DNA of 54,101 bases. Origin: Deltaproteobacteria bacterium RIFCSPLOWO2_12_FULL_60_19. Lineage in GTDB: Bacteria; Desulfobacterota; Binatia; UBA9968. Of the stretch, positions 1 through 54,101 are shown piece by piece. Location of the stretch: the NCBI GenBank assembly GCA_001798595.1, contig MGSS01000031.1:1-54101 (forward strand), in the 5' to 3' direction. Below the pieces are notes generated by a model. The model worked only from the letters and a program-made list of their open reading frames with translations, was not told the origin of the DNA and ran no database searches. How positions within the stretch are numbered: position 1 is the first letter of the stretch; each line of letters opens with the position of its first letter. Position numbers and translations under genes: made by a program.

Positions 1-2
1 CG

Positions 3-467
3 GAGGCCACGTTGCGCGAGAGCGGCTGGAGTTTCCTGGAGCGCTCGGAGCTTATCTCCTTTTACTGGTCGCGTATGCGCGGATTCATTTCCAATCTTGC
101 GGCTTCGAAAAACTACAAGAACTATTACGCGGACCTCTACGCCCCGGATGCGCCCGGCTGGGCGGCGGCGAAGGAATCGTTTCTTCTTTTGAAACAAGTC
201 TGCCTGGATCACGGGATCAAGTTGCAAGTGGTCCTGCTTCCCGAGCTGCACCAGCTGCAACATTATCCTTTCGAGAAGGAATACGCAGCGGTGTCGGACT
301 TTTTACGGGCCAATGGAATCGAGCGTCTGGACTTGACGCCTTTTTTCAAGGGCGAAGCCGAGCCGGCGCGCCTTTGGGTGGCGCCCGACGACGGCCATCC
401 GAATTCCGCCGCGCACCGGCTCATCGCCCGGTATGCGTTTGATTTTATTTTTCCACGCGGGAGGTAG
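3..467 (+). CDS. SGNH-hydrolase-like protein, C-terminal part (5' end outside window)
   Basis: The reading frame is open from the left edge of the window and ends at TAG 465-467, so only the last ~154 codons are visible. A TTG at position 12 is in frame but is unlikely to be the real start because coding sequence continues upstream of it. The segment DDGHPNSAAHRLIA near the C-terminus resembles the block V D-x-x-H of SGNH/GDSL esterases, where the histidine is part of the catalytic triad. Proteins of this fold next to carbamoyltransferases often act on glycan O-acyl groups; that role here is inference. The nucleophile-bearing N-terminus lies outside the window. Confidence 0.65.
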   Translation, partial: EATLRESGWSFLERSELISFYWSRMRGFISNLAASKNYKNYYADLYAPDAPGWAAAKESFLLLKQVCLDHGIKLQVVLLPELHQLQHYPFEKEYAAVSDFLRANGIERLDLTPFFKGEAEPARLWVAPDDGHPNSAAHRLIARYAFDFIFPRGR

Positions 468-473
468 GAGAAG

Positions 474-608
474 GTGCTGAAGAACTTTTGGCGAAAGCAT
501 AAAAGATTAATCCTCATCTCGCTTCTGATCTATGTGGCCTTGACGCTCGTCGTGATTTTCGGCTCCTTGAATTCCACAGATTTGCCGTTCATTTATCAGA
601 TCCGCTGA
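474..608 (+). CDS. Small single-span membrane protein (44 aa), DUF5989-like
   Basis: A GTG start lies six bases after the previous stop and behind a purine-rich GGAGAAG stretch. The 44-residue product has a basic N-terminus (KNFWRKHKR), one hydrophobic helix and the tail LPFIYQIR. That tail echoes the APFIYTLF ending of the two DUF5989 proteins further down. The shape (aromatic/basic start, one membrane helix, FIY tail) and the position between an SGNH gene and a carbamoyltransferase suggest a divergent DUF5989-type peptide. No biochemical function is known. It is short, so the call rests on spacing, the start signal and the shared tail. Confidence 0.5.
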   Translation: MLKNFWRKHKRLILISLLIYVALTLVVIFGSLNSTDLPFIYQIR

Positions 609-616
609 CAGGCAAC

Positions 617-901
617 ATGCAACTCGAAGACGCGCAGGCGGCTGAAAAACCCGAGCCCATAAAGGAGCGGAGCGCGGTGCGCCGATTTTGGGAGGGCTGG
701 AAGCGGTTCGGGAAGAAAACCGGGGATATCCAGGCCCGTGGCCTTTTGACTTTTTTCTATTTCGTATTGCTGAGCCCGTTTGCGCTGGCGGTCCGTTGGT
801 GGAGCGATCCGCTGGCGATCAAGCCTCGTTCAGCGAAAGGGTGGCGCCCCAGGGGGGATGACGAGGAAACGCCACAAGAGCGGGCGACTCGGCAGTTCTA
901 G
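617..901 (+). CDS. Conserved hypothetical single-pass membrane protein (94 aa)
   Basis: ATG at 617 follows the previous stop by eight bases and the gene ends 11 bases before the carbamoyltransferase ATG, so it sits in the same operon. The first ~45 residues are charged and soluble. One hydrophobic segment (LLTFFYFVLLSPFALAVRW) spans about residues 43-61 and is followed by a basic, proline-containing tail ending in RQF. No enzyme motif is visible. I recall small proteins of this design beside NodU/CmcH-type carbamoyltransferases, which suggests an accessory role at the membrane, but this is context only. Confidence 0.6.
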   Translation: MQLEDAQAAEKPEPIKERSAVRRFWEGWKRFGKKTGDIQARGLLTFFYFVLLSPFALAVRWWSDPLAIKPRSAKGWRPRGDDEETPQERATRQF

Positions 902-912
902 CAAGGATTTTG

Positions 913-2700
913 ATGGACATCCTGGGTATCTCTTGCTACTTCCACGATGCGTCGTCGGCGCTGCTGCGCGACGGCCGGTTGATCGCCGCGGCGGAAGAGG
1001 AGCGGTTCACCCGCAAGAAGCACGACTACGAGTTTCCGCAGCGGGCCATCGACTTTTGTCTTCGGTTGGGCGGCCTACAGGCGGCCGATCTGGACTATGT
1101 CGTCTTTTTTGAGAAGCCCTTCCTGAAATTCGAGAGACTTATCCTATCCAGCCTGCAGACCTTTCCACGCTCACATCGGGTTTTTCGCGAGGCGATGGTC
1201 ACCTGGCTTGGCGACAAGTTGTGGATCAAACATCTTATTCAGAATCGGCTTGGGGTGCCGTCGTCGAAGGTGCTTTTCAGCGAGCATCATCTATCGCACG
1301 CCGCCAGCGCCTTTTTCTGCTCGCCCTTCGAGGAGGCGGCGATCCTGACGGTGGACGGAGTGGGGGAGTGGGCGACGGCCAGCTTCGGGGTAGGCAAGGA
1401 CCGTGAGATCAAATTGTTCGGAGAGATCCGCTTTCCCCATTCTCTCGGGCTTCTCTACAGCGCATTTACGGCTTTTTTGGGATTCGAAGTCAACGAAGGG
1501 GAGTACAAGGTGATGGGGATGGCGCCGTTCGGGACGCCTCGGTACGTGGACAAGGTGCGCAAGGTGATCCGGCTCGGTCAAGACGGCAGCTTTGAACTCG
1601 ACATGGACTATTTCTCGTTTCACTACTCGACGGATAAGACCTTCAACGGAAAATTCGAAGCGCTTTTTGGGCCGCCGCGCAGTTCGCAAGCCTACTTTTT
1701 TACCCCGACAAGCGGATATCCGTCCTATTTCGGCGAAAAGCCGTCGAACTACAACGAGCTGGCGAAACAGAACCAGTACTATGCCGACGTGGCCGCGAGC
1801 ATTCAGGCGGTGACGGAAGAGGCCCTGCTGGGGATGGCTCGCCATGTCCACCGGCAAACGGGCCTCAAGCGCCTCTGCATGGCCGGAGGGGTCGCCCTGA
1901 ACAGCGTCGCCAACGGCAGGATTCTCAGGGAAACCCCCTTCGAGCAGATTTACGTGCAACCGTCGGCGGGAGACGGAGGCGGGTCGGTCGGGGCCGCGCT
2001 CTATGCGTATCACATGGCGCTCGGCAGGCCGCGCAAGTTTGTCATGGAGCACGCTTACTGGGGGCAGGAACACTCCGCGGGAGAGATTGAAGAGTTTCTG
2101 ACCAGCGAGGGGATCCGTCACGAGCAGTTTGGCGATGAGGATAAACTGATCGAGCGGGTGGTGAAAGGGCTTGAGGAGGGAAAGGCGGTCGGATGGCTGC
2201 AGGGACGTTTTGAATGGGGGCCGAGGGCGCTCGGCAACCGCAGCATTTTGGCCGATCCTCGGCGGGCCGAGATGAAGGACCTGGTCAACGTGAAGATCAA
2301 GTTCCGCGAGCCGTTTCGTCCCTTTGCGCCGTCGGTCCTGGCGGAGCGGGCCGAGGACTACTTCGCCCTGCCGGAGGCCGCGAGCCATTACCCCGCGCGT
2401 TTCATGTTATATGTCGTTGGCGTGAAACCGGAGCGCCGGGAGACCATTCCCGCGGTCACGCACGTGGACGGCACCGGAAGGCTTCAAACGGTGTGCCGGG
2501 AAACGAATCCGAGGTATTACCGGCTGATCGAGACTTTTGGGCAGGCCACCGGGGTGCCGATTTTGCTCAACACTTCTTTCAACCTCAAGGGCGAACCTAT
2601 CGTAAACACCCCCCGAGAAGCCTTTTTCACGTTTATGCGCAGCGGGCTGGATGTCCTGGTCCTGGGGGATTATTTGATCGAGAAGGCTGCGCTGGCTTGA
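913..2700 (+). CDS. Carbamoyltransferase, NodU/CmcH/TobZ family
   Basis: The 595-residue protein has the length and two-part layout of O-carbamoyltransferases. The N-terminal YrdC/Kae1-like part opens with ILGISCYFHDASSALL and carries EEERFTRKKHD and the metal-site histidines in SEHHLSHAASAF. The C-terminal part includes GPRALGNRSILADPR and NTSFNLKGEPIV. The family transfers a carbamoyl group from carbamoyl phosphate to a hydroxyl of a sugar or natural product via a carbamoyl-adenylate; the acceptor here is unknown. ATG 913 is preferred to the in-frame TTG 910 because AAGGA sits a few bases upstream. The last 20 codons are duplicated at 4378-4441. DUF5989 follows 13 bases downstream. Confidence 0.93.
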   Translation: MDILGISCYFHDASSALLRDGRLIAAAEEERFTRKKHDYEFPQRAIDFCLRLGGLQAADLDYVVFFEKPFLKFERLILSSLQTFPRSHRVFREAMVTWLGDKLWIKHLIQNRLGVPSSKVLFSEHHLSHAASAFFCSPFEEAAILTVDGVGEWATASFGVGKDREIKLFGEIRFPHSLGLLYSAFTAFLGFEVNEGEYKVMGMAPFGTPRYVDKVRKVIRLGQDGSFELDMDYFSFHYSTDKTFNGKFEALFGPPRSSQAYFFTPTSGYPSYFGEKPSNYNELAKQNQYYADVAASIQAVTEEALLGMARHVHRQTGLKRLCMAGGVALNSVANGRILRETPFEQIYVQPSAGDGGGSVGAALYAYHMALGRPRKFVMEHAYWGQEHSAGEIEEFLTSEGIRHEQFGDEDKLIERVVKGLEEGKAVGWLQGRFEWGPRALGNRSILADPRRAEMKDLVNVKIKFREPFRPFAPSVLAERAEDYFALPEAASHYPARFMLYVVGVKPERRETIPAVTHVDGTGRLQTVCRETNPRYYRLIETFGQATGVPILLNTSFNLKGEPIVNTPREAFFTFMRSGLDVLVLGDYLIEKAALA

Positions 2701-2893
2701 GGAGGTTATCCGTATGAGATTGATCGAAAGTCTTGCCGTCCGTCTCGGGATTTTCGCCGAGCTGCTCTCATTTTTCTGGCACAACAAATGGTGGTGGCTC
2801 ACCCCGATGATTTTCTTCCTGCTCGGCTTCGGCGCGCTCATCATCTTCGCCCAAAGCAGCGCCGTGGCGCCCTTTATTTATACGCTGTTCTAG
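2637..2893 (+). repeat. Direct repeat, copy 1 (257 bp): carbamoyltransferase 3' end plus DUF5989
   Basis: This segment matches 4378-4634 without gaps, offset 1741. The first 130 bases (to 2766) are identical. The remaining 127 bases differ at about 15 positions, mostly third codon positions. The repeat starts inside the carbamoyltransferase and stops exactly at the DUF5989 stop codon. Confidence 0.95.
2714..2893 (+). CDS. DUF5989 family small membrane protein, copy 1 (59 aa)
   Basis: ATG 2714 has a strong AGGAGG ribosome site 8 bases upstream, directly after the carbamoyltransferase stop. The product has a short amphipathic start, the tryptophan cluster NKWWW, one membrane helix and the family ending QSSAVAPFIYTLF. 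DUF5989 proteins are about 50 residues and are often found beside carbamoyltransferases in polysaccharide or natural-product clusters. Their role is unknown; a membrane anchor or accessory for the carbamoyltransferase is inference. A near copy lies at 4455-4634. Confidence 0.8.
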   Translation: MRLIESLAVRLGIFAELLSFFWHNKWWWLTPMIFFLLGFGALIIFAQSSAVAPFIYTLF

Positions 2894-2955
2894 CGTCTTG
2901 GAATCAAAGTTCGTTTACAAAATCGAGCCGCGGATTCAAATTAAGGAGCGCCACT

Positions 2956-4242
2956 ATGCTTCGGAAGCTTTGCGTCGGGATTCTGATCCTATCTGTGTTA
3001 TGGGAAGCAGGATTGCGAATGTACCCGAGGGTTATCCCAGCCAGACTCCTGATCAATTTTCAGGAAGATCTTCGACGAGAGATCGCGCATCGAACGCAGT
3101 GGCCTACAATACATGACACGGTGCTCCTTGACCGCGATGATGGCGGACCGCCCCTGCGTATTTTCAAGCCGTTTACCCGGATCGCGTTCAAAATTAAGAC
3201 CTTGGGGGGCGTCCAGAGTGAGACGATGGACAAGATGGGTTTTTGCAATCCGCCGCAAAACAGTTACGATCTGGGTGCGATTGACATCATTACCATCGGT
3301 GACTCCTTCACATGGTGCACGTCGGTCCACGCAGAAGACACCTGGACCAGCCGACTATCGTCTTTTACCGGTCGCTCCGTCTATAACCTCGGGAAGGAGG
3401 GAATCGGCCCGTACGAATACATCCAGATTTTCAAGAAGTTGGGCGCGCCGAAGGCCCCGCGGGTCGTCGTGATGAGTATTTACGAAGGGAACGACCTGCG
3501 GGATGCGCTTGAGTATCGGTTCTATAAGCTGGCGGCGGAGGGGCAGCCAGCCGGCCCCGAAGTCTCGAGCGACTGCCGCGTTAAGGAAAGTCCATGGTGT
3601 GTTCTCTGTTTTGCCCTTCGCAGAGGGCCAATGGGGCGCTTCAGTTACGCATGGAACCTCACGGTAACTGCGCTTGACTACATCCGTCAGGGCACGCAGC
3701 GACTACTGTTACGCGTTTTTGGTTCGCGAGGGAGAGACGATTCAAAAGTGAATTTCCGTTATCGTCTCGCGCTCCCCGGAGAGGTTGTTCCTTTCAATGT
3801 CAGCAATACCGACAAGGACGAGGTGGTTCATGCAAAATGCCTGCGCGATAGACAAATCGATCTGGAGGTGTTCACGGAAGCGTTGCGAGATTTCCTGAGA
3901 CTTTCGCGGCGATACGGTTTTGCCCCGGTCGTGACCTATATTCCCTCGGCGCATACAACCTATGCCGCCACGGTTGTGTTTGATCAGCCGGCCTTGAGCG
4001 ATCTTATGCCCTGGTTCAGCCGGGCGCAACGTAGCTATTTCAAAACTAAAGCAACCGAGTTGGGTTATGTTTTTGTAGATTTAACTCCGGCTCTTCAGGC
4101 CGCGGCGGCGGCCAACGGTATCCGGAATTTGCTTTACGATCCGGTCAATCTGCATCTGACGCAACGCGGGCACGCGGTTGTTGCCGAGGCTCTGAGCGGC
4201 GCGATACGTAGTTCGGCTGTTGCATTACAGCCGAGACCATGA
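2956..4242 (+). CDS. SGNH/GDSL hydrolase-like protein with N-terminal membrane segment
   Basis: ATG 2956 is chosen because AAGGAG lies 6-7 bases upstream and a hydrophobic signal or anchor (LCVGILILSVLWEAGL) follows at once. The frame is open further upstream but overlaps DUF5989. The 428-residue product carries the SGNH nucleophile block TIGDSFTW near residue 117, a GND-type block (YEGNDLRD) and a C-terminal D..NLHLTQRGH block with the expected histidine. These are the landmarks of AlgX/OatA-type esterases or acyltransferases acting outside the membrane. It lies between the two halves of the direct repeat, so it may have arrived or been moved with the duplication. Substrate unknown. Confidence 0.75.
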   Translation: MLRKLCVGILILSVLWEAGLRMYPRVIPARLLINFQEDLRREIAHRTQWPTIHDTVLLDRDDGGPPLRIFKPFTRIAFKIKTLGGVQSETMDKMGFCNPPQNSYDLGAIDIITIGDSFTWCTSVHAEDTWTSRLSSFTGRSVYNLGKEGIGPYEYIQIFKKLGAPKAPRVVVMSIYEGNDLRDALEYRFYKLAAEGQPAGPEVSSDCRVKESPWCVLCFALRRGPMGRFSYAWNLTVTALDYIRQGTQRLLLRVFGSRGRDDSKVNFRYRLALPGEVVPFNVSNTDKDEVVHAKCLRDRQIDLEVFTEALRDFLRLSRRYGFAPVVTYIPSAHTTYAATVVFDQPALSDLMPWFSRAQRSYFKTKATELGYVFVDLTPALQAAAAANGIRNLLYDPVNLHLTQRGHAVVAEALSGAIRSSAVALQPRP

Positions 4243-4377
4243 AAAGGGAAAGGGCATGGAAGGCCGGAATCTCGCCGGCAGGGTTCACGGACTTCATGGG
4301 CAACCACTCTCGCTCGGAGATCGAGAAAGCGCCGGCGCGGCGTTCACGGAAAGCCGCAACAGGCCTACCCCATTGGC

Positions 4378-4441
4378 GCGCAGCGGGCTGGATGTCCTGG
4401 TCCTGGGGGATTATTTGATCGAGAAGGCTGCGCTGGCTTGA
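4378..4441 (+). pseudogene. Carbamoyltransferase C-terminal remnant
   Basis: The last ~20 codons of a carbamoyltransferase (SGLDVLVLGDYLIEKAALA then TGA) are base-for-base identical to 2637-2700. No catalytic part precedes them, so this is a leftover of duplication or deletion, not a gene. It still supplies the AGGAGG ribosome site and the immediate upstream context of the second DUF5989 gene. Confidence 0.9.
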
Positions 4442-4454
4442 GGAGGTTATCCGT

Positions 4455-4634
4455 ATGAGATTGATCGAAAGTCTTGCCGTCCGTCTCGGGATTTTCGCCG
4501 AGCTGCTGTCATTTTTCTGGCACAACAAGTGGTGGTGGCTGACGCCGATGATTGTCTGTCTGCTCGGCTTTGGCGCGCTTATTATTTTCGCCCAAAGCAG
4601 CGCCGTGACGCCGTTCATCTATACGCTGTTCTAG
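4455..4634 (+). CDS. DUF5989 family small membrane protein, copy 2 (59 aa)
   Basis: It is the same length as copy 1, with the same AGGAGG site 8 bases before ATG 4455. The protein differs from copy 1 at three positions: two phenylalanines of the membrane helix become V and C, and A becomes T in SSAVTPFIYTLF. Most of the ~15 DNA differences are silent and all lie in the 3' half. Silent divergence with a conserved protein indicates both genes have been under selection as paralogues. Confidence 0.78.
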   Translation: MRLIESLAVRLGIFAELLSFFWHNKWWWLTPMIVCLLGFGALIIFAQSSAVTPFIYTLF

Positions 4635-4662
4635 CAGAGGGCGCTATGAGGAAAAGAGCGTC

Positions 4663-5850
4663 GTGAAAAAGAGCATCTCGGCCAAGATATTGCTTGCCGT
4701 ATTTGGTGTTTTCTTGGCCCTTCTGATTCTCGAGGCGGTCTTTCGTTTAGTCAACATAGTAAAGTTAAAAGAACGCCTCGCCCCTCAGCGGCAAGGACGC
4801 CCCTTTGCCGCCGATCCTAACTTATACATGAACCCGGTTCATGAGCTCTTTGGCTGGTTTTTCTTCCCTAACAACGAGTTTATATTCACATCAAGACGCG
4901 ACGAATTTCGCGTTCGGGTCAAGATCAACTCCAAGGGTCTCCGTGACCGGGAGTATCCGTATGAAAAGGGAGAAGGGGTCTTCCGGATCCTGGTATTGGG
5001 AGATTCGTTTTCTGCAGCCCTCCAGGTTCCCCTTGAGGAAATTTGGCATGAGATTGTCGAACGGAGATTAAACGGGCCTGCGCGAACCGACACGAAGGTG
5101 GAAATCATCAATGCCGGCGTTCCGGGTTGGGGTACGGGACAGCAGTTGCTCTACTATCGATACGAAGGATATAAATACAACCCCGACCTGATTCTTCTGC
5201 AGTTCTATCTCAACGATATCTCTGATAACGATGCAACCATTCAGGAAGAGCGCCCTAAGCTCGGCAAACCTTTTTTTGTTTTGAATGGCGAACAGCTGGA
5301 GCTTCAGAACTTTCCATATCGACGGCGCGTCTCTTCCGCTTCGCCTCAATGGCGCTATTTTTTTGCTCCTCTCGTCGACAAACTGTATCGAGTGTTTTTT
5401 TCTGATCGTGAAATGCGGCAGGTTCCACACCAGCTTTTGTATTTGGCGGCGAACTATCCCCCGCAAGATCAGACCCGTTGGCGATTGACCACGAGACTGA
5501 TCAAGGAACTAAACACAGAGGCAACCCAACACGGGGCCAGGCTCGCGGTCCTTTACATCCCGGAGAGGCGGCAAGTCCACCCGCAGATTTGGGATGAGAC
5601 ATTGATTAGATACCCAAAAGCAAGGGAAGTGGTATGGGATCTGGACAAGCCGAACCGCTCGCTCGGGAAGTTCCTGGAGCAGGAAGGGATCAGCTACCTG
5701 GATTGGACAGCCTCTTTTCGTGAGCGCGCGGTTAAGGAGGGCCGGCCTTTCTACTTCCTACGCGATCATCACCTAAACCCCGAGGGAAACCGCCTCGGGA
5801 GCGATCTGCTCTATGAATGGCTGCTTAAAGAACGCCGCGTGCCGCGTTGA
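4663..5850 (+). CDS. SGNH hydrolase-like protein with N-terminal signal anchor
   Basis: GTG 4663 starts a 395-residue protein with a basic start and a long hydrophobic helix (ILLAVFGVFLALLILEAVF). The nucleophile block LVLGDSFSAALQV lies near residue 112. An oxyanion-type asparagine follows in QFYLNDISDN, and DHHLNPEGNRL near residue 381 supplies the catalytic Asp/His. A tiny ORF, MRKRAS (4646-4666), ends on the TGA that overlaps this GTG, which could couple translation. The gene has visibly lower GC than the pyr genes after it. Probably an envelope-side esterase or acyltransferase of the same cluster; the substrate is not visible. Confidence 0.75.
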   Translation: MKKSISAKILLAVFGVFLALLILEAVFRLVNIVKLKERLAPQRQGRPFAADPNLYMNPVHELFGWFFFPNNEFIFTSRRDEFRVRVKINSKGLRDREYPYEKGEGVFRILVLGDSFSAALQVPLEEIWHEIVERRLNGPARTDTKVEIINAGVPGWGTGQQLLYYRYEGYKYNPDLILLQFYLNDISDNDATIQEERPKLGKPFFVLNGEQLELQNFPYRRRVSSASPQWRYFFAPLVDKLYRVFFSDREMRQVPHQLLYLAANYPPQDQTRWRLTTRLIKELNTEATQHGARLAVLYIPERRQVHPQIWDETLIRYPKAREVVWDLDKPNRSLGKFLEQEGISYLDWTASFRERAVKEGRPFYFLRDHHLNPEGNRLGSDLLYEWLLKERRVPR

Positions 5851-5925
5851 CGGCCCGCGTGTTCCGTAAAACCGTTCGCCTCGTCCATGCCCATGTAGCT
5901 TACTGGAGCTCGATCACAGTCTCTC

Positions 5926-5954
5926 TTGACTTCGCCTGCAAACCGGCATATAAA
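5926..5954 (+). promoter_or_regulatory. Sigma-70-type promoter of the pyr operon
   Basis: TTGACT (5926-5931) and TATAAA (5949-5954) are separated by 17 bases. Transcription would start near 5961, about ten bases before the PyrR-binding loop, which gives a compact leader. Confidence 0.75.
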
Positions 5955-5964
5955 AACTTCAGCC

Positions 5965-5994
5965 TTTTAAACCAATCCTGCGAGATTGGGAAGG
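5965..5994 (+). promoter_or_regulatory. PyrR-binding RNA loop (anti-antiterminator) of the pyr leader
   Basis: The leader reads AATCCTGCGAGATT (5974-5987) followed by GGGAAGG. This matches the known PyrR-binding consensus ARUCCNGNGAGGYU at all but one position, and the exception (A for G) makes a U-A pair in the stem. CCAAU pairs with AUUGG around the conserved loop. AAGGGT (5991-5996) can alternatively pair with ACCCTT (6038-6043) in the terminator's left arm, giving the antiterminator. PyrR bound with UMP would hold this loop and let the terminator form; this is the established mechanism, applied here by inference. Confidence 0.85.
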
Positions 5995-6034
5995 GTGATA
6001 TGAAAACCGAAAACGTAATCCATCAGTACGCTCG

Positions 6035-6070
6035 AAGACCCTTGCGGTGACCCCGCAGGGGTCTTTTTTT
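6035..6070 (+). terminator. Intrinsic attenuator terminator of the pyr operon
   Basis: A 13-bp stem with one G-U pair (AAGACCC..GCGG with CCGC.GGGGTCTT) closes a 5-base loop (6048-6052) and is followed by seven T. It ends four bases before the pyrR ATG. The GGGG of its right arm (6058-6061) is the only purine-rich stretch near that ATG, so the hairpin may also hide the ribosome site. Confidence 0.88.
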
Positions 6071-6073
6071 GTT

Positions 6074-6616
6074 ATGGAACCGGAGAAGAGGATTCTGCTC
6101 GAAGCGGAGGATATCCGGCGGACGATCAGCCGGATGGCGCACGAGGTGATCGAGAAGTGTGGCGGCGCCGGGGACCTCGCGCTGGTCGGCATCCGGTCGC
6201 GCGGGGCGCATCTCGTGCGGCGGCTGGCCGATAAGATCGGGAGCCTGAGCGGAAGCGCGCCGCCCGTGGGCGTTGTGGACGTTACGCCGTACCGGGACGA
6301 CGTGACGAAGCCCTCCACGGATCATCCGGCGCGGATGGATACGCCGGTCGCTATCGACGATCGGACGGTGGTGCTCGTGGACGACGTTATCTATCGGGGA
6401 CGCACCGTACGCGCCGCCCTGGACATGATCGGACACCTGGGAAAGCCGAAGAAGGTTTTGCTCGCCATTCTCATCGATCGCGGCCACCGCGAGCTGCCGA
6501 TCCGGCCCGATATCGTGGGAAAAAACGTGCGGGCGGAGGAGTCCGAGCGCGTCAACGTGTTGCTCGAAGAATCGGACGGTGTCGATCAGGTGACGGTGAC
6601 GAAACAGGAGAGATAA
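6074..6616 (+). CDS. pyrR: PyrR: pyr operon attenuator protein / uracil phosphoribosyltransferase
   Basis: The 180-residue protein has the family length and the PRPP loop [18 protein letters not shown] near residues 97-114, with the LVGIRSRG strand at about 37-44. PyrR binds the pyr leader RNA when UMP is high and ends transcription; many also convert uracil and PRPP to UMP. The matching RNA site lies just upstream, so autoregulation is well supported. ATG 6074 is the natural start; an in-frame GTG at 6047 lies inside the terminator hairpin and is unlikely. A second PyrR domain is fused to the next gene product. Confidence 0.93.
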   Translation: MEPEKRILLEAEDIRRTISRMAHEVIEKCGGAGDLALVGIRSRGAHLVRRLADKIGSLSGSAPPVGVVDVTPYRDDVTKPSTDHPARMDTPVAIDDRTVVLVDDVIYRGRTVRAALDMIGHLGKPKKVLLAILIDRGHRELPIRPDIVGKNVRAEESERVNVLLEESDGVDQVTVTKQER

Positions 6617-6625
6617 ACCTCGGAA

Positions 6626-8599
6626 ATGGCTGCCGTCGAAAAACGCGATCTCATCTCGATCGAAGACCTGTCGGATCGGGAGATCGAGGAAATTTTCGCT
6701 ATCGCCGATGAGATGCTGGCGCTGGACCGCAGCGGCCCGGGAGCGCAGGCGCTCGCCGGCAGGATCATGGCGACGCTCTTTTACGAGCCGAGCACCCGCA
6801 CGCGTCTATCGTTCGAGTCTTCGATGCAACGGCTCGGCGGCTCGGTGATCAGTTGCCCCGATATGCGAAGCTCTTCCACCGCCAAGGGAGAAACCATCGC
6901 CGACACCGCCAGAGTCGTTTCGAGCTACGCCGACGTTCTGGTGGTGCGCCACTACTGGGACGGCGCGGTTCAAGCGATGGCCGAGTACGCCGACGTGCCT
7001 GTGATCAACGCCGGCGACGGAGGCCACGAGCATCCCACGCAGACGCTGTGCGACCTTTATACGCTGAAAAAAGAGAAAGGCGACCTCAAGGGGCTGACCG
7101 TCGTCATCTGCGGCGACCTGAAGCATGGCCGCACGATCCACTCGCTCGTCTATGCCCTGGCGCGCTTCGGAGTCAACGTCGTGACCCTGGCGGCCGGCGG
7201 CATGGAGCTGCCGCAGTACGTCGTGGAACGGTTGGAAAGCCGATACCATTACAATCTCGCCTCCGTGACATCGAAGGATCTGCAGGCCGTCGTCACAGAG
7301 ACCGATGCGATCTATCTGACGCCGAATCAGCCGCACCAGTTGGCTCTTTTCACCCAGGTGGACCCGAAGATTCAAAACCGGATTCGCAGCATCGCCTCCG
7401 GCCTCAAGTTCGACGCCTTCTATATGACGCGCAAACAAAAAGAGCGAATGAAAGAGAACGGCGGACAGCGCGCGGAGTATCCGAGCCTGGATGAGCGCTT
7501 TCTGAAGGAGCGGCGGTTCAAGGATACCGTCGTGATGCATCCGCTGCCGCGCGTGGACGAACTGTCTCCGGCGATCGACAAAGATCACCGCGGCATCTAC
7601 TTCAAGCAGGCCGCCTACGGCGTGCCGATCCGAATGGCGCTGCTGAAGTTTCTGTTGACGCGGCCCGCCGCCGCAGAAGGCCGAGAGCTGCGGAGAAAGG
7701 CTCAGCTCTACGAGAGTCCCGAGGCGCTCGGTCCCGAGTGCGCCAACACGAACTGCGTGACTCGCGCCGAGAGCCTGTCGGCGAGGCCCCGCTTCGAGAT
7801 CGTCTTTACCGGCCCGGGAGGGAGCCTGATCCTGCGCTGCTTTTACTGCGATCACCAGCTCAAGGTGCAGTACGTGGGGCATAGCATCTCCAAGCGGTAC
7901 TGCCCGTACGACATCGCGCTCGCCGCTACGGTTACGGAGTGGTTCCAACGGCGCGAGCTGGCGATCTTCGATTCCATCAAGCAGGCGGAAGAGCTGCGCT
8001 ACGAGCCTTACAAAGGCGGGCCGCAGCGGAGCATCATGGACGAGGAAGAGATCCGCAGCGCCATCCATCAGGTGGCCGAGCAGATTCTCAAAGAGAGCGA
8101 AGAGATCGAGCGGCTGCTGCTCCTGGGCGTCAAAACGAAAGGGCTTATTCTCGCCAGGCGGATCGCCGAAGAGATAGAGCAACAATCCCGGCGCAAGATC
8201 GAGGTCGGAGAGATCGAGATCTTCGGCAGCGGAGAAGGCATCCGCAGAGCGACGGCGGCGACGGACGAGACGGAACCGCTCGCGCTGAAAGACCGGCCGA
8301 TCGTTCTCGTCGACGACGTGATCTACACGGGACGGACGGTCAAGAGCGCGCTGAGCATTATTTTCAAGGCCGGGCGGCCGAAGTCGGTCCGCCTGGCGGT
8401 GTTGGTGGACCGTGGCCACCGGGAAGTGCCGCTGAAACCTAACTACGTCGGGAAGCATATCCCGACCTCGGAGAAGGAAAGGGTGCGGGTGAAGCTCCGC
8501 GAGGTGGAGCAGGACGAGAAAGACAAGGTCGTGATCTACTCCATCGTCACACCGGATCATGCAATGGAGCAAAATGAGATCGTAGCTGGTAGGTCGTAG
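6626..8599 (+). CDS. pyrB: Aspartate carbamoyltransferase fused to a PyrI zinc domain and a second PyrR domain
   Basis: This 657-residue protein has three parts. Residues ~1-345 are a PyrB catalytic chain: STRTR (56-60), AKGET with the lysine near 87, HPTQ (136-139) and HPLPR (305-309). Residues ~370-430 match the zinc-binding domain of the ATCase regulatory chain: C372-x4-C377, 27 residues, C405-x2-C408, with [10 protein letters not shown] close to PyrI's N.NC....EP. The ~100-residue allosteric nucleotide-binding domain of PyrI is missing. Residues ~466-640 are a complete PyrR-like phosphoribosyltransferase with PRPP loop [13 protein letters not shown]. Fused PyrB-PyrI is known (for example in Thermotoga); I do not know of the PyrR addition. 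It lies nine bases after pyrR. Confidence 0.9.
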
Positions 8600-8609
8600 G
8601 GGCGAAACC

Positions 8610-9800
8610 GTGAGCATAAGCGAATCAAAACAGCAGCGGGCGATACTCGCACTGGCGGATGGAACCTTCTATGTGGGCCGCGCCTTCGGCGCCGAGGGCG
8701 AGGCCGCCGGGGAAGTCGTGTTCAATACGAGCATGACCGGCTACCAGGAAATCTTGACCGATCCGTCGTACGAGGGGCAGCTGGTCGCGATGACCTATCC
8801 CGAGATCGGCAACGTCGGCGTCAATCCCGAGGACGTGGAATCGCGCAAGCCTTACGTCAAGGGCTTCATCGTGAAAGAGTATACAGCCGTGCCAAGCAAC
8901 TGGCGCGCGACCCAGCCGCTCCACGAATACATGAAAGAGCACGGCATCGTCGGCATCGAAGGAATAGACACCCGCTCATTGGTGCGCCGCCTGAGAGATC
9001 AAGGCTCGCAGGAAAGTATTATTTCGACGCTGACGGACAATCCCGAAGCGCTGATCGCAAAAGCCAAGGCATCGCCCGGACTGGTCGGCAGAGATCTGGT
9101 GAAAGAGGTGACCTGTCAGGAAGCCTACGATTGGGAGCAGGGGGTATGGGAGCTGGGGAGGGGATATCGGAGCAGGGGGCCAGAGGAGCAGGGGGAAAAG
9201 AGCAGATCCAAAAAAGCGAGTTTTGAGAGGCCGCGTTACTTTGTCATCGCGTACGACTACGGGATCAAGCACAACATCCTGCGAAACCTGACGGAATCCG
9301 GCTGCAGAGTTAAAGTGGTTCCGGCATCGACCTCAGCCGAGGACGCGCTCTCGCTGAATCCCGACGGCATTTTCCTCTCCAACGGGCCCGGCGATCCCGA
9401 CGCCGTCCCTTATGCGAAGGAGAACGTGCAAAAACTCATCGGTAAAAAACCGATCTTCGGCATCTGCCTCGGCCATCAAATCATGGGATTGGCGCTCGGC
9501 GGAAAGACCTACAAGCTCAAATTCGGCCATCACGGCGCCAACCAGCCGGTGATGGATCTGACGACCCGCAAAGTCGAGATCACGACGCAGAACCACGGCT
9601 TTGCCGTCGATGCCGACTCGCTCAAGGGCGCAACCGAGGTGACGCATCTCAACTTGAACGACAACACGGTCGAGGGGCTGGCGCACCGCGAGCTGCCGAT
9701 TTTTTCCGTCCAATATCACCCGGAATCTTCGCCCGGCCCGCACGATGCAAGCTATCTGTTCCGCAGATTCACCGAGATGATGGAGCAGCAGCGCCCTTAG
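8610..9800 (+). CDS. carA: Carbamoyl-phosphate synthase small (glutaminase) subunit
   Basis: The N-terminal CarA domain ([31 protein letters not shown]) is followed by a class I glutamine amidotransferase domain. The nucleophile is C286 (GICLGHQ) and the triad partners are H370 and E372 ([12 protein letters not shown]). It supplies ammonia to CarB for carbamoyl phosphate, used by the neighbouring PyrB. GTG 8610 gives the standard start. Residues ~176-202 between the domains form an unusual G/E/R/S-rich linker encoded by a GGAGCAGGGGG repeat (see repeat entry). The gene ends four bases before carB. Confidence 0.94.
9134..9195 (+). repeat. In-frame G-rich repeat inside carA
   Basis: GGAGCAGGGGG occurs three times (9134-9144, 9169-9179, 9185-9195) with related G-rich sequence between. 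It encodes the interdomain linker of CarA and looks like a short intergenic-type repeat that expanded within a coding sequence while keeping the frame. Confidence 0.75.
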
Positions 9801-9804
9801 TCCC

Positions 9805-13050
<3,246 letters not shown>

Positions 13051-13053
13051 AGG

Positions 13054-15279
13054 ATGAAGGAGGGAAGGTCCGCAAATCAATTTCCCGGAGCCTCGTCGAT
13101 CTACCGGCCAAGCGAAATCTCGCCTAAGGATTCCTTCCGCGCGCTCCTGACACCGCTCCGCTTTCTCAAGGGCGTGGGACCGATGCGCGCGGCCCAACTG
13201 GAGGCGCTGGGCCTCAAGAGTGTCGAGGACCTGCTCTATCATCTGCCGTTCCGCTACGACGACCGCAGAGAGATCCGCAAGATTCACCAGGCCGCCGTCG
13301 GCAAGATAGAGAGCTTTCTCGGCAAGCTGGTTGCCATCGACAAGCGCTTCGTTCCGAAAAGACGCAGGCATATTCTCACCGGCACGCTCACGGACGGGAC
13401 CGGCTATCTTGGACTCGTCTGGTATCGGGTGCCGCCCTACATGGCCGACGGGTTGAGCCGGGGGCAGCAGCTTTTGGTCCACGGCAAAGTGGAGCGGGGC
13501 ATGGGCGTCCAGAAGAGGATCGTCCACCCGGAATTCGAGCACGTCGATCTAGTGGACGACGGGCAGCAGCGGAAAATCCTGCCGGTCTATCTCAGGCCTA
13601 ACGGAATCCCGCTCCGCGCGATGCGCGGCTGGGTACGCCAGGCGCTCGACGCTTACGCGGTTCATGTATCGAGTTGCATTCCGGCGCCGATCGCGGCGCG
13701 GCAAGACTTGCAGGACCTGCCGCGCGCGATGCGCGAAGTCCATGAGCCGGAGAGTTCCGCCGATCCGGCTTCGCTCAACCGCTTCGCCTCCGACGCCCAC
13801 CGCTCGATCGTCTTCGACGAGTTCTTCTACCTCCAGTTGGGACTGGGGCTGAGGAAAAAATCGCGCAGCGCTGAGCACGGCATTGCGTTTCGCGCTGGCG
13901 CGCATCCCTTGGCGGAAAAAATGCGCGGCCTCCTCCCGTTCTCCCTGACGCGCGCGCAGACGCGGGTCATCGAAGAGATCCAGGGCGACATGGCGTCCGA
14001 CCGCCCGATGCAGCGCCTGCTTCAGGGCGATGTCGGGTCGGGGAAGACCATGGTCGCCTGGTTTGCCGCGCTGAGGGCGCTTGAGAACGGTTTTCAAGCC
14101 GTCTGGATGTCGCCGACCGAGTTGCTGGCCGAGCAGCATTTCCGAAATTTGAGCGGATTTGCCGAAACGCTCGGAGTTCGAGCGGCGTTGCTCACCGGCT
14201 CAATGCCGGCAAAAGCCAGGATGGAAACACTGGAGCGGATTAGAAACGGCGAAATCGGTTTCGTCGTCGGCACACATGCCCTGATTCAAGAGGGCGTCGA
14301 GGCGCCGCGCCTGGGCCTCGGCGTCATTGACGAGCAACATCGTTTTGGCGTCGGTCAACGGATGGCGCTCCAGCGGCTTGCCGGGTTGCGGAAGTCCGCT
14401 GCGCCGTGCATGGTGAGCCCAGTCGAACCACAGCCCGATATTCTGTTGATGAGCGCGACTCCCATACCCCGCAGTCTGGCGATGGTGCTCTACGGGGATA
14501 TGGAGGTATCCTCGCTCGATGAGATGCCTCCGGGCCGGACACCGGTTGAGACGAAGCTTTTCAAAGAAGCCGAGCGCTCCAAACTCTATGATCTGACGCG
14601 CGCAGAGCTACAGAAGGGACATCAAGCTTACGCGGTCTATCCGCTGGTGGAAGCGTCGGAAAAGCTGGAGCTGCGCGACGCCACGCGAATGTTTCAGGAG
14701 CTTTCGCAGGGCGCATTCAACGGCTTTCGAGTGGGATTGATCCATGGACGGATGAACACGATGGAGCGTGACGAAACGATGCGCCGGTTCAAGCAGGGCG
14801 ACTTGCAAGTGCTCGTGGCGACGACGGTCATCGAAGTAGGGATCGACGTTCCCAACGCGACGGTCATGGTGGTGGAGCACGCGGAGCGCTTCGGCTTGTC
14901 GCAATTGCATCAGCTCCGAGGGAGAGTCGGGAGAGGAGAGGCTGCCTCGCATTGCCTGCTCGTTCATTACGGAAAGACCAGCGCCGATGCGCTGGCGCGG
15001 CTGCGGGTGATGGAGAAAGAACATGACGGCTTTAAGATCGCCGAGGCCGATCTTGAACTCCGCGGTCCCGGCGAGCTGCTCGGCACCCGGCAGTCCGGCA
15101 TCGCCGATTTTCGTCTGGCGAATCTCGCGCGCGACGCCCGCTTGCTGCTGGAAGCGCGCAAGGAAGCCTTGAGCTGGCTTGAATTCGACCCGGCGCTCAG
15201 GCGGCCGGAGTCGCGCGCGCTCAAGGAGGTGCTCAAGCATCGCTGGGGCGGCAGGCTGGAGTTGGGAGGAGTGGGGTAG
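13054..15279 (+). CDS. recG: ATP-dependent DNA helicase RecG
   Basis: The protein has RecG layout: an N-terminal helix-hairpin-like start (LRFLKGVGPMRAAQLEALG), an OB-fold wedge (residues ~80-170, ending near RIVHPEFEHVD) and two helicase lobes. Walker A GDVGSGKT lies near residue 327, the Walker B box reads DEQH, and motif III is MSATPIPRSLAM. Motif VI is QLRGRVGRGE. RecG remodels stalled forks and branch-migrates Holliday junctions. Length 741 is within the family range. The ATG chosen is three bases after carB's stop, but the first ~30 residues are not conserved-looking and a later start is possible. Confidence 0.93.
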   Translation: MKEGRSANQFPGASSIYRPSEISPKDSFRALLTPLRFLKGVGPMRAAQLEALGLKSVEDLLYHLPFRYDDRREIRKIHQAAVGKIESFLGKLVAIDKRFVPKRRRHILTGTLTDGTGYLGLVWYRVPPYMADGLSRGQQLLVHGKVERGMGVQKRIVHPEFEHVDLVDDGQQRKILPVYLRPNGIPLRAMRGWVRQALDAYAVHVSSCIPAPIAARQDLQDLPRAMREVHEPESSADPASLNRFASDAHRSIVFDEFFYLQLGLGLRKKSRSAEHGIAFRAGAHPLAEKMRGLLPFSLTRAQTRVIEEIQGDMASDRPMQRLLQGDVGSGKTMVAWFAALRALENGFQAVWMSPTELLAEQHFRNLSGFAETLGVRAALLTGSMPAKARMETLERIRNGEIGFVVGTHALIQEGVEAPRLGLGVIDEQHRFGVGQRMALQRLAGLRKSAAPCMVSPVEPQPDILLMSATPIPRSLAMVLYGDMEVSSLDEMPPGRTPVETKLFKEAERSKLYDLTRAELQKGHQAYAVYPLVEASEKLELRDATRMFQELSQGAFNGFRVGLIHGRMNTMERDETMRRFKQGDLQVLVATTVIEVGIDVPNATVMVVEHAERFGLSQLHQLRGRVGRGEAASHCLLVHYGKTSADALARLRVMEKEHDGFKIAEADLELRGPGELLGTRQSGIADFRLANLARDARLLLEARKEALSWLEFDPALRRPESRALKEVLKHRWGGRLELGGVG

Positions 15280-15289
15280 GCAGGGCCGT

Positions 15290-15334
15290 GATCGTGCTCG
15301 TTCCTCGTGCCCGTCACGAACACGAGCAACGATC
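15290..15334. repeat. Inverted repeat after recG
   Basis: GATCGT.GCTCGT...TCGTG on the left mirrors CACGA..ACGAGC.AACGATC on the right around CCCGT, giving a ~20-bp hairpin with small bulges. No T tract follows, so it is more like a REP-type palindrome or RNA-stabilising hairpin than an intrinsic terminator. Confidence 0.6.
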
Positions 15335-15395
15335 CGCTGTTTGCGAACCCTCCACGGATAGCTTATAAATTAGGTAAGCTTGCGAGGCTAACACC

Positions 15396-16574
15396 GTGGA
15401 ATTTCAACGCATCAAGAGGCTGCCCCCCTACGTCTTCAACATCATCACCGACTTGAAGCAGGAGGCGAGAAGGCGCGGCGAGGACGTCGTGGACTTCGGC
15501 ATGGGCAATCCCGATATGCCGACGCCGCCCCACATCGTGGCCAAGCTCGTCGAGGCCGCCAGCAAGCCGCAGAACCATCGCTACTCCGTATCGCGCGGCA
15601 TCTACAAGCTGAGGCTGGCGATCGCCGATTGGTACCGCAGGCGCTATCAGGTAGAGATCGATCCTGAAACCGAAGCGATCGTGACGATCGGGGTCAAGGA
15701 GGGATTGAGCCATCTGGTGTGGGCCATCGTCGATTCCGGCGATGTGGTCTTCTGCCCCAGCCCGACCTATCCCATCCACCAGTACTCCGTGGTCCTGGCG
15801 GGCGGCGATCTGCGCAATATCCCGATGCGCTCGAGCGAAGGCTTTCTGGAGCATCTCGAAGAGGCGATCAAGCAGACTTGGCCGAAGCCCAAGCTCTTGA
15901 TCATCAGCTTCCCGCACAATCCGACGACGGAGGTGGTGGATCTCGATTTCTTCGAGCGCGTCGTGCGCTTCGCCCAGGAGCACGGGTTGCTGGTGATTCA
16001 CGACCTGGCCTATGCCGACCTCACGTTCGACGGCTACCGGGCGCCGAGCTTTTTACAGGTGCCGGGCGCCAAAGAGCTGGGAATCGAATTTTTTTCGCTG
16101 TCGAAAAGTTACAACATGCCGGGCTGGCGGGTGGGCTTCGCCGTCGGCAACCGCGAGATGATCCATGCCCTGGCGCGGATCAAGAGCTATCTCGATTATG
16201 GAATCTTTCAGCCCGTGCAGATCGCCGCGATCCACGCGCTCAACGACGAGCAGGATTGCGTCGAGGAGATCCGCGAGACCTACCGCAAGCGGCGCGACGC
16301 GCTGGTGGATGGGCTGGGGCGCGTCGGCTGGAAGATCAAAAAGCCGAAGGGGACGATGTTTGTCTGGGCCGAGATTCCGGAGCCGTGCAAAAAGATGGGG
16401 TCGGTCGAATTCTCGAAGTTCCTGCTCAACGAGGCCAAGGTGGCCGTCTCCCCCGGGATCGGCTTCGGGCAATACGGCGACGAGTTCGTTCGCTTTGCTC
16501 TGATTGAAAACGAGCACCGCACCAAGCAGGCGATCCGCACGATTCGCCGGGCCTTGGCCAAGGTTCTCGACTAG
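15396..16574 (+). CDS. PLP-dependent aminotransferase class I/II, AlaC-like
   Basis: The 392-residue protein has fold-type I landmarks: substrate-loop start [27 protein letters not shown] with the PLP-contacting asparagine, [12 protein letters not shown], and the Schiff-base lysine K237 in [15 protein letters not shown], with [10 protein letters not shown] near the end. This pattern is closest to alanine/glutamate-pyruvate aminotransferases (AlaC/AlaA) and LL-DAP aminotransferase relatives. GTG 15396 is the likely start. It precedes homoserine dehydrogenase and threonine synthase, so it may serve amino-acid supply in that block. Exact substrate not resolvable from sequence. Confidence 0.88.
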
Positions 16575-16620
16575 CGTGACATCTTCCGTTCCCCCTTCGA
16601 CGGAGCCTGTCCCGAGCCAT

Positions 16621-16654
16621 CCGTTCATCCTTCGACAAAGCTCAGGACGAACGG
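16621..16654. repeat. Palindromic intergenic repeat (REP-like)
   Basis: CCGTTCATCCT (16621-16631) and AGGACGAACGG (16644-16654) form an 11-base hairpin with one mismatch around TCGACAAAGCTC. A related but degraded copy in opposite orientation lies at about 16684-16712 (CCGTTCATGCTGAGC..AGTCGAAGCAT). Palindromes of this TTCGACAAGCTCAGG type occur in many environmental genomes. They fill most of the gap 16575-16752. Confidence 0.65.
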
Positions 16655-16752
16655 TGGAGCGGTTGAGATCATTGGAGATTTTCCGTTCATGCTGAGCCTA
16701 GTCGAAGCATTCTTAGGGTTTTTCAGCAGAATCTCTCTGGGTGTCTGTCGCC

Positions 16753-18141
16753 ATGTCTGAAAAACGAAAAAAAGTCGCCATCGGCCTGCTCGGATCGGGG
16801 ACCGTGGGCGAGGCCGTTCAGGATTTTATCTTCGACGGCCTCAAGGGCAAGATCGGCGGCGATCTGCAACTTGAGATCGTCAAGGTCTACACTCGCCGTC
16901 CCAAGGGAAAAAAATGGCAGCGCTCCCGTCCGTCGCTGTTCACCGCGAATCCGCGCGAAGTCGTCGACCATCCCAAGGCGGAGATCATCGTCGAGGCGCT
17001 GGGATTTCAACAAGAGCGGCAACTCGACGGGTTTAAAGATCTCATCATCCGCGCCTTGAAAAACGGCAAAGCCGTCGTAACCGCCGACAAAGCCGTGTTG
17101 GCAAAATACGGAAAAGAGATCTGGGAGGCGGTGGCGAAGTACCGAGGAGAGCTTCGGTTCGAGGCCTGCGTTGCGGGCGGCGTGCCGATTATTCGCTCGC
17201 TCAGGGAGAGTTTTGCCGCCGAGGAGCCGGAGGCGATCTACGGCATCGTCAACGGCACCTGCAACTATATTCTCTCGGAGATGGGCCGGAACGGGAAGTC
17301 CTACGAGGCCGCGCTCCGCGAAGCGCAGCAGCGCGGGTACGCGGAGGCCAATCCGAGCGCCGACACCGGCGGCCGGGATGCCGAGGCCAAGCTCATCCTG
17401 CTCGCCGCGGTGGCTTTCGGCCTGCACTTGAAGCCCGGCCAGTTATGGCGCAACGGCATCGAAGAGATTCACGCGCTGGACTTTTTGTATGCCGCGCAAA
17501 AGGGCCGCAGCACGATCAAGCAACTGGTCATGGCCCGGCGCGAAAACCGCTCCGTGGAGACCTATATCTCTCCGGTCCTCGTCCCGGAGGGCCACGTTCT
17601 CGCGGCAATCGACGGCGCCACCAACGCGGTCTTCTTCAAGGGAAAGAGGAGCGGCGAGGCGGCGCGCGACTGGAACTATCTCTTCGCCGGTCCGGGCGCC
17701 GGCGGCGGGCCGACCGCGGTCGCGATCCTGGGCGACGTCTGCGAATTAGCCCGCGGCCGGGGAGGAGCGCCTCGCGGGCCGTTGAATCTCTTCCGGTCCG
17801 GCTCGCCGGCCGTGCTGGCGAAAACAGAGCGGATACGCGGCAGCTTCTATGTGCGGCTCGTGGTGAAAGATCGCGCCGGAATCGTCGGCGATATCTGCCA
17901 GACGCTCGGCAAGGCCGGCATCAACGTCTCCGAGATCTGGCAACTCGATCACAGCCGCGAGGAGCGGGAAGCGCTCGCGCTGAGTTGCCGCATCAAGGAG
18001 AATCCGCAAACGATACTGCCGTTCGTCATCACGCTCGAGCGCGCCGCCGTCGGGCAGGTTAAGAAAGCGCTCAAGGTGATCGAGGGGCGCAGCTATATCC
18101 TTGCGAAGCCCCTGTGGTTTCCGATATGGAGAAATGAGTAG
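16753..18141 (+). CDS. hom: Homoserine dehydrogenase with C-terminal ACT domain
   Basis: The NAD(P)-binding fold opens with IGLLGSGTVGEAV. The family segments GKAVVTADKAVLAKYG, GGVPIIRSLRE and VNGTCNYILSEM follow. The dimerisation/catalytic part includes ADTGGRDAEAKL, and an ACT domain lies at about residues 370-440 (FYVRLVVKDRAGIVGDI), usually the threonine feedback site. It reduces aspartate semialdehyde to homoserine. It is monofunctional, with no aspartokinase fusion. ATG 16753 is preferred; GTG 16741 is also in frame. It overlaps thrC by eight bases. Confidence 0.94.
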   Translation: MSEKRKKVAIGLLGSGTVGEAVQDFIFDGLKGKIGGDLQLEIVKVYTRRPKGKKWQRSRPSLFTANPREVVDHPKAEIIVEALGFQQERQLDGFKDLIIRALKNGKAVVTADKAVLAKYGKEIWEAVAKYRGELRFEACVAGGVPIIRSLRESFAAEEPEAIYGIVNGTCNYILSEMGRNGKSYEAALREAQQRGYAEANPSADTGGRDAEAKLILLAAVAFGLHLKPGQLWRNGIEEIHALDFLYAAQKGRSTIKQLVMARRENRSVETYISPVLVPEGHVLAAIDGATNAVFFKGKRSGEAARDWNYLFAGPGAGGGPTAVAILGDVCELARGRGGAPRGPLNLFRSGSPAVLAKTERIRGSFYVRLVVKDRAGIVGDICQTLGKAGINVSEIWQLDHSREEREALALSCRIKENPQTILPFVITLERAAVGQVKKALKVIEGRSYILAKPLWFPIWRNE

Positions 18142-19279
18142 GGTGGAGCAGGTGAAGGCAAAAGAGCGCGACGCTGTAAAACCGGCAAAGAGCGCGGGGC
18201 CGCAAGCGTTGCCGCTCTGGCCGGGCGTGATCCGTTACTACTGGGACTTCCTGCCGGTGGAGCGGAAAGAGTGCATCGTCACGCTTCACGAGGGCAACAC
18301 GCCGCTCCTCCGCTGCCGCAATCTGGAGCGCGCGGTCGATCCGGATTTGAGCCTCTACCTGAAGCTCGAAGGTTTGAATCCGACCTGCTCCTTCAAGGAC
18401 CGTGGAATGACGGTCGCGATGAGCAAGGCGGTGGAGGACGGCAGCCGGGCGGTGATCTGCGCCTCGACGGGAAACACCTCCGCCTCCGCCGCGGCTTATG
18501 CCGCGAGGGCCGGCCTCAGGGCGTACGTCGTCGTGCCGCAGGGCAACATCTCGCTCGGGAAGTTGAGCCAGGCGATGATCCACGGCGCGAAGGTTATCGA
18601 GGTCGAGGGGAACTTCGACGTCGCGCTCAAACTGGTGCGCGAAGCGGCGCGGCAGTTTCCGATTACGCTCGTGAACTCGCTCAATCCGTACCGCATCGAA
18701 GGGCAGAAGACCGCCGCTTTCGAGATCTGCGACCACCTGGGCAAGGCGCCCGACTACCATTTTCTACCGGTTGGAAACGCTGGTAATATCACAGCTTACT
18801 GGAAGGGATATAAAGAATATCTTGATATCGGCAGGCTGTCATCGCTGCCCAAGATGATGGGTTTTCAAGCAGCCGGGGCGGCGCCGATCGTTTTGGGAAG
18901 GGTGATCGAGAAGCCCGAGACTATCGCGACGGCGATCAGGATCGGCAACCCGGCGAGTTGGCAAGGCGCCCTAGCCGCGCGCGACGAATCGGGCGGGGCG
19001 ATCGAAAGCGTCACCGACGACGACATCCTCGCCGCTTATAAGCTGCTCGCCGACAGCGAAGGAATTTTGGCGGAGCCGGCCTCGGCGATTTCCGTCGCCG
19101 GCGTCATCAAGAAACAGAAAGAAGGAATTTTCCGTGCGGGAGACGTCGTCGTCTGCACGCTCACCGGCCACGGGCTGAAAGACCCGGACATAGCGATCCG
19201 GCAGTCGGCCCAGCCGATCCGCATACCGCCCGATCTCAACCGTCTGAAGGAATTCTTCGAGCGCGAATCCGTCCGATGA
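18134..19279 (+). CDS. thrC: Threonine synthase
   Basis: This PLP fold-type II enzyme has the Schiff-base lysine K88 in CSFKDRGMTVA, the phosphate/PLP loop CASTGNTSASAAAYAARAG and the glycine loop PVGNAGNITAYWKG. It converts O-phosphohomoserine to threonine. ATG 18134 overlaps the end of hom by eight bases and has GGAG just upstream. The frame is open further upstream but inside hom. Its own stop TGA overlaps the ATG of the next gene (ATGA), so hom, thrC and the mutase-like gene are translationally coupled. Confidence 0.94.
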   Translation: MSRVEQVKAKERDAVKPAKSAGPQALPLWPGVIRYYWDFLPVERKECIVTLHEGNTPLLRCRNLERAVDPDLSLYLKLEGLNPTCSFKDRGMTVAMSKAVEDGSRAVICASTGNTSASAAAYAARAGLRAYVVVPQGNISLGKLSQAMIHGAKVIEVEGNFDVALKLVREAARQFPITLVNSLNPYRIEGQKTAAFEICDHLGKAPDYHFLPVGNAGNITAYWKGYKEYLDIGRLSSLPKMMGFQAAGAAPIVLGRVIEKPETIATAIRIGNPASWQGALAARDESGGAIESVTDDDILAAYKLLADSEGILAEPASAISVAGVIKKQKEGIFRAGDVVVCTLTGHGLKDPDIAIRQSAQPIRIPPDLNRLKEFFERESVR

Positions 19280-20508
19280 AGTACGTGATCTTGCAAGGCG
19301 ACGGGATGGCGGACTATCCGCTTGAAAGTCTCGGCGGGAAGACGCCGCTCGAAGCCGCGGCCACGCCCAACATGGACTGGCTCGCCTCGCGCGGCCTGTT
19401 CGGCCTCGCCTACACGATCCCGGAAGGTTTTCCTCCCGGCAGCGACGTCGGCAACATGAGCATCCTCGGCTACGATCCCGCGCTCTACCACACCGGCCGC
19501 GCGCCGTTGGAAGCGGCGAGCGTCGGCATCCCGCTCGGGCCGGACGATATCTGCTTCCGCTGCAATCTGGTGACGCTTCGAAACGAAGGCGGCCCCGTTA
19601 TCATGGAGGATTTCACCGCCGGCCATATATCGAGCGAAGAGGGGGCGGAAATCATTCGCGACCTGCACGCCGCGCTCGGCGGCGACGGCGGCGGCATCGA
19701 ATTTCATCCTGGCGTCAGCTATCGGAATCTGATGGTCTGGCGCGGTGGAAAAGAGGAGATGCAAACGACGCCGCCGCACGACATCACCGACCAGGAGACG
19801 GCGAGTCATATGCCGGCCGGAGCGGGCGCGGATGTTTTGCTGAATCTCATGCGTCGCTCGCAGGAGTTGCTCGCGCGGCATGCCGTCAACCGCAGGCGCG
19901 AGAGCAGTGGAAAAAGAAAGGCGACCTCGATCTGGCTCTGGGGGCAGGGCAAGGCGCCCGCGCTGCCGTCTTTGAACGAGCGGTTCGGCATCAGCGGCAG
20001 CGTGATCTCGGCGGTCGATATTATCAACGGCTTGGGCGTTTATGCCGGCCTGGAACGGATTCAAGTTCCCGGCGCGACGGGATATTTCGACACCAACTAC
20101 CAGGGCAAAGGCGAGTACGGCCTCCGAGCGCTCGAACGGAAGGATTTGATTTTCATTCACGTCGAAGCGCCCGACGAAGCCGGCCACATGGGGAACGTCG
20201 AAGAAAAAGTCAAAGCGATAGAAAACCTCGACGCAAAGGTCGTCGGGACGGTGCTCGCGGGCCTCAGCGGGCGGCGGGACTGGAGGTTACTGCTGCTGCC
20301 GGACCATCCGACGCCGTGCGTCTTGAAAACCCACGTCCCCGACCCTGTGCCGTTTGTGCTCTACGGCTCGGACCGGCCAAGCGCGTCGTCAGATTACGGC
20401 TTCAACGAGAGCGACGCAAAACGCAGCGGCGTGGTGGTGAAAAAAGCTTTCAAGTTGATCGAATCGCTCATAGGAGGAACACAACCGTGGATCGAAACCT
20501 CGCCTTAG
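19276..20508 (+). CDS. ApgM-type phosphoglycerate mutase homologue, probable homoserine kinase
   Basis: The 410-residue protein belongs to the alkaline-phosphatase-like metalloenzymes of the cofactor-independent mutase (ApgM) family. Visible blocks are ILQGDGMADYP, PGSDVGNMSILGYDP, the ATGYFDTNYQGK region, HVEAPDEAGHMGN and LPDHPTPCVLKTHV. A branch of this family is annotated as a proposed homoserine kinase because it clusters with threonine genes where thrB is absent. Here it is coupled by ATGA to thrC and no GHMP-type thrB is seen, so that role is favoured. Glycolytic mutase activity is the alternative. Confidence 0.85.
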   Translation: MKYVILQGDGMADYPLESLGGKTPLEAAATPNMDWLASRGLFGLAYTIPEGFPPGSDVGNMSILGYDPALYHTGRAPLEAASVGIPLGPDDICFRCNLVTLRNEGGPVIMEDFTAGHISSEEGAEIIRDLHAALGGDGGGIEFHPGVSYRNLMVWRGGKEEMQTTPPHDITDQETASHMPAGAGADVLLNLMRRSQELLARHAVNRRRESSGKRKATSIWLWGQGKAPALPSLNERFGISGSVISAVDIINGLGVYAGLERIQVPGATGYFDTNYQGKGEYGLRALERKDLIFIHVEAPDEAGHMGNVEEKVKAIENLDAKVVGTVLAGLSGRRDWRLLLLPDHPTPCVLKTHVPDPVPFVLYGSDRPSASSDYGFNESDAKRSGVVVKKAFKLIESLIGGTQPWIETSP

Positions 20509-21437
20509 AAGTGGTTCGCGTGACCGAAGCGGCGGCGCTGTCGTCGGCCAGGCTCATGGGCCGGGGAGATGAGAAGGCGGCGGACCAGGCGGCGGTGGAC
20601 GCGATGCGCCAAGCCTTTAACGGCGTCGCCATCGATGGGACGGTGGTGATCGGGGAAGGGGAGAGGGACGAAGCGCCGATGCTCTACATCGGCGAAAAAG
20701 TCGGCGCCGGAGGTCCCGAAGTGGATATCGCCCTCGATCCCTTGGAGGGGACCACGATCTGCGCCAACGGCGGGCCGAACGCGTTGTCGGTCATCGCCAT
20801 CGCCGAAAAAGGCAAGTTCCTTCACTGTCCCGACACCTACATGGACAAGATCGCCGTCGGACCGGCGGGGAAAGGCGTGGTCGACCTCGACAAAAGCCCG
20901 ACGGAAAATCTCAAGGCGCTGGCCAAGGCGAAGGGACAGCGGGTCGAAGATCTGACGGTGATCATTCTCTATCGGCCGCGCCACGAGGCGCTGATCAAGG
21001 AAGTCAGGCAGTCGGGCGCGCGCATCAGGCTGATCAGCGACGGCGACGTTTCGGCGGCCATCGCGACCACCAAGCCGGAAACGGGGATCGACCTGCTGCT
21101 GGGCATCGGCGGCGCGCCCGAGGGAGTGTTGGCCGCCGCCGCGTTGCGCTGCGTCGGCGGCGACATGCAGGGACGGCTAAAGCCGCGCAACCCGCAGGAG
21201 ATCGAGCGCGCCCAGGCGATGGGGATCAAAGATATCGAAAAGAAATATTCCATCGAAGAGCTGGCCGGCGGCGAGGTCGTGTTCGCGGCGACGGGCGTGA
21301 CGGACGGCGACTATCTCAAGGGAATTCACTTCATCCCCGGCGGCGCAATCTCGCAATCGGTCGTGATGCGCTCGAAAACGCGCACTGTCCGCTTCATCGA
21401 CACCAGCCACTACTTCGCCTACAAGCCAAAATACTAG
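20487..21437 (+). CDS. glpX: Class II fructose-1,6-bisphosphatase
   Basis: GTG 20487 with AGGAGG about ten bases upstream starts a 316-residue protein, the usual GlpX length. The metal-binding segments are VVIGEGERDEAPML and ALDPLEGTT; DGDVSAAI and GIGGAPEGVLAAAALRC follow. It hydrolyses fructose-1,6-bisphosphate in gluconeogenesis. The start lies 22 bases inside the preceding gene, suggesting coupling to the threonine block. A longer in-frame extension upstream exists only as overlap with that gene and was rejected. Confidence 0.94.
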   Translation: MDRNLALEVVRVTEAAALSSARLMGRGDEKAADQAAVDAMRQAFNGVAIDGTVVIGEGERDEAPMLYIGEKVGAGGPEVDIALDPLEGTTICANGGPNALSVIAIAEKGKFLHCPDTYMDKIAVGPAGKGVVDLDKSPTENLKALAKAKGQRVEDLTVIILYRPRHEALIKEVRQSGARIRLISDGDVSAAIATTKPETGIDLLLGIGGAPEGVLAAAALRCVGGDMQGRLKPRNPQEIERAQAMGIKDIEKKYSIEELAGGEVVFAATGVTDGDYLKGIHFIPGGAISQSVVMRSKTRTVRFIDTSHYFAYKPKY

Positions 21438-21474
21438 CAGGCTGCTGAAAAAGACTCCAAGGAGGAACATCGAG

Positions 21475-22413
21475 ATGGCGGGAAAGAAGAAAATTCGAAT
21501 TTATTACCGGGCGCCAAGTCACGTGCCGCTCTGGAAAGTCATGGAGGAGTGCGGTTTTCTGGCCGAGCACGGCCTGGAGATGGATATGGGCTCGCTGGAA
21601 GGCCAGCGCAAGCGCGCCGCCGAGGGGTTGAAGTCGGGCGAGTTGGATATCGTCTCGGGAAACCATCACAACCTCTACGCGCGATGCGCGCTCAACGGCG
21701 ATCCCTACGTGCATGTCGCCCAGAGCAATAATTCGTGGCGCGAGAATTTCCTCGTCATGGGGAAAGGCGTCAACGGTCTCGCGGACCTCAAGGGCAAGCG
21801 CGTCGTGATGGACGACTACGACGGCCATACGGGCCTCAACGTCTGGCTCTATCTGCACCAGCACGGCTTGCGGGAAGGGCGAGAGGTGGAATTGGTCAAC
21901 GGCCCGAAGAAGGGGTTGGAGCGGGCGAAGGAGGTCATGGCCGGCAACTATGACGCCACCTTTATCCGGTCGGTGGATCACTTGCGCGCGCGGAAGCTCG
22001 GCGCGCGCATGATTGAGCTGCCGACCATGCCGATGATCGAAGGGGTGACGCTGACGACCACGAAGACCTACGTCGAAAGCCATCAGGAAGAGGTCCGCGC
22101 TCTCATCAAGGCGTTGGTTGACGGGATCCACTATTTCAAAACGCGGAAGCCGGAGACGCTGGCGATTATCAAAAAACATTGCCAGGCGCTTTTAAAGATG
22201 GAGAGTGACGAGGAGTGGAAATGCTTCTACGACAGTCAGGCGGGGTCGCTGGAGCCGAAGCCATACCCGTCCGTCGAGGCGGTCCAGAACGTCTTCGCCC
22301 TCGCGCTCAAAAGAGACCCCCAGATCGAGAAGTTCAACCCGCTGACGCTCTGGGATCTCCGCTACGTGCGCGAGATCGACGATAGCGGGTATATCGATAA
22401 GCTGTACCAGTAA
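21475..22413 (+). CDS. NMT1/THI5-like binding protein without signal peptide
   Basis: AAGGAGG lies about 8 bases before ATG 21475. The 312-residue product has the periplasmic-binding-protein type 2 pattern (start KKIRIYYRAPSHVPLWKVMEE, ADLKGKRVVMDDYDGHTG, MEGV-type hinge region) but begins with a charged MAGKKK and no hydrophobic signal. It is therefore probably cytoplasmic or exported otherwise. Relatives include the ABC-type SsuA/THI5 proteins and 4,5-dihydroxyphthalate-decarboxylase-like proteins, so an enzyme role is possible. Many Trp/Tyr/His residues line the first domain. No permease or ATPase is nearby. Followed after 26 bases by an exported relative. Confidence 0.75.
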   Translation: MAGKKKIRIYYRAPSHVPLWKVMEECGFLAEHGLEMDMGSLEGQRKRAAEGLKSGELDIVSGNHHNLYARCALNGDPYVHVAQSNNSWRENFLVMGKGVNGLADLKGKRVVMDDYDGHTGLNVWLYLHQHGLREGREVELVNGPKKGLERAKEVMAGNYDATFIRSVDHLRARKLGARMIELPTMPMIEGVTLTTTKTYVESHQEEVRALIKALVDGIHYFKTRKPETLAIIKKHCQALLKMESDEEWKCFYDSQAGSLEPKPYPSVEAVQNVFALALKRDPQIEKFNPLTLWDLRYVREIDDSGYIDKLYQ

Positions 22414-22439
22414 CCAGCAGCCCTCCGGAGGGAACGAAC

Positions 22440-23486
22440 ATGAGACCAGAGCGCGATTCGTTAGTCGGTGTCGGAATTTTCTTGGCGATCGTGGGCGTCA
22501 GCCTTTTACAGCCGCCGGCCGTTACAGCGAACCCCTATCTGGCCAAGCCGGGCGAAGCGCCGGTCAACGTGCGCGTGGCCACCTGCGCGGTGTCGGGAGG
22601 ATTCATTCATCTCTACGCCGCGCTCGATAACAAGCTGTTCGAGAAATACGGCCTCCGGGTCAACCATATCTATATCCGTGGAAGCAGCATCTCCCTGGCC
22701 GCGATCGCGACCGACGAGGTCCAATTCCTTTACTGCGCAGCGGACGCGACGATTCCGGGGATGGCCACCGGTATCGAAGCCAAATTGATCGGCGCGCCGC
22801 TGGTGGGACTTCCGTACGTTCTGCTCACGCGAAAAGACATCAAGCGGCCTGAGGATCTCAAAGGGAAGGGCATCGGCGTCACGCGGCCCGGCGACTTGAG
22901 CTTCCGCCTCACGCGGGCCATGCTGAAAAAGTTCAACCTCACCGAAGACGAGGTGAAGATTCGCCCCATCGGCGGAAGCCAGTCGGAGCGCTACAACGCT
23001 ATGGTTCAAGACATTATCCAAGCCATCCTCGTCACGCCGCCTCTGGAAGTCCGCGGAAAAAGAGACGGGTTCAATATGATCTACCGGCTCGAAGAGTTGA
23101 ACTTGCCCTTCATCTATAGCTCTCTCCACACCAACTCAAAGACGCTCCAGGCCCGGCCGGTGTTGGTGCAGCGGTTTGTCGCGGCGATGGCCGAGGCGGT
23201 GCAGTTCGTGGAAAAGAATCCGGACAAGGCGAAGGCGGCCGTGGGGAACGCCCTCAAGCAGAAAGACCAGGAAGTGCTGCAATCTTCCTACGACGCCTAC
23301 GCCAAGACGATCGTGAACCGGCGCCTGGTTGTGCCCGCTTCCCAGGTGGCGGATGCGGTGGAGGTGGCGCGCCAGACCGAGACCAACATCCGCCGCAAGC
23401 CGGCGGAGATTTTCGACAACCGCTTCGCCGAGGATCTCGAGAAAAGCGGCTTTCTGAAAGAGCTCTGGGGCGGAAAGATTCCGTAA
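22440..23486 (+). CDS. ABC transporter substrate-binding protein, NMT1/SsuA type
   Basis: Ribosome site GGAGGGAACGAAC precedes ATG 22440. A signal peptide (VGIFLAIVGVSLLQPPAVTAN) is followed by a type 2 binding-protein fold: NVRVATCAVSGGFIHLYAALDNKLFEKYGL, KRPEDLKGKGIGVTRPGDLS and a C-terminal helix region. In this family the protein captures a small ligand outside the membrane and hands it to an ABC permease. The ligand is not predictable. No permease or ATPase genes lie near this or the other binding proteins of the window, so they may share a remote transporter. Confidence 0.85.
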   Translation: MRPERDSLVGVGIFLAIVGVSLLQPPAVTANPYLAKPGEAPVNVRVATCAVSGGFIHLYAALDNKLFEKYGLRVNHIYIRGSSISLAAIATDEVQFLYCAADATIPGMATGIEAKLIGAPLVGLPYVLLTRKDIKRPEDLKGKGIGVTRPGDLSFRLTRAMLKKFNLTEDEVKIRPIGGSQSERYNAMVQDIIQAILVTPPLEVRGKRDGFNMIYRLEELNLPFIYSSLHTNSKTLQARPVLVQRFVAAMAEAVQFVEKNPDKAKAAVGNALKQKDQEVLQSSYDAYAKTIVNRRLVVPASQVADAVEVARQTETNIRRKPAEIFDNRFAEDLEKSGFLKELWGGKIP

Positions 23487-23517
23487 AGAAAAGTCATATA
23501 AGCGTCTCGCAAAAGTT

Positions 23518-23649
23518 GCGCTGCATTAGCGGGCCTGCGCCGGGTACATAGAGTCCATCCGGACGCTCCTTGTTTAACGCAGCGAATACCTTCTCGAAAC
23601 TGTCCGCAGCTCGTACCTCCCAAGACCGAGCGGTGGGTTTGACAGAACC
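23518..23649 (-). pseudogene. Fragment of a TrpX-type (ABC_sub_bind) binding protein
   Basis: On the minus strand the frame reads SWEVRAADSFEKVFAALNKE then RPDGLYVPGAGPLMQ. This matches the middle of ABC_sub_bind proteins, where the neighbour at 24476-25468 has LEVRAQNPDLEGVFQAAVKG. Neither a start nor the flanking domains are present. It is the debris of a relative of that neighbour, split from it by the DUF104/PIN pair. Confidence 0.6.
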
Positions 23650-23667
23650 GAGCTGTCTGTATAAAAT
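23639..23667 (+). promoter_or_regulatory. Promoter of the DUF104/PIN pair
   Basis: TTGACA (23639-23644) and TAAAAT (23662-23667) are spaced by 17 bases, giving a start near 23674, about 30 bases before the antitoxin ATG. Confidence 0.65.
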
Positions 23668-23705
23668 TTGATTTAAGCACGTTGGGCAATTTATCGGGGT
23701 TATCC

Positions 23706-23969
23706 ATGGCAAAATCCATCAAAGCTCTCTACGAAAATGGGGTCTTTAAACCGCTCGCGAAAGTTCGACTTAAGAATAGGCAAAGAGTGGAGCTGACCGT
23801 GGTGGAGAACGAGAGGTCGTCAAAACGGATCGCCAAGTCGACGGCGAACCGCCGGCCAATTGTAAACGGGGGAGAAGTAACGTCTCACCCGGCCTACCGG
23901 ATCGTCGGGCTGTTCAAAAGCGGGACTCATGATCTGTCCACAAATCACGACGCCTACCTCTACCGATAA
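23706..23969 (+). CDS. DUF104-type (AF2212-like) antitoxin
   Basis: The first 35 residues (MAKSIKALYENGVFKPLAKV, then LKNRQRVELTVVE) are the signature of DUF104 antitoxins: a short beta-structured head with VFKPL and a LKxGxRVxL-like strand. The tail to residue 87 is variable and would bind the toxin. The gene is followed after 11 bases by a PIN-domain ribonuclease, the usual partner. It probably neutralises that toxin and may repress the shared promoter. Confidence 0.82.
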   Translation: MAKSIKALYENGVFKPLAKVRLKNRQRVELTVVENERSSKRIAKSTANRRPIVNGGEVTSHPAYRIVGLFKSGTHDLSTNHDAYLYR

Positions 23970-23980
23970 AGAAGCGGCGT

Positions 23981-24406
23981 TTGAAGGTTTTCCTGGACAC
24001 GGGCGCATTCCTTGCGCTGGCTGACGAAGACGACCGCTATCATCCCGCCGCAAAATCGACCTACGCCGACCTGCTCCGATCAAAGGCTCGCCTTTTAACA
24101 TCCGATTTTGTCCTCTCCGAGACCTATACCCTGATCCGCTTCAAAGTCGGTCACCATGCCGCCGTCGAATTCATGAAGCGTCTTGATCAGACCGGGATCA
24201 AAGTGCTGCGCGTCAGCGAAGCGATTGAACAAACGGCCAAAGCAATTTTTGTGAGATACGACGACAAAGACTTCAGCTTTGTCGATTGCGCCAGCTTTGC
24301 TTTGATCGATCATCACCAACTCGACCATGCTTTTGCCTTCGACGATCACTTCCGCCGGTATCATTTCAAAAGAAACGTCGTCGTTTTGCCTGCTGAGTCC
24401 AGTTGA
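23981..24406 (+). CDS. PIN-domain ribonuclease toxin (VapC-like)
   Basis: The 141-residue protein has the PIN active-site acids: D6 in VFLDTGAFLAL, the glutamate of SDFVLSETYTL near residue 47, the aspartate of FSFVDCASF near 104 and that of AFAFDDHF near 124. VapC-type toxins cut tRNA or rRNA. The start is TTG 23981, since no ATG or GTG fits the conserved MKVFLDTGA head. It is co-transcribed with the DUF104 antitoxin. Confidence 0.85.
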   Translation: MKVFLDTGAFLALADEDDRYHPAAKSTYADLLRSKARLLTSDFVLSETYTLIRFKVGHHAAVEFMKRLDQTGIKVLRVSEAIEQTAKAIFVRYDDKDFSFVDCASFALIDHHQLDHAFAFDDHFRRYHFKRNVVVLPAESS

Positions 24407-24475
24407 TCTGAAGTCGGCGATCCAAAATTCTTTTCTGTCGGCTCACCCCTTACGTCTAACGTTTCACGTCTTGTT

Positions 24476-25468
24476 TCATTTGATCACCTTATCCGCCCTC
24501 ACCAGCACGTTCGGTGGAATCGTGAGACCAATCTGCTTCGCCGCCTTCAGATTGATGACGAACTCGAACTTCATGGGTTGCTCGACGGGGAGATCGGCGG
24601 GCTTGGCGCCTTTTAGAATCTTATCGACGTAGACCGCAGCGCGCCTGAAACTGTCAGCATCGATGGTTGAATAGGACATGAGGCCACCGGCCTCTACATA
24701 CTCGCTATCCTCGCACATTAACGGCAGTCGGTTCTTTATGGCAAGGTCCACAATCCGCTTTGAGAAACGATTGAGCAGGGGATTCCTAATCGTAATGAGC
24801 GCGCTCGCGCGTCCTTTGACCGCAGCTTGAAACACGCCTTCCAAATCGGGGTTCTGAGCGCGTACCTCGAGGGATTGAAGTTGTATCTTTAGAGCGCGCG
24901 CCGCGGCCTCATACTCTTTAAAGGCAATGGCCGGACCTGGTGCGTCAATGTCCCGAAGAGCTCCGACGCGCGATATCGCCGGCACGATCTCCTTAAGCAA
25001 TTCCAGCCTTTTCCCGCTCAAGTCTCGGCTAAGCGTGGCGAGCCCGGTGATATTCCCCCCTGGGCGCGCCAGGCTTTCGACTAAACCAATCGCAACGGGA
25101 TCCACAAAGCTCACCATCACAATGGGAATCGTTTTGGTTGCGTCCCTGGCTGCCCGGGTTCCGGGCAAAAATGTGGTGACAAGAACATCCACCTTGCTTT
25201 GGATGAGTTCGGCTACAAGGCCGGGGGAACGGTCGAGATTTCCCTCAATGTAACGATACTCAACAATAATGTTTTTTCCCTCTACGTACCCGAGATCTCG
25301 CAAGCCTTGCCGGAATGCCTCGACCCGAGGCCCGGGGTTGGAGGGATCGCCGGCGCCGGACAAGAATCCCACCCGCGGGACTTTTTTTGTCTGCTGCGCC
25401 TCGGCGATCGCTCCAGCAGCAACCAGTGCCACTGCCATGAGGATTGATGACAGACCAGCCTTGTTCAT
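24476..25468 (-). CDS. ABC transporter substrate-binding protein, TrpX/ABC_sub_bind family
   Basis: A signal peptide (LSSILMAVALVAAGAIAEAQ) precedes KVPRVGFLSGAGDPSNPG and FRQGLRDLGYVEGKNIIVEY, the standard opening of this type 1 binding-protein family. Further marks are IPIVMVSFVDPVAIGLVESL, ARPGGNITGLATL and PPNVLVRADKVIK at the end. The family is abundant in soil proteobacteria and its ligands (possibly aromatic amino acids) are poorly known. Start ATG 25468. The gap just downstream (24424-24475) contains short CGTTTCACGTC-like repeats rather than a clear terminator. Confidence 0.85.
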   Translation of the reverse strand: MNKAGLSSILMAVALVAAGAIAEAQQTKKVPRVGFLSGAGDPSNPGPRVEAFRQGLRDLGYVEGKNIIVEYRYIEGNLDRSPGLVAELIQSKVDVLVTTFLPGTRAARDATKTIPIVMVSFVDPVAIGLVESLARPGGNITGLATLSRDLSGKRLELLKEIVPAISRVGALRDIDAPGPAIAFKEYEAAARALKIQLQSLEVRAQNPDLEGVFQAAVKGRASALITIRNPLLNRFSKRIVDLAIKNRLPLMCEDSEYVEAGGLMSYSTIDADSFRRAAVYVDKILKGAKPADLPVEQPMKFEFVINLKAAKQIGLTIPPNVLVRADKVIK

Positions 25469-25674
25469 TTCTTATACCCCGTTGTTGCCGTGGTGTATCA
25501 CGCTAGGGAAGTAAAGAAAAGATGAACCTGACAGGATTGGATTGAACGACGCGTCAATGTGATTGGCCGCGTGATTCGATAGCGGGAGAATTCAATTCAA
25601 TGAGAGGATTAACATCGAGGCTGAGTTGTGCGACGCGAGGAGCGTCAAACTCCAGCCGTTGGTGAGACATCGTT

Positions 25675-26061
25675 TCAGCTTACGTGACGAAGCGGCTCAA
25701 GCCGAGCGATTGTTGCGGCTTTCTTACTCCGCAAGGCATGCCACAGCTCCCAATCCTGCTGCAATCCAAGCCAAAAGTCTGCCGACATCCCTAGGACGTG
25801 CGCCAGTCGCAGCGCTGTTTCGGACGTGACACCGCGCTTGCCTCGGATAATTTCATTTAAGCGGGGAAAGGATATCCCCAGGCGCACCGCAAAGGCGGAC
25901 TGGCTGATTCCGAGGGGCTTGAGAAACTCTTCGAGCAGCATCTCCCCGGGATGCGTCGGGGGCCTCTTGGTAGGCAGCCGCCGCGCCACAGGAAACAGTG
26001 ACGATTTGCCACGTTGTGGACGCCGCTCAGTGGTAGTCCGCGATTTCGACTTGATCCGCAT
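25675..26061 (-). CDS. higA: HigA-type antitoxin (XRE-family)
   Basis: The core THPGEMLLEEFLKPLGISQ, SAFAVRLGI and NEIIRGKRGVTSETALRLAH is the HigA helix-turn-helix, followed by the family tail FWLGLQQDWELWHALR. ATG 26061 is preferred, with GGGAG upstream; ATG 26067 is also possible. It carries ~30 extra basic residues before the core compared with the usual ~95-100 aa. It overlaps the end of higB by 35 bases. HigA binds HigB and represses the operon. Confidence 0.85.
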   Translation of the reverse strand: MRIKSKSRTTTERRPQRGKSSLFPVARRLPTKRPPTHPGEMLLEEFLKPLGISQSAFAVRLGISFPRLNEIIRGKRGVTSETALRLAHVLGMSADFWLGLQQDWELWHALRSKKAATIARLEPLRHVS

Positions 26062-26320
26062 ATCCATTCTCCCAGTGAAAGCACACGCGATACTGCTCAT
26101 TGATTCGAATACTGTGTTGGCCGACTCGATTCCCCCATAGCCGCTCAAGCCGATTTCCAGGCGGAACCGCAAGCTCCAGAAGGTCGCGCACGCGGTTGAG
26201 TTGGTCAAGCTTGCGCCGAGCGCTCGGCCATAGGGATTTCGGACACGTCCTGCGCGCCGCTCGCGTATCGGCGCCATTGAATATATCCTCGGTTCCACGA
26301 TCACCGAAGGAACGTATTAC
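26027..26320 (-). CDS. higB: HigB-type mRNA interferase toxin with no canonical start codon
   Basis: A 97-codon frame reads from GTA/ATA at 26320-26315 to TGA at 26027. It contains the complete HigB pattern: IRSFGDRGTEDIFNG, VPPGNRLERL, GQHSIRINEQYRVCFHW and VEIADYH. HigB cleaves ribosome-bound mRNA. A TGA lies two codons before the GTA, and no ATG, GTG or TTG precedes the conserved head, so translation would have to begin at ATA (26317) or GTA. Either the start has decayed and the toxin is silent, or a rare start is used. It was too irregular to be found by start-to-stop scanning. Confidence 0.7.
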   Translation of the reverse strand, partial: VIRSFGDRGTEDIFNGADTRAARRTCPKSLWPSARRKLDQLNRVRDLLELAVPPGNRLERLWGNRVGQHSIRINEQYRVCFHWENGYADQVEIADYH

Positions 26321-26327
26321 AAATCAC

Positions 26328-26333
26328 ATTATA
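26328..26333 (-). promoter_or_regulatory. Candidate -10 element of higBA
   Basis: TATAAT on the minus strand lies 7 bases before the GTA codon of higB. A weak TGGCAA (26351-26356) is 17 bases upstream of it. If used, the transcript would be leaderless or nearly so. Confidence 0.4.
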
Positions 26334-26392
26334 ACGGCCTCCATAATAATTTGCCAGTTGCTAAAAGCGTGCCTCACGTATAGTAGCCGCGT

Positions 26393-27118
26393 TCAGAGCG
26401 GGGCTTTGGCGTACTCCGCCAAAAGACTCTCGACTGAGTCGAAGTCGGCGAGCGTTCGCAGGCACGCGTAGGTCGGGAAGATCATCGGCAGCTTCTGCTG
26501 CGCGTAGAGTTGCATGGCGCGCTCCGGGGTCGCCCAAAGCCCATGAGCGACCTCCTCGGAGGTTTCCAGCGGGACTTGATCGGGCGGCAGGGTGGCAACA
26601 AAGAATCTTGTGTCGAAGCGGGCTGAAAACTCTGCCGGCGTCTGCCAGTGAGAAAAGTAGACCAGCCGTTTGACGTCGCAGTAAAGCTCTTCAGACTCGA
26701 GCAGCTCGTGGAAAGCCAGCCTTCCGTCGATCAACCCCGCGCGCTTTTGTAACAGCGCATCCTTGCGCCGGTGATCTCGCAGCATGAGAGGCTCTCCCGA
26801 CTCGGTCGCCGCGAGCAGCACGCCCACTTCCTCGAAAAGCTCGCGAATGGCGGCAACCCAATATCCCAGCGCGAGGGCCGGTTTCAGATGGGCGCCGAGA
26901 AGTTTCTGCGCCTGTTGCCGCGAGAGGCCTGCGCAGCGCTTGAGGCTCCGCTCCGACAAATCATCCTTAGTTAGCGTGCCGCCGGGAAAGACATACGCGC
27001 CGCCCAGAACATCCATCCGGTCGGGGCGGCGGGTGAGAAACACCTCGAGGCCGTCGGCTTCGCCGGAGCGCAGCAAGATCACGGTGGCGGCGCTCCTGGG
27101 GCCCGACGGCGTGCTCAT
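26393..27118 (-). CDS. NUDIX-fold hydrolase
   Basis: The segment GGAYVFPGGTL followed by a long insert and AAIRELFEEVGVLL is the split NUDIX box seen in NUDT19/YfcD-like enzymes; the REx2EExG glutamates bind metal. Such proteins hydrolyse nucleoside diphosphates linked to another group, often CoA derivatives. ATG 27118 overlaps the preceding gene's stop as ATGA, so the start is set by coupling; an upstream in-frame start lies wholly inside that gene. The 241-residue product is of normal length. Confidence 0.82.
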   Translation of the reverse strand: MSTPSGPRSAATVILLRSGEADGLEVFLTRRPDRMDVLGGAYVFPGGTLTKDDLSERSLKRCAGLSRQQAQKLLGAHLKPALALGYWVAAIRELFEEVGVLLAATESGEPLMLRDHRRKDALLQKRAGLIDGRLAFHELLESEELYCDVKRLVYFSHWQTPAEFSARFDTRFFVATLPPDQVPLETSEEVAHGLWATPERAMQLYAQQKLPMIFPTYACLRTLADFDSVESLLAEYAKAPL

Positions 27119-27915
27119 AAGGGCGCCGGCGCCTCGATCGGTTGGTAGCCTCCCTGACACGGAGCGGTCGACGAATGGTAAAACTGAAATTGCCCGCCGG
27201 CGGAATCTTGAAAAACAATGCTGGACGAAACCGTGCCGTAGTCCTCGCCGTGGACGCAGATCGCGTCCCGTGGATCGTGGGAACCGGCCGGCAGATCGTG
27301 ATTTCCGAGAATCCGTTGTAGATAGTCTACGGAAGAGAGGCGCGCCTTGGCGCCGCCACGCTTTTCCCCGACTCCGGTCGGCGCGAGCCGTTGTCGAAGC
27401 GGGCCGCTCGCGGCTGAAAAAAGCTCTCTCGCATGGCTCAGCTTTTCCGGCGTGGCCCCGCAGAACGAGCTATTGCCGAAGACGTGAACCCCGGCGTCCA
27501 GGGCGTGGTGCGTGATCGTCCTGCCCGAGTTGTAGGCGACAAAAGCGGTTCTGACGCTCGCGACCAGGAGAAGAAACGGCTGGTAGTTCAGCGCGTGCTC
27601 GCGCTTCAATCCCTCGTAGGCCTGGAACGCGCTCTCTGCGCGGAGCATCTGCAGGCAGAGGAGCCCTCTCGACCGGGGGACATGCTTTGTCATCGGTCCC
27701 GCCGCCCTGCGGTTTAGCACGGCGGCGATCAGCCCTCGCTCATTGACTCCCAGCCAGGTGCCCCCGGCGACGAGGTCTTTTCCGCCGAAAATGAGAGGCT
27801 TCTCGTCGAGCCTCTGCGGCGAAGCCGAGGCGCGCGAAAAGCGCTCATCGCGATTGGCCGCGACGACGAGCGGGTAATCCGGGATGACCCGGTAGTAGAA
27901 CGCCAGCGTGCACAT
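27115..27915 (-). CDS. NRDE-family protein (TANGO2-like)
   Basis: It starts MCTLAFYYRVIPDYPLVVAA and continues with the family-naming NRDE motif at residues 21-24. GGTWLGVNERGLIAAVLNRR and a C-terminal GTVSSSIVF segment follow, all typical of TANGO2/NRDE proteins. The N-terminal cysteine after Met resembles an Ntn-type nucleophile. Cellular function is uncertain (haem handling and lipid metabolism have been proposed for relatives). It is translationally coupled to the NUDIX gene by ATGA. Confidence 0.88.
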   Translation of the reverse strand: MCTLAFYYRVIPDYPLVVAANRDERFSRASASPQRLDEKPLIFGGKDLVAGGTWLGVNERGLIAAVLNRRAAGPMTKHVPRSRGLLCLQMLRAESAFQAYEGLKREHALNYQPFLLLVASVRTAFVAYNSGRTITHHALDAGVHVFGNSSFCGATPEKLSHARELFSAASGPLRQRLAPTGVGEKRGGAKARLSSVDYLQRILGNHDLPAGSHDPRDAICVHGEDYGTVSSSIVFQDSAGGQFQFYHSSTAPCQGGYQPIEAPAPL

Positions 27916-28021
27916 ATTACGGATTTACCGAACCGCGGCGTTTTGTGCAACGGTGCCGAGACGGCAACATTGTTCAGCCTTTTCGTTTATGCTACGCTCG
28001 AAATCGTTCGACGGAGGGCCG

Positions 28022-28984
28022 ATGTTTCAATCCGTGGATGAAGTCATCAACCGCCTGGCAGGGGAGAACTACATCTGTAACCGAGAGGTCGCGACCGTGG
28101 TGTACCTCGCTGCGGCGATGCGCAAGCCGATCCTGGTCGAGGGTCCGGCGGGCGTCGGCAAAACGGAGCTGGGAAAAGTTTTGTCGACGGCGCTCAAGCT
28201 GGAGCTGATTCGGTTGCAGTGCTACGAGGGGCTGGACGAGGCGAAGGCGCTTTACGAATGGGAATACGCCAAACAGCTCCTTTACACTCAGATTCTCAAA
28301 GACAAAATCGGCGAGATCCTCAAGGGCGCGCAGAGCCTCCAGGCGGCAGTGGATTCCATCTCGCAGCAGGACGACGTCTTCTTTTCCGACCGCTTTCTTT
28401 TGGCGAGGCCGCTGCTGCGCGCGATCCTCGCGCCCCAACCGACGGTGCTGTTGATCGACGAGGTGGATAAGTCGGATACCGAGTTCGAGGCGTTTCTGCT
28501 CGAAGTGCTGAGCGATTTTCAAGTGAGCGTGCCGGAGCTGGGGACGCTTAAGGCCAAGCATCTCCCGCTGGTCGTGCTCACCAGCAACAACAGCCGGGAG
28601 ATGTCCGACGCGCTCAAGCGGCGCTGTCTCCATCTCTATCTCGATTTTCCCGACCCGAAGCGGGAGTTGGAGATCATCCGGCTCAAAGTCCCCGAGGCCG
28701 ACGCGAACCTTTCAGCCGAAGTGGTTCAGCTCCTACATCGCCTGCGGAAGCTCGATCTCAAAAAGCGGCCGAGCATCAGCGAAGCCCTCGATTGGATCAA
28801 GGCGTTGACCCTCCTCAACATCAAAAATCTCGACGACCGTCTGGTCGCGGAGACGATGTCGACGCTGATGAAGTACGAGGCGGACATCCGCAAGGCCCAG
28901 GAAGAGCTGGCGGAATATCTTCGCGTGCGCAAGGCGAAGGACCAAAGCGGGGCGGCGGAGAGCGATAAAGACTTGCTTCATTAA
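28022..28984 (+). CDS. MoxR-type AAA+ ATPase
   Basis: ATG 28022 with GGAGGG upstream opens a 320-residue protein. Walker A is EGPAGVGKTELGK (about residues 40-52) and Walker B is VLLIDEVDKSD. Sensor 1 lies in VLTSNNSREMSDALKRRC and the MoxR lid follows. MoxR ATPases pair with VWA proteins to activate or assemble metalloenzymes; CoxD/CoxE of CO dehydrogenase is an example. The VWA partner follows directly. The coding frame is open upstream but that extension lacks conserved sequence. Confidence 0.92.
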   Translation: MFQSVDEVINRLAGENYICNREVATVVYLAAAMRKPILVEGPAGVGKTELGKVLSTALKLELIRLQCYEGLDEAKALYEWEYAKQLLYTQILKDKIGEILKGAQSLQAAVDSISQQDDVFFSDRFLLARPLLRAILAPQPTVLLIDEVDKSDTEFEAFLLEVLSDFQVSVPELGTLKAKHLPLVVLTSNNSREMSDALKRRCLHLYLDFPDPKRELEIIRLKVPEADANLSAEVVQLLHRLRKLDLKKRPSISEALDWIKALTLLNIKNLDDRLVAETMSTLMKYEADIRKAQEELAEYLRVRKAKDQSGAAESDKDLLH

Positions 28985-29087
28985 GTCGCCCAATGCAAAA
29001 TGAAAATTGCAAATTTTAAAAGTCAAAATGAAAGTCGAAACAGCCTCCTTTTTTTACTTTGATTTTTGCAGTCGAAGGTAGTCCATT
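28985..29087. other. AT-rich gap between moxR-like and VWA genes
   Basis: This 103-base stretch is strikingly AT-rich against its GC-rich surroundings and made of A- and T-runs around GCAAAATGAAAATTGCA and TTTGATTTTTGCAG. I see no ORF or clear hairpin terminator. It looks like a small intergenic repeat inserted in an otherwise tight operon. Confidence 0.5.
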
Positions 29088-30503
29088 ATGCTTGAGCGAA
29101 TACTCGAATTTTCGCGGATGCTCAGACAGAACGGCGTGCGCGTTTCGGTGTCCGAGAACATGGACGCCGTCCGTGCCTTGGAGCTGTTGGGCATCGCCGA
29201 CCGCACGCTCTTCAAAAGCGCCCTGCGCGCCTCGCTGGTCAAGCGTTCCATAGACGTCGAGCCTTTCAACCGTCTATTCGATCTCTATTTTCTCGGACAG
29301 GGACAAAGCCCGCGCGCCACGGAGCAAGAGCTGATGGCTGAGCTCGGTCTCACCCCGGAGCAGTTTGAGAAGATGCTCGAACAGATCCGGGAATTTCTCC
29401 GCCGGATGGACGGGGAAGTCTCTCCATTGACCCGCGCCCTGCTGGCCGGGGAGCTGGCCCAGGTTGAGCGAATGATGTTCGAAGCCGCGGAAGGGGAGTT
29501 GGGCGAGATGACCCAATGGGCGCGCGGCACGGGCTTCATCGATCAGATCGCGGCCCGCTTCATGCTCGCCTCGATCCGCGAAGAGATCGAAAAGTTTAAG
29601 ATGGCGCTGGCGCGCGCGGGCGCGGAGCCCCGGATCCCCTGGATCAGCGAAAAGATTTCCGAATACGCCGAACAGCGGCTCCGGGAGCTGATGCGGCTGG
29701 CGCAACGGCTCCTCCAGCGGGAGATGCAAAAGAAAGAGGCCGCGGTCCCCGGCCGGCGGCGGAGCGACGATCTCTCGCAGAAGAGCTTCGCCTACTATAC
29801 GGAGGAGGATATCCGGCGGATGAGCGAGGTCGTCACCCGGCTGGCGCGCCGCTTTAAAAACCTGCTCTCCCTCAGGCGGCGCCGGGCGCGGCGGGGGAGA
29901 CTGGCGGTCAGCGCGACGTTCCGCAAAAATTTGCAATACGGCGGCGTCCCGTTCCGCATTCAGCTCGAACGGCGGCGGAAGGAAAAACCGCAGGTCGTCG
30001 TCCTGTGCGATATCTCCGACTCGGTATTGAACGCGTCGCGCTTCATGCTGCAATTCGTCTATTCCATCCAGGATCTCTACACGAAGGTGCGAAGCTTCGT
30101 CTTCGTGAGCGATATCGGCGAGGTGACGCGCCTGTTCGAGGAGCACGAGCTGCGCCAGGCGGTCGAAATGGCGCTGCGCGGGGACGTGATCGACGTCTAT
30201 TCCCATTCGAACTTCGGCCGTGCCTTCGAGTTGTTCCATCGCAACTACATCTCGGCGGTGACCGGCAAAACCACCTTCGTCATTATCGGCGACGGAAGAA
30301 ACAACTACAACCGCGCCAACGAGTGGGTCGTCCGCGAGATCCGGCAAAAAGCCAAGCAGCTCATCTGGCTCAATCCCGAGAGCCGCCTCACCTGGGGTTA
30401 CGGCGACAGCGAGATGCCGCGCTACGCGCAATACTGCGACTTGGTGGAGGAGTGCCGGAACATCGAGCAGCTCTACAAGGTGATCGACCGGATTGCGGCA
30501 TGA
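29088..30503 (+). CDS. VWA-domain protein, CoxE-like partner of MoxR
   Basis: The 471-residue protein has a long helical N-terminal part and a C-terminal von Willebrand A domain. The MIDAS motif is DISDS near residue 307 (VVVLCDISDSVLNASRFM), with the later threonine and aspartate in TGKTTFVIIGDGRNNYN. The CoxE-like family works with MoxR ATPases in maturation of molybdenum or other metalloenzymes. The client is not in the window. Its stop TGA overlaps the miaB ATG. Confidence 0.88.
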   Translation: MLERILEFSRMLRQNGVRVSVSENMDAVRALELLGIADRTLFKSALRASLVKRSIDVEPFNRLFDLYFLGQGQSPRATEQELMAELGLTPEQFEKMLEQIREFLRRMDGEVSPLTRALLAGELAQVERMMFEAAEGELGEMTQWARGTGFIDQIAARFMLASIREEIEKFKMALARAGAEPRIPWISEKISEYAEQRLRELMRLAQRLLQREMQKKEAAVPGRRRSDDLSQKSFAYYTEEDIRRMSEVVTRLARRFKNLLSLRRRRARRGRLAVSATFRKNLQYGGVPFRIQLERRRKEKPQVVVLCDISDSVLNASRFMLQFVYSIQDLYTKVRSFVFVSDIGEVTRLFEEHELRQAVEMALRGDVIDVYSHSNFGRAFELFHRNYISAVTGKTTFVIIGDGRNNYNRANEWVVREIRQKAKQLIWLNPESRLTWGYGDSEMPRYAQYCDLVEECRNIEQLYKVIDRIAA

Positions 30504-31828
30504 AGAAGCTCTACATCCAAACCTACGGCTGCCAGATGAACCAGTACGACTCCGAGCGCATCGCCCGGCTCCTGGGCCGGGAGGGTTACGCGGCGGCGGC
30601 GCGAGCGGAGGAGGCCGATCTGATCCTGCTCAACACGTGCAGCGTGCGCGACAAGGCGGAGCAGAAGGTCTATAGCGCGCTCGGCCGCTGGCGCGAGCTG
30701 AAGGAGAACAAGCCGGGATTGATCATCGCCGTCGGCGGCTGCGTCGCCCAGCAGGAAGGCGAGGCGCTGCTGCGCCGCGCTCCCTATGTCGATCTCGTCG
30801 TCGGCACGCAGAACATCCATAAGCTCGGCGAGATGGTCCGCGAGGTCGAGACGCTGCACAGACGCCCGGCCGAGCTGGCGTTCTATCGCGACCCTTCGTA
30901 CATGGAGGATGGAGAGGGAGCGCCGCGCGTTCAGGGAGCGATGGCTTATGTCACCATCATGCAAGGGTGCAACAAGGTCTGTAGCTTCTGCATCGTGCCC
31001 TACGTGCGCGGCCGGGAGCTCAGCCGGCCAAGCGGGAAAATCCTGGCTGAGATCGGACAACTTGTCCGAGACGGCGTCAAGGAGATCATGCTGCTGGGCC
31101 AAAACGTAAACTCCTATGGAAAAACAGCCGCCGGAGACTTGAGCTTTCCGGAGCTGCTGCGCAGGATCAATGTCATCGAAGGGCTGGAGCGCATTCGCTT
31201 CACGACCTCGCACCCGGAGGATCTCTCGCCGGAGCTGATCGAGGCCTACGCGACTTTGGAAAAGCTCTGCGAACATCTGCATCTGCCCGTCCAATCGGGC
31301 TCGGACAGCGTCCTGACGCGCATGCGCAGGGGATACACGCGCGAAAAATATCTGGAGAAAATCCGCCGCTTGCGCGAGCGCTGCCCGAAGGTGAGCCTCA
31401 CGACGGATATTATCGTGGGATTTCCCGGAGAGACCGACGAAGAATTCGCCGCCACCCTGGAAATCCTGGAGCGGGTAGAGTATGATGAAATCTACGCGTT
31501 TAGCTATTCGCCGCGCCCGCATACGTTGGCCGGCAAGCTGTACCTCGACGACGTGCCGGAGGAAGTGAAAAAGCGGCGTCTCGAGCGCGTGCTCAACCGG
31601 CAGGGTGAGATTTCGCTAAGGCGGAACAGAAAAAAGATCGGGGAGATCGAGGAGATTTTGATCGAAGGGCCGGCTAAGTTACGGGACGGGCAGATCATGG
31701 GCCGGACGAGAAGCCACAAGATCGTGAATGCGGCGGGCTCGGAAGCCCTGGCGGGAAAGCTGGCGGCCGTGCGCATTACCGCCGCGTCGCCGAACTCGCT
31801 CCTCGGAGAGTTGGCCGCAGCGCAGTAA
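30500..31828 (+). CDS. miaB: tRNA-2-methylthio-N6-dimethylallyladenosine synthase MiaB
   Basis: The N-terminal MTTase domain starts KKLYIQTYGCQMNQYDSE and has cysteines in YGCQMN, LNTCSVRDKAE and VGGCVAQQEG for the auxiliary 4Fe-4S cluster. The radical-SAM motif is CNKVCSFC (C-x3-C-x2-C) followed by IVPYVRGRE. A TRAM domain closes the protein. MiaB adds a methylthio group to i6A37 of tRNAs reading UNN codons. Length (442) is normal. ATG 30500 is fixed by the ATGA overlap with the VWA gene; the longer upstream frame is inside that gene. Confidence 0.95.
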   Translation: MKKLYIQTYGCQMNQYDSERIARLLGREGYAAAARAEEADLILLNTCSVRDKAEQKVYSALGRWRELKENKPGLIIAVGGCVAQQEGEALLRRAPYVDLVVGTQNIHKLGEMVREVETLHRRPAELAFYRDPSYMEDGEGAPRVQGAMAYVTIMQGCNKVCSFCIVPYVRGRELSRPSGKILAEIGQLVRDGVKEIMLLGQNVNSYGKTAAGDLSFPELLRRINVIEGLERIRFTTSHPEDLSPELIEAYATLEKLCEHLHLPVQSGSDSVLTRMRRGYTREKYLEKIRRLRERCPKVSLTTDIIVGFPGETDEEFAATLEILERVEYDEIYAFSYSPRPHTLAGKLYLDDVPEEVKKRRLERVLNRQGEISLRRNRKKIGEIEEILIEGPAKLRDGQIMGRTRSHKIVNAAGSEALAGKLAAVRITAASPNSLLGELAAAQ

Positions 31829-31840
31829 AAAGGGGGTAGC

Positions 31841-32368
31841 ATGCCGAAGAAGGACGACTCGATTCAGATGGCCGTCGGGGGTCTGACCCTGGATCCCGTG
31901 ACCAAAACTCCGATCGTGATCCTCAAGGACACGGACAATAAGTTGAACCTTCCGATCTGGATCGGCCTCTTAGAGGCCACTGCGATGGCCACGGAGCTTG
32001 AAGGAATCAAGATGGCGCGGCCGATGACCCATGATTTGCTCCGGAGTATTCTCGGCGAAGTGGGCGGCTCGATCGATTCCGTGGAAATCACCGAGCTCAA
32101 GGAGAATACCTATTACGCTCTGATTTATCTCAAGGTCGGCGGGAGAGAGTTGGCGATCGACTCGCGCCCGAGCGACGCGATCGCGCTGGCGCTCAGGACG
32201 AAGAGTCCGATCTATGTCGCCAAGGAGGTGCTCGAGGCTTCGAGCATTCTGCAACAAAGCGAGGAAGGAAAAGAGTCGAACGTCGCTAACGTTTCCAATG
32301 TCTCCAAGGAGAAGTGGGGCGAGATCCTGGAGAAGATGACCCCCGACGACTTCAAGTACAAGATGTAA
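31841..32368 (+). CDS. DUF151 / bifunctional-nuclease-domain protein
   Basis: The 175-residue protein shows the BFN-domain pattern: VILKDTDNKLNLPIWIGLLE, the segment ARPMTHDLLRSILGEVG and REAL-type REALAIDSRPSDAIALALR (here GRELAIDSRPSDAIAL). Bacterial members such as those of Thermotoga and Mycobacterium are small conserved proteins of uncertain role. GGGGGT precedes ATG 31841. It follows miaB after 12 bases, a common neighbourhood. Confidence 0.88.
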   Translation: MPKKDDSIQMAVGGLTLDPVTKTPIVILKDTDNKLNLPIWIGLLEATAMATELEGIKMARPMTHDLLRSILGEVGGSIDSVEITELKENTYYALIYLKVGGRELAIDSRPSDAIALALRTKSPIYVAKEVLEASSILQQSEEGKESNVANVSNVSKEKWGEILEKMTPDDFKYKM

Positions 32369-32411
32369 GACCGCTTCAGACAGTTTCACCGCTACACACC
32401 TCAAGAGATGA

Positions 32412-33113
32412 ATGGCCGCGCAACCTCATAGAAGAATCACCCGAAAGCAGATACGCCGGCCGGATCGCTTCATCGTGCTGGTCCGCCAGGCCCTCGATTT
32501 TGTCAAGAAGCACAAGACACCGTGTATGGCGGCGCTTGGGGCGGCGGCCGTCGTCGTTGTGGGAATAGGCACCTGGAGCGTTTATAGCGCGCGGCAACAT
32601 CGTCTTGCCGCGGCGGAATACTCCCGCGCCATCGATCTCTTTCACCAGCGCAAGTACAACGAGGCGCTCGAAGGTCTCGCGCGCGTCGCGATCTATCGAT
32701 CGACGATCTACGCAACGCTCGGCCGCCTGTACCAGGCGCACGCGTATACCGGACAGAAGGAGACTACGAAAGCCGCGGAGACGCTCCGGCAGGTCGCTGA
32801 CGGCGGGCGGGGCGAGCCGATGCTGATTCAGATTGCCCACATCTCTCTCGCTCACGCCCAGGAGGAGATGCGCCAGTGGCAGGAAGCCGCTCAGAGCTAC
32901 GCGGCGGCGGAAAAACTCGCCGGGCCGTTCAAAGCCGATGCGAGTCTCGGGCGCGCCCGCGCGGCGGCGCTGGCCGGCAGCCTGCCGGAAGCGCTTGCCG
33001 CCTATCGACTTTTCCTAACCGAGAACCCCGACTCGGAAAGAAGGGGAGAGGTCGCGTTGCGGATTCAGGAGTTGGAGAGCAAGGTTTCGCCGGAGGCGAA
33101 AGCGGCGAAATAG
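32412..33113 (+). CDS. Membrane-anchored TPR protein, YfgM-like
   Basis: A basic N-terminus is followed by one membrane helix (CMAALGAAAVVVVGIGTWSV, about residues 37-56) and tetratricopeptide-like repeats rich in alanine (AAEYSRAIDLFHQRKYNEAL, HAQEEMRQWQEAAQSYAAAE, AAALAGSLPEALAAYRLFL). This resembles YfgM/TolA-type anchored TPR proteins that help envelope protein assembly. Partners are not visible. The gene ends four bases before the convergent OLD nuclease gene's stop. Confidence 0.72.
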   Translation: MAAQPHRRITRKQIRRPDRFIVLVRQALDFVKKHKTPCMAALGAAAVVVVGIGTWSVYSARQHRLAAAEYSRAIDLFHQRKYNEALEGLARVAIYRSTIYATLGRLYQAHAYTGQKETTKAAETLRQVADGGRGEPMLIQIAHISLAHAQEEMRQWQEAAQSYAAAEKLAGPFKADASLGRARAAALAGSLPEALAAYRLFLTENPDSERRGEVALRIQELESKVSPEAKAAK

Positions 33114-33117
33114 AGCT

Positions 33118-35163
33118 TCATTTGTTCGCGGCTCTTGCGTGATCCGCCACCTGGGTCCGAAGCGCGCCGAGGAGTTTCTCGGTGATTTGCTTGAGCTTGT
33201 CCACGGAGAGTTGATCCCCTTTATCGGCCTGAAGCAGCCTCCTCACCGTTTCGCCGACACGTCGCCTCGAGAACTCAAAGCCCAATCCGTCGCGAAATAG
33301 TCTCTCGTACTTTCTTGTTCTTCGTTCAGCGCTCGGCGGCGGCTGCGGGACCTGCTGGTCGGAGTACGTTTCGGACACGGCCCGATGGTAAAACTCCTCG
33401 GAGAGGAGACCCTCCAGCTCAAATCCGCCGTCGCCGGGAAGAGCGTCGGACAACAAGGTAATCTTGCTCTTCGGCACACCGGCCCGTTCGAGACCCTGAA
33501 CCAGCCCGCGTCCCGAACCGTCGGCGTCGAGATAGACGACATAAGGAAGTTTGGCGCGCTCATAGAAGAGGGGCAACCGTTCCTTGGATTCGGAAACGCT
33601 CCCATTAATCACTATTTTCTCGACGAGTCCCGGCTGGGTCGCCGCAAACGCGCCCTCCAGAAGAGGTTTGTTCGCGGCGCCGTCCACGAGGATGCTGAGC
33701 TCGTTGAACATCAGGCTGGTGACGAGGCTGGCAGCGACCGCGGAGCGCACGGGCTCAGCCAGGTCGAAGGTGAAGCCGGAGTTGATGCGCAGCTTTCGGA
33801 CTTTGGTTCCCTGACCGCTTCCCATCAACTCGATCTCGCGCACTTGCTCCAGGTCGTAGGGGTCGATCATCGCCGGCGAATGGGTGATGTAGATGATCTG
33901 GGTATTCCAGGGAAGCTTTTCCGCGAGGAACCTTTTGATGTCCCGCTGGCCGTCGGCATGGAGCTCGAAGCCCGGATTGTCCAGCAGCACGATGGTGGGC
34001 CGTGGAGCGCTGACGGCGCTCAGCAGCGTGCTGTAAAAGGACAGATACCACTGAAAGCCGTCGCTCCGTTCCGAAGGAGGAATCCGCCAGGTGTAATTTT
34101 CATCGGTGATGGAGACCGTAAGCTTGTCCCTTTCGAACTGGAAATGCACTTCGTAACTTTCCTGCGTCCAATACTCGTTGATGCCGCCCGAAATATAGTT
34201 CTTATAGTGGTCCTCGGCGACGTGCCGCCGGTCGGCGTCGGCGGTGCTTGCAAGCTCGGCGATGCGCTGGATCGACAGCCCCGTAGCCTTGCAGAGGTTG
34301 GCCATGCCCCGCGATGTCTTTTCGGGGTCCTTTATGAAGTCGGCGAGATTGACTTCGTTGGGTATCTTATCCAACGACGTGGTGTGGTAGGCGAATCGCG
34401 GCAACAATTCGAAGAATACCCCCACCGGATCGCGGCTCAGGATCGTCTTGATAGAGTTGATCGTGGCGCGAATATCCTGGCCGAACAGCGCGATGTCGTT
34501 CTGGATCGGCTGATCCTGGCCGGGGACCGCCATGAGGGCCACCGAGACGGTGTTTACAAGATTGTCGAGCTGCGCGGCGTCGTTGAAGTCGGCTCGCTTG
34601 AAAGCGTCGAGCTGCGCGTCCGCTTGAGCCTTGTGTATTTTAAAGGAAGGCTGCCGGGCCGCGTGCACTCCCAGTTTCGCGCTAAGGCTCTCGCCCTCGA
34701 GCATCAGCGCCCCGACTTCCTTTGAAATATTGGGCAGCGCGAATTCGAGTTTGGTTTCGACTCCGGCGGCGGAGACCGCGCTGTATGAATAGTGGCCGTC
34801 AAAGTATCTCGTGACCCTGAATAGATCGACGAACGCCGCGTCCGGGACGATATCCTTGAGCCGGTTCTTATCCGCGCCGTCCGGCGACAACCAGAGAGTA
34901 ATGACGGGAATCTCAGATTTCGGACGCTCCTCGAGCTTCGTGGCCAAGTGGTTCGGCAAGTCGCTCGGCACATAGCTGTAGCTCGGATCGAACGAGGCCA
35001 GCGCCTTAAGAAACGTCGTCTTGCCTTGCTCGTTTCGCCCGACCAGCACCGTAAGGCGTTCCTCCAGGTCGGTATCGCGAACATCCACGATCGACCGGAA
35101 GGTCGAGATGCTGACTTTCTTGAGCTTCATGTTGGTATAACTATCGTTCAGCGAATCAGCCAT
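33118..35163 (-). CDS. OLD-family ATP-dependent nuclease (ATPase plus TOPRIM)
   Basis: The 681-residue protein starts with an SMC/RecF-like ATPase: STFRSIVDVRDTD, Walker A GRNEQGKTT (residues 42-50), then after a long insert Walker B IVLLDNPGFELHADG and IIYITHSPAMIDP. The C-terminal TOPRIM nuclease has SILVDGAANKPLLEGA and VYLDADGSGRG. The first acidic position is D where E is usual. OLD proteins serve in phage defence or retrons, or act as lone nucleases (class 1). No UvrD-like partner (GajB) is adjacent. It is the only minus-strand gene in its surroundings and starts 70 bases from the candidate dif site, which suggests acquisition there. Confidence 0.85.
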   Translation of the reverse strand: MADSLNDSYTNMKLKKVSISTFRSIVDVRDTDLEERLTVLVGRNEQGKTTFLKALASFDPSYSYVPSDLPNHLATKLEERPKSEIPVITLWLSPDGADKNRLKDIVPDAAFVDLFRVTRYFDGHYSYSAVSAAGVETKLEFALPNISKEVGALMLEGESLSAKLGVHAARQPSFKIHKAQADAQLDAFKRADFNDAAQLDNLVNTVSVALMAVPGQDQPIQNDIALFGQDIRATINSIKTILSRDPVGVFFELLPRFAYHTTSLDKIPNEVNLADFIKDPEKTSRGMANLCKATGLSIQRIAELASTADADRRHVAEDHYKNYISGGINEYWTQESYEVHFQFERDKLTVSITDENYTWRIPPSERSDGFQWYLSFYSTLLSAVSAPRPTIVLLDNPGFELHADGQRDIKRFLAEKLPWNTQIIYITHSPAMIDPYDLEQVREIELMGSGQGTKVRKLRINSGFTFDLAEPVRSAVAASLVTSLMFNELSILVDGAANKPLLEGAFAATQPGLVEKIVINGSVSESKERLPLFYERAKLPYVVYLDADGSGRGLVQGLERAGVPKSKITLLSDALPGDGGFELEGLLSEEFYHRAVSETYSDQQVPQPPPSAERRTRKYERLFRDGLGFEFSRRRVGETVRRLLQADKGDQLSVDKLKQITEKLLGALRTQVADHARAANK

Positions 35164-35232
35164 GTCAACTGCGGGGACGGTGCCCGGCGGAGGCTTGGGG
35201 ATGCGTGCTGTGGTTCGGGGCCGATCTACCTA

Positions 35233-35260
35233 ATGTCCGATAAGATATATTATGTCAACT
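35233..35260 (+). other. dif: Candidate dif site (XerC/XerD chromosome-dimer resolution)
   Basis: The 28 bases split into left arm ATGTCCGATAA, centre GATATA and right (XerD) arm TTATGTCAACT. From memory of the published consensus, about 23 of 28 positions fit the Firmicutes form, and the right arm differs from B. subtilis TTATGTAAACT at one base. It lies in a gap without genes. Neighbouring genes on both sides largely point towards it, as expected at a replication terminus. Confidence 0.75.
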
Positions 35261-35285
35261 TTGCTTTGAAAGTCTGACATAATAT
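35247..35285. repeat. Inverted repeat made of two XerD-arm sequences
   Basis: ATATTATGTCA (35247-35257) is repeated in perfect inversion as TGACATAATAT (35275-35285). Inside, ACTTT and AAAGT extend the stem with a one-base bulge, leaving a 6-base loop. The left arm is the XerD half of the dif-like site. The rest of the gene-free stretch 35164-35511 (GC-rich after 35286) shows nothing else I can name. Confidence 0.85.
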
Positions 35286-35511
35286 GCGGGGAGAAATCCA
35301 CCATCCCCCCCGCCTGCTGCGCACGGACAGGACCTACTCCCCGCGACTATCTCACGCCCGCCTGGGGGTCCCTCGGAGGACCAATGCGCGGGACGAGGAG
35401 ACACAAGCGTACCTCCGGATGGCCGCTCATCTGCTAGGGACAGCGCAGCACCGACGTATCGCATTGCGCCGGAGAACGATCTCCAAGGCGGGATCACGAA
35501 GTTGTGCTTTT

Positions 35512-36663
35512 TTAGAAATACCGCCAGAGCCACCATTTTTCGAAGGCAACCTTGGCCCAGTAGATGGCCTTCGATGGACCCCAGGTGCGGGCTTCGGTGG
35601 CGCCGAACGGCGGCCAGCCGCGTGGATAGATGGTTCTGTTCGCCGCGGCGCGCCCGGCGCCGTAGGCGAGCAGTCATATGGTGTGGAGTTGGAGCGGGAC
35701 CGGCTCTCCCCTGCCGGTGATCTTTACCGCCAGGTTGTGCGCCACGACATCGGCTTCCTGGTGGGCGACGCCGCCGGCCTTCGAGGCCGGCATGTCGGCG
35801 CAGTCGCCGATGGCGTAAACATTCTCCCATTTTGTTTCGAGTGTGTCGTAGTCCACACGCACTCCGGTTTCGGTGTCCGCCAACCCGCAGTCGATCAACG
35901 CCTTGGCCGGGCGGTGCGGCGGGACCATGAAGAGCAAATCGTAGTTGAGCTTGTAGTTGTAGAGACCGTTGACCGTCTTTTTCGCGGGATCGATCGATTG
36001 CACGGCGAAGTCGTAATGAATCTTTATACCACGCCGCTTGCTTTCCGCGTCCATCCAGACGAGCGGATCGCGCGCTTCGCCGGCGGGCTCCGGATCGCGA
36101 GTGAAAAATTCAATGCTCACCCGGTCGCGGATGCCGCGCCGCTTAAAATAATTGTCGATCATCCACTGCGCCTCATACGGCGCCGGCGGGCAGCGGTACG
36201 GCCCGAGCGGCACTCCGACCACCACGCGCCCGCCGTTGAACGACTCCAACGCGCTCCGCACTCTCAGAGCGGCGTCCATCTCCCAGGCGTGATGGGCGGC
36301 TTCGGCGAAGCCGGGCACAAGCTCCGGCGCGGTTTGTAGCCCGAGCGAGACGATCAGATAGTCGTAAGGTAGATTTCCCCCGCCGAGCGAGACCTGTTGC
36401 CCCGCGGGGTCAATGCCGAGAACTTCGTCCTGCAGGACTTTGACATTGCGCTTCTCCAGCCTTTTGAGCTTTCGCGTAATTTGCTCCGGCCGCCGTTCGC
36501 CGACCATCATGAAGAGAAACGCCGGCATAAAAACATGGTCGGGACGCCGGTCAACGAGCATGACGTTGTGCCGGGCCCCAAGCTCAAGCCCCAGCTTGGT
36601 GGCCGCGACGACTCCCCCGCTTCCGCCGCCAAGGACGACAATTCTTTTTCGACTGTTAGGCAT
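35512..36663 (-). CDS. SQR/FCSD-like flavoprotein with in-frame TGA (possible selenocysteine at 330)
   Basis: ATG 36663 opens a FAD-dependent oxidoreductase: IVVLGGGSGGVVAATKLG, the redox cysteine C158 in YRCPPAPYEAQW, and VYAIGDCADMPASKAGG for FAD. Translation stops at TGA 35676-35674 (codon 330). The same frame then continues for 53 sense codons with clearly conserved sequence (YPRGWPPFGATEARTWGPS, AFEKWWLWRYF) to TAA 35514-35512. Relatives need this C-terminal membrane-contact tail. The second redox cysteine of flavocytochrome c sulfide dehydrogenase lies ~176 residues after the first; here the TGA lies 172 after C158. So Sec, a Cys-to-stop mutation or a sequencing error are the choices. 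Substrate: sulfide or a related sulfur compound, by family. Confidence 0.8.
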
Positions 36664-36765
36664 CAGAGAAGCGATCAGCTATCAGCCAAGCACTCATTGT
36701 TAACCGTCTTCCTTCTCTCCAACCGTGCTGCCTGCTACTCGCTGCCCACTGCCAGCCTCCTTTGC
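36664..36765. repeat. Short-repeat-rich spacer after the small membrane gene
   Basis: The stretch contains GATCAGCTATCAGC and, on the minus strand, GGCAGTGGGCAGCGAGTAGC, made of reiterated GGGCAGT/GTAGCAGGC-like heptamers. It forms the 3' tail of the small membrane ORF as well as the spacer. This is the same kind of simple intergenic repeat as seen inside carA. Confidence 0.5.
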
Positions 36766-36996
36766 CCTCAGCGCCAGCCCACGCAGATTTCTCAGCCGCT
36801 GCTCGCGATGCATCTGTTGCTCCGCCGCCCCGTCCTTGGTGAGCTCGCGTCCAAAGCCGGAGGTCGAGCGAAGCAGCCGCAGCAAGAGCGCGTCCGAGAA
36901 CGACTTTAACTCTTCCAGGATCCCGCGGCGAAAGACCGGAAGAAAAAGCAGGCCGGCGAACCCGAATATTAACAAAACGATAACGCTCGAAAACAT
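36700..36996 (-). CDS. Hypothetical small membrane protein (98 aa)
   Basis: ATG 36996 starts a hydrophobic helix (MFSSVIVLLIFGFAGLLFLP) followed by a charged, probably helical cytoplasmic part (RRGILEELKSFSDALLLRLL, REQRLRNLRGLALRAK). The last ~18 residues are encoded by simple repeats and may not be native. No family is recognised. It lies in line between the aldolase and the flavoprotein on the minus strand. No strong ribosome site is seen. Confidence 0.45.
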   Translation of the reverse strand: MFSSVIVLLIFGFAGLLFLPVFRRGILEELKSFSDALLLRLLRSTSGFGRELTKDGAAEQQMHREQRLRNLRGLALRAKEAGSGQRVAGSTVGEKEDG

Positions 36997-37043
36997 GGCA
37001 ATCTCGTTCTATGAAAAGGGCGATCGCCCGAAGCGAACGCGCG

Positions 37044-38012
37044 CTAGCGAAGGAAAGTGTCTTCCTGGCGAAGCGCCTCAGCGGCCTCCATCAGCGAGCG
37101 TTCCGTCGGCGCGCCCTCGCCCAGGAGCCCTACTTGCCGCAGGAATTGGCCGATCTGCGCATGGTCGCGCGGGCTGACCGGCGCATAAGGTCGCGACGGC
37201 TCGCCGATGTCCACGCCAAAGTGTTTCATCGCCGACTTCATCACTGGCGGCAAGCCATAGGCGGCCCATTTGCCGGGGAAAAGCGCGAAGCAACGCTGCC
37301 AGTATCTGGCGCGTTCGATATTTCCCTCGCGAAAAGCGCGAACCACCTGCGCGCCGATGCGGGTGCCGGGCGGCGGCATGGTCGCGCCCGAGCCGCCCAT
37401 CATCAGAGTCGCCAGGAGCGGCTGCATGGTGGTGAAATAGTGTCCCCTGCCGCCGAGATCGATCTGCTCGATGAGACGCGATATTTTGGTGATGTCGCGC
37501 GAACTCTCTTTGAAGTATCGGATGTTGTTGATCTCGCTGATCTTGACGAAGGCGTCTTGCGGCGGGTCGGCGCCGGGACCCGGATTGTGGTAGCAAACCA
37601 CCGGCAGAGGACTGGCGGAGGCGACCTGGGTGTAGAACTCCATCAACTCCGCAATCGTCGGCTGGCCTCCCCACGGGCGCAGCGGCATCAACACCTGAAT
37701 CAAGTCGCCGCCGATTTTCGCGCCGTATTCCGCCAGCTCGAGCACTTCACGCGGCGCGGGGCTGGAAGCGCCGAGGATGACCGGCTTGCGTTTGCCCACC
37801 ATCTCCGTGCCGATGCGCAAAAGCTCTTTACGCTCCTCGCGCGACAGCATCGTATACTCCGCCGCCTCGACCGCGGCAATTGAAACCGCGTCGCAGTCGG
37901 CGACGAGGAAGTCGATCTCGCGCTTGAGCGCCTCGTAGCTCACCCGGTCGTCTTCGCCGAACGGCGTAAGACAGGCGCCGATGATTCCCTTGATGGGTTG
38001 ATTGAGCGGCAT
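37044..38012 (-). CDS. DapA/NanA-family (class I) aldolase
   Basis: The 322-residue TIM-barrel protein has the family's Schiff-base lysine K168 (IRYFKESSRD) and the partner tyrosine Y141 (VVCYHNPG). The pyruvate-binding loop usually reads GTTGE; here AAVEAAEY stands in its place, so the substrate is not the lysine-pathway one. It opens IKGIIGACLTPFGEDDRVSYE. Reaction types in the family are aldol condensation or cleavage with pyruvate, or decarboxylation/dehydration. It is four bases from the cyclase gene and probably acts in the same catabolic route. Confidence 0.85.
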   Translation of the reverse strand: MPLNQPIKGIIGACLTPFGEDDRVSYEALKREIDFLVADCDAVSIAAVEAAEYTMLSREERKELLRIGTEMVGKRKPVILGASSPAPREVLELAEYGAKIGGDLIQVLMPLRPWGGQPTIAELMEFYTQVASASPLPVVCYHNPGPGADPPQDAFVKISEINNIRYFKESSRDITKISRLIEQIDLGGRGHYFTTMQPLLATLMMGGSGATMPPPGTRIGAQVVRAFREGNIERARYWQRCFALFPGKWAAYGLPPVMKSAMKHFGVDIGEPSRPYAPVSPRDHAQIGQFLRQVGLLGEGAPTERSLMEAAEALRQEDTFLR

Positions 38013-38015
38013 GAG

Positions 38016-38672
38016 CTAGTTCAGAATCTCGGCGACGATCCTGGCGTGGCCGGCGTCGCTTCCCTTCACCTTGAGAGGGAGAGCGAGAATACGGCTTTTT
38101 CTTCCGACCACTTTTCCCAGGTTGGTCACGTTCTCGGCGATCAGCACGCCGTTGCCGAGCAGCTCTTTATGCACGGGAAAATCGAACCCTTTGGGCCTGA
38201 GCGGCGTCGGCAGATCGACGGTGATGCAGTCGATGCCGAAAAGCTTGACGCCCTTCTTGACGATCCACTCCGCCGCGTCCACCGAGAGATAAGGATGGAG
38301 GTTATAATCCGCGCTTTCGAATTTCTCGTCCCAGCCCGTGTGCAGCATCAGGATGTCCCCGCGATTGACCGCCACGCCGGAACGCTCCAGATCGCTTGCC
38401 GTGACCTGTTCTCCGCCGTTTTTCTTGACTGAAAGGACCGCGCCGGGGCCGATGAAAGCGTCCAACGGCAGCTCGTCTATCGACTTTCCGTTCGGGATGA
38501 TATGGATCGGGGCGTCGACGTGCGTTCCCGCGTGGCACGGAAGCGCGACTTCGGTCACGTTCAGCGGATGGCCTTTTTCCAGACTAAAGAACTTCTTTAC
38601 ATGTACGTCCGGAAGTGCTGGAATTTTCGGCATTCCATCATAGATTGTCCGCGACAGATCGATCATCTCCAT
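38016..38672 (-). CDS. Cyclase / kynurenine-formamidase-like metal hydrolase
   Basis: HAGTHVDAPIHI (near residue 48) is the signature HxGTHxDxPxH of this family, which binds Zn or Mn. GDILMLHTGWDEKF and GIDCITVDLP are further family blocks. Members hydrolyse N-formylkynurenine, isatin and other amides or lactams. ATG 38672 is chosen because GGAGG lies 7 bases upstream; an in-frame GTG at 38690 would put that site inside the coding region. The 218-residue length is normal. It is followed directly by the aldolase gene. Confidence 0.87.
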   Translation of the reverse strand: MEMIDLSRTIYDGMPKIPALPDVHVKKFFSLEKGHPLNVTEVALPCHAGTHVDAPIHIIPNGKSIDELPLDAFIGPGAVLSVKKNGGEQVTASDLERSGVAVNRGDILMLHTGWDEKFESADYNLHPYLSVDAAEWIVKKGVKLFGIDCITVDLPTPLRPKGFDFPVHKELLGNGVLIAENVTNLGKVVGRKSRILALPLKVKGSDAGHARIVAEILN

Positions 38673-38686
38673 AGAGCTGCCTCCGC

Positions 38687-39430
38687 TCACTTTCCGTTGC
38701 CCCAGGCGGCGTACATGGGGTCGCGGTCGACAAAGGCCCGCTTGATTCCGTCATACGCCAGCCAGAATTGATCCAGCGTCTTCTGCACGGCGGCGCGCAC
38801 CTGGTTCTGCTGCACGTCGGCGAGCGCATAGCGCTCGACCGCGAGCGGGCCGACCTTCATGTGCTCCTCGTCCACGCCCATGTGGAGCGTCCAGTAACGG
38901 ATATCCTCGGCGTCGCGCGAGAAGCCGTAGTGCCTGGTGAGGCCGTTGACGATCCGCGTCATCCGCTCGCTGGCGGTCCCTTCGAGACAGAATCCCTGGC
39001 TCGCGTACAGTTCGAGCCAGCTTCTCTGGTACATCAGCAACTCGCGCCAATCGACGAAGGCCGAGGTCTCCGGCAGCGGCTCGACCGCATCCAACTCCTC
39101 CCGCGTTTTGTAGCCGCAGGCGAGGGCGAAGCGAATGTACAATGCTTTGTGGCTGTCGGTGCCGGTAATCTCCCCCGTCCCCTCCTCCACGACGTTATCG
39201 ATCCACATTCTCTCGAGTTCGGGGTCCTCCGGGCAGCGGCCGAGCATCGCCGCGATCGGCTTGGGAAACGGCTTGGGAAAAAAGAGATAGAACTGTCCGA
39301 CAAAACCCTTCAACTGCTCGCGATCGAGCTCTCCCCTCTCGATCATGCCGACCACCGGATGATCTTTGGAATGTTTCTTCCGCACCATTCCCTGGATCTC
39401 TTTGACAAACTCTTTTCCTGAAAGAGGCAT
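38687..39430 (-). CDS. Haem-oxygenase-like diiron oxidase (PqqC/CADD/TenA-like), copy 1
   Basis: This all-helical 247-residue protein has the ligand pattern of haem-oxygenase-like diiron oxidases: E82/E83 and H94 in EEGTGEITGTDSH, then H183, D187 and H190 in LHMGVDEEH. Known members cleave or oxidise amino acids, fatty acids and cofactor precursors (CADD, UndA, SznF); some are PqqC-like and metal-free. The substrate is unknown. It is upstream of the cyclase and aldolase genes in one minus-strand operon. Two related genes occur at 42813 and 47108. Confidence 0.8.
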   Translation of the reverse strand: MPLSGKEFVKEIQGMVRKKHSKDHPVVGMIERGELDREQLKGFVGQFYLFFPKPFPKPIAAMLGRCPEDPELERMWIDNVVEEGTGEITGTDSHKALYIRFALACGYKTREELDAVEPLPETSAFVDWRELLMYQRSWLELYASQGFCLEGTASERMTRIVNGLTRHYGFSRDAEDIRYWTLHMGVDEEHMKVGPLAVERYALADVQQNQVRAAVQKTLDQFWLAYDGIKRAFVDRDPMYAAWGNGK

Positions 39431-39448
39431 AACTTCCTCCTGGACCGA

Positions 39449-39730
39449 TTACGATTTGAAGCCGATTGAGAACATCCGCTCCAAATCGTGGCGCGAATAG
39501 ACTTGAAAGGCGATGAGAGTTTCCGATTTTTCGATTCCCTCTACCTTGCGGATGCCTTTGGTCACGACGCCGGCCAACCGGTCGTTGTCCTTGACGCGAA
39601 CGATGACGGCGAGATCGTAGCGGCCGGCAACGGAGAAGACTTCGGTCACTCCGTCGATATCGGCGACGCTTTCCGCAACCGCGTCGACTTTATCCCTCTG
39701 GACGTTCAACAGCACAATCGCCGTGATCAT
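39449..39730 (-). CDS. Stand-alone Lrp/AsnC ligand-binding (RAM) domain
   Basis: The 93-residue product matches only the C-terminal alpha/beta sandwich of Lrp/AsnC regulators: ITAIVLLNVQRDKVDAVAES, the VTEVFSVAGRYDLAVIVRV strand-loop-strand and a helix. There is no helix-turn-helix. Such orphan RAM domains bind amino acids or small effectors and can pair with full-length regulators. As first gene of the oxidase-cyclase-aldolase operon it may sense a substrate; this is inference. GGAGGGGC precedes ATG 39730. Confidence 0.83.
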   Translation of the reverse strand: MITAIVLLNVQRDKVDAVAESVADIDGVTEVFSVAGRYDLAVIVRVKDNDRLAGVVTKGIRKVEGIEKSETLIAFQVYSRHDLERMFSIGFKS

Positions 39731-39755
39731 CTTCGCCCCTCCTTAACTGCCTGCT

Positions 39756-39778
39756 TGCCCCCGGCGGGACTCGAACCC
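39756..39778 (-). repeat. Partial copy of the tRNA-Arg 3' end (possible attachment-site repeat)
   Basis: These 23 bases are identical to the T-loop and acceptor 3' end of the tRNA-Arg at 40340-40413 (TTCGAGTCCCGC then CGGGGGCA on the minus strand). No D-arm or anticodon arm precedes them, so it is not a tRNA gene. It is a direct repeat in the same orientation, 561 bases from the tRNA. Confidence 0.85.
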
Positions 39779-39925
39779 GCCGCGCCCTTTCCTTTATCAC
39801 GCGAGCCGGCAAAATCAACGACTTTTTCTTGCTTGGAATTTGAGGAGCTTTCACGCAAACTCAGACGGCGGAGAGATTGCCCCTGAAGCGTTTTGACCGC
39901 CGCAAGGCTTGCTTCGACGAGCAGG

Positions 39926-40228
39926 TCAAGTTTCGCCGGCTTTTGGAAGAGTTCTCCCGCTTACGTGAGAAACGGCTCTCCGCCCCCTCCTCCGGTCCAG
40001 TACCAGCGCCAGAAGGGGAAGAAGAAGCGCGCCGCCGGGCAGCGAAAAAACAATCAGAATACGGAGGCTCCTGGACAGCGTTTTCAGATACCGTTTGATC
40101 TCAGTCTTCTCGTCCTTGGTCCACGCCACCCTGGTGTTGCGCCGCTTCATCAGGAGCTGCATGAGCCCCCTCACAGCGAGAACTTCGCGTACAATCGCCG
40201 CCTTCGATTTGTCGAAAAATCTTTTCAT
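39926..40228 (-). CDS. Small LETM1-like membrane protein (100 aa)
   Basis: The first ~50 residues (KSKAAIVREVLAVRGLMQLL, AWTKDEKTEIKRYLKTLSRS) and the helix LRILIVFSLPGGALLLPLLA resemble the start of LETM1-like ribosome-binding-domain proteins, where W-T-x-E/D-E-K and LPGG are recurrent. One membrane helix is predicted. The C-terminus is short and basic and may be truncated. It lies between the tRNA-Arg and the tRNA 3'-end repeat. Function unknown; no clear ribosome site. Confidence 0.55.
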   Translation of the reverse strand: MKRFFDKSKAAIVREVLAVRGLMQLLMKRRNTRVAWTKDEKTEIKRYLKTLSRSLRILIVFSLPGGALLLPLLALVLDRRRGRRAVSHVSGRTLPKAGET

Positions 40229-40339
40229 GGCCGTATCACAATGAAATGGTTATCGGCAGTTCGTCGTCAGTGTTTACTTGTCCCATTGAGAGATGACCTG
40301 CGGCGGTAAGTGCGGCGGGCTAACCTGGATCTTCTAAAA

Positions 40340-40413
40340 TGCCCCCGGCGGGACTCGAACCCACGGCCCCAGGATTAGGAATCCTGTGCTCTATCCATCT
40401 GAGCTACGGGGGC
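40340..40413 (-). tRNA. tRNA-Arg (anticodon CCT)
   Basis: A full cloverleaf can be drawn: acceptor GCCCCCG/CGGGGGC, D stem GCTC/GAGC, anticodon stem CAGGA/TCCTG with loop TTCCTAA (anticodon CCT), and T arm GTGGG-TTCGAGT-CCCGC. The length is 74 with discriminator A. CCA is not encoded. It reads AGG codons. Confidence 0.96.
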
Positions 40414-40537
40414 GTAACTTCCTAAGGTTCTATGCCGTTCACCGGAGCTTTTCAAGATTCGGCCTCTCGAATCTGACCAGCCTGGATTGTTCATTACACT
40501 CAGCGCTGTATTGTCCAATGGACCCCTCGCGCCCGCA

Positions 40538-40567
40538 TTGACAAGGGTTTGCGCGTAAAGCTATAGT
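40538..40567 (+). promoter_or_regulatory. Promoter of the binding-protein gene
   Basis: TTGACA (40538-40543), 18 bases, TATAGT (40562-40567). The start would be near 40574, with GGAGGG at 40581-40586 and ATG at 40595. Confidence 0.75.
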
Positions 40568-40594
40568 CGGCCTGCTCTTGGGAGGGACACGCTG

Positions 40595-41545
40595 ATGAAG
40601 AAACCGGCTTGGCTCGTATTTCTTCTGAACCTCACCTGGTTTTTCTGTTACGGAATCGCGACCGCCGAAGTTGTGACGATCGGCATCTCGACCGTCGGTC
40701 TCTACGAGTTGCCGACGGAGATCGCGAAGCGAAAGGGCTTTTACCAGGCAGAGGGTCTCGATGTTCGAAAAGTTGTAATTCGGACTCCGCTCCACGTCGC
40801 GGCCCTGGTCGCGGGAGAGCTGGACTATTCCACCGTCACCGGCGTGATCTTGAACGCCACCATCCAGGGCATGCCTCTCAGGACGGTCATGGGCTGGTTC
40901 GACAAGCCGCTCCACGTCCTGATCGCGCGCCCCGGCATCACCAAGCTCGCCGATCTCAAAGGCAAAAAGCTCGCCGTGAGCACCTTCGGCTCGTTGCCCC
41001 ACACGATGGTGAAAGAGGCGTTCGCCAGGGAGGGCATGAATGCCGATAAGGAGCTCACCGTGCTCGCCGTCGGCGGCTCGGGCGACCGGCTCGCCGCGTT
41101 GGCCGCCGGCGCGGTAGACGCGACTCCCCTCGACGTCGCCTATATTCAGAGGACCGATCAGCTTGGCTTCAATAATATTCTATATCTGGGGGACGTGGTC
41201 GATCTGCGCCTGGGCGGCTTTGCGGTCAGCGCCGACAAGATCAAACGCAATCCTGAGCAAATCACCCGCGTCATCCGGGCGACCTTGAAGGGCGTTCGCT
41301 TCGTCAAGAACAACAAGCCGGAGACGCTGGGCATCATGCGCGACTATCTCAAGATCAGCGGCGACTATGTGGAAAAGATCTACCAGTTCGCGCTCAGATC
41401 GCTCAACGAAAACGGATTGCTCGCCAAGGCCAGCCTCGACAACGAAATCCGCCTGGCGCGTGAGCAGCTCAAAGTCAAAGACGCCGTGACGGAGGAAAAA
41501 GTAGCGGACTGGCGCTTCATCAACGAGATCCTTGCCAAGCCGTAG
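40595..41545 (+). CDS. ABC transporter substrate-binding protein, NMT1/SsuA type
   Basis: The signal peptide (AWLVFLLNLTWFFCYGIATA) is followed by VTIGISTVGLYELPTEIAKR, KGFYQAEGLDV, ADLKGKKLAVSTFGSLPHTM and a C-terminal FVKNNKPETLGIMRDY block, the standard NMT1/SsuA arrangement. Ribosome site GGAGGG. It heads the plus-strand catabolic region, so its ligand may be the substrate or a breakdown product of the aldolase, oxidase and UbiD enzymes that follow. No permease or ATPase genes accompany it. Downstream, 41546-41753 shows no gene. Confidence 0.87.
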   Translation: MKKPAWLVFLLNLTWFFCYGIATAEVVTIGISTVGLYELPTEIAKRKGFYQAEGLDVRKVVIRTPLHVAALVAGELDYSTVTGVILNATIQGMPLRTVMGWFDKPLHVLIARPGITKLADLKGKKLAVSTFGSLPHTMVKEAFAREGMNADKELTVLAVGGSGDRLAALAAGAVDATPLDVAYIQRTDQLGFNNILYLGDVVDLRLGGFAVSADKIKRNPEQITRVIRATLKGVRFVKNNKPETLGIMRDYLKISGDYVEKIYQFALRSLNENGLLAKASLDNEIRLAREQLKVKDAVTEEKVADWRFINEILAKP

Positions 41546-41753
41546 CCCGGATTCCTCGGAAAGCGAGACCTCACGGCGCAAGTCTTCGGGCCGCAGCCCT
41601 CTCCCTCGCGCCCCTCGGCCTCGCAGGGAAAGCCGGCGCCCGATCGAAGGGCCCGCGCATCCGATACTGCCGGCGGGATTAAGCAGCGCCCGATTGCGCG
41701 GGCGCAGCGGGTGGCGGCTTTCCTCGTATTGATCCAGGCTGGCGTAGCGGTTC

Positions 41754-41783
41754 TTGACATTTCTGCCGTCAAGTCAATATAAG
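41754..41783 (+). promoter_or_regulatory. Promoter of the aldolase-oxidase-UbiD genes
   Basis: TTGACA (41754-41759), 18 bases, TATAAG (41778-41783), 75 bases before the aldolase ATG. The rest of the 313-base gap 41546-41858 is GC-rich and shows nothing else recognisable. Confidence 0.7.
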
Positions 41784-41858
41784 GTGAAGGGCTTGGTGAA
41801 ACGAATCAACTTTGTTCGAGGGTGGATTAGACAAGCCGATATTTCCTGGGGGTGATTT

Positions 41859-42785
41859 ATGGCCGGTAATGCGACGATCGAAGGCATTTTGATTCCGATG
41901 CCCACCGCTTTCAAAGAGGACGGCGCCATCGACGACGGCGGCACCGAGGCCCTGGTCGATTTTTACATCGGCGCCGGCGTGCAGGGCTTCTTCGCCCTCG
42001 GCACGCACGGGCAGGGAATGGTGATGGAGATCGACGAGCGAAAGCGCGTGGCGGAAAAAATCGTCCGGCACGCCGCCGGGAGAGTGCCGATCGTCATGCA
42101 CATCGGCACGGCGAACACCTATTCCTCCATCGATCTTGCGCGCCATGCCGTCAGTCTCGGAGTGGACGCCGTGGCCGTGGTGCCGCCTTACTACTACCCC
42201 CACAACGACTGGGAGGTTTACGCCCATTACAAAGCGATCGCCCGGTCCGTCCCCGGCACGCCGCTCTTTATCTACGACAACACCGAGACAACCCACGTTC
42301 ACATCACGCCGCCCAAGGTGCTGAAAATCCAGGAGGCGATCGCCCCTTCCTCGTTGGCCGGTATCAAGGTCTCGTTCCTGCCGTTCGATCAACTGCTGGG
42401 CTATGCGTTCAAACTGCCGCGCTCGATCGGCATCTTCCCCGGCTCGATCTTCTCCCTCTACGGCGCCTACTCGCTCGGCGTGCGCGGCGCGATCCATCCG
42501 CCGACGACTCCGTTCCCCGAGATTTGCGTCAAGATGTTCCTGGCGTTGAAGGCCGGCAAGACGGATGAGGCGAGGAAAGCCCACGACCAGCTTGCCGCCA
42601 TTATGAACGTGGTGGGCCGCTACCTGCCGGAGCATGGGCGCGTGGTCTTCGGCGAGATCATGCGCATGCGCGGCCTGCCGGTGCGCCGCTTCCCGCGTTG
42701 GGCATGCGCGCCGTTCACCCCGCAGGAAAGGGAGAGCTTAAGAAACGAGCTGATCGAAGCCGGAGTCTCTCTGCCGCTTCCGTGA
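41859..42785 (+). CDS. DapA/NanA-family aldolase, second type
   Basis: The TIM barrel opens IEGILIPMPTAFKEDGAIDD. The pyruvate-loop position reads ALGTHGQG, close to the canonical GTTGE. Y139 lies in LFIYDNTETTH and the Schiff-base lysine is K170 (LAGIKVSF). The YxxP seen in true DapA is absent (YDNT). It therefore belongs to the broad lyase family with an unknown keto-acid substrate. It differs strongly from the aldolase at 37044, so it is not a recent duplicate. GGGGG-type ribosome site before ATG 41859. Next gene 27 bases on. Confidence 0.85.
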   Translation: MAGNATIEGILIPMPTAFKEDGAIDDGGTEALVDFYIGAGVQGFFALGTHGQGMVMEIDERKRVAEKIVRHAAGRVPIVMHIGTANTYSSIDLARHAVSLGVDAVAVVPPYYYPHNDWEVYAHYKAIARSVPGTPLFIYDNTETTHVHITPPKVLKIQEAIAPSSLAGIKVSFLPFDQLLGYAFKLPRSIGIFPGSIFSLYGAYSLGVRGAIHPPTTPFPEICVKMFLALKAGKTDEARKAHDQLAAIMNVVGRYLPEHGRVVFGEIMRMRGLPVRRFPRWACAPFTPQERESLRNELIEAGVSLPLP

Positions 42786-42812
42786 TTTGAGACAAAGCAG
42801 CCGGGAGGAAAC

Positions 42813-43604
42813 ATGGCGGCGATCATAAACCTTGAATCGGGCCGGAAGCTCAGCGCCGACGAAGCGACGGCCTACACCGACCAGATCATCAAAGAGATGT
42901 ATGCCCGGTGGCAGGAACGGATCTTTCAGGGCGCGTTCATGCGCGATCTCACCGCCGGCAAGCTCCCGGTCGAAACGATCCGGCTGTTCTGGAAGCACTG
43001 GTACAGCTATCCCGTCGAGATCAACAACTTTCATCTCATCATCTACCAGCGCCACCTGGGGTTTTTCTCGCGCCATCCGGAGCTGCTCGCCCCCTACGTC
43101 GGGAAGATCAGCGACGAGCTGGTGAATCCCAAGATCCCCGGCCACATCCAGGTGCTGATCGAGCAGGGGAAAACGTTCGGCGTCAGCCGCGACGAGATGG
43201 CGAATTGCGCGGTTTTTCCCGAATGCCGCGCGCTCACGGAGTTTGCCAGAGGGCTGGTTTACGAGGGGAGCTTTATCGAATGGTGGGCGCGCTCGCTGAA
43301 CGAAGAGATGTTCGGCCACTGGGCGAGAGAGTGGCGCCAGGCTCTGTTGGGTCCGTACAAATTCAAAGACGCCGACCTGCACTATTTCCAGGTGCATGAA
43401 GAAGCCGATCTGGAAGAGCACGAAGACGGGCTGATGGCGCACGGCCAGGTCGCACGCATGATTTTTCAGACTCTTCTCCGGGACGGCCTTACCTGGACCA
43501 GGCCCGGATGGTCTCCCGAGTATTGCTGTCTCACCAACGCGGACTACGTGGCCATGTTTCACGACGGAATCTACAAACACGCAAAGGAAGACGGCCACGG
43601 CTGA
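42813..43604 (+). CDS. Haem-oxygenase-like diiron oxidase (TenA-like), copy 2
   Basis: The 263-residue helical protein has candidate metal ligands E102 and H111 (DELVNPKIPGH) and H195, D199 and H203 (VHEEADLEEH), the same spacing logic as the proteins at 38687 and 47108. It contains several tryptophans around YSYPVEINNFHL and FIEWWARSL. Ribosome site GGGAGGAAAC before ATG 42813. The chemistry is probably O2-dependent cleavage or oxidation of a small metabolite; the substrate is unknown. Coupled in order with the aldolase and the first UbiD gene. Confidence 0.8.
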   Translation: MAAIINLESGRKLSADEATAYTDQIIKEMYARWQERIFQGAFMRDLTAGKLPVETIRLFWKHWYSYPVEINNFHLIIYQRHLGFFSRHPELLAPYVGKISDELVNPKIPGHIQVLIEQGKTFGVSRDEMANCAVFPECRALTEFARGLVYEGSFIEWWARSLNEEMFGHWAREWRQALLGPYKFKDADLHYFQVHEEADLEEHEDGLMAHGQVARMIFQTLLRDGLTWTRPGWSPEYCCLTNADYVAMFHDGIYKHAKEDGHG

Positions 43605-43620
43605 CCCTAAGAACGCGCAG

Positions 43621-43718
43621 TCCGAAGGGGCAAGCCGTGACGGGCGACGGCACCGACCGCGAAGGTTCTCTACACCAGCGCCCTATTGCCGTCGACCGGA
43701 AGGGCTTGCCCGTGAGGA
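43621..43718 (+). ncRNA. Covarying structured element, copy A
   Basis: The ends pair over ~15 positions: TCC/GGA, tandem G-A, A-T, then GGGCAAGCC (43628-43636) with GGCTTGCCC (43703-43711). An inner 8-bp helix CGACGGCA (43645-43652)/TGCCGTCG (43687-43694) is invariant. The conserved block GGCACCGACCGCGAAGGTT lies beyond the inner helix's left arm. Between oxidase and UbiD genes. Compare copies B and C. Confidence 0.65.
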
Positions 43719-43746
43719 CGTTGAATAAGTTTGGGTTGGAGATTTC

Positions 43747-45189
43747 ATGGCTTTTAACGATCTAAGAGAATTTATCAACGCGGCCCGCGCCATCGGCGAC
43801 CTCAAGGAAATCCACGGCGCCCACTGGGACCTGGAAATCGGCGCGCTGACCGAAGTCTTCGTCTCACGCGAGCCTTCTCCCCTGCTCTTGTTCGATCAGA
43901 TCCCCGGCTACCCTCCGTCGTATCGCGTCGCCTCCAACCTCATCAGCCATCCGCGGCGCGCCGCGCTGGTCTCCGGCATGCCGACGGACATCCCCAGGAC
44001 GGAGATGGTCCGGCGCTGGAAGCAGATATTGAAAGAGTTGCAGCCCATTCCACCGCGTTTCGTGAGCACCGGCCCGCTGTATGAGAACGTTCGCAACGGA
44101 ACGGCCATCGATATGAGGGCGTTTCCGGTGCCGAAATGGCACGAGCTTGACGGCGGCCGCTATCTCGGCACGGCTTGCTGCGTGATCACCGCCGATCCCG
44201 ACGACGGCTGGGTGAACGTCGGGATTTACCGGGTGCAGCTTCACGATCGCGACCGGCTCGGCCTCTACATCTCGCCCGGCCACCACGCGCGGATCATTCG
44301 CGAAAAATACTGGGCCCGAGGCAAGAGCTGCCCGGTGGCTGTAACTTTCGGTCAGGAGCCGCTGCTCTGGCTCACAGCGGGACAGTCCGTCCCCTACGGC
44401 GTTTCCGAGTTCGACTACGCCGGCGGTTTGCGAAAATTGCCGGTGGACGTCGTTAAAGGCGAGCGAACCGGTCTGCCGATCCCCGCGACGGCGGAAATTG
44501 CGATAGAGGGGGAGGTGCCGCCGCCGCAGGAAGAGAACCGCGTGGAGGGGCCGTTCGGCGAATGGCCCGGCTACTACGCTCACGGCGCGCGCGAGGAGCC
44601 GGTCATACGGGTCCAGGCGCTTTACCACCGCAACGATCCGATTCTTGCGGGCGCGCCGCCGATGAAACCGCCGTCTTTGACCTTCGGCGTGCCGATCGGA
44701 GCGGCGGCGATTTGGAACTATCTCGACAAAGCGGACGTGCCTGACGTCCAGGGCGTCTGGGCCTTCGTGGGCGGCTCAGCTCCCGGCGGCGGCGCGCCGT
44801 TCATCGTCGTCTCGATCAAGCAGCGCTACCACGGCCACGCACAGCAGGCCGCGCTCGCCGCTCTGGCCTGCCGCGCCGGCAACTATCATGGCCGCTTCGT
44901 CGTCGTGGTCGATGAAGACATCGACCCGGCAGACCTGGGCGAAGTGATCTGGGCGCTCTCGACGCGTTGCGATCCCAAGACCGCGCTCACGGTGATCGAC
45001 AACTGCTGGAGCACGCCGCTCGATGCCGCCATGCACCCGGATAAAAAAGACGCCGGAGACTTCACCAACAGCCGCGCTATCTTCAACGCCTGCCGGCCCT
45101 ACGCCTGGAAAGACCGCTTTCCGCCCGTCAATGCCCTCAGCCCCGATATGCGGCGCAAGATTATGGAAAAGTGGAAGCGCGAATTCTAG
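43747..45189 (+). CDS. UbiD-family prenylated-FMN decarboxylase, copy 1
   Basis: The 480-residue protein has the UbiD layout. The prFMN/metal segment is WVNVGIYRVQLHD (N157, R162), the mid block IPATAEIAIEGEVPPP carries conserved glutamates, and EGPFGEWPGYY near residue 270 carries the catalytic-type glutamate. A C-terminal segment VVVDEDIDPADLGEVIWALS follows. UbiD enzymes reversibly decarboxylate unsaturated or aromatic acids using prenylated FMN made by UbiX, which is not in this window. Substrate unknown, probably aromatic or heteroaromatic. ATG 43747 lies 28 bases after structured element A. Confidence 0.92.
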   Translation: MAFNDLREFINAARAIGDLKEIHGAHWDLEIGALTEVFVSREPSPLLLFDQIPGYPPSYRVASNLISHPRRAALVSGMPTDIPRTEMVRRWKQILKELQPIPPRFVSTGPLYENVRNGTAIDMRAFPVPKWHELDGGRYLGTACCVITADPDDGWVNVGIYRVQLHDRDRLGLYISPGHHARIIREKYWARGKSCPVAVTFGQEPLLWLTAGQSVPYGVSEFDYAGGLRKLPVDVVKGERTGLPIPATAEIAIEGEVPPPQEENRVEGPFGEWPGYYAHGAREEPVIRVQALYHRNDPILAGAPPMKPPSLTFGVPIGAAAIWNYLDKADVPDVQGVWAFVGGSAPGGGAPFIVVSIKQRYHGHAQQAALAALACRAGNYHGRFVVVVDEDIDPADLGEVIWALSTRCDPKTALTVIDNCWSTPLDAAMHPDKKDAGDFTNSRAIFNACRPYAWKDRFPPVNALSPDMRRKIMEKWKREF

Positions 45190-45298
45190 GGCCAGCGTAC
45201 AAACCCCCACCTTTGCCATTAGCCCGTAACCCCATCCGATCGCCTATAGCGAGTCCAACGTAACCGTAGCAGACGCACAGACCGGCGGCGCGCTGTCG

Positions 45299-45396
45299 TC
45301 CGAAGGTGCGAGTTGTGAAGGGCGACGGCACCGACCGTGAAGGTTCCCTACACCACCGCCCTATTGCCGTCGACCGGAACAGCTCGTACCTGAGGA
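45299..45396 (+). ncRNA. Covarying structured element, copy B
   Basis: It aligns to copy A without gaps over 98 bases. The long helix is GGTGCGAGTTG with CAGCTCGTACC. Compared with A, three pairs change on both strands (G-C to T-A, A-T to G-C, C-G to T-A) and two change to G-T wobbles. The inner CGACGGCA/TGCCGTCG helix is unchanged. It lies 110 bases after UbiD copy 1. The flanks 45190-45298 and 45397-45471 show nothing else. Confidence 0.65.
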
Positions 45397-45471
45397 CAAC
45401 GAACCGGAACTCATCAGCGCCTCAATCAAAAAGGCCACAGTTAGGTCAGCCTGCCCCCTTGCATTTTACTG

Positions 45472-45501
45472 TTGACTATTTATATACGAATCGTTTATAT
45501 A
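45472..45501 (+). promoter_or_regulatory. Promoter of the second UbiD gene
   Basis: TTGACT (45472-45477), 18 bases, TATATA (45496-45501) in an unusually AT-rich stretch, with AGGAGG at 45536-45541 before ATG 45547. Confidence 0.7.
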
Positions 45502-45546
45502 TCAACTAAATTACAGGTTTTAAAATCAGCTACTTAGGAGGATGCG

Positions 45547-47013
45547 ATGCCGTTTAAAGACCTGCGGTCGTACATTAAGCGATTACACCAAGAAGGCGAG
45601 CTTCAGAAGATCAGTGAGGAAGTCCAGCCCGTCTATGAGGTCGGCGCGATCATCCGACGCTCCTACGACCTGCGCGCCCCCGCCCCATTTTTTTCCAACC
45701 TCAGAGGCTTTCCCGATGCGCGGATCTTCGGCGCGCCCATCGGCCTGAGCCGCGACAAAAACCGGACCTTCGCCCGCTTCGCCATTTCTATGGACATGGC
45801 CCCGGAATCGTCCCCGATGGATATCATGGAAGAATACCTGCGCCGCATCCAAAAACCGATCAAGCCGGTGATCGTCAAAGACGGGCCGTGCAAAGAGAAC
45901 ATCGTCGTCGGAAAGGAGGTGGACCTCCAGGCTTTTCCCTCTCCTGTCCTTCACCAAGGCGACGGCGGCCCCTACATCGGCACCTGGCACGCTAACATCA
46001 CTAAAGATCCCGACACCGGCGTCCGCAACTGGGGCATGTATCGCCTCATGGTCCACGACCAGAACACCATGGGCGGCCTTTTTCTTCCAGCGCAGAATAT
46101 CGGCATCCACTACTACACAAAGTACGAGCCGCGCGGCCGGCCGATGGAATTCGCCATCGCGCTCGGCACCGAGCCGGTCACGCCCTGGGTCGCCGGAACG
46201 CGCTTTCCTATCGATGTGTCCGAGGCCGACATTATCGGCGGTATCCGCGGGGAGCCGCTTGAGTTGATCAAGTGCGAGACGGTCGATCTTGAAGTGCCCG
46301 CGGCCTCGGAGATCGTGATTGAAGGCTTCATCCCGCCGCACGAGCGAAAGCTGGAAGGCCCTTTCGGCGAATATACCGGCTTCATGGCCGCGGACCGCGC
46401 GCCCCGCCCGGTTTACCATGTCACCGCCATCACGCATCGCAACCGGCCGATTCTCCCCGCCACCTGTATGGGCGTGCCGGTCGACGACTCAGCCGTTTCG
46501 CTTTCGTTGACCAAAGCGGCGAACATTCTCGGCGAACTCAGGCAACGTGGATTTCCCGTACGATCGGTCTATTGTCCTCCCGAGGCCGTCTCCCATTGGA
46601 CGGTAGTTTCAACCAAAGTCCCCTACCCCGGCTACGCGCGCCACCTGGCGCACGCCATTTGGGGAACGGGATGGGGCCGCTCCGGCTGGTATCTGGTGAT
46701 CGTGGAAGAAGACATCGATATCACCGACATGGGGCAGGTGCTGTGGGCGATCTCGACGGCGTGCCATCCCAAGCGCGGCATCGTCCAGGTGGACAACGTC
46801 CCGGCTCATCCGCTGCTGCCGTTTTTAAGCCCGGAAGAAAAGGCGAAGCATCTCGGCGCCTACGCGTTGTTCGATTGCACCTGGCCGCGGGAGTGGCCCA
46901 AAGAGGCGATGCCGGTCAAAGCCTCTTTCGACAATATCTGGCCCAAGGAAGTGCAGGACAAGGTGCTACGGAACTGGCAGGCCTACGGCTATAAAGACGG
47001 TTGTAATGAATGA
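45547..47013 (+). CDS. UbiD-family prenylated-FMN decarboxylase, copy 2
   Basis: The 488-residue protein shows the same landmarks as copy 1: the cofactor segment GVRNWGMYRLMVHD, VPAASEIVIEGFIPPHERK, EGPFGEYTGFM and VIVEEDIDITDMGQVLWAIS. It is only distantly similar to copy 1, so the pair is likely to have distinct substrates or to form a mixed oligomer; which is not visible. It has its own promoter and a consensus ribosome site. Followed after 94 bases by an oxidase gene. Confidence 0.92.
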   Translation: MPFKDLRSYIKRLHQEGELQKISEEVQPVYEVGAIIRRSYDLRAPAPFFSNLRGFPDARIFGAPIGLSRDKNRTFARFAISMDMAPESSPMDIMEEYLRRIQKPIKPVIVKDGPCKENIVVGKEVDLQAFPSPVLHQGDGGPYIGTWHANITKDPDTGVRNWGMYRLMVHDQNTMGGLFLPAQNIGIHYYTKYEPRGRPMEFAIALGTEPVTPWVAGTRFPIDVSEADIIGGIRGEPLELIKCETVDLEVPAASEIVIEGFIPPHERKLEGPFGEYTGFMAADRAPRPVYHVTAITHRNRPILPATCMGVPVDDSAVSLSLTKAANILGELRQRGFPVRSVYCPPEAVSHWTVVSTKVPYPGYARHLAHAIWGTGWGRSGWYLVIVEEDIDITDMGQVLWAISTACHPKRGIVQVDNVPAHPLLPFLSPEEKAKHLGAYALFDCTWPREWPKEAMPVKASFDNIWPKEVQDKVLRNWQAYGYKDGCNE

Positions 47014-47107
47014 GCGTCAAGAGACGGAGACGCTTTTATTTCGGAACGGAAACATATATGAAAATGTATCCGCCAACGGACGGCGAATCTTAGGGTAACT
47101 TAAAAAG

Positions 47108-47812
47108 ATGAGCGCTTTGGAAAATCGAATCAAAGGACTCGTGCTCCAAACCGTCTACCTGGAGCCGTCGTCGTTCAACCGGGTACAGCCCGGAGACCTG
47201 ACGAAAGAAGGCGGCCGGGTTTTCGTCAGCCAATTTTCCCACTTTACGCGGAACTTTCCGCGCTGGCTGGCCGCGGTCGCGGCCAACTGTGGTGTCGCGG
47301 ATGTGCGGAAATTTCTCGCCGCCAATCTCTACGAAGAAGAGATCGGCTCTTCGGGGCAGGGATCGCACTACGATCTGCTCGTGCGGCAAGGCGAATCGCT
47401 GGGCTTGACTCGTGTTGAGATCGAGCATGCCGCGCCGCTTCCCTCCACACAGCTTGCCGTCAACGCGCTCGAAAGCATCTGCCGCAATCGCTCGTGGCTC
47501 GAAGGGCTCGCAGCGACGAGCGGCCTGGAATGCATCAACCACCCGGGCGTCCGCCGGCAAGCCGGCGTGATCATCATCAACGACGTCCGCGCCTGGCGCC
47601 ACCTGGGGCTAAACGCCGAGCAGCTCCGCTCGCGAACCATCCACATGGAAGAGGACGAAAAGCACGTCGACACGGCGCTCGAAATTCTCCGCGCGCACGC
47701 CGCTACGGAAGAGTTGCAGCAGCGGGTGGTCGAAACCGCGCGCGACGCGCTGCTCGCCTTCAGAATGCTGCTCGAAGGAATCGGAAACGCGGCGTTTCCC
47801 GCAAACCGTTAG
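47108..47812 (+). CDS. Haem-oxygenase-like diiron oxidase, copy 3
   Basis: The 234-residue helical protein has candidate ligands E76-E78 and H87 (LYEEEIGSSGQGSH) and H179, D183 and H186 (IHMEEDEKH). This E-x(~10)-H plus H-x3-D-x2-H arrangement is shared with the two other copies in the window. The ligand set argues for a metal-dependent oxidase over the thiaminase TenA. Start ATG 47108 lacks a clear ribosome site. It follows the second UbiD gene and precedes structured element C. Confidence 0.8.
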   Translation: MSALENRIKGLVLQTVYLEPSSFNRVQPGDLTKEGGRVFVSQFSHFTRNFPRWLAAVAANCGVADVRKFLAANLYEEEIGSSGQGSHYDLLVRQGESLGLTRVEIEHAAPLPSTQLAVNALESICRNRSWLEGLAATSGLECINHPGVRRQAGVIIINDVRAWRHLGLNAEQLRSRTIHMEEDEKHVDTALEILRAHAATEELQQRVVETARDALLAFRMLLEGIGNAAFPANR

Positions 47813-47855
47813 CCTTAGCTATTATACCGACGGGAGGAACCTCGACACAGCATTG

Positions 47856-47951
47856 TCCGAGGGGCAGGCCCTGAAGGACGACGGCACCGAGCGCGAAGGT
47901 TGCCCTAGGTAGAAAACTATTGCCGTCGGCCGGAAGGGCTTGCCCCTCGGA
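47856..47951 (+). ncRNA. Covarying structured element, copy C
   Basis: TCCGAGGGGCAGGCCCT (47856-47872) pairs with AGGGCTTGCCCCTCGGA (47935-47951): 17 base pairs with one G-T. One base is missing relative to A and B, which turns their tandem G-A mismatch into ordinary pairs. The CGACGGCA/TGCCGTCG helix and GGCACCGAGCGCGAAGGTT are kept, while the loop after it differs. It lies between two convergent genes. Confidence 0.62.
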
Positions 47952-47995
47952 CTGTGAATGGCCTAAGCTAGAAACCGCTCAAGATCAGCGGCGAT

Positions 47996-49102
47996 TTACT
48001 TTACCGGCGGCATCTTGCAGGGAATTCCCCGCTTCTCGATCTCCGCCTCGAAGATCCGCCGAATCTCCGGATCCTCGTCCTCGTACTCGATCAGCGTGCC
48101 GCCCTCTTTCACGCTGATGAAGACCCCGCCGTCGCGCTTCTGCGCCGCGACGTAGAATCCCATCTTGTGCCGCTTGCTGCCGTAGCGCAGCGCGAGCTGC
48201 CGCGCCTTTTCGCCGCCGAGGTTGAAGTGCTGGTGGAACCATCCGTTGGGCGGGCCGAATGTCGTGCCGGGTTTCCAGTCCACGCGGATCACCTTATCGC
48301 CGTGGCCGCTCTCGTAAGGGTGAGTCCCCAGCTCGTTCGGCCACATGATCGAGTAGCCCTCGGACTTGAGAATGAGCAAGACCGCGCCGGAGCCGTGATA
48401 GTGGGCCTTGTGGTACATGCCGACCGGCCACTCGACCAGATGGCCCACGAGCGAATTTCCCGCGATCTCGAATCCGGTGAAGCCGCCGCCCTTTCCCTTG
48501 TATTCGTGCGCGTCGATGGACGCGCTTGCCACGTCGGCGATGAAGTTGGTATCCCAGTAGTTGCCCCGGCCAACGGTGTAGCGCTTGTTGCTGACCGCGA
48601 AGTAGTTCTCCTCGCCGTCGTATCGGTCCGTGAACTGATAGTTGCAGTTGAAAACGAAATCGGTGCTGTGAAACATGTCCAGGATCATCGGCGCGTTGGT
48701 CACCGCCGCCAGCAGCGCACGCTGTTTCCCGCCATTGATGTGGCGATACCAGCAGTTGAGCGGCGGAGCGAACAAACTTCCCGGACCCCATTCGAAGAAC
48801 CGCTTCCCCTGCCCTTCTTGCCAGACTTCGGTCGACCCCAACCCCTCAACCACGTAAAAGACCATCTCGTAGAGATGCTTCTGGGGCTCGAGCGTCTTGC
48901 CGGAGGGGATCTCGAGCACCTCCATTCCGGTGGCCCCTTCCATTCCGCGCAGCTGCACGAAGGCGCCGCGCCCGCCTCTCCGTTTCCACGATCCCAGCGG
49001 AATGTCTGCAACGTCAACGCCGTATCCCTCGACGACCGGCACGCCTTCATTGCGGATCCATTCCTCATAATAGGTTCCCTTGGTTTCCAAATTCTCAGCC
49101 AT
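47996..49102 (-). CDS. Bicupin dioxygenase-like protein
   Basis: The 368-residue protein has two cupin barrels. The first contains PQKHLYEMVFYVVEGLG and a later HIN; the second contains MYHKAHYHGSGAVLLILKSE and GWFHQHFN, with histidines in the metal-binding positions. Gentisate 1,2-dioxygenase and related ring-cleaving enzymes share this two-cupin layout, so ring cleavage after UbiD decarboxylation is plausible. ATG 49102 is chosen because GTGGAAG lies just upstream and the 17-residue extension before it looks non-coding. It is convergent with the oxidase at 47108. Confidence 0.8.
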   Translation of the reverse strand: MAENLETKGTYYEEWIRNEGVPVVEGYGVDVADIPLGSWKRRGGRGAFVQLRGMEGATGMEVLEIPSGKTLEPQKHLYEMVFYVVEGLGSTEVWQEGQGKRFFEWGPGSLFAPPLNCWYRHINGGKQRALLAAVTNAPMILDMFHSTDFVFNCNYQFTDRYDGEENYFAVSNKRYTVGRGNYWDTNFIADVASASIDAHEYKGKGGGFTGFEIAGNSLVGHLVEWPVGMYHKAHYHGSGAVLLILKSEGYSIMWPNELGTHPYESGHGDKVIRVDWKPGTTFGPPNGWFHQHFNLGGEKARQLALRYGSKRHKMGFYVAAQKRDGGVFISVKEGGTLIEYEDEDPEIRRIFEAEIEKRGIPCKMPPVK

Positions 49103-49233
49103 CACACTTCCACCTTTCTCGAAAAAATTTCGTGACGCCCACGCTGCAGTCACACTTATAGACGCGAACGCTCTAAGTCAAGAGCGAACGGCGCGCGTGA
49201 TTCGGCTTCGGATTATTACGGCGAGACGCGCCT

Positions 49234-50052
49234 TTACGGATACATGTATTCGATCGGCGGGGACTCGAATTCCGCTTCGACGCTGTTTACGCCCGAAACT
49301 TCCTTGGCGATCCGAACGATCTCCTGCTCCAACTCGGACTGCGCAAGGATGCCCGAGACATGCACGCGCCCGTGCTCGACGCGCACGCTGATCGTCAAAT
49401 TACGCGTTCTGGGGGCGACAACCAAAGCGGCCTGCACTCTCGCGCTGACCGTGAGATCCTGGAAAGCCTGCTTGGACTCGGGGGTCTCCTGAAAATCTCT
49501 CTGTCGCGCGGCTTCGACGATGACGTGAGCCGCGGCTTCCAAGCTCATGTGCGCGACGTTGAGAACCATGTCGTAGCGGGACGCATCTCTCCAATCGGCG
49601 CCGAAAATCACCTGCAGCCGCCGCGTGCGCCCCTTATCGACCTGTTCGATGTAGTGCATGGCCGCATTCTCGCTCATTTTTTCCCGCGCCCGGACCTGCT
49701 CCACCCGGTAACTCATCGGCGCCGTGAGATAAACCTTGAGCACGTGACCGATGCCGGGGAACAACTCCTGGCCGGCATGGCCGTGATAGACGACATTGCC
49801 GCCCTGCGCCACTTCGCACATCGCCGCCTGCAACACGATGCGGTACAGACGCAGGCTCTCCTGCCATCGCTCCCACCAGTGCGGCGCGGTTTCCAGAACC
49901 TCGGTGAATTTGGCTTCGGGGATACCGTAGCGCCGGCTGGCTTCGATCAGCACCTCCCGGCTTACGGAGCGATAGCCCAGCGTTGCGGCGACCCGGTCCG
50001 CCAGCTCCGGACCGCCACTGAAAGCTCCACGGGTGATCGTGATAACAGGCAT
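49234..50052 (-). CDS. Cytidylate-kinase-like protein with C-terminal BON domain
   Basis: Residues 1-190 match the cytidylate-kinase-like family: PVITITRGAFSGGPELADRV as the P-loop region, VVYHGHAGQELFPGIGHVLK, VRAREKMSENAAMHYI and DWRDASRYDMVLN. Residues ~195-272 form a BON domain (ARVQAALVVAPRTRNLTISV, GRVHVSGILAQSELEQEIVR), usually a membrane- or ligand-binding fold. GGAGGG precedes ATG 50052. The combination suggests a regulatory or sensory kinase rather than the housekeeping CMP kinase. Function unknown. Confidence 0.8.
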   Translation of the reverse strand: MPVITITRGAFSGGPELADRVAATLGYRSVSREVLIEASRRYGIPEAKFTEVLETAPHWWERWQESLRLYRIVLQAAMCEVAQGGNVVYHGHAGQELFPGIGHVLKVYLTAPMSYRVEQVRAREKMSENAAMHYIEQVDKGRTRRLQVIFGADWRDASRYDMVLNVAHMSLEAAAHVIVEAARQRDFQETPESKQAFQDLTVSARVQAALVVAPRTRNLTISVRVEHGRVHVSGILAQSELEQEIVRIAKEVSGVNSVEAEFESPPIEYMYP

Positions 50053-50245
50053 GGGTTTTCCCTCCCTAATCAGCAATCCTTAGAACGTCCACTCCGCGCG
50101 CCGCCACTATCCGGGCCTACCTTTAGCACAGGTCAAAACCTCAAACAATCGCCACCGGATCGCCCGTAACAATGAACGCATCCGACGATACCGTTGAAAA
50201 CCGGATCGGGCGAGCTTGACTTTTCGTCGCGAATGGTTTCAGTAG

Positions 50246-51211
50246 ATGGATGTCCGGGACATTGTCATGCAGAAGCCGCGCTTCACGACCGTTTTTCTCC
50301 TCGCACTCTGCCTCGCTTTGCTTCTCCCTGTCCCTTTGTGGTCCCAAACCAGGGTTCTGGTCTCCGCCCCGTCGAAGTCTCTGACCTGGTTTCCGGCGGC
50401 GCTGGCGAAGGAGAAGGGCTTTTACAAAGACGAAGCACTCGATGTCGATTTCGTCATCATGAATCCGCGCCTTGCGCTGCAGGCGGTCGTTGCGGGCGAT
50501 GCCGCCTACACGACGGCGCTCGGCTCGACCATGCGGGCCGCCTTCAGAGGACTCCCCGTCCGCATCGTCCTGACGATATGCGAAAAGCCCCATTTTGCTT
50601 TGATCACCAAGCCTCAGATCACGTCCGTCGCGGGACTTAAGGGCAAACTGCTGGGAATTTCTTCATTCGGCGCGAGCAGTGACACGATGGCCCGCGCGGT
50701 GCTCAATCACCATAACTTGACGCCGAATCGGGACGTAAAGATTCTCGCGGTCGGCGGCGGCTTGAACCGCCTCGCCGCGCTTAAATCCGGCGCCATCGAC
50801 GCGACGCTGATCGAAGCGCCGTACAATATTATGCTGGAACGAGAGGGCTATTCCCGACTGCTCTTTGTCGGCGATCTGATTCCGTCCCCGATCGCCGGCT
50901 TTGGCACTACGCTCGACCACATCCGCAAACAACCGGAGGAGATCCGCCGGATCGTACGCGCTACGCTGCGCGCTATCCAATACGCCAAAAGCAACCGCGA
51001 TGAAGTCATTAAGTCGATCGCCAAGTGGACCGCCCTGCCCTCCTCCCTCGCGCAGGGGAGCTACGATCTCGCCAGGGAAACATGGACGGTAACGGGCATT
51101 CCGAAGGCCGAAGCGATCAACACGGCGATGGAAGAGATTAAGAATGAACTCAAGCTGGATCAAACACCCGACGCCTCGGGCGCTTTCGACTGGAGCTTCG
51201 TCAAACGATAG
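50246..51211 (+). CDS. ABC transporter substrate-binding protein, NMT1/SsuA type
   Basis: A signal peptide (FTTVFLLALCLALLLPVPLW) precedes TRVLVSAPSKSLTWFPAALA, KEKGFYKDEALDVDFV, VAGLKGKLLGISSFGASSD and the C-terminal AIQYAKSNRDEVIKSI block. ATG 50246 gives a short extra head; ATG 50267 (MQKPRF) would be a more typical signal-peptide start. Followed after 20 bases by a paralogue. They are clearly related to each other (AYTTALGSTMRAAFRGLPVR versus YSMNIGSTMRAAMRGLPVR) and probably bind similar ligands. No permease nearby. Confidence 0.86.
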   Translation: MDVRDIVMQKPRFTTVFLLALCLALLLPVPLWSQTRVLVSAPSKSLTWFPAALAKEKGFYKDEALDVDFVIMNPRLALQAVVAGDAAYTTALGSTMRAAFRGLPVRIVLTICEKPHFALITKPQITSVAGLKGKLLGISSFGASSDTMARAVLNHHNLTPNRDVKILAVGGGLNRLAALKSGAIDATLIEAPYNIMLEREGYSRLLFVGDLIPSPIAGFGTTLDHIRKQPEEIRRIVRATLRAIQYAKSNRDEVIKSIAKWTALPSSLAQGSYDLARETWTVTGIPKAEAINTAMEEIKNELKLDQTPDASGAFDWSFVKR

Positions 51212-51231
51212 TCTTGAACGGAGGACAACTC

Positions 51232-52194
51232 GTGACGTCTTATTCGCTACTCGCTCTCGGCTTGATTGTGGCGACGCTCGTCGGACCCGCCGGCTCTCTC
51301 GCGCAAGGTCTGGAGAAAATAAGAATCGTTTACGCGAGCCGCGGGCTGCCCTTTCTCAGCGTCTTTGTCGCCAAGGAAAAAGGCTTCTACCTGAAACAGG
51401 GGCTCGACGTCGATCTTGTCCAGGTCGCGCCGCGACTGGCGATTACGGCCCTCGCGATAAATCAGGTGGACTATTCCATGAACATCGGCTCGACGATGCG
51501 CGCCGCCATGCGAGGCCTGCCGGTGCGCGCCGTCGCATCGAGCACGATCGCGCCGTTCTTCGCCCTGGTGAGCAAGGAAAAAAGCGTCCAGGACCTCAAG
51601 GGAAAATTGCTGGGAGTGACCGACCCCGGAGGAACGAACTACCAGGTCACCAAGCTGATCCTCTCCCACTACGGCTTGGTTCCCTTGAAGGACGTCCAAC
51701 TGCTCACCATCGGCGAGGAAAAGATCATCCTCGAGGCGATGCTGGCGGGGCGAATCGCCGGCGGCGCGATCTCTCCGCCCTGGCCGTTCGAGGCCGAGCG
51801 GCAAGGGTTTAAAATTCTGGTCAAGGCGGCCGATATTCTGCAATTCCCGTTCGTCGGGCCGACCGCCCATCTGGACAAAATCAAGAATCAACGAGAGCAG
51901 GTCAAGCGGGTGATCCGCGCCGAAGTTGACGCGCTCAGGTTTATTCGAGAACGCCGGCAGGAGAGCATCGAGCTGATCGCCCGCATCTTCAAAATGGACC
52001 GCGACATCGCGCAGAAGTCCTACGATTTCACGGCGTCGTTCTTCAGCAAAGACGCCCGCATCAGCCCGGAGGCGGTCAAGCGGCTGATCGCCCTTGAAAA
52101 AGAAGCCGGCAACATCAAAGAAGACGTGGATGTTTCGCAGTTAGCGGATCTCTCCCTGGTCGACGAGGCGCTGCGTCAATCGCCCGGCCGGTGA
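51232..52194 (+). CDS. ABC transporter substrate-binding protein, NMT1/SsuA type (paralogue of preceding gene)
   Basis: GTG 51232 is preferred over TTG 51214 because GGAGG (51220-51224) lies 7 bases upstream of it. The signal peptide SLLALGLIVATLVGPAGSLA is followed by KIRIVYASRGLPFLSVFVAK, KGFYLKQGLDVDLV and QDLKGKLLGVTDPGGTNY. It is a tandem paralogue of the gene before. The gap after it (52195-52308) shows no gene. Confidence 0.87.
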   Translation: MTSYSLLALGLIVATLVGPAGSLAQGLEKIRIVYASRGLPFLSVFVAKEKGFYLKQGLDVDLVQVAPRLAITALAINQVDYSMNIGSTMRAAMRGLPVRAVASSTIAPFFALVSKEKSVQDLKGKLLGVTDPGGTNYQVTKLILSHYGLVPLKDVQLLTIGEEKIILEAMLAGRIAGGAISPPWPFEAERQGFKILVKAADILQFPFVGPTAHLDKIKNQREQVKRVIRAEVDALRFIRERRQESIELIARIFKMDRDIAQKSYDFTASFFSKDARISPEAVKRLIALEKEAGNIKEDVDVSQLADLSLVDEALRQSPGR

Positions 52195-52308
52195 AAGGTT
52201 GTAAGGAAATTCCTAGCACTTAGGTGGCTTCGGACGATCGTGACCGAGGTGTTTTACTTATAGCTCGGACGAGTGATACAATCTTCTCGTTAATGGAGGC
52301 CTACAGTC

Positions 52309-52533
52309 ATGGTGACTATTACATTCCCCGACCGCGAAACCGAGAAGCGAGCGCTGGCATTTCTGGTCGGGCGGTTTTCCGGTCGCGTACTCCGCTCGGG
52401 AGAGCATTTGGTTCCCGAGGCGGCCCTAGAAGCTCTCGCCGACCAGAACATTCCGTTTACCGTCAAGGGAAAGACAACGTATGAGCAGCAAATGGCGGCG
52501 ATTCGAGGTGCTTCTTCCTCTTCAGTTCAATGA
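52309..52533 (+). CDS. Small hypothetical protein, first of an overlapping pair (74 aa)
   Basis: ATG 52309 has GGAGG nine bases upstream. The product reads MVTITFPDRETEKRALAFLV, GRFSGRVLRSGEHLVPEAAL and a lysine/threonine-rich end. No family is recognised. Its last 53 bases overlap the next gene in another frame. The small size, overlap and constant partner-like arrangement resemble a toxin-antitoxin pair, but no nuclease or DNA-binding motif is seen. Confidence 0.6.
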   Translation: MVTITFPDRETEKRALAFLVGRFSGRVLRSGEHLVPEAALEALADQNIPFTVKGKTTYEQQMAAIRGASSSSVQ

Positions 52534-52801
52534 CGGGCGGGATGTGCCGGCGGAATGGCTCGCCGAGGCGGTCTTGGAAATCGTGGATCACTTTGGCGCG
52601 GCCAGTTACGAGACCCAGAAAGTTGAAGGCCACTGGCGCTACGGTGGCGTCCTTTACCGAGACGATTTGGTACGGGCTGTGGTTGACGTGCCCGACTCAG
52701 CCAACAATCGTCAGTGGATGAAACGGTTCAAGGACCGCTGGAAAACGCGGCTCGACCAACTTGAGCTTTGGATGGTGAGTTATCGCATCGAGGTTGAGTA
52801 G
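52481..52801 (+). CDS. Conserved hypothetical protein, second of an overlapping pair (106 aa)
   Basis: The product (RRFEVLLPLQFNDGRDVPAE, HFGAASYETQKVEGHWRYGG, LVRAVVDVPDSANNRQWMKR, ending SYRIEVE) is a compact alpha/beta protein. I recall close relatives of this pattern in cyanobacteria and other environmental bacteria, without assigned function. The start overlaps the 3' end of the preceding gene, implying coupled translation. Function unknown. Confidence 0.65.
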   Translation: MSSKWRRFEVLLPLQFNDGRDVPAEWLAEAVLEIVDHFGAASYETQKVEGHWRYGGVLYRDDLVRAVVDVPDSANNRQWMKRFKDRWKTRLDQLELWMVSYRIEVE

Positions 52802-52869
52802 GACAGCCAAGCGCGAACATCGTCGGATTAGCGGACTTGTTGTTTGACTTGGGTCATCTTCCCAACTGC

Positions 52870-53110
52870 CCCCCTAAAGCCTTCAAATGTGTGCCAGGGA
52901 GGAGCGAAAACGTGCCAGCTAAAGAACTACTCTTCGGTGAGTTCGGCGTGTTTGGCGCTGAAGCCGAGAGTGAAGCTGGAGAGAAGGCTAGCCTTAAGGA
53001 CGCGGAAGGTTGAAGAGTTCCTAAAAAGCCAAAGGCAGACTTGATAATCATCTAGCAGGCTTCTCCGAGAGGCACTAAGGTTGGCGATGAGCCAACCCCA
53101 CAACTCAAAG
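52870..53110 (+). ncRNA. IS110 left non-coding end, candidate bridge RNA
   Basis: The ~320 bases before the IS110 transposase hold no gene but several hairpins: GGTTGGC/GCCAACC (53079-53097, 7 bp, 5-base loop), the palindrome AAGGCTAGCCTT (52984-52995) and TCGGC...GCCGA near 52942-52966. IS110-group elements encode a structured bridge RNA between their left end and the transposase gene. The element's exact left boundary is not visible, so these limits are approximate. Confidence 0.45.
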
Positions 53111-53122
53111 GAGGAGACCAAG

Positions 53123-54101
53123 ATGAAAATCTACGGAGCGATCGATCTGCACTCGACTAATAACGTGACGATGGTGATCGATGAACAAGATCGAGTGGTC
53201 TATCAGAAGCGTTTGCCCAACGATCTGCCATTGATCCTAAAGGAACTCTCGGTCTATCAATCCGAGCTTCAAGGCATGGTCGTGGAGTCCACCTACAACT
53301 GGTACTGGCTGGTCGATGGTTTGATGGAGCAAGGCTACAAAGTGCACTTGGCCAACACCGCAGCGATCCAACAGTACGAAGGACTAAAGTACACCGACGA
53401 TCACAGCGATGCGCGCTGGCTGGCGCACATGCTGCGCTTGGGAGTGTTGCCCGAGGGACACATCTATCCCAGAGCCGAACGGCCCGTGCGCGATCTATTG
53501 CGCAAGAGAAGCCAGCTGGTGCGCCAGAGAACGACGAATCTGTTGAGCATCCAGAATCTGCTGACCCGCAACACCGGAGAGTCGCTGAGCGCCAACCGGG
53601 TCAAAGGACTCGATGTCCAACAGGTAGACGAGCTATTGCCCGACGGGGATCTCGCCCTGGCCGTCAAGGCTAACCTGTCGGTCATGTGCAGCGCCGATGA
53701 ACAGACGGAGGTCCTGGAGCGAACCGTCACAGATAGAGTCAAGCTTAGACCTCAGTTCAGCTTTCTTAAGACGGTGCCGGGGATCGGGCAGATTCTCGCG
53801 CTCACCATCATGCTGGAGACCGGAGACATCGGGAGATTTGCCAGTGTGGGAAACTTCGCTTCGTACTGTCGCTGTGTCGGCAGTCAGAAGATCAGCAACG
53901 GCAAGAAAAAAGGCCAGGGCAACACCAAGAACGGCAATAAGTATCTGGCCTGGGCATTTGTCGAAGCGGCCCACTTCGCCATCCAGTTCAACTCCAAGAT
54001 TAAGAGTTACGCTCAGAGAAAGAAGACAAAGACTAAGGGCGTGGTGGCCATCAAAGCGGTGGCGCACAAGCTGTGTCGGGCGTGTTACTACATCATGAGG
54101 G
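53123..54101 (+). mobile_element. IS110-family transposase (3' end outside window)
   Basis: ATG 53123 with AGGAGG about ten bases upstream opens a frame that runs off the window after ~326 codons. The N-terminal RuvC-like DEDD domain shows YGAIDLHSTNN, VVESTYNWYWL and YTDDHSDARWLAHML. The C-terminal domain shows TVPGIGQILALTIMLETGDI, CRCVGSQ and GNTKNGNKYLAWAF with the conserved serine region. IS110 recombinases use these domains with a bridge RNA to insert DNA. No frameshift is seen in the visible part, so the element may be intact. Confidence 0.93.

Follow-up and report, generated by a model that had tools for sequence, protein, structure and literature searches.

The window considered here is the whole 54,101-nt stretch of DNA analysed, from Deltaproteobacteria bacterium RIFCSPLOWO2_12_FULL_60_19 (contig MGSS01000031.1). 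An initial annotation had placed three copies of a ~98-nt element, here called A, B and C, on one strand in the gaps after an oxidase, a UbiD and an oxidase gene. We find all three on the + strand at the coordinates listed below, and A aligns with B over the element without gaps. The assignment of the upstream genes held in part: B follows a UbiD gene, the gene before C encodes an iron-containing redox enzyme (Haem_oxygenas_2) and Pfam gave nothing at E <= 0.001 for the ORF preceding A. Two further relatives in the window, one on each strand, had been missed. The features are:

41564..41624, - strand: truncated subfamily (ii) unit (E = 2.5e-5)
41622..41730, + strand: subfamily (iii) unit (E = 7.1e-4; two mismatches to the subfamily pattern)
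43621..43718, + strand: copy A, subfamily (i), with a UbiD gene on one side and on the other an ORF whose end is at 43604; it comprises the long terminal helix, the G·A internal loop, the inner helix and the apical domain
45299..45396, + strand: copy B, subfamily (i), flanked by two UbiD genes
47810..47826, + strand: left outer arm of copy C, starting TAGCC...
47856..47951, + strand: copy C, subfamily (i), with the iron-containing redox enzyme gene (+) upstream and a convergent gene (-) downstream
47956..47971, + strand: right outer arm of copy C, ending ...AAGCTAG (sequence read directly)

The truncated subfamily (ii) unit sits shortly past an NMT1-type gene, whose stop codon falls within CCGTAGCCCGGATT, and the subfamily (iii) unit stands head-to-head with it. 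ORF 47108-47812, upstream of copy C, has as its stop codon the TAG that opens the left outer arm, and the right outer arm is a decayed inverted match to the left one. The convergent gene beside this copy has a weak Cupin_2 match, under the curated cut-off. Copies A, B and C all lie inside ~4.3 kb of one gene cluster.

Each unit is a hairpin of ~100 nt. Its long outer helix contains a paired G·A/A·G step; further in come a 3x3 GA internal loop, the inner helix (~8-11 bp) and a conserved apical domain of ~35 nt. The ~98 nt first proposed correspond to a core that is recovered here and that in some copies is itself surrounded by an outer inverted repeat, TAGCCCGGATTATTCA...TGAATAATCCGGGCTA, seen most clearly in L003, L018 and L021 and, from another genus, in L211. 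Compared with dinucleotide shuffles, folding gave z = -4.4 for A, -5.0 for B and -7.2 for C (0/200 shuffles as good), and the three score 108, 103 and 96 bits, respectively, with model R1, whose training set includes them. Intrinsic terminators were considered and rejected: the 13 terminator-like sites all lie away from A, B and C, and a T run is absent.

The base changes reported between copies were largely borne out. With the alignment read by eye, the terminal helices of A and B differ on both sides at three pairs and by a change to G-T at two; the 17-bp helix of C does have 17 pairs but, with one of them G·T, falls short of perfect in the strict sense. Judged by pair counts with shuffles, 15 of 27 pairs are changed on both sides among 24 full-length copies from this genome, as are 19 of 22 among 32 copies picked from several subfamilies. 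The picture of a fixed core with covarying stems is thus upheld on both sets, and covariation was kept once more copies were added. Conservation is much stronger in the core than in the outer arms, where over the 24 copies it is weak (at most about 0.5 bit per column). The further step to selection on RNA structure does not follow from this pattern alone, since compensatory changes are reported to be common in REPIN hairpins, which PMC3116915 describes as mobile DNA, and so do not by themselves show RNA-level selection.

The elements are numerous, occupying dozens of intergenic gaps in this uncultured lineage. Subfamily (i) has 24 full-length copies in the genome at E < 1e-18 (model R1), most of them single, and copies are 74-86% identical to A over the match, a divergence which argues that movement was not recent. 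All 11 full-length copies of subfamily (ii) are head-to-head with subfamily (iii), which has 43 pattern matches in the genome (the reversed pattern has 0). Of 1957 candidates for model R3, 150 were scored, and these gave at least 77 matches at E <= 1e-3. In genus g5, head-to-head pairs occur at 20 of 48 loci (hand count), and elements were detected in 17 of the 35 genomes of the order.

These copies lie mostly 3' of genes. Among 27 subfamily (i) hits, 14 are unidirectional sense, 6 convergent, 5 unidirectional antisense and 2 divergent, and a co-oriented ORF precedes 20 of them (p = 0.019). Across three subfamilies, the (i)/(ii) strand is in sense at 47 of 66 sites (p = 0.0008), a hand tally that omits the ambiguous L341. 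Just one of 67 units of the three subfamilies, a truncated copy (L025), falls inside a called ORF, and seven are overlapped at an edge by 28-60 nt; the gene calls behind both counts are approximate. Outer arms start with TAG or TAA, preceded by a variable base. In 10 of the 27 hits the upstream ORF has its stop codon (6 TAG, 4 TAA) at the point where the outer arm begins, 39-50 nt ahead of the hit, and in 6 of 27 the TAG of the downstream ORF lies 14-16 nt past it.

A comparison with a syntenic relative (L223) bears directly on what A, B and C do at this locus. The relative has the same genes in the same order at 72-82% DNA identity, and all three copies are absent; between the aligned gene ends, site A measures 27 nt there vs 149 nt here. 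Site A is also empty in L222, and searches of both genomes with models R1 and R3 returned no copy. Absence in L223 could instead be explained by loss, and neither excision nor duplication was seen. Taken with the dozens of copies elsewhere, the empty sites indicate that these are not regulators specific to these operons, and the suggested role as a cis-regulator or operon processing element of the neighbouring genes is not sustained. The other alternative offered at the time, a spreading palindromic element, is the better reading.

We therefore consider it probable that A, B and C are members of a superfamily of REP/REPIN-like palindromes that are non-autonomous and have spread between the genes of one bacterial family. 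Movement, past or present, would involve the element's own strand folded into a single-stranded hairpin, with the GA loop and apical domain putatively recognised by a protein acting in trans. Insertion beside stop codons may be preferred or tolerated. A TAG...CTA inverted repeat encloses the unit at some sites, and at others the unit stands head-to-head with a second one. Once inserted, units probably appear as 3'-UTR hairpins and could incidentally influence the stability or the ends of mRNAs.

No mobiliser emerged from the analysis. A tyrosine transposase was examined as a partner, and the link was rejected. Y1_Tnp genes occur in 34 of the 35 genomes of the order, whether or not these bear elements. 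Forty stretches around Y1_Tnp matches, drawn from 12 genomes and in some cases ending near the gene, contained no element closer than 1 kb to the match.

The mismatched pairs in the stems are strand-specific. When the element's own strand is read, G·T exceeds A·C by 28 to 3 in subfamily (i), 13 to 2 in (ii) and 30 to 5 in (iii) for the two main stems, counts that exclude pairs whose majority is not Watson-Crick. Subfamily (iii) shares this excess even though its own strand is antisense to the neighbouring gene in 20 of 28 solo copies, which favours a single-stranded form over a role in mRNA. We entertain, as a minority reading, a mobile hairpin of undescribed kind, whose own strand (RNA or single-stranded DNA) would fold into a conserved module of GA internal loop and apical domain recognised in trans by a protein, and whose several subfamilies would have unrelated stems and one recognition core. 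Should this be true, with RNA as the recognised form, the element would be a small RNA that is either retro-mobile or partnered by a protein.

An unlikely alternative is an RNA structure in the 3' UTR that is selected at each site and acts in mRNA stabilisation or processing, for instance via RNase III or an RNA-binding protein. The strong covariation and fixed loops agree with it, and the orientation bias, with 20/27 subfamily (i) hits in sense to the upstream gene and the (i)/(ii) strand in sense at 47/66 sites, fits an mRNA role as well. It has to contend, however, with the emptiness of the same sites in the syntenic relative and with the G·T excess of the mostly antisense subfamily (iii), and a head-to-head pair allows just one of its two units to be sense.

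We regard as improbable a classical MITE of a DDE transposase, in which the outer TAGCCCGGATTATTCA inverted repeat would be the mobile part and the core hairpin its cargo. Outer inverted repeats do enclose some subfamily (i) copies, clearly so in few, other genera have a different one, AAGGAGTTCAT..., which in G007 encloses unrelated palindromes too, and of 11 matches to the TAGCCCGGATTATTCATG pattern in the genome 4 are at known copies and 7 are core-free at no known copy. However, the core is conserved far above the outer arms, and target-site duplication was not demonstrated. Pattern searches with the two outer repeats yielded no autonomous transposon with matching ends. A half-copy (L373) has no second end in the 1.6 kb read, and ~0.3 kb away lies a gene that, on its translation alone, is IS630-like; we take this gene to be an unrelated neighbour. 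The features that had been proposed as marks of a MITE (hundreds of copies at random sites, including inside genes, with identical ends) are not what is seen: there are dozens of copies, nearly all intergenic, with diverged ends.

A new riboswitch-like or trans-acting RNA class controlling the UbiD/oxidase genes, to which the close grouping of A, B and C (about 4.3 kb of a single gene cluster) might point, is very improbable and largely refuted by copy number and empty sites, given dozens of copies elsewhere, mostly 3' of genes. The initial view that no known riboswitch class is involved was correct in that no Rfam class matched: at gathering thresholds over the whole window nothing was found at the elements, and at E <= 3 over seven loci none of three matches lay over an element.

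If the copies are read as REP/REPIN-like palindromes, REP-like repeats gain a larger superfamily, restricted to one lineage, whose stems are free to diverge while the loops can still be recognised. Palindromic repeats of bacteria might be kept as RNA or as single-stranded DNA; such a superfamily is naturally suited to asking which, and the G·T/A·C asymmetry on sense versus antisense units offers a test that can be repeated elsewhere. It also carries a caution, in that covariation among dispersed intergenic copies does not alone define a regulatory RNA.

A full-text literature search, judged from titles and abstract openings, returned no paper pointing to the element. Like REP/BIME/REPIN sequences of the GTAG and CGTC superfamilies (PMC3733652, PMC3116915), the elements are palindromic, dispersed and intergenic, lie mainly 3' of genes, form head-to-head dimers including heterodimers and show compensatory changes in their hairpins; they also share with REPs a TAG end that supplies stop codons (PMC3733652). 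They differ in unit length (~100 nt vs the 20-40 bp given for REPs), in their conserved GA internal loop and ~35-nt apical domain, in lacking a GTAG/CGTC tag at the foot of the core (alignments checked by eye) and in placement: REPs flank a RAYT transposase gene, and no copy of the present elements occurs closer than 1 kb to any tyrosine transposase gene examined. The TIRs of TIRYT tyrosine transposases (PMC3733652) are similar as moderately abundant terminal-repeat families, some self-complementary and forming dimers, whereas the two Y1 transposases of this genome that were examined for terminal repeats, in L163, bear GGGGTCAG-type ones unrelated to the elements. Finally, the elements resemble the bacterial stem-loop sequence families that, according to PMC2267715, emerged from a survey of 40 bacterial genomes and are repeated, mostly intergenic and joined by a common secondary structure.

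The three initially described copies of a ~98-nt element, A, B and C, are confirmed in the sequence, on the + strand, and we find that they belong to a dispersed, probably mobile, REP-like superfamily of hairpins. The relevant features of the window are the following:

43621-43718, + strand: copy A, subfamily (i)
45299-45396, + strand: copy B, subfamily (i)
47856-47951, + strand: copy C, subfamily (i)
41564-41730: partly truncated head-to-head pair, a truncated (ii) plus a (iii) unit, shortly after an NMT1-type gene
47975-47991: stem-loop resembling a terminator, its T run weak, directly past copy C, between convergent genes
40340-40413, - strand: tRNA gene (Rfam RF00005, 68.9 bits)

The stop codon of the NMT1-type gene lies within CCGTAGCCCGGATT.

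A BLASTN comparison of copy A with the window's own assembly (4.19 Mb) gave 43 matches at E <= 10, of which 30 were examined, the other 13 having E values of 0.1-2.3. The set kept contains 24 full-length and 3 truncated copies; L028 and L030, each the inverted arm of a copy already counted, were dropped, as was L029, whose neighbourhood resembles a ribosomal protein gene by eye. R1, a covariance model built from the 24 full-length copies, recovers all of them at E < 1e-18 along with weaker variants, and R3, a broader model over several subfamilies, has at least 77 matches in the genome at E <= 1e-3 (best 150 of 1957 candidates scored). The genome contains at least three subfamilies:

Subfamily (i): the element of the initial annotation
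Subfamily (ii): units carrying GGACGTCCGATGAG-type loops
Subfamily (iii): units carrying GCATCCGATAC...CCCATTGC

The subfamily (iii) pattern matches the genome 43 times, versus 0 for the reversed pattern. All 11 full-length (ii) copies stand head-to-head with a (iii) copy, and the solo sites analysed comprise 29 (iii) copies.

The elements extend to related genomes. Within the order, R1 matches 16 of 35 genomes at E <= 1e-4, and the two models combined place elements in at least 17 of the 35. Across the class, R3 at E <= 1e-5 matches at least 15 of 148 genomes, with at least 14 among the 25 of the window's family (own genome included) and at least one in a sister family; this search took the best 26 candidates per genome, which caps the copy numbers and misses weak matches. 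At least two of 395 genomes in a phylum sample match (best 9 candidates each), namely the genome of the window and another from the same family. The nearest named MAGs to the window were deposited as Deltaproteobacteria or Proteobacteria. Genus g5 contains many head-to-head pairs and mosaics, and in five other genera there are forms of ~160 nt that carry an additional internal domain and in some cases differ in their outer repeats:

L065, L066, L067, L073, L074, L078 and L080, in genomes G001, G011, G005, G002 and G014: ~160-nt hairpin forms with the extra internal domain

Copies A, B and C each fold well beyond shuffled sequences. The helix changes initially reported between A and B are correct when read in alignment A2; the terminal helix of C does have the 17 pairs claimed for it, one of which is G·T, and hence is not strictly perfect. 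The 24 subfamily (i) copies form standard pairs in 94.8% of 648 cells, with changes on both sides at 15 of 27 pairs, while a 32-copy set, picked from more than 100 matches for variety across several subfamilies and genera, pairs in 92.5% of 703 cells, with both-side changes at 19 of 22 pairs. In shuffle tests, whose significance is overstated because the copies are mutually related, none of 500 shuffles was as high as the 24 copies on any of five measures; for the 32-copy set, double changes fill 151 cells versus 41.8 (sd 5.4) in shuffles, and four measures were reached by 0 and one by 1 of 500. The covariation proposed initially is real and holds on both sets. No Rfam family matches at the elements, in agreement with the initial annotation, which recognised no known riboswitch class. 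The outer helix contains a G·A then A·G step, each position of which is retained by 29 of the 32 copies; 13 of 32 lack the pair at columns 23-96 and 12 lack the one at 31-90, and the small apical helix drawn in R1 pairs in just 80.6% of cells. Among 40 subfamily (iii) copies, 14 of 36 consensus pairs show double changes. The apical domain is near-invariant inside this subfamily and recognisably related across subfamilies.

On the strand on which the element is read, G·T cells exceed A·C cells in the stems. With pairs whose majority is not Watson-Crick omitted, G·T to A·C counts are 28 to 3 in (i), 13 to 2 in (ii), 25 to 5 for the mixed set and, for the two main stems of (iii), 30 to 5; by pair position they are 11 to 2, 6 to 2, 11 to 3 and 15 to 5. 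Taking every one of the 36 pairs predicted for (iii), doubtful apical ones included, gives 33 to 15. The G·T excess identifies the element's own strand as the one that folds; it does not distinguish RNA from single-stranded DNA, or selection from strand-specific deamination. Within subfamily (i), the 19 copies that share the upstream gene's orientation give 22 to 1 and the five antisense ones 6 to 2, numbers too small for comparison. Since the excess also occurs in (iii), a subfamily lying mainly antisense to the adjacent genes, it speaks against an mRNA-level role as its main cause.

For the UbiD and oxidase genes, the cis-regulatory option of the initial annotation is not supported; the elements are better read as dispersed, probably mobile, REP-like hairpins. 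By gene calls from a simple ORF and codon-usage script with approximate boundaries, the 27 (i) matches are 14 unidirectional sense, 6 convergent, 5 unidirectional antisense and 2 divergent. The three subfamilies together give 67 units, of which one, the truncated L025, lies inside a called ORF close to the ORF's called start and seven are overlapped by one at an edge. In 10 of 27 cases the upstream ORF ends in a TAG or TAA 39-50 nt ahead of the match, where the outer arm begins, and in 6 of 27 the TAG of the downstream ORF falls 14-16 nt past it. By hand tally, the (i)/(ii) strand is in sense to the upstream gene at 47 of 66 sites across three subfamilies (p = 0.0008), comprising 20/27, 7/11 (not significant alone) and 20/28.

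Relatives located through the UbiD protein provide sites without the elements. L223 (MAG Centralia_MAG_52, deposited as Proteobacteria) shares synteny with 40.6-50 kb of the window at 72-82% DNA identity and lacks A, B and C, both by alignment and by R1 and R3; between the aligned gene ends, site A measures 149 nt in the window versus 27 nt in L223. L222 (MAG nzgw178), which covers site A alone, lacks copy A and matches neither model. An R1 scan of 43 relative loci (79 retrieved) found one match, in L249 (MAG DP_36), on the opposite strand and 49 nt past a UbiD-like gene (E = 9e-17, R3).

Parts of the elements also occur in other combinations. Allowing up to 3 mismatches, the TAGCCCGGATTATTCATG pattern of the outer inverted repeat matches the genome at 11 places and the reversed pattern at none. 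Known (i) copies account for 4 of the 11 and the other 7 lie elsewhere; this end repeat thus also exists without the core and is no fixed component of the element. It stands alone at L089, L091 and other loci of the window's genome, the first two apparently close to ORF ends. In G007, at L375 and L383, an outer repeat AAGGAGTTCAT... surrounds an unrelated palindrome, GTCATTCCCGCG..., rather than the core hairpin, so that outer ends and cores appear to have been exchanged. By eye, three genera have a different palindromic repeat, CCCTTCGGG...ATTTGAGATTTGCG..., in place of the apical domain, an arrangement resembling insertion of one repeat in the other's loop:

L055/L205 (G000:C37:59648-59808), the unit beside L121 1319-1427, and L366: apical-domain replacements

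Y1_Tnp tyrosine transposase genes occur in 34 of the 35 order genomes. Among 40 stretches around such genes (12 genomes), R1 places elements in 4 (E <= 0.05) and R3 in 5 (E <= 0.01), and neither places one less than 1 kb from the transposase. L163 (G000:C144), a locus of the window's own genome, carries two tyrosine transposase genes (1779-2825 and 5850-6769); their terminal inverted repeats are of the GGGGTCAG type and agree with the GGGGWSAS motif that PMC3733652 reports for TIRYT genes. Separately, L373 1501-2963 (G011:C81) holds the left half of a 160-nt-type element; ~0.3 kb beyond it, on the opposite strand, is an ORF whose translation resembles an IS630-family transposase.

A full-text literature search found no paper on these elements. 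REP repeats, as described in PMC3733652, are palindromes of 20-40 bp that lie mainly 3' of genes, often form head-to-head dimers and supply TAG stop codons from their ends; PMC3116915 reports that REPIN hairpins commonly show compensatory changes. The present elements resemble REP repeats in location, dimer form and stop-codon use, but they differ in size, miss a tag at the foot of the core, have a GA loop and an apical domain that are conserved, and have no nearby tyrosine transposase (40 stretches, 12 genomes). Because location, dimers and stop codons are shared whereas size, tag, core and transposase differ, we call the elements REP-like in behaviour and place them outside the described REP superfamilies.
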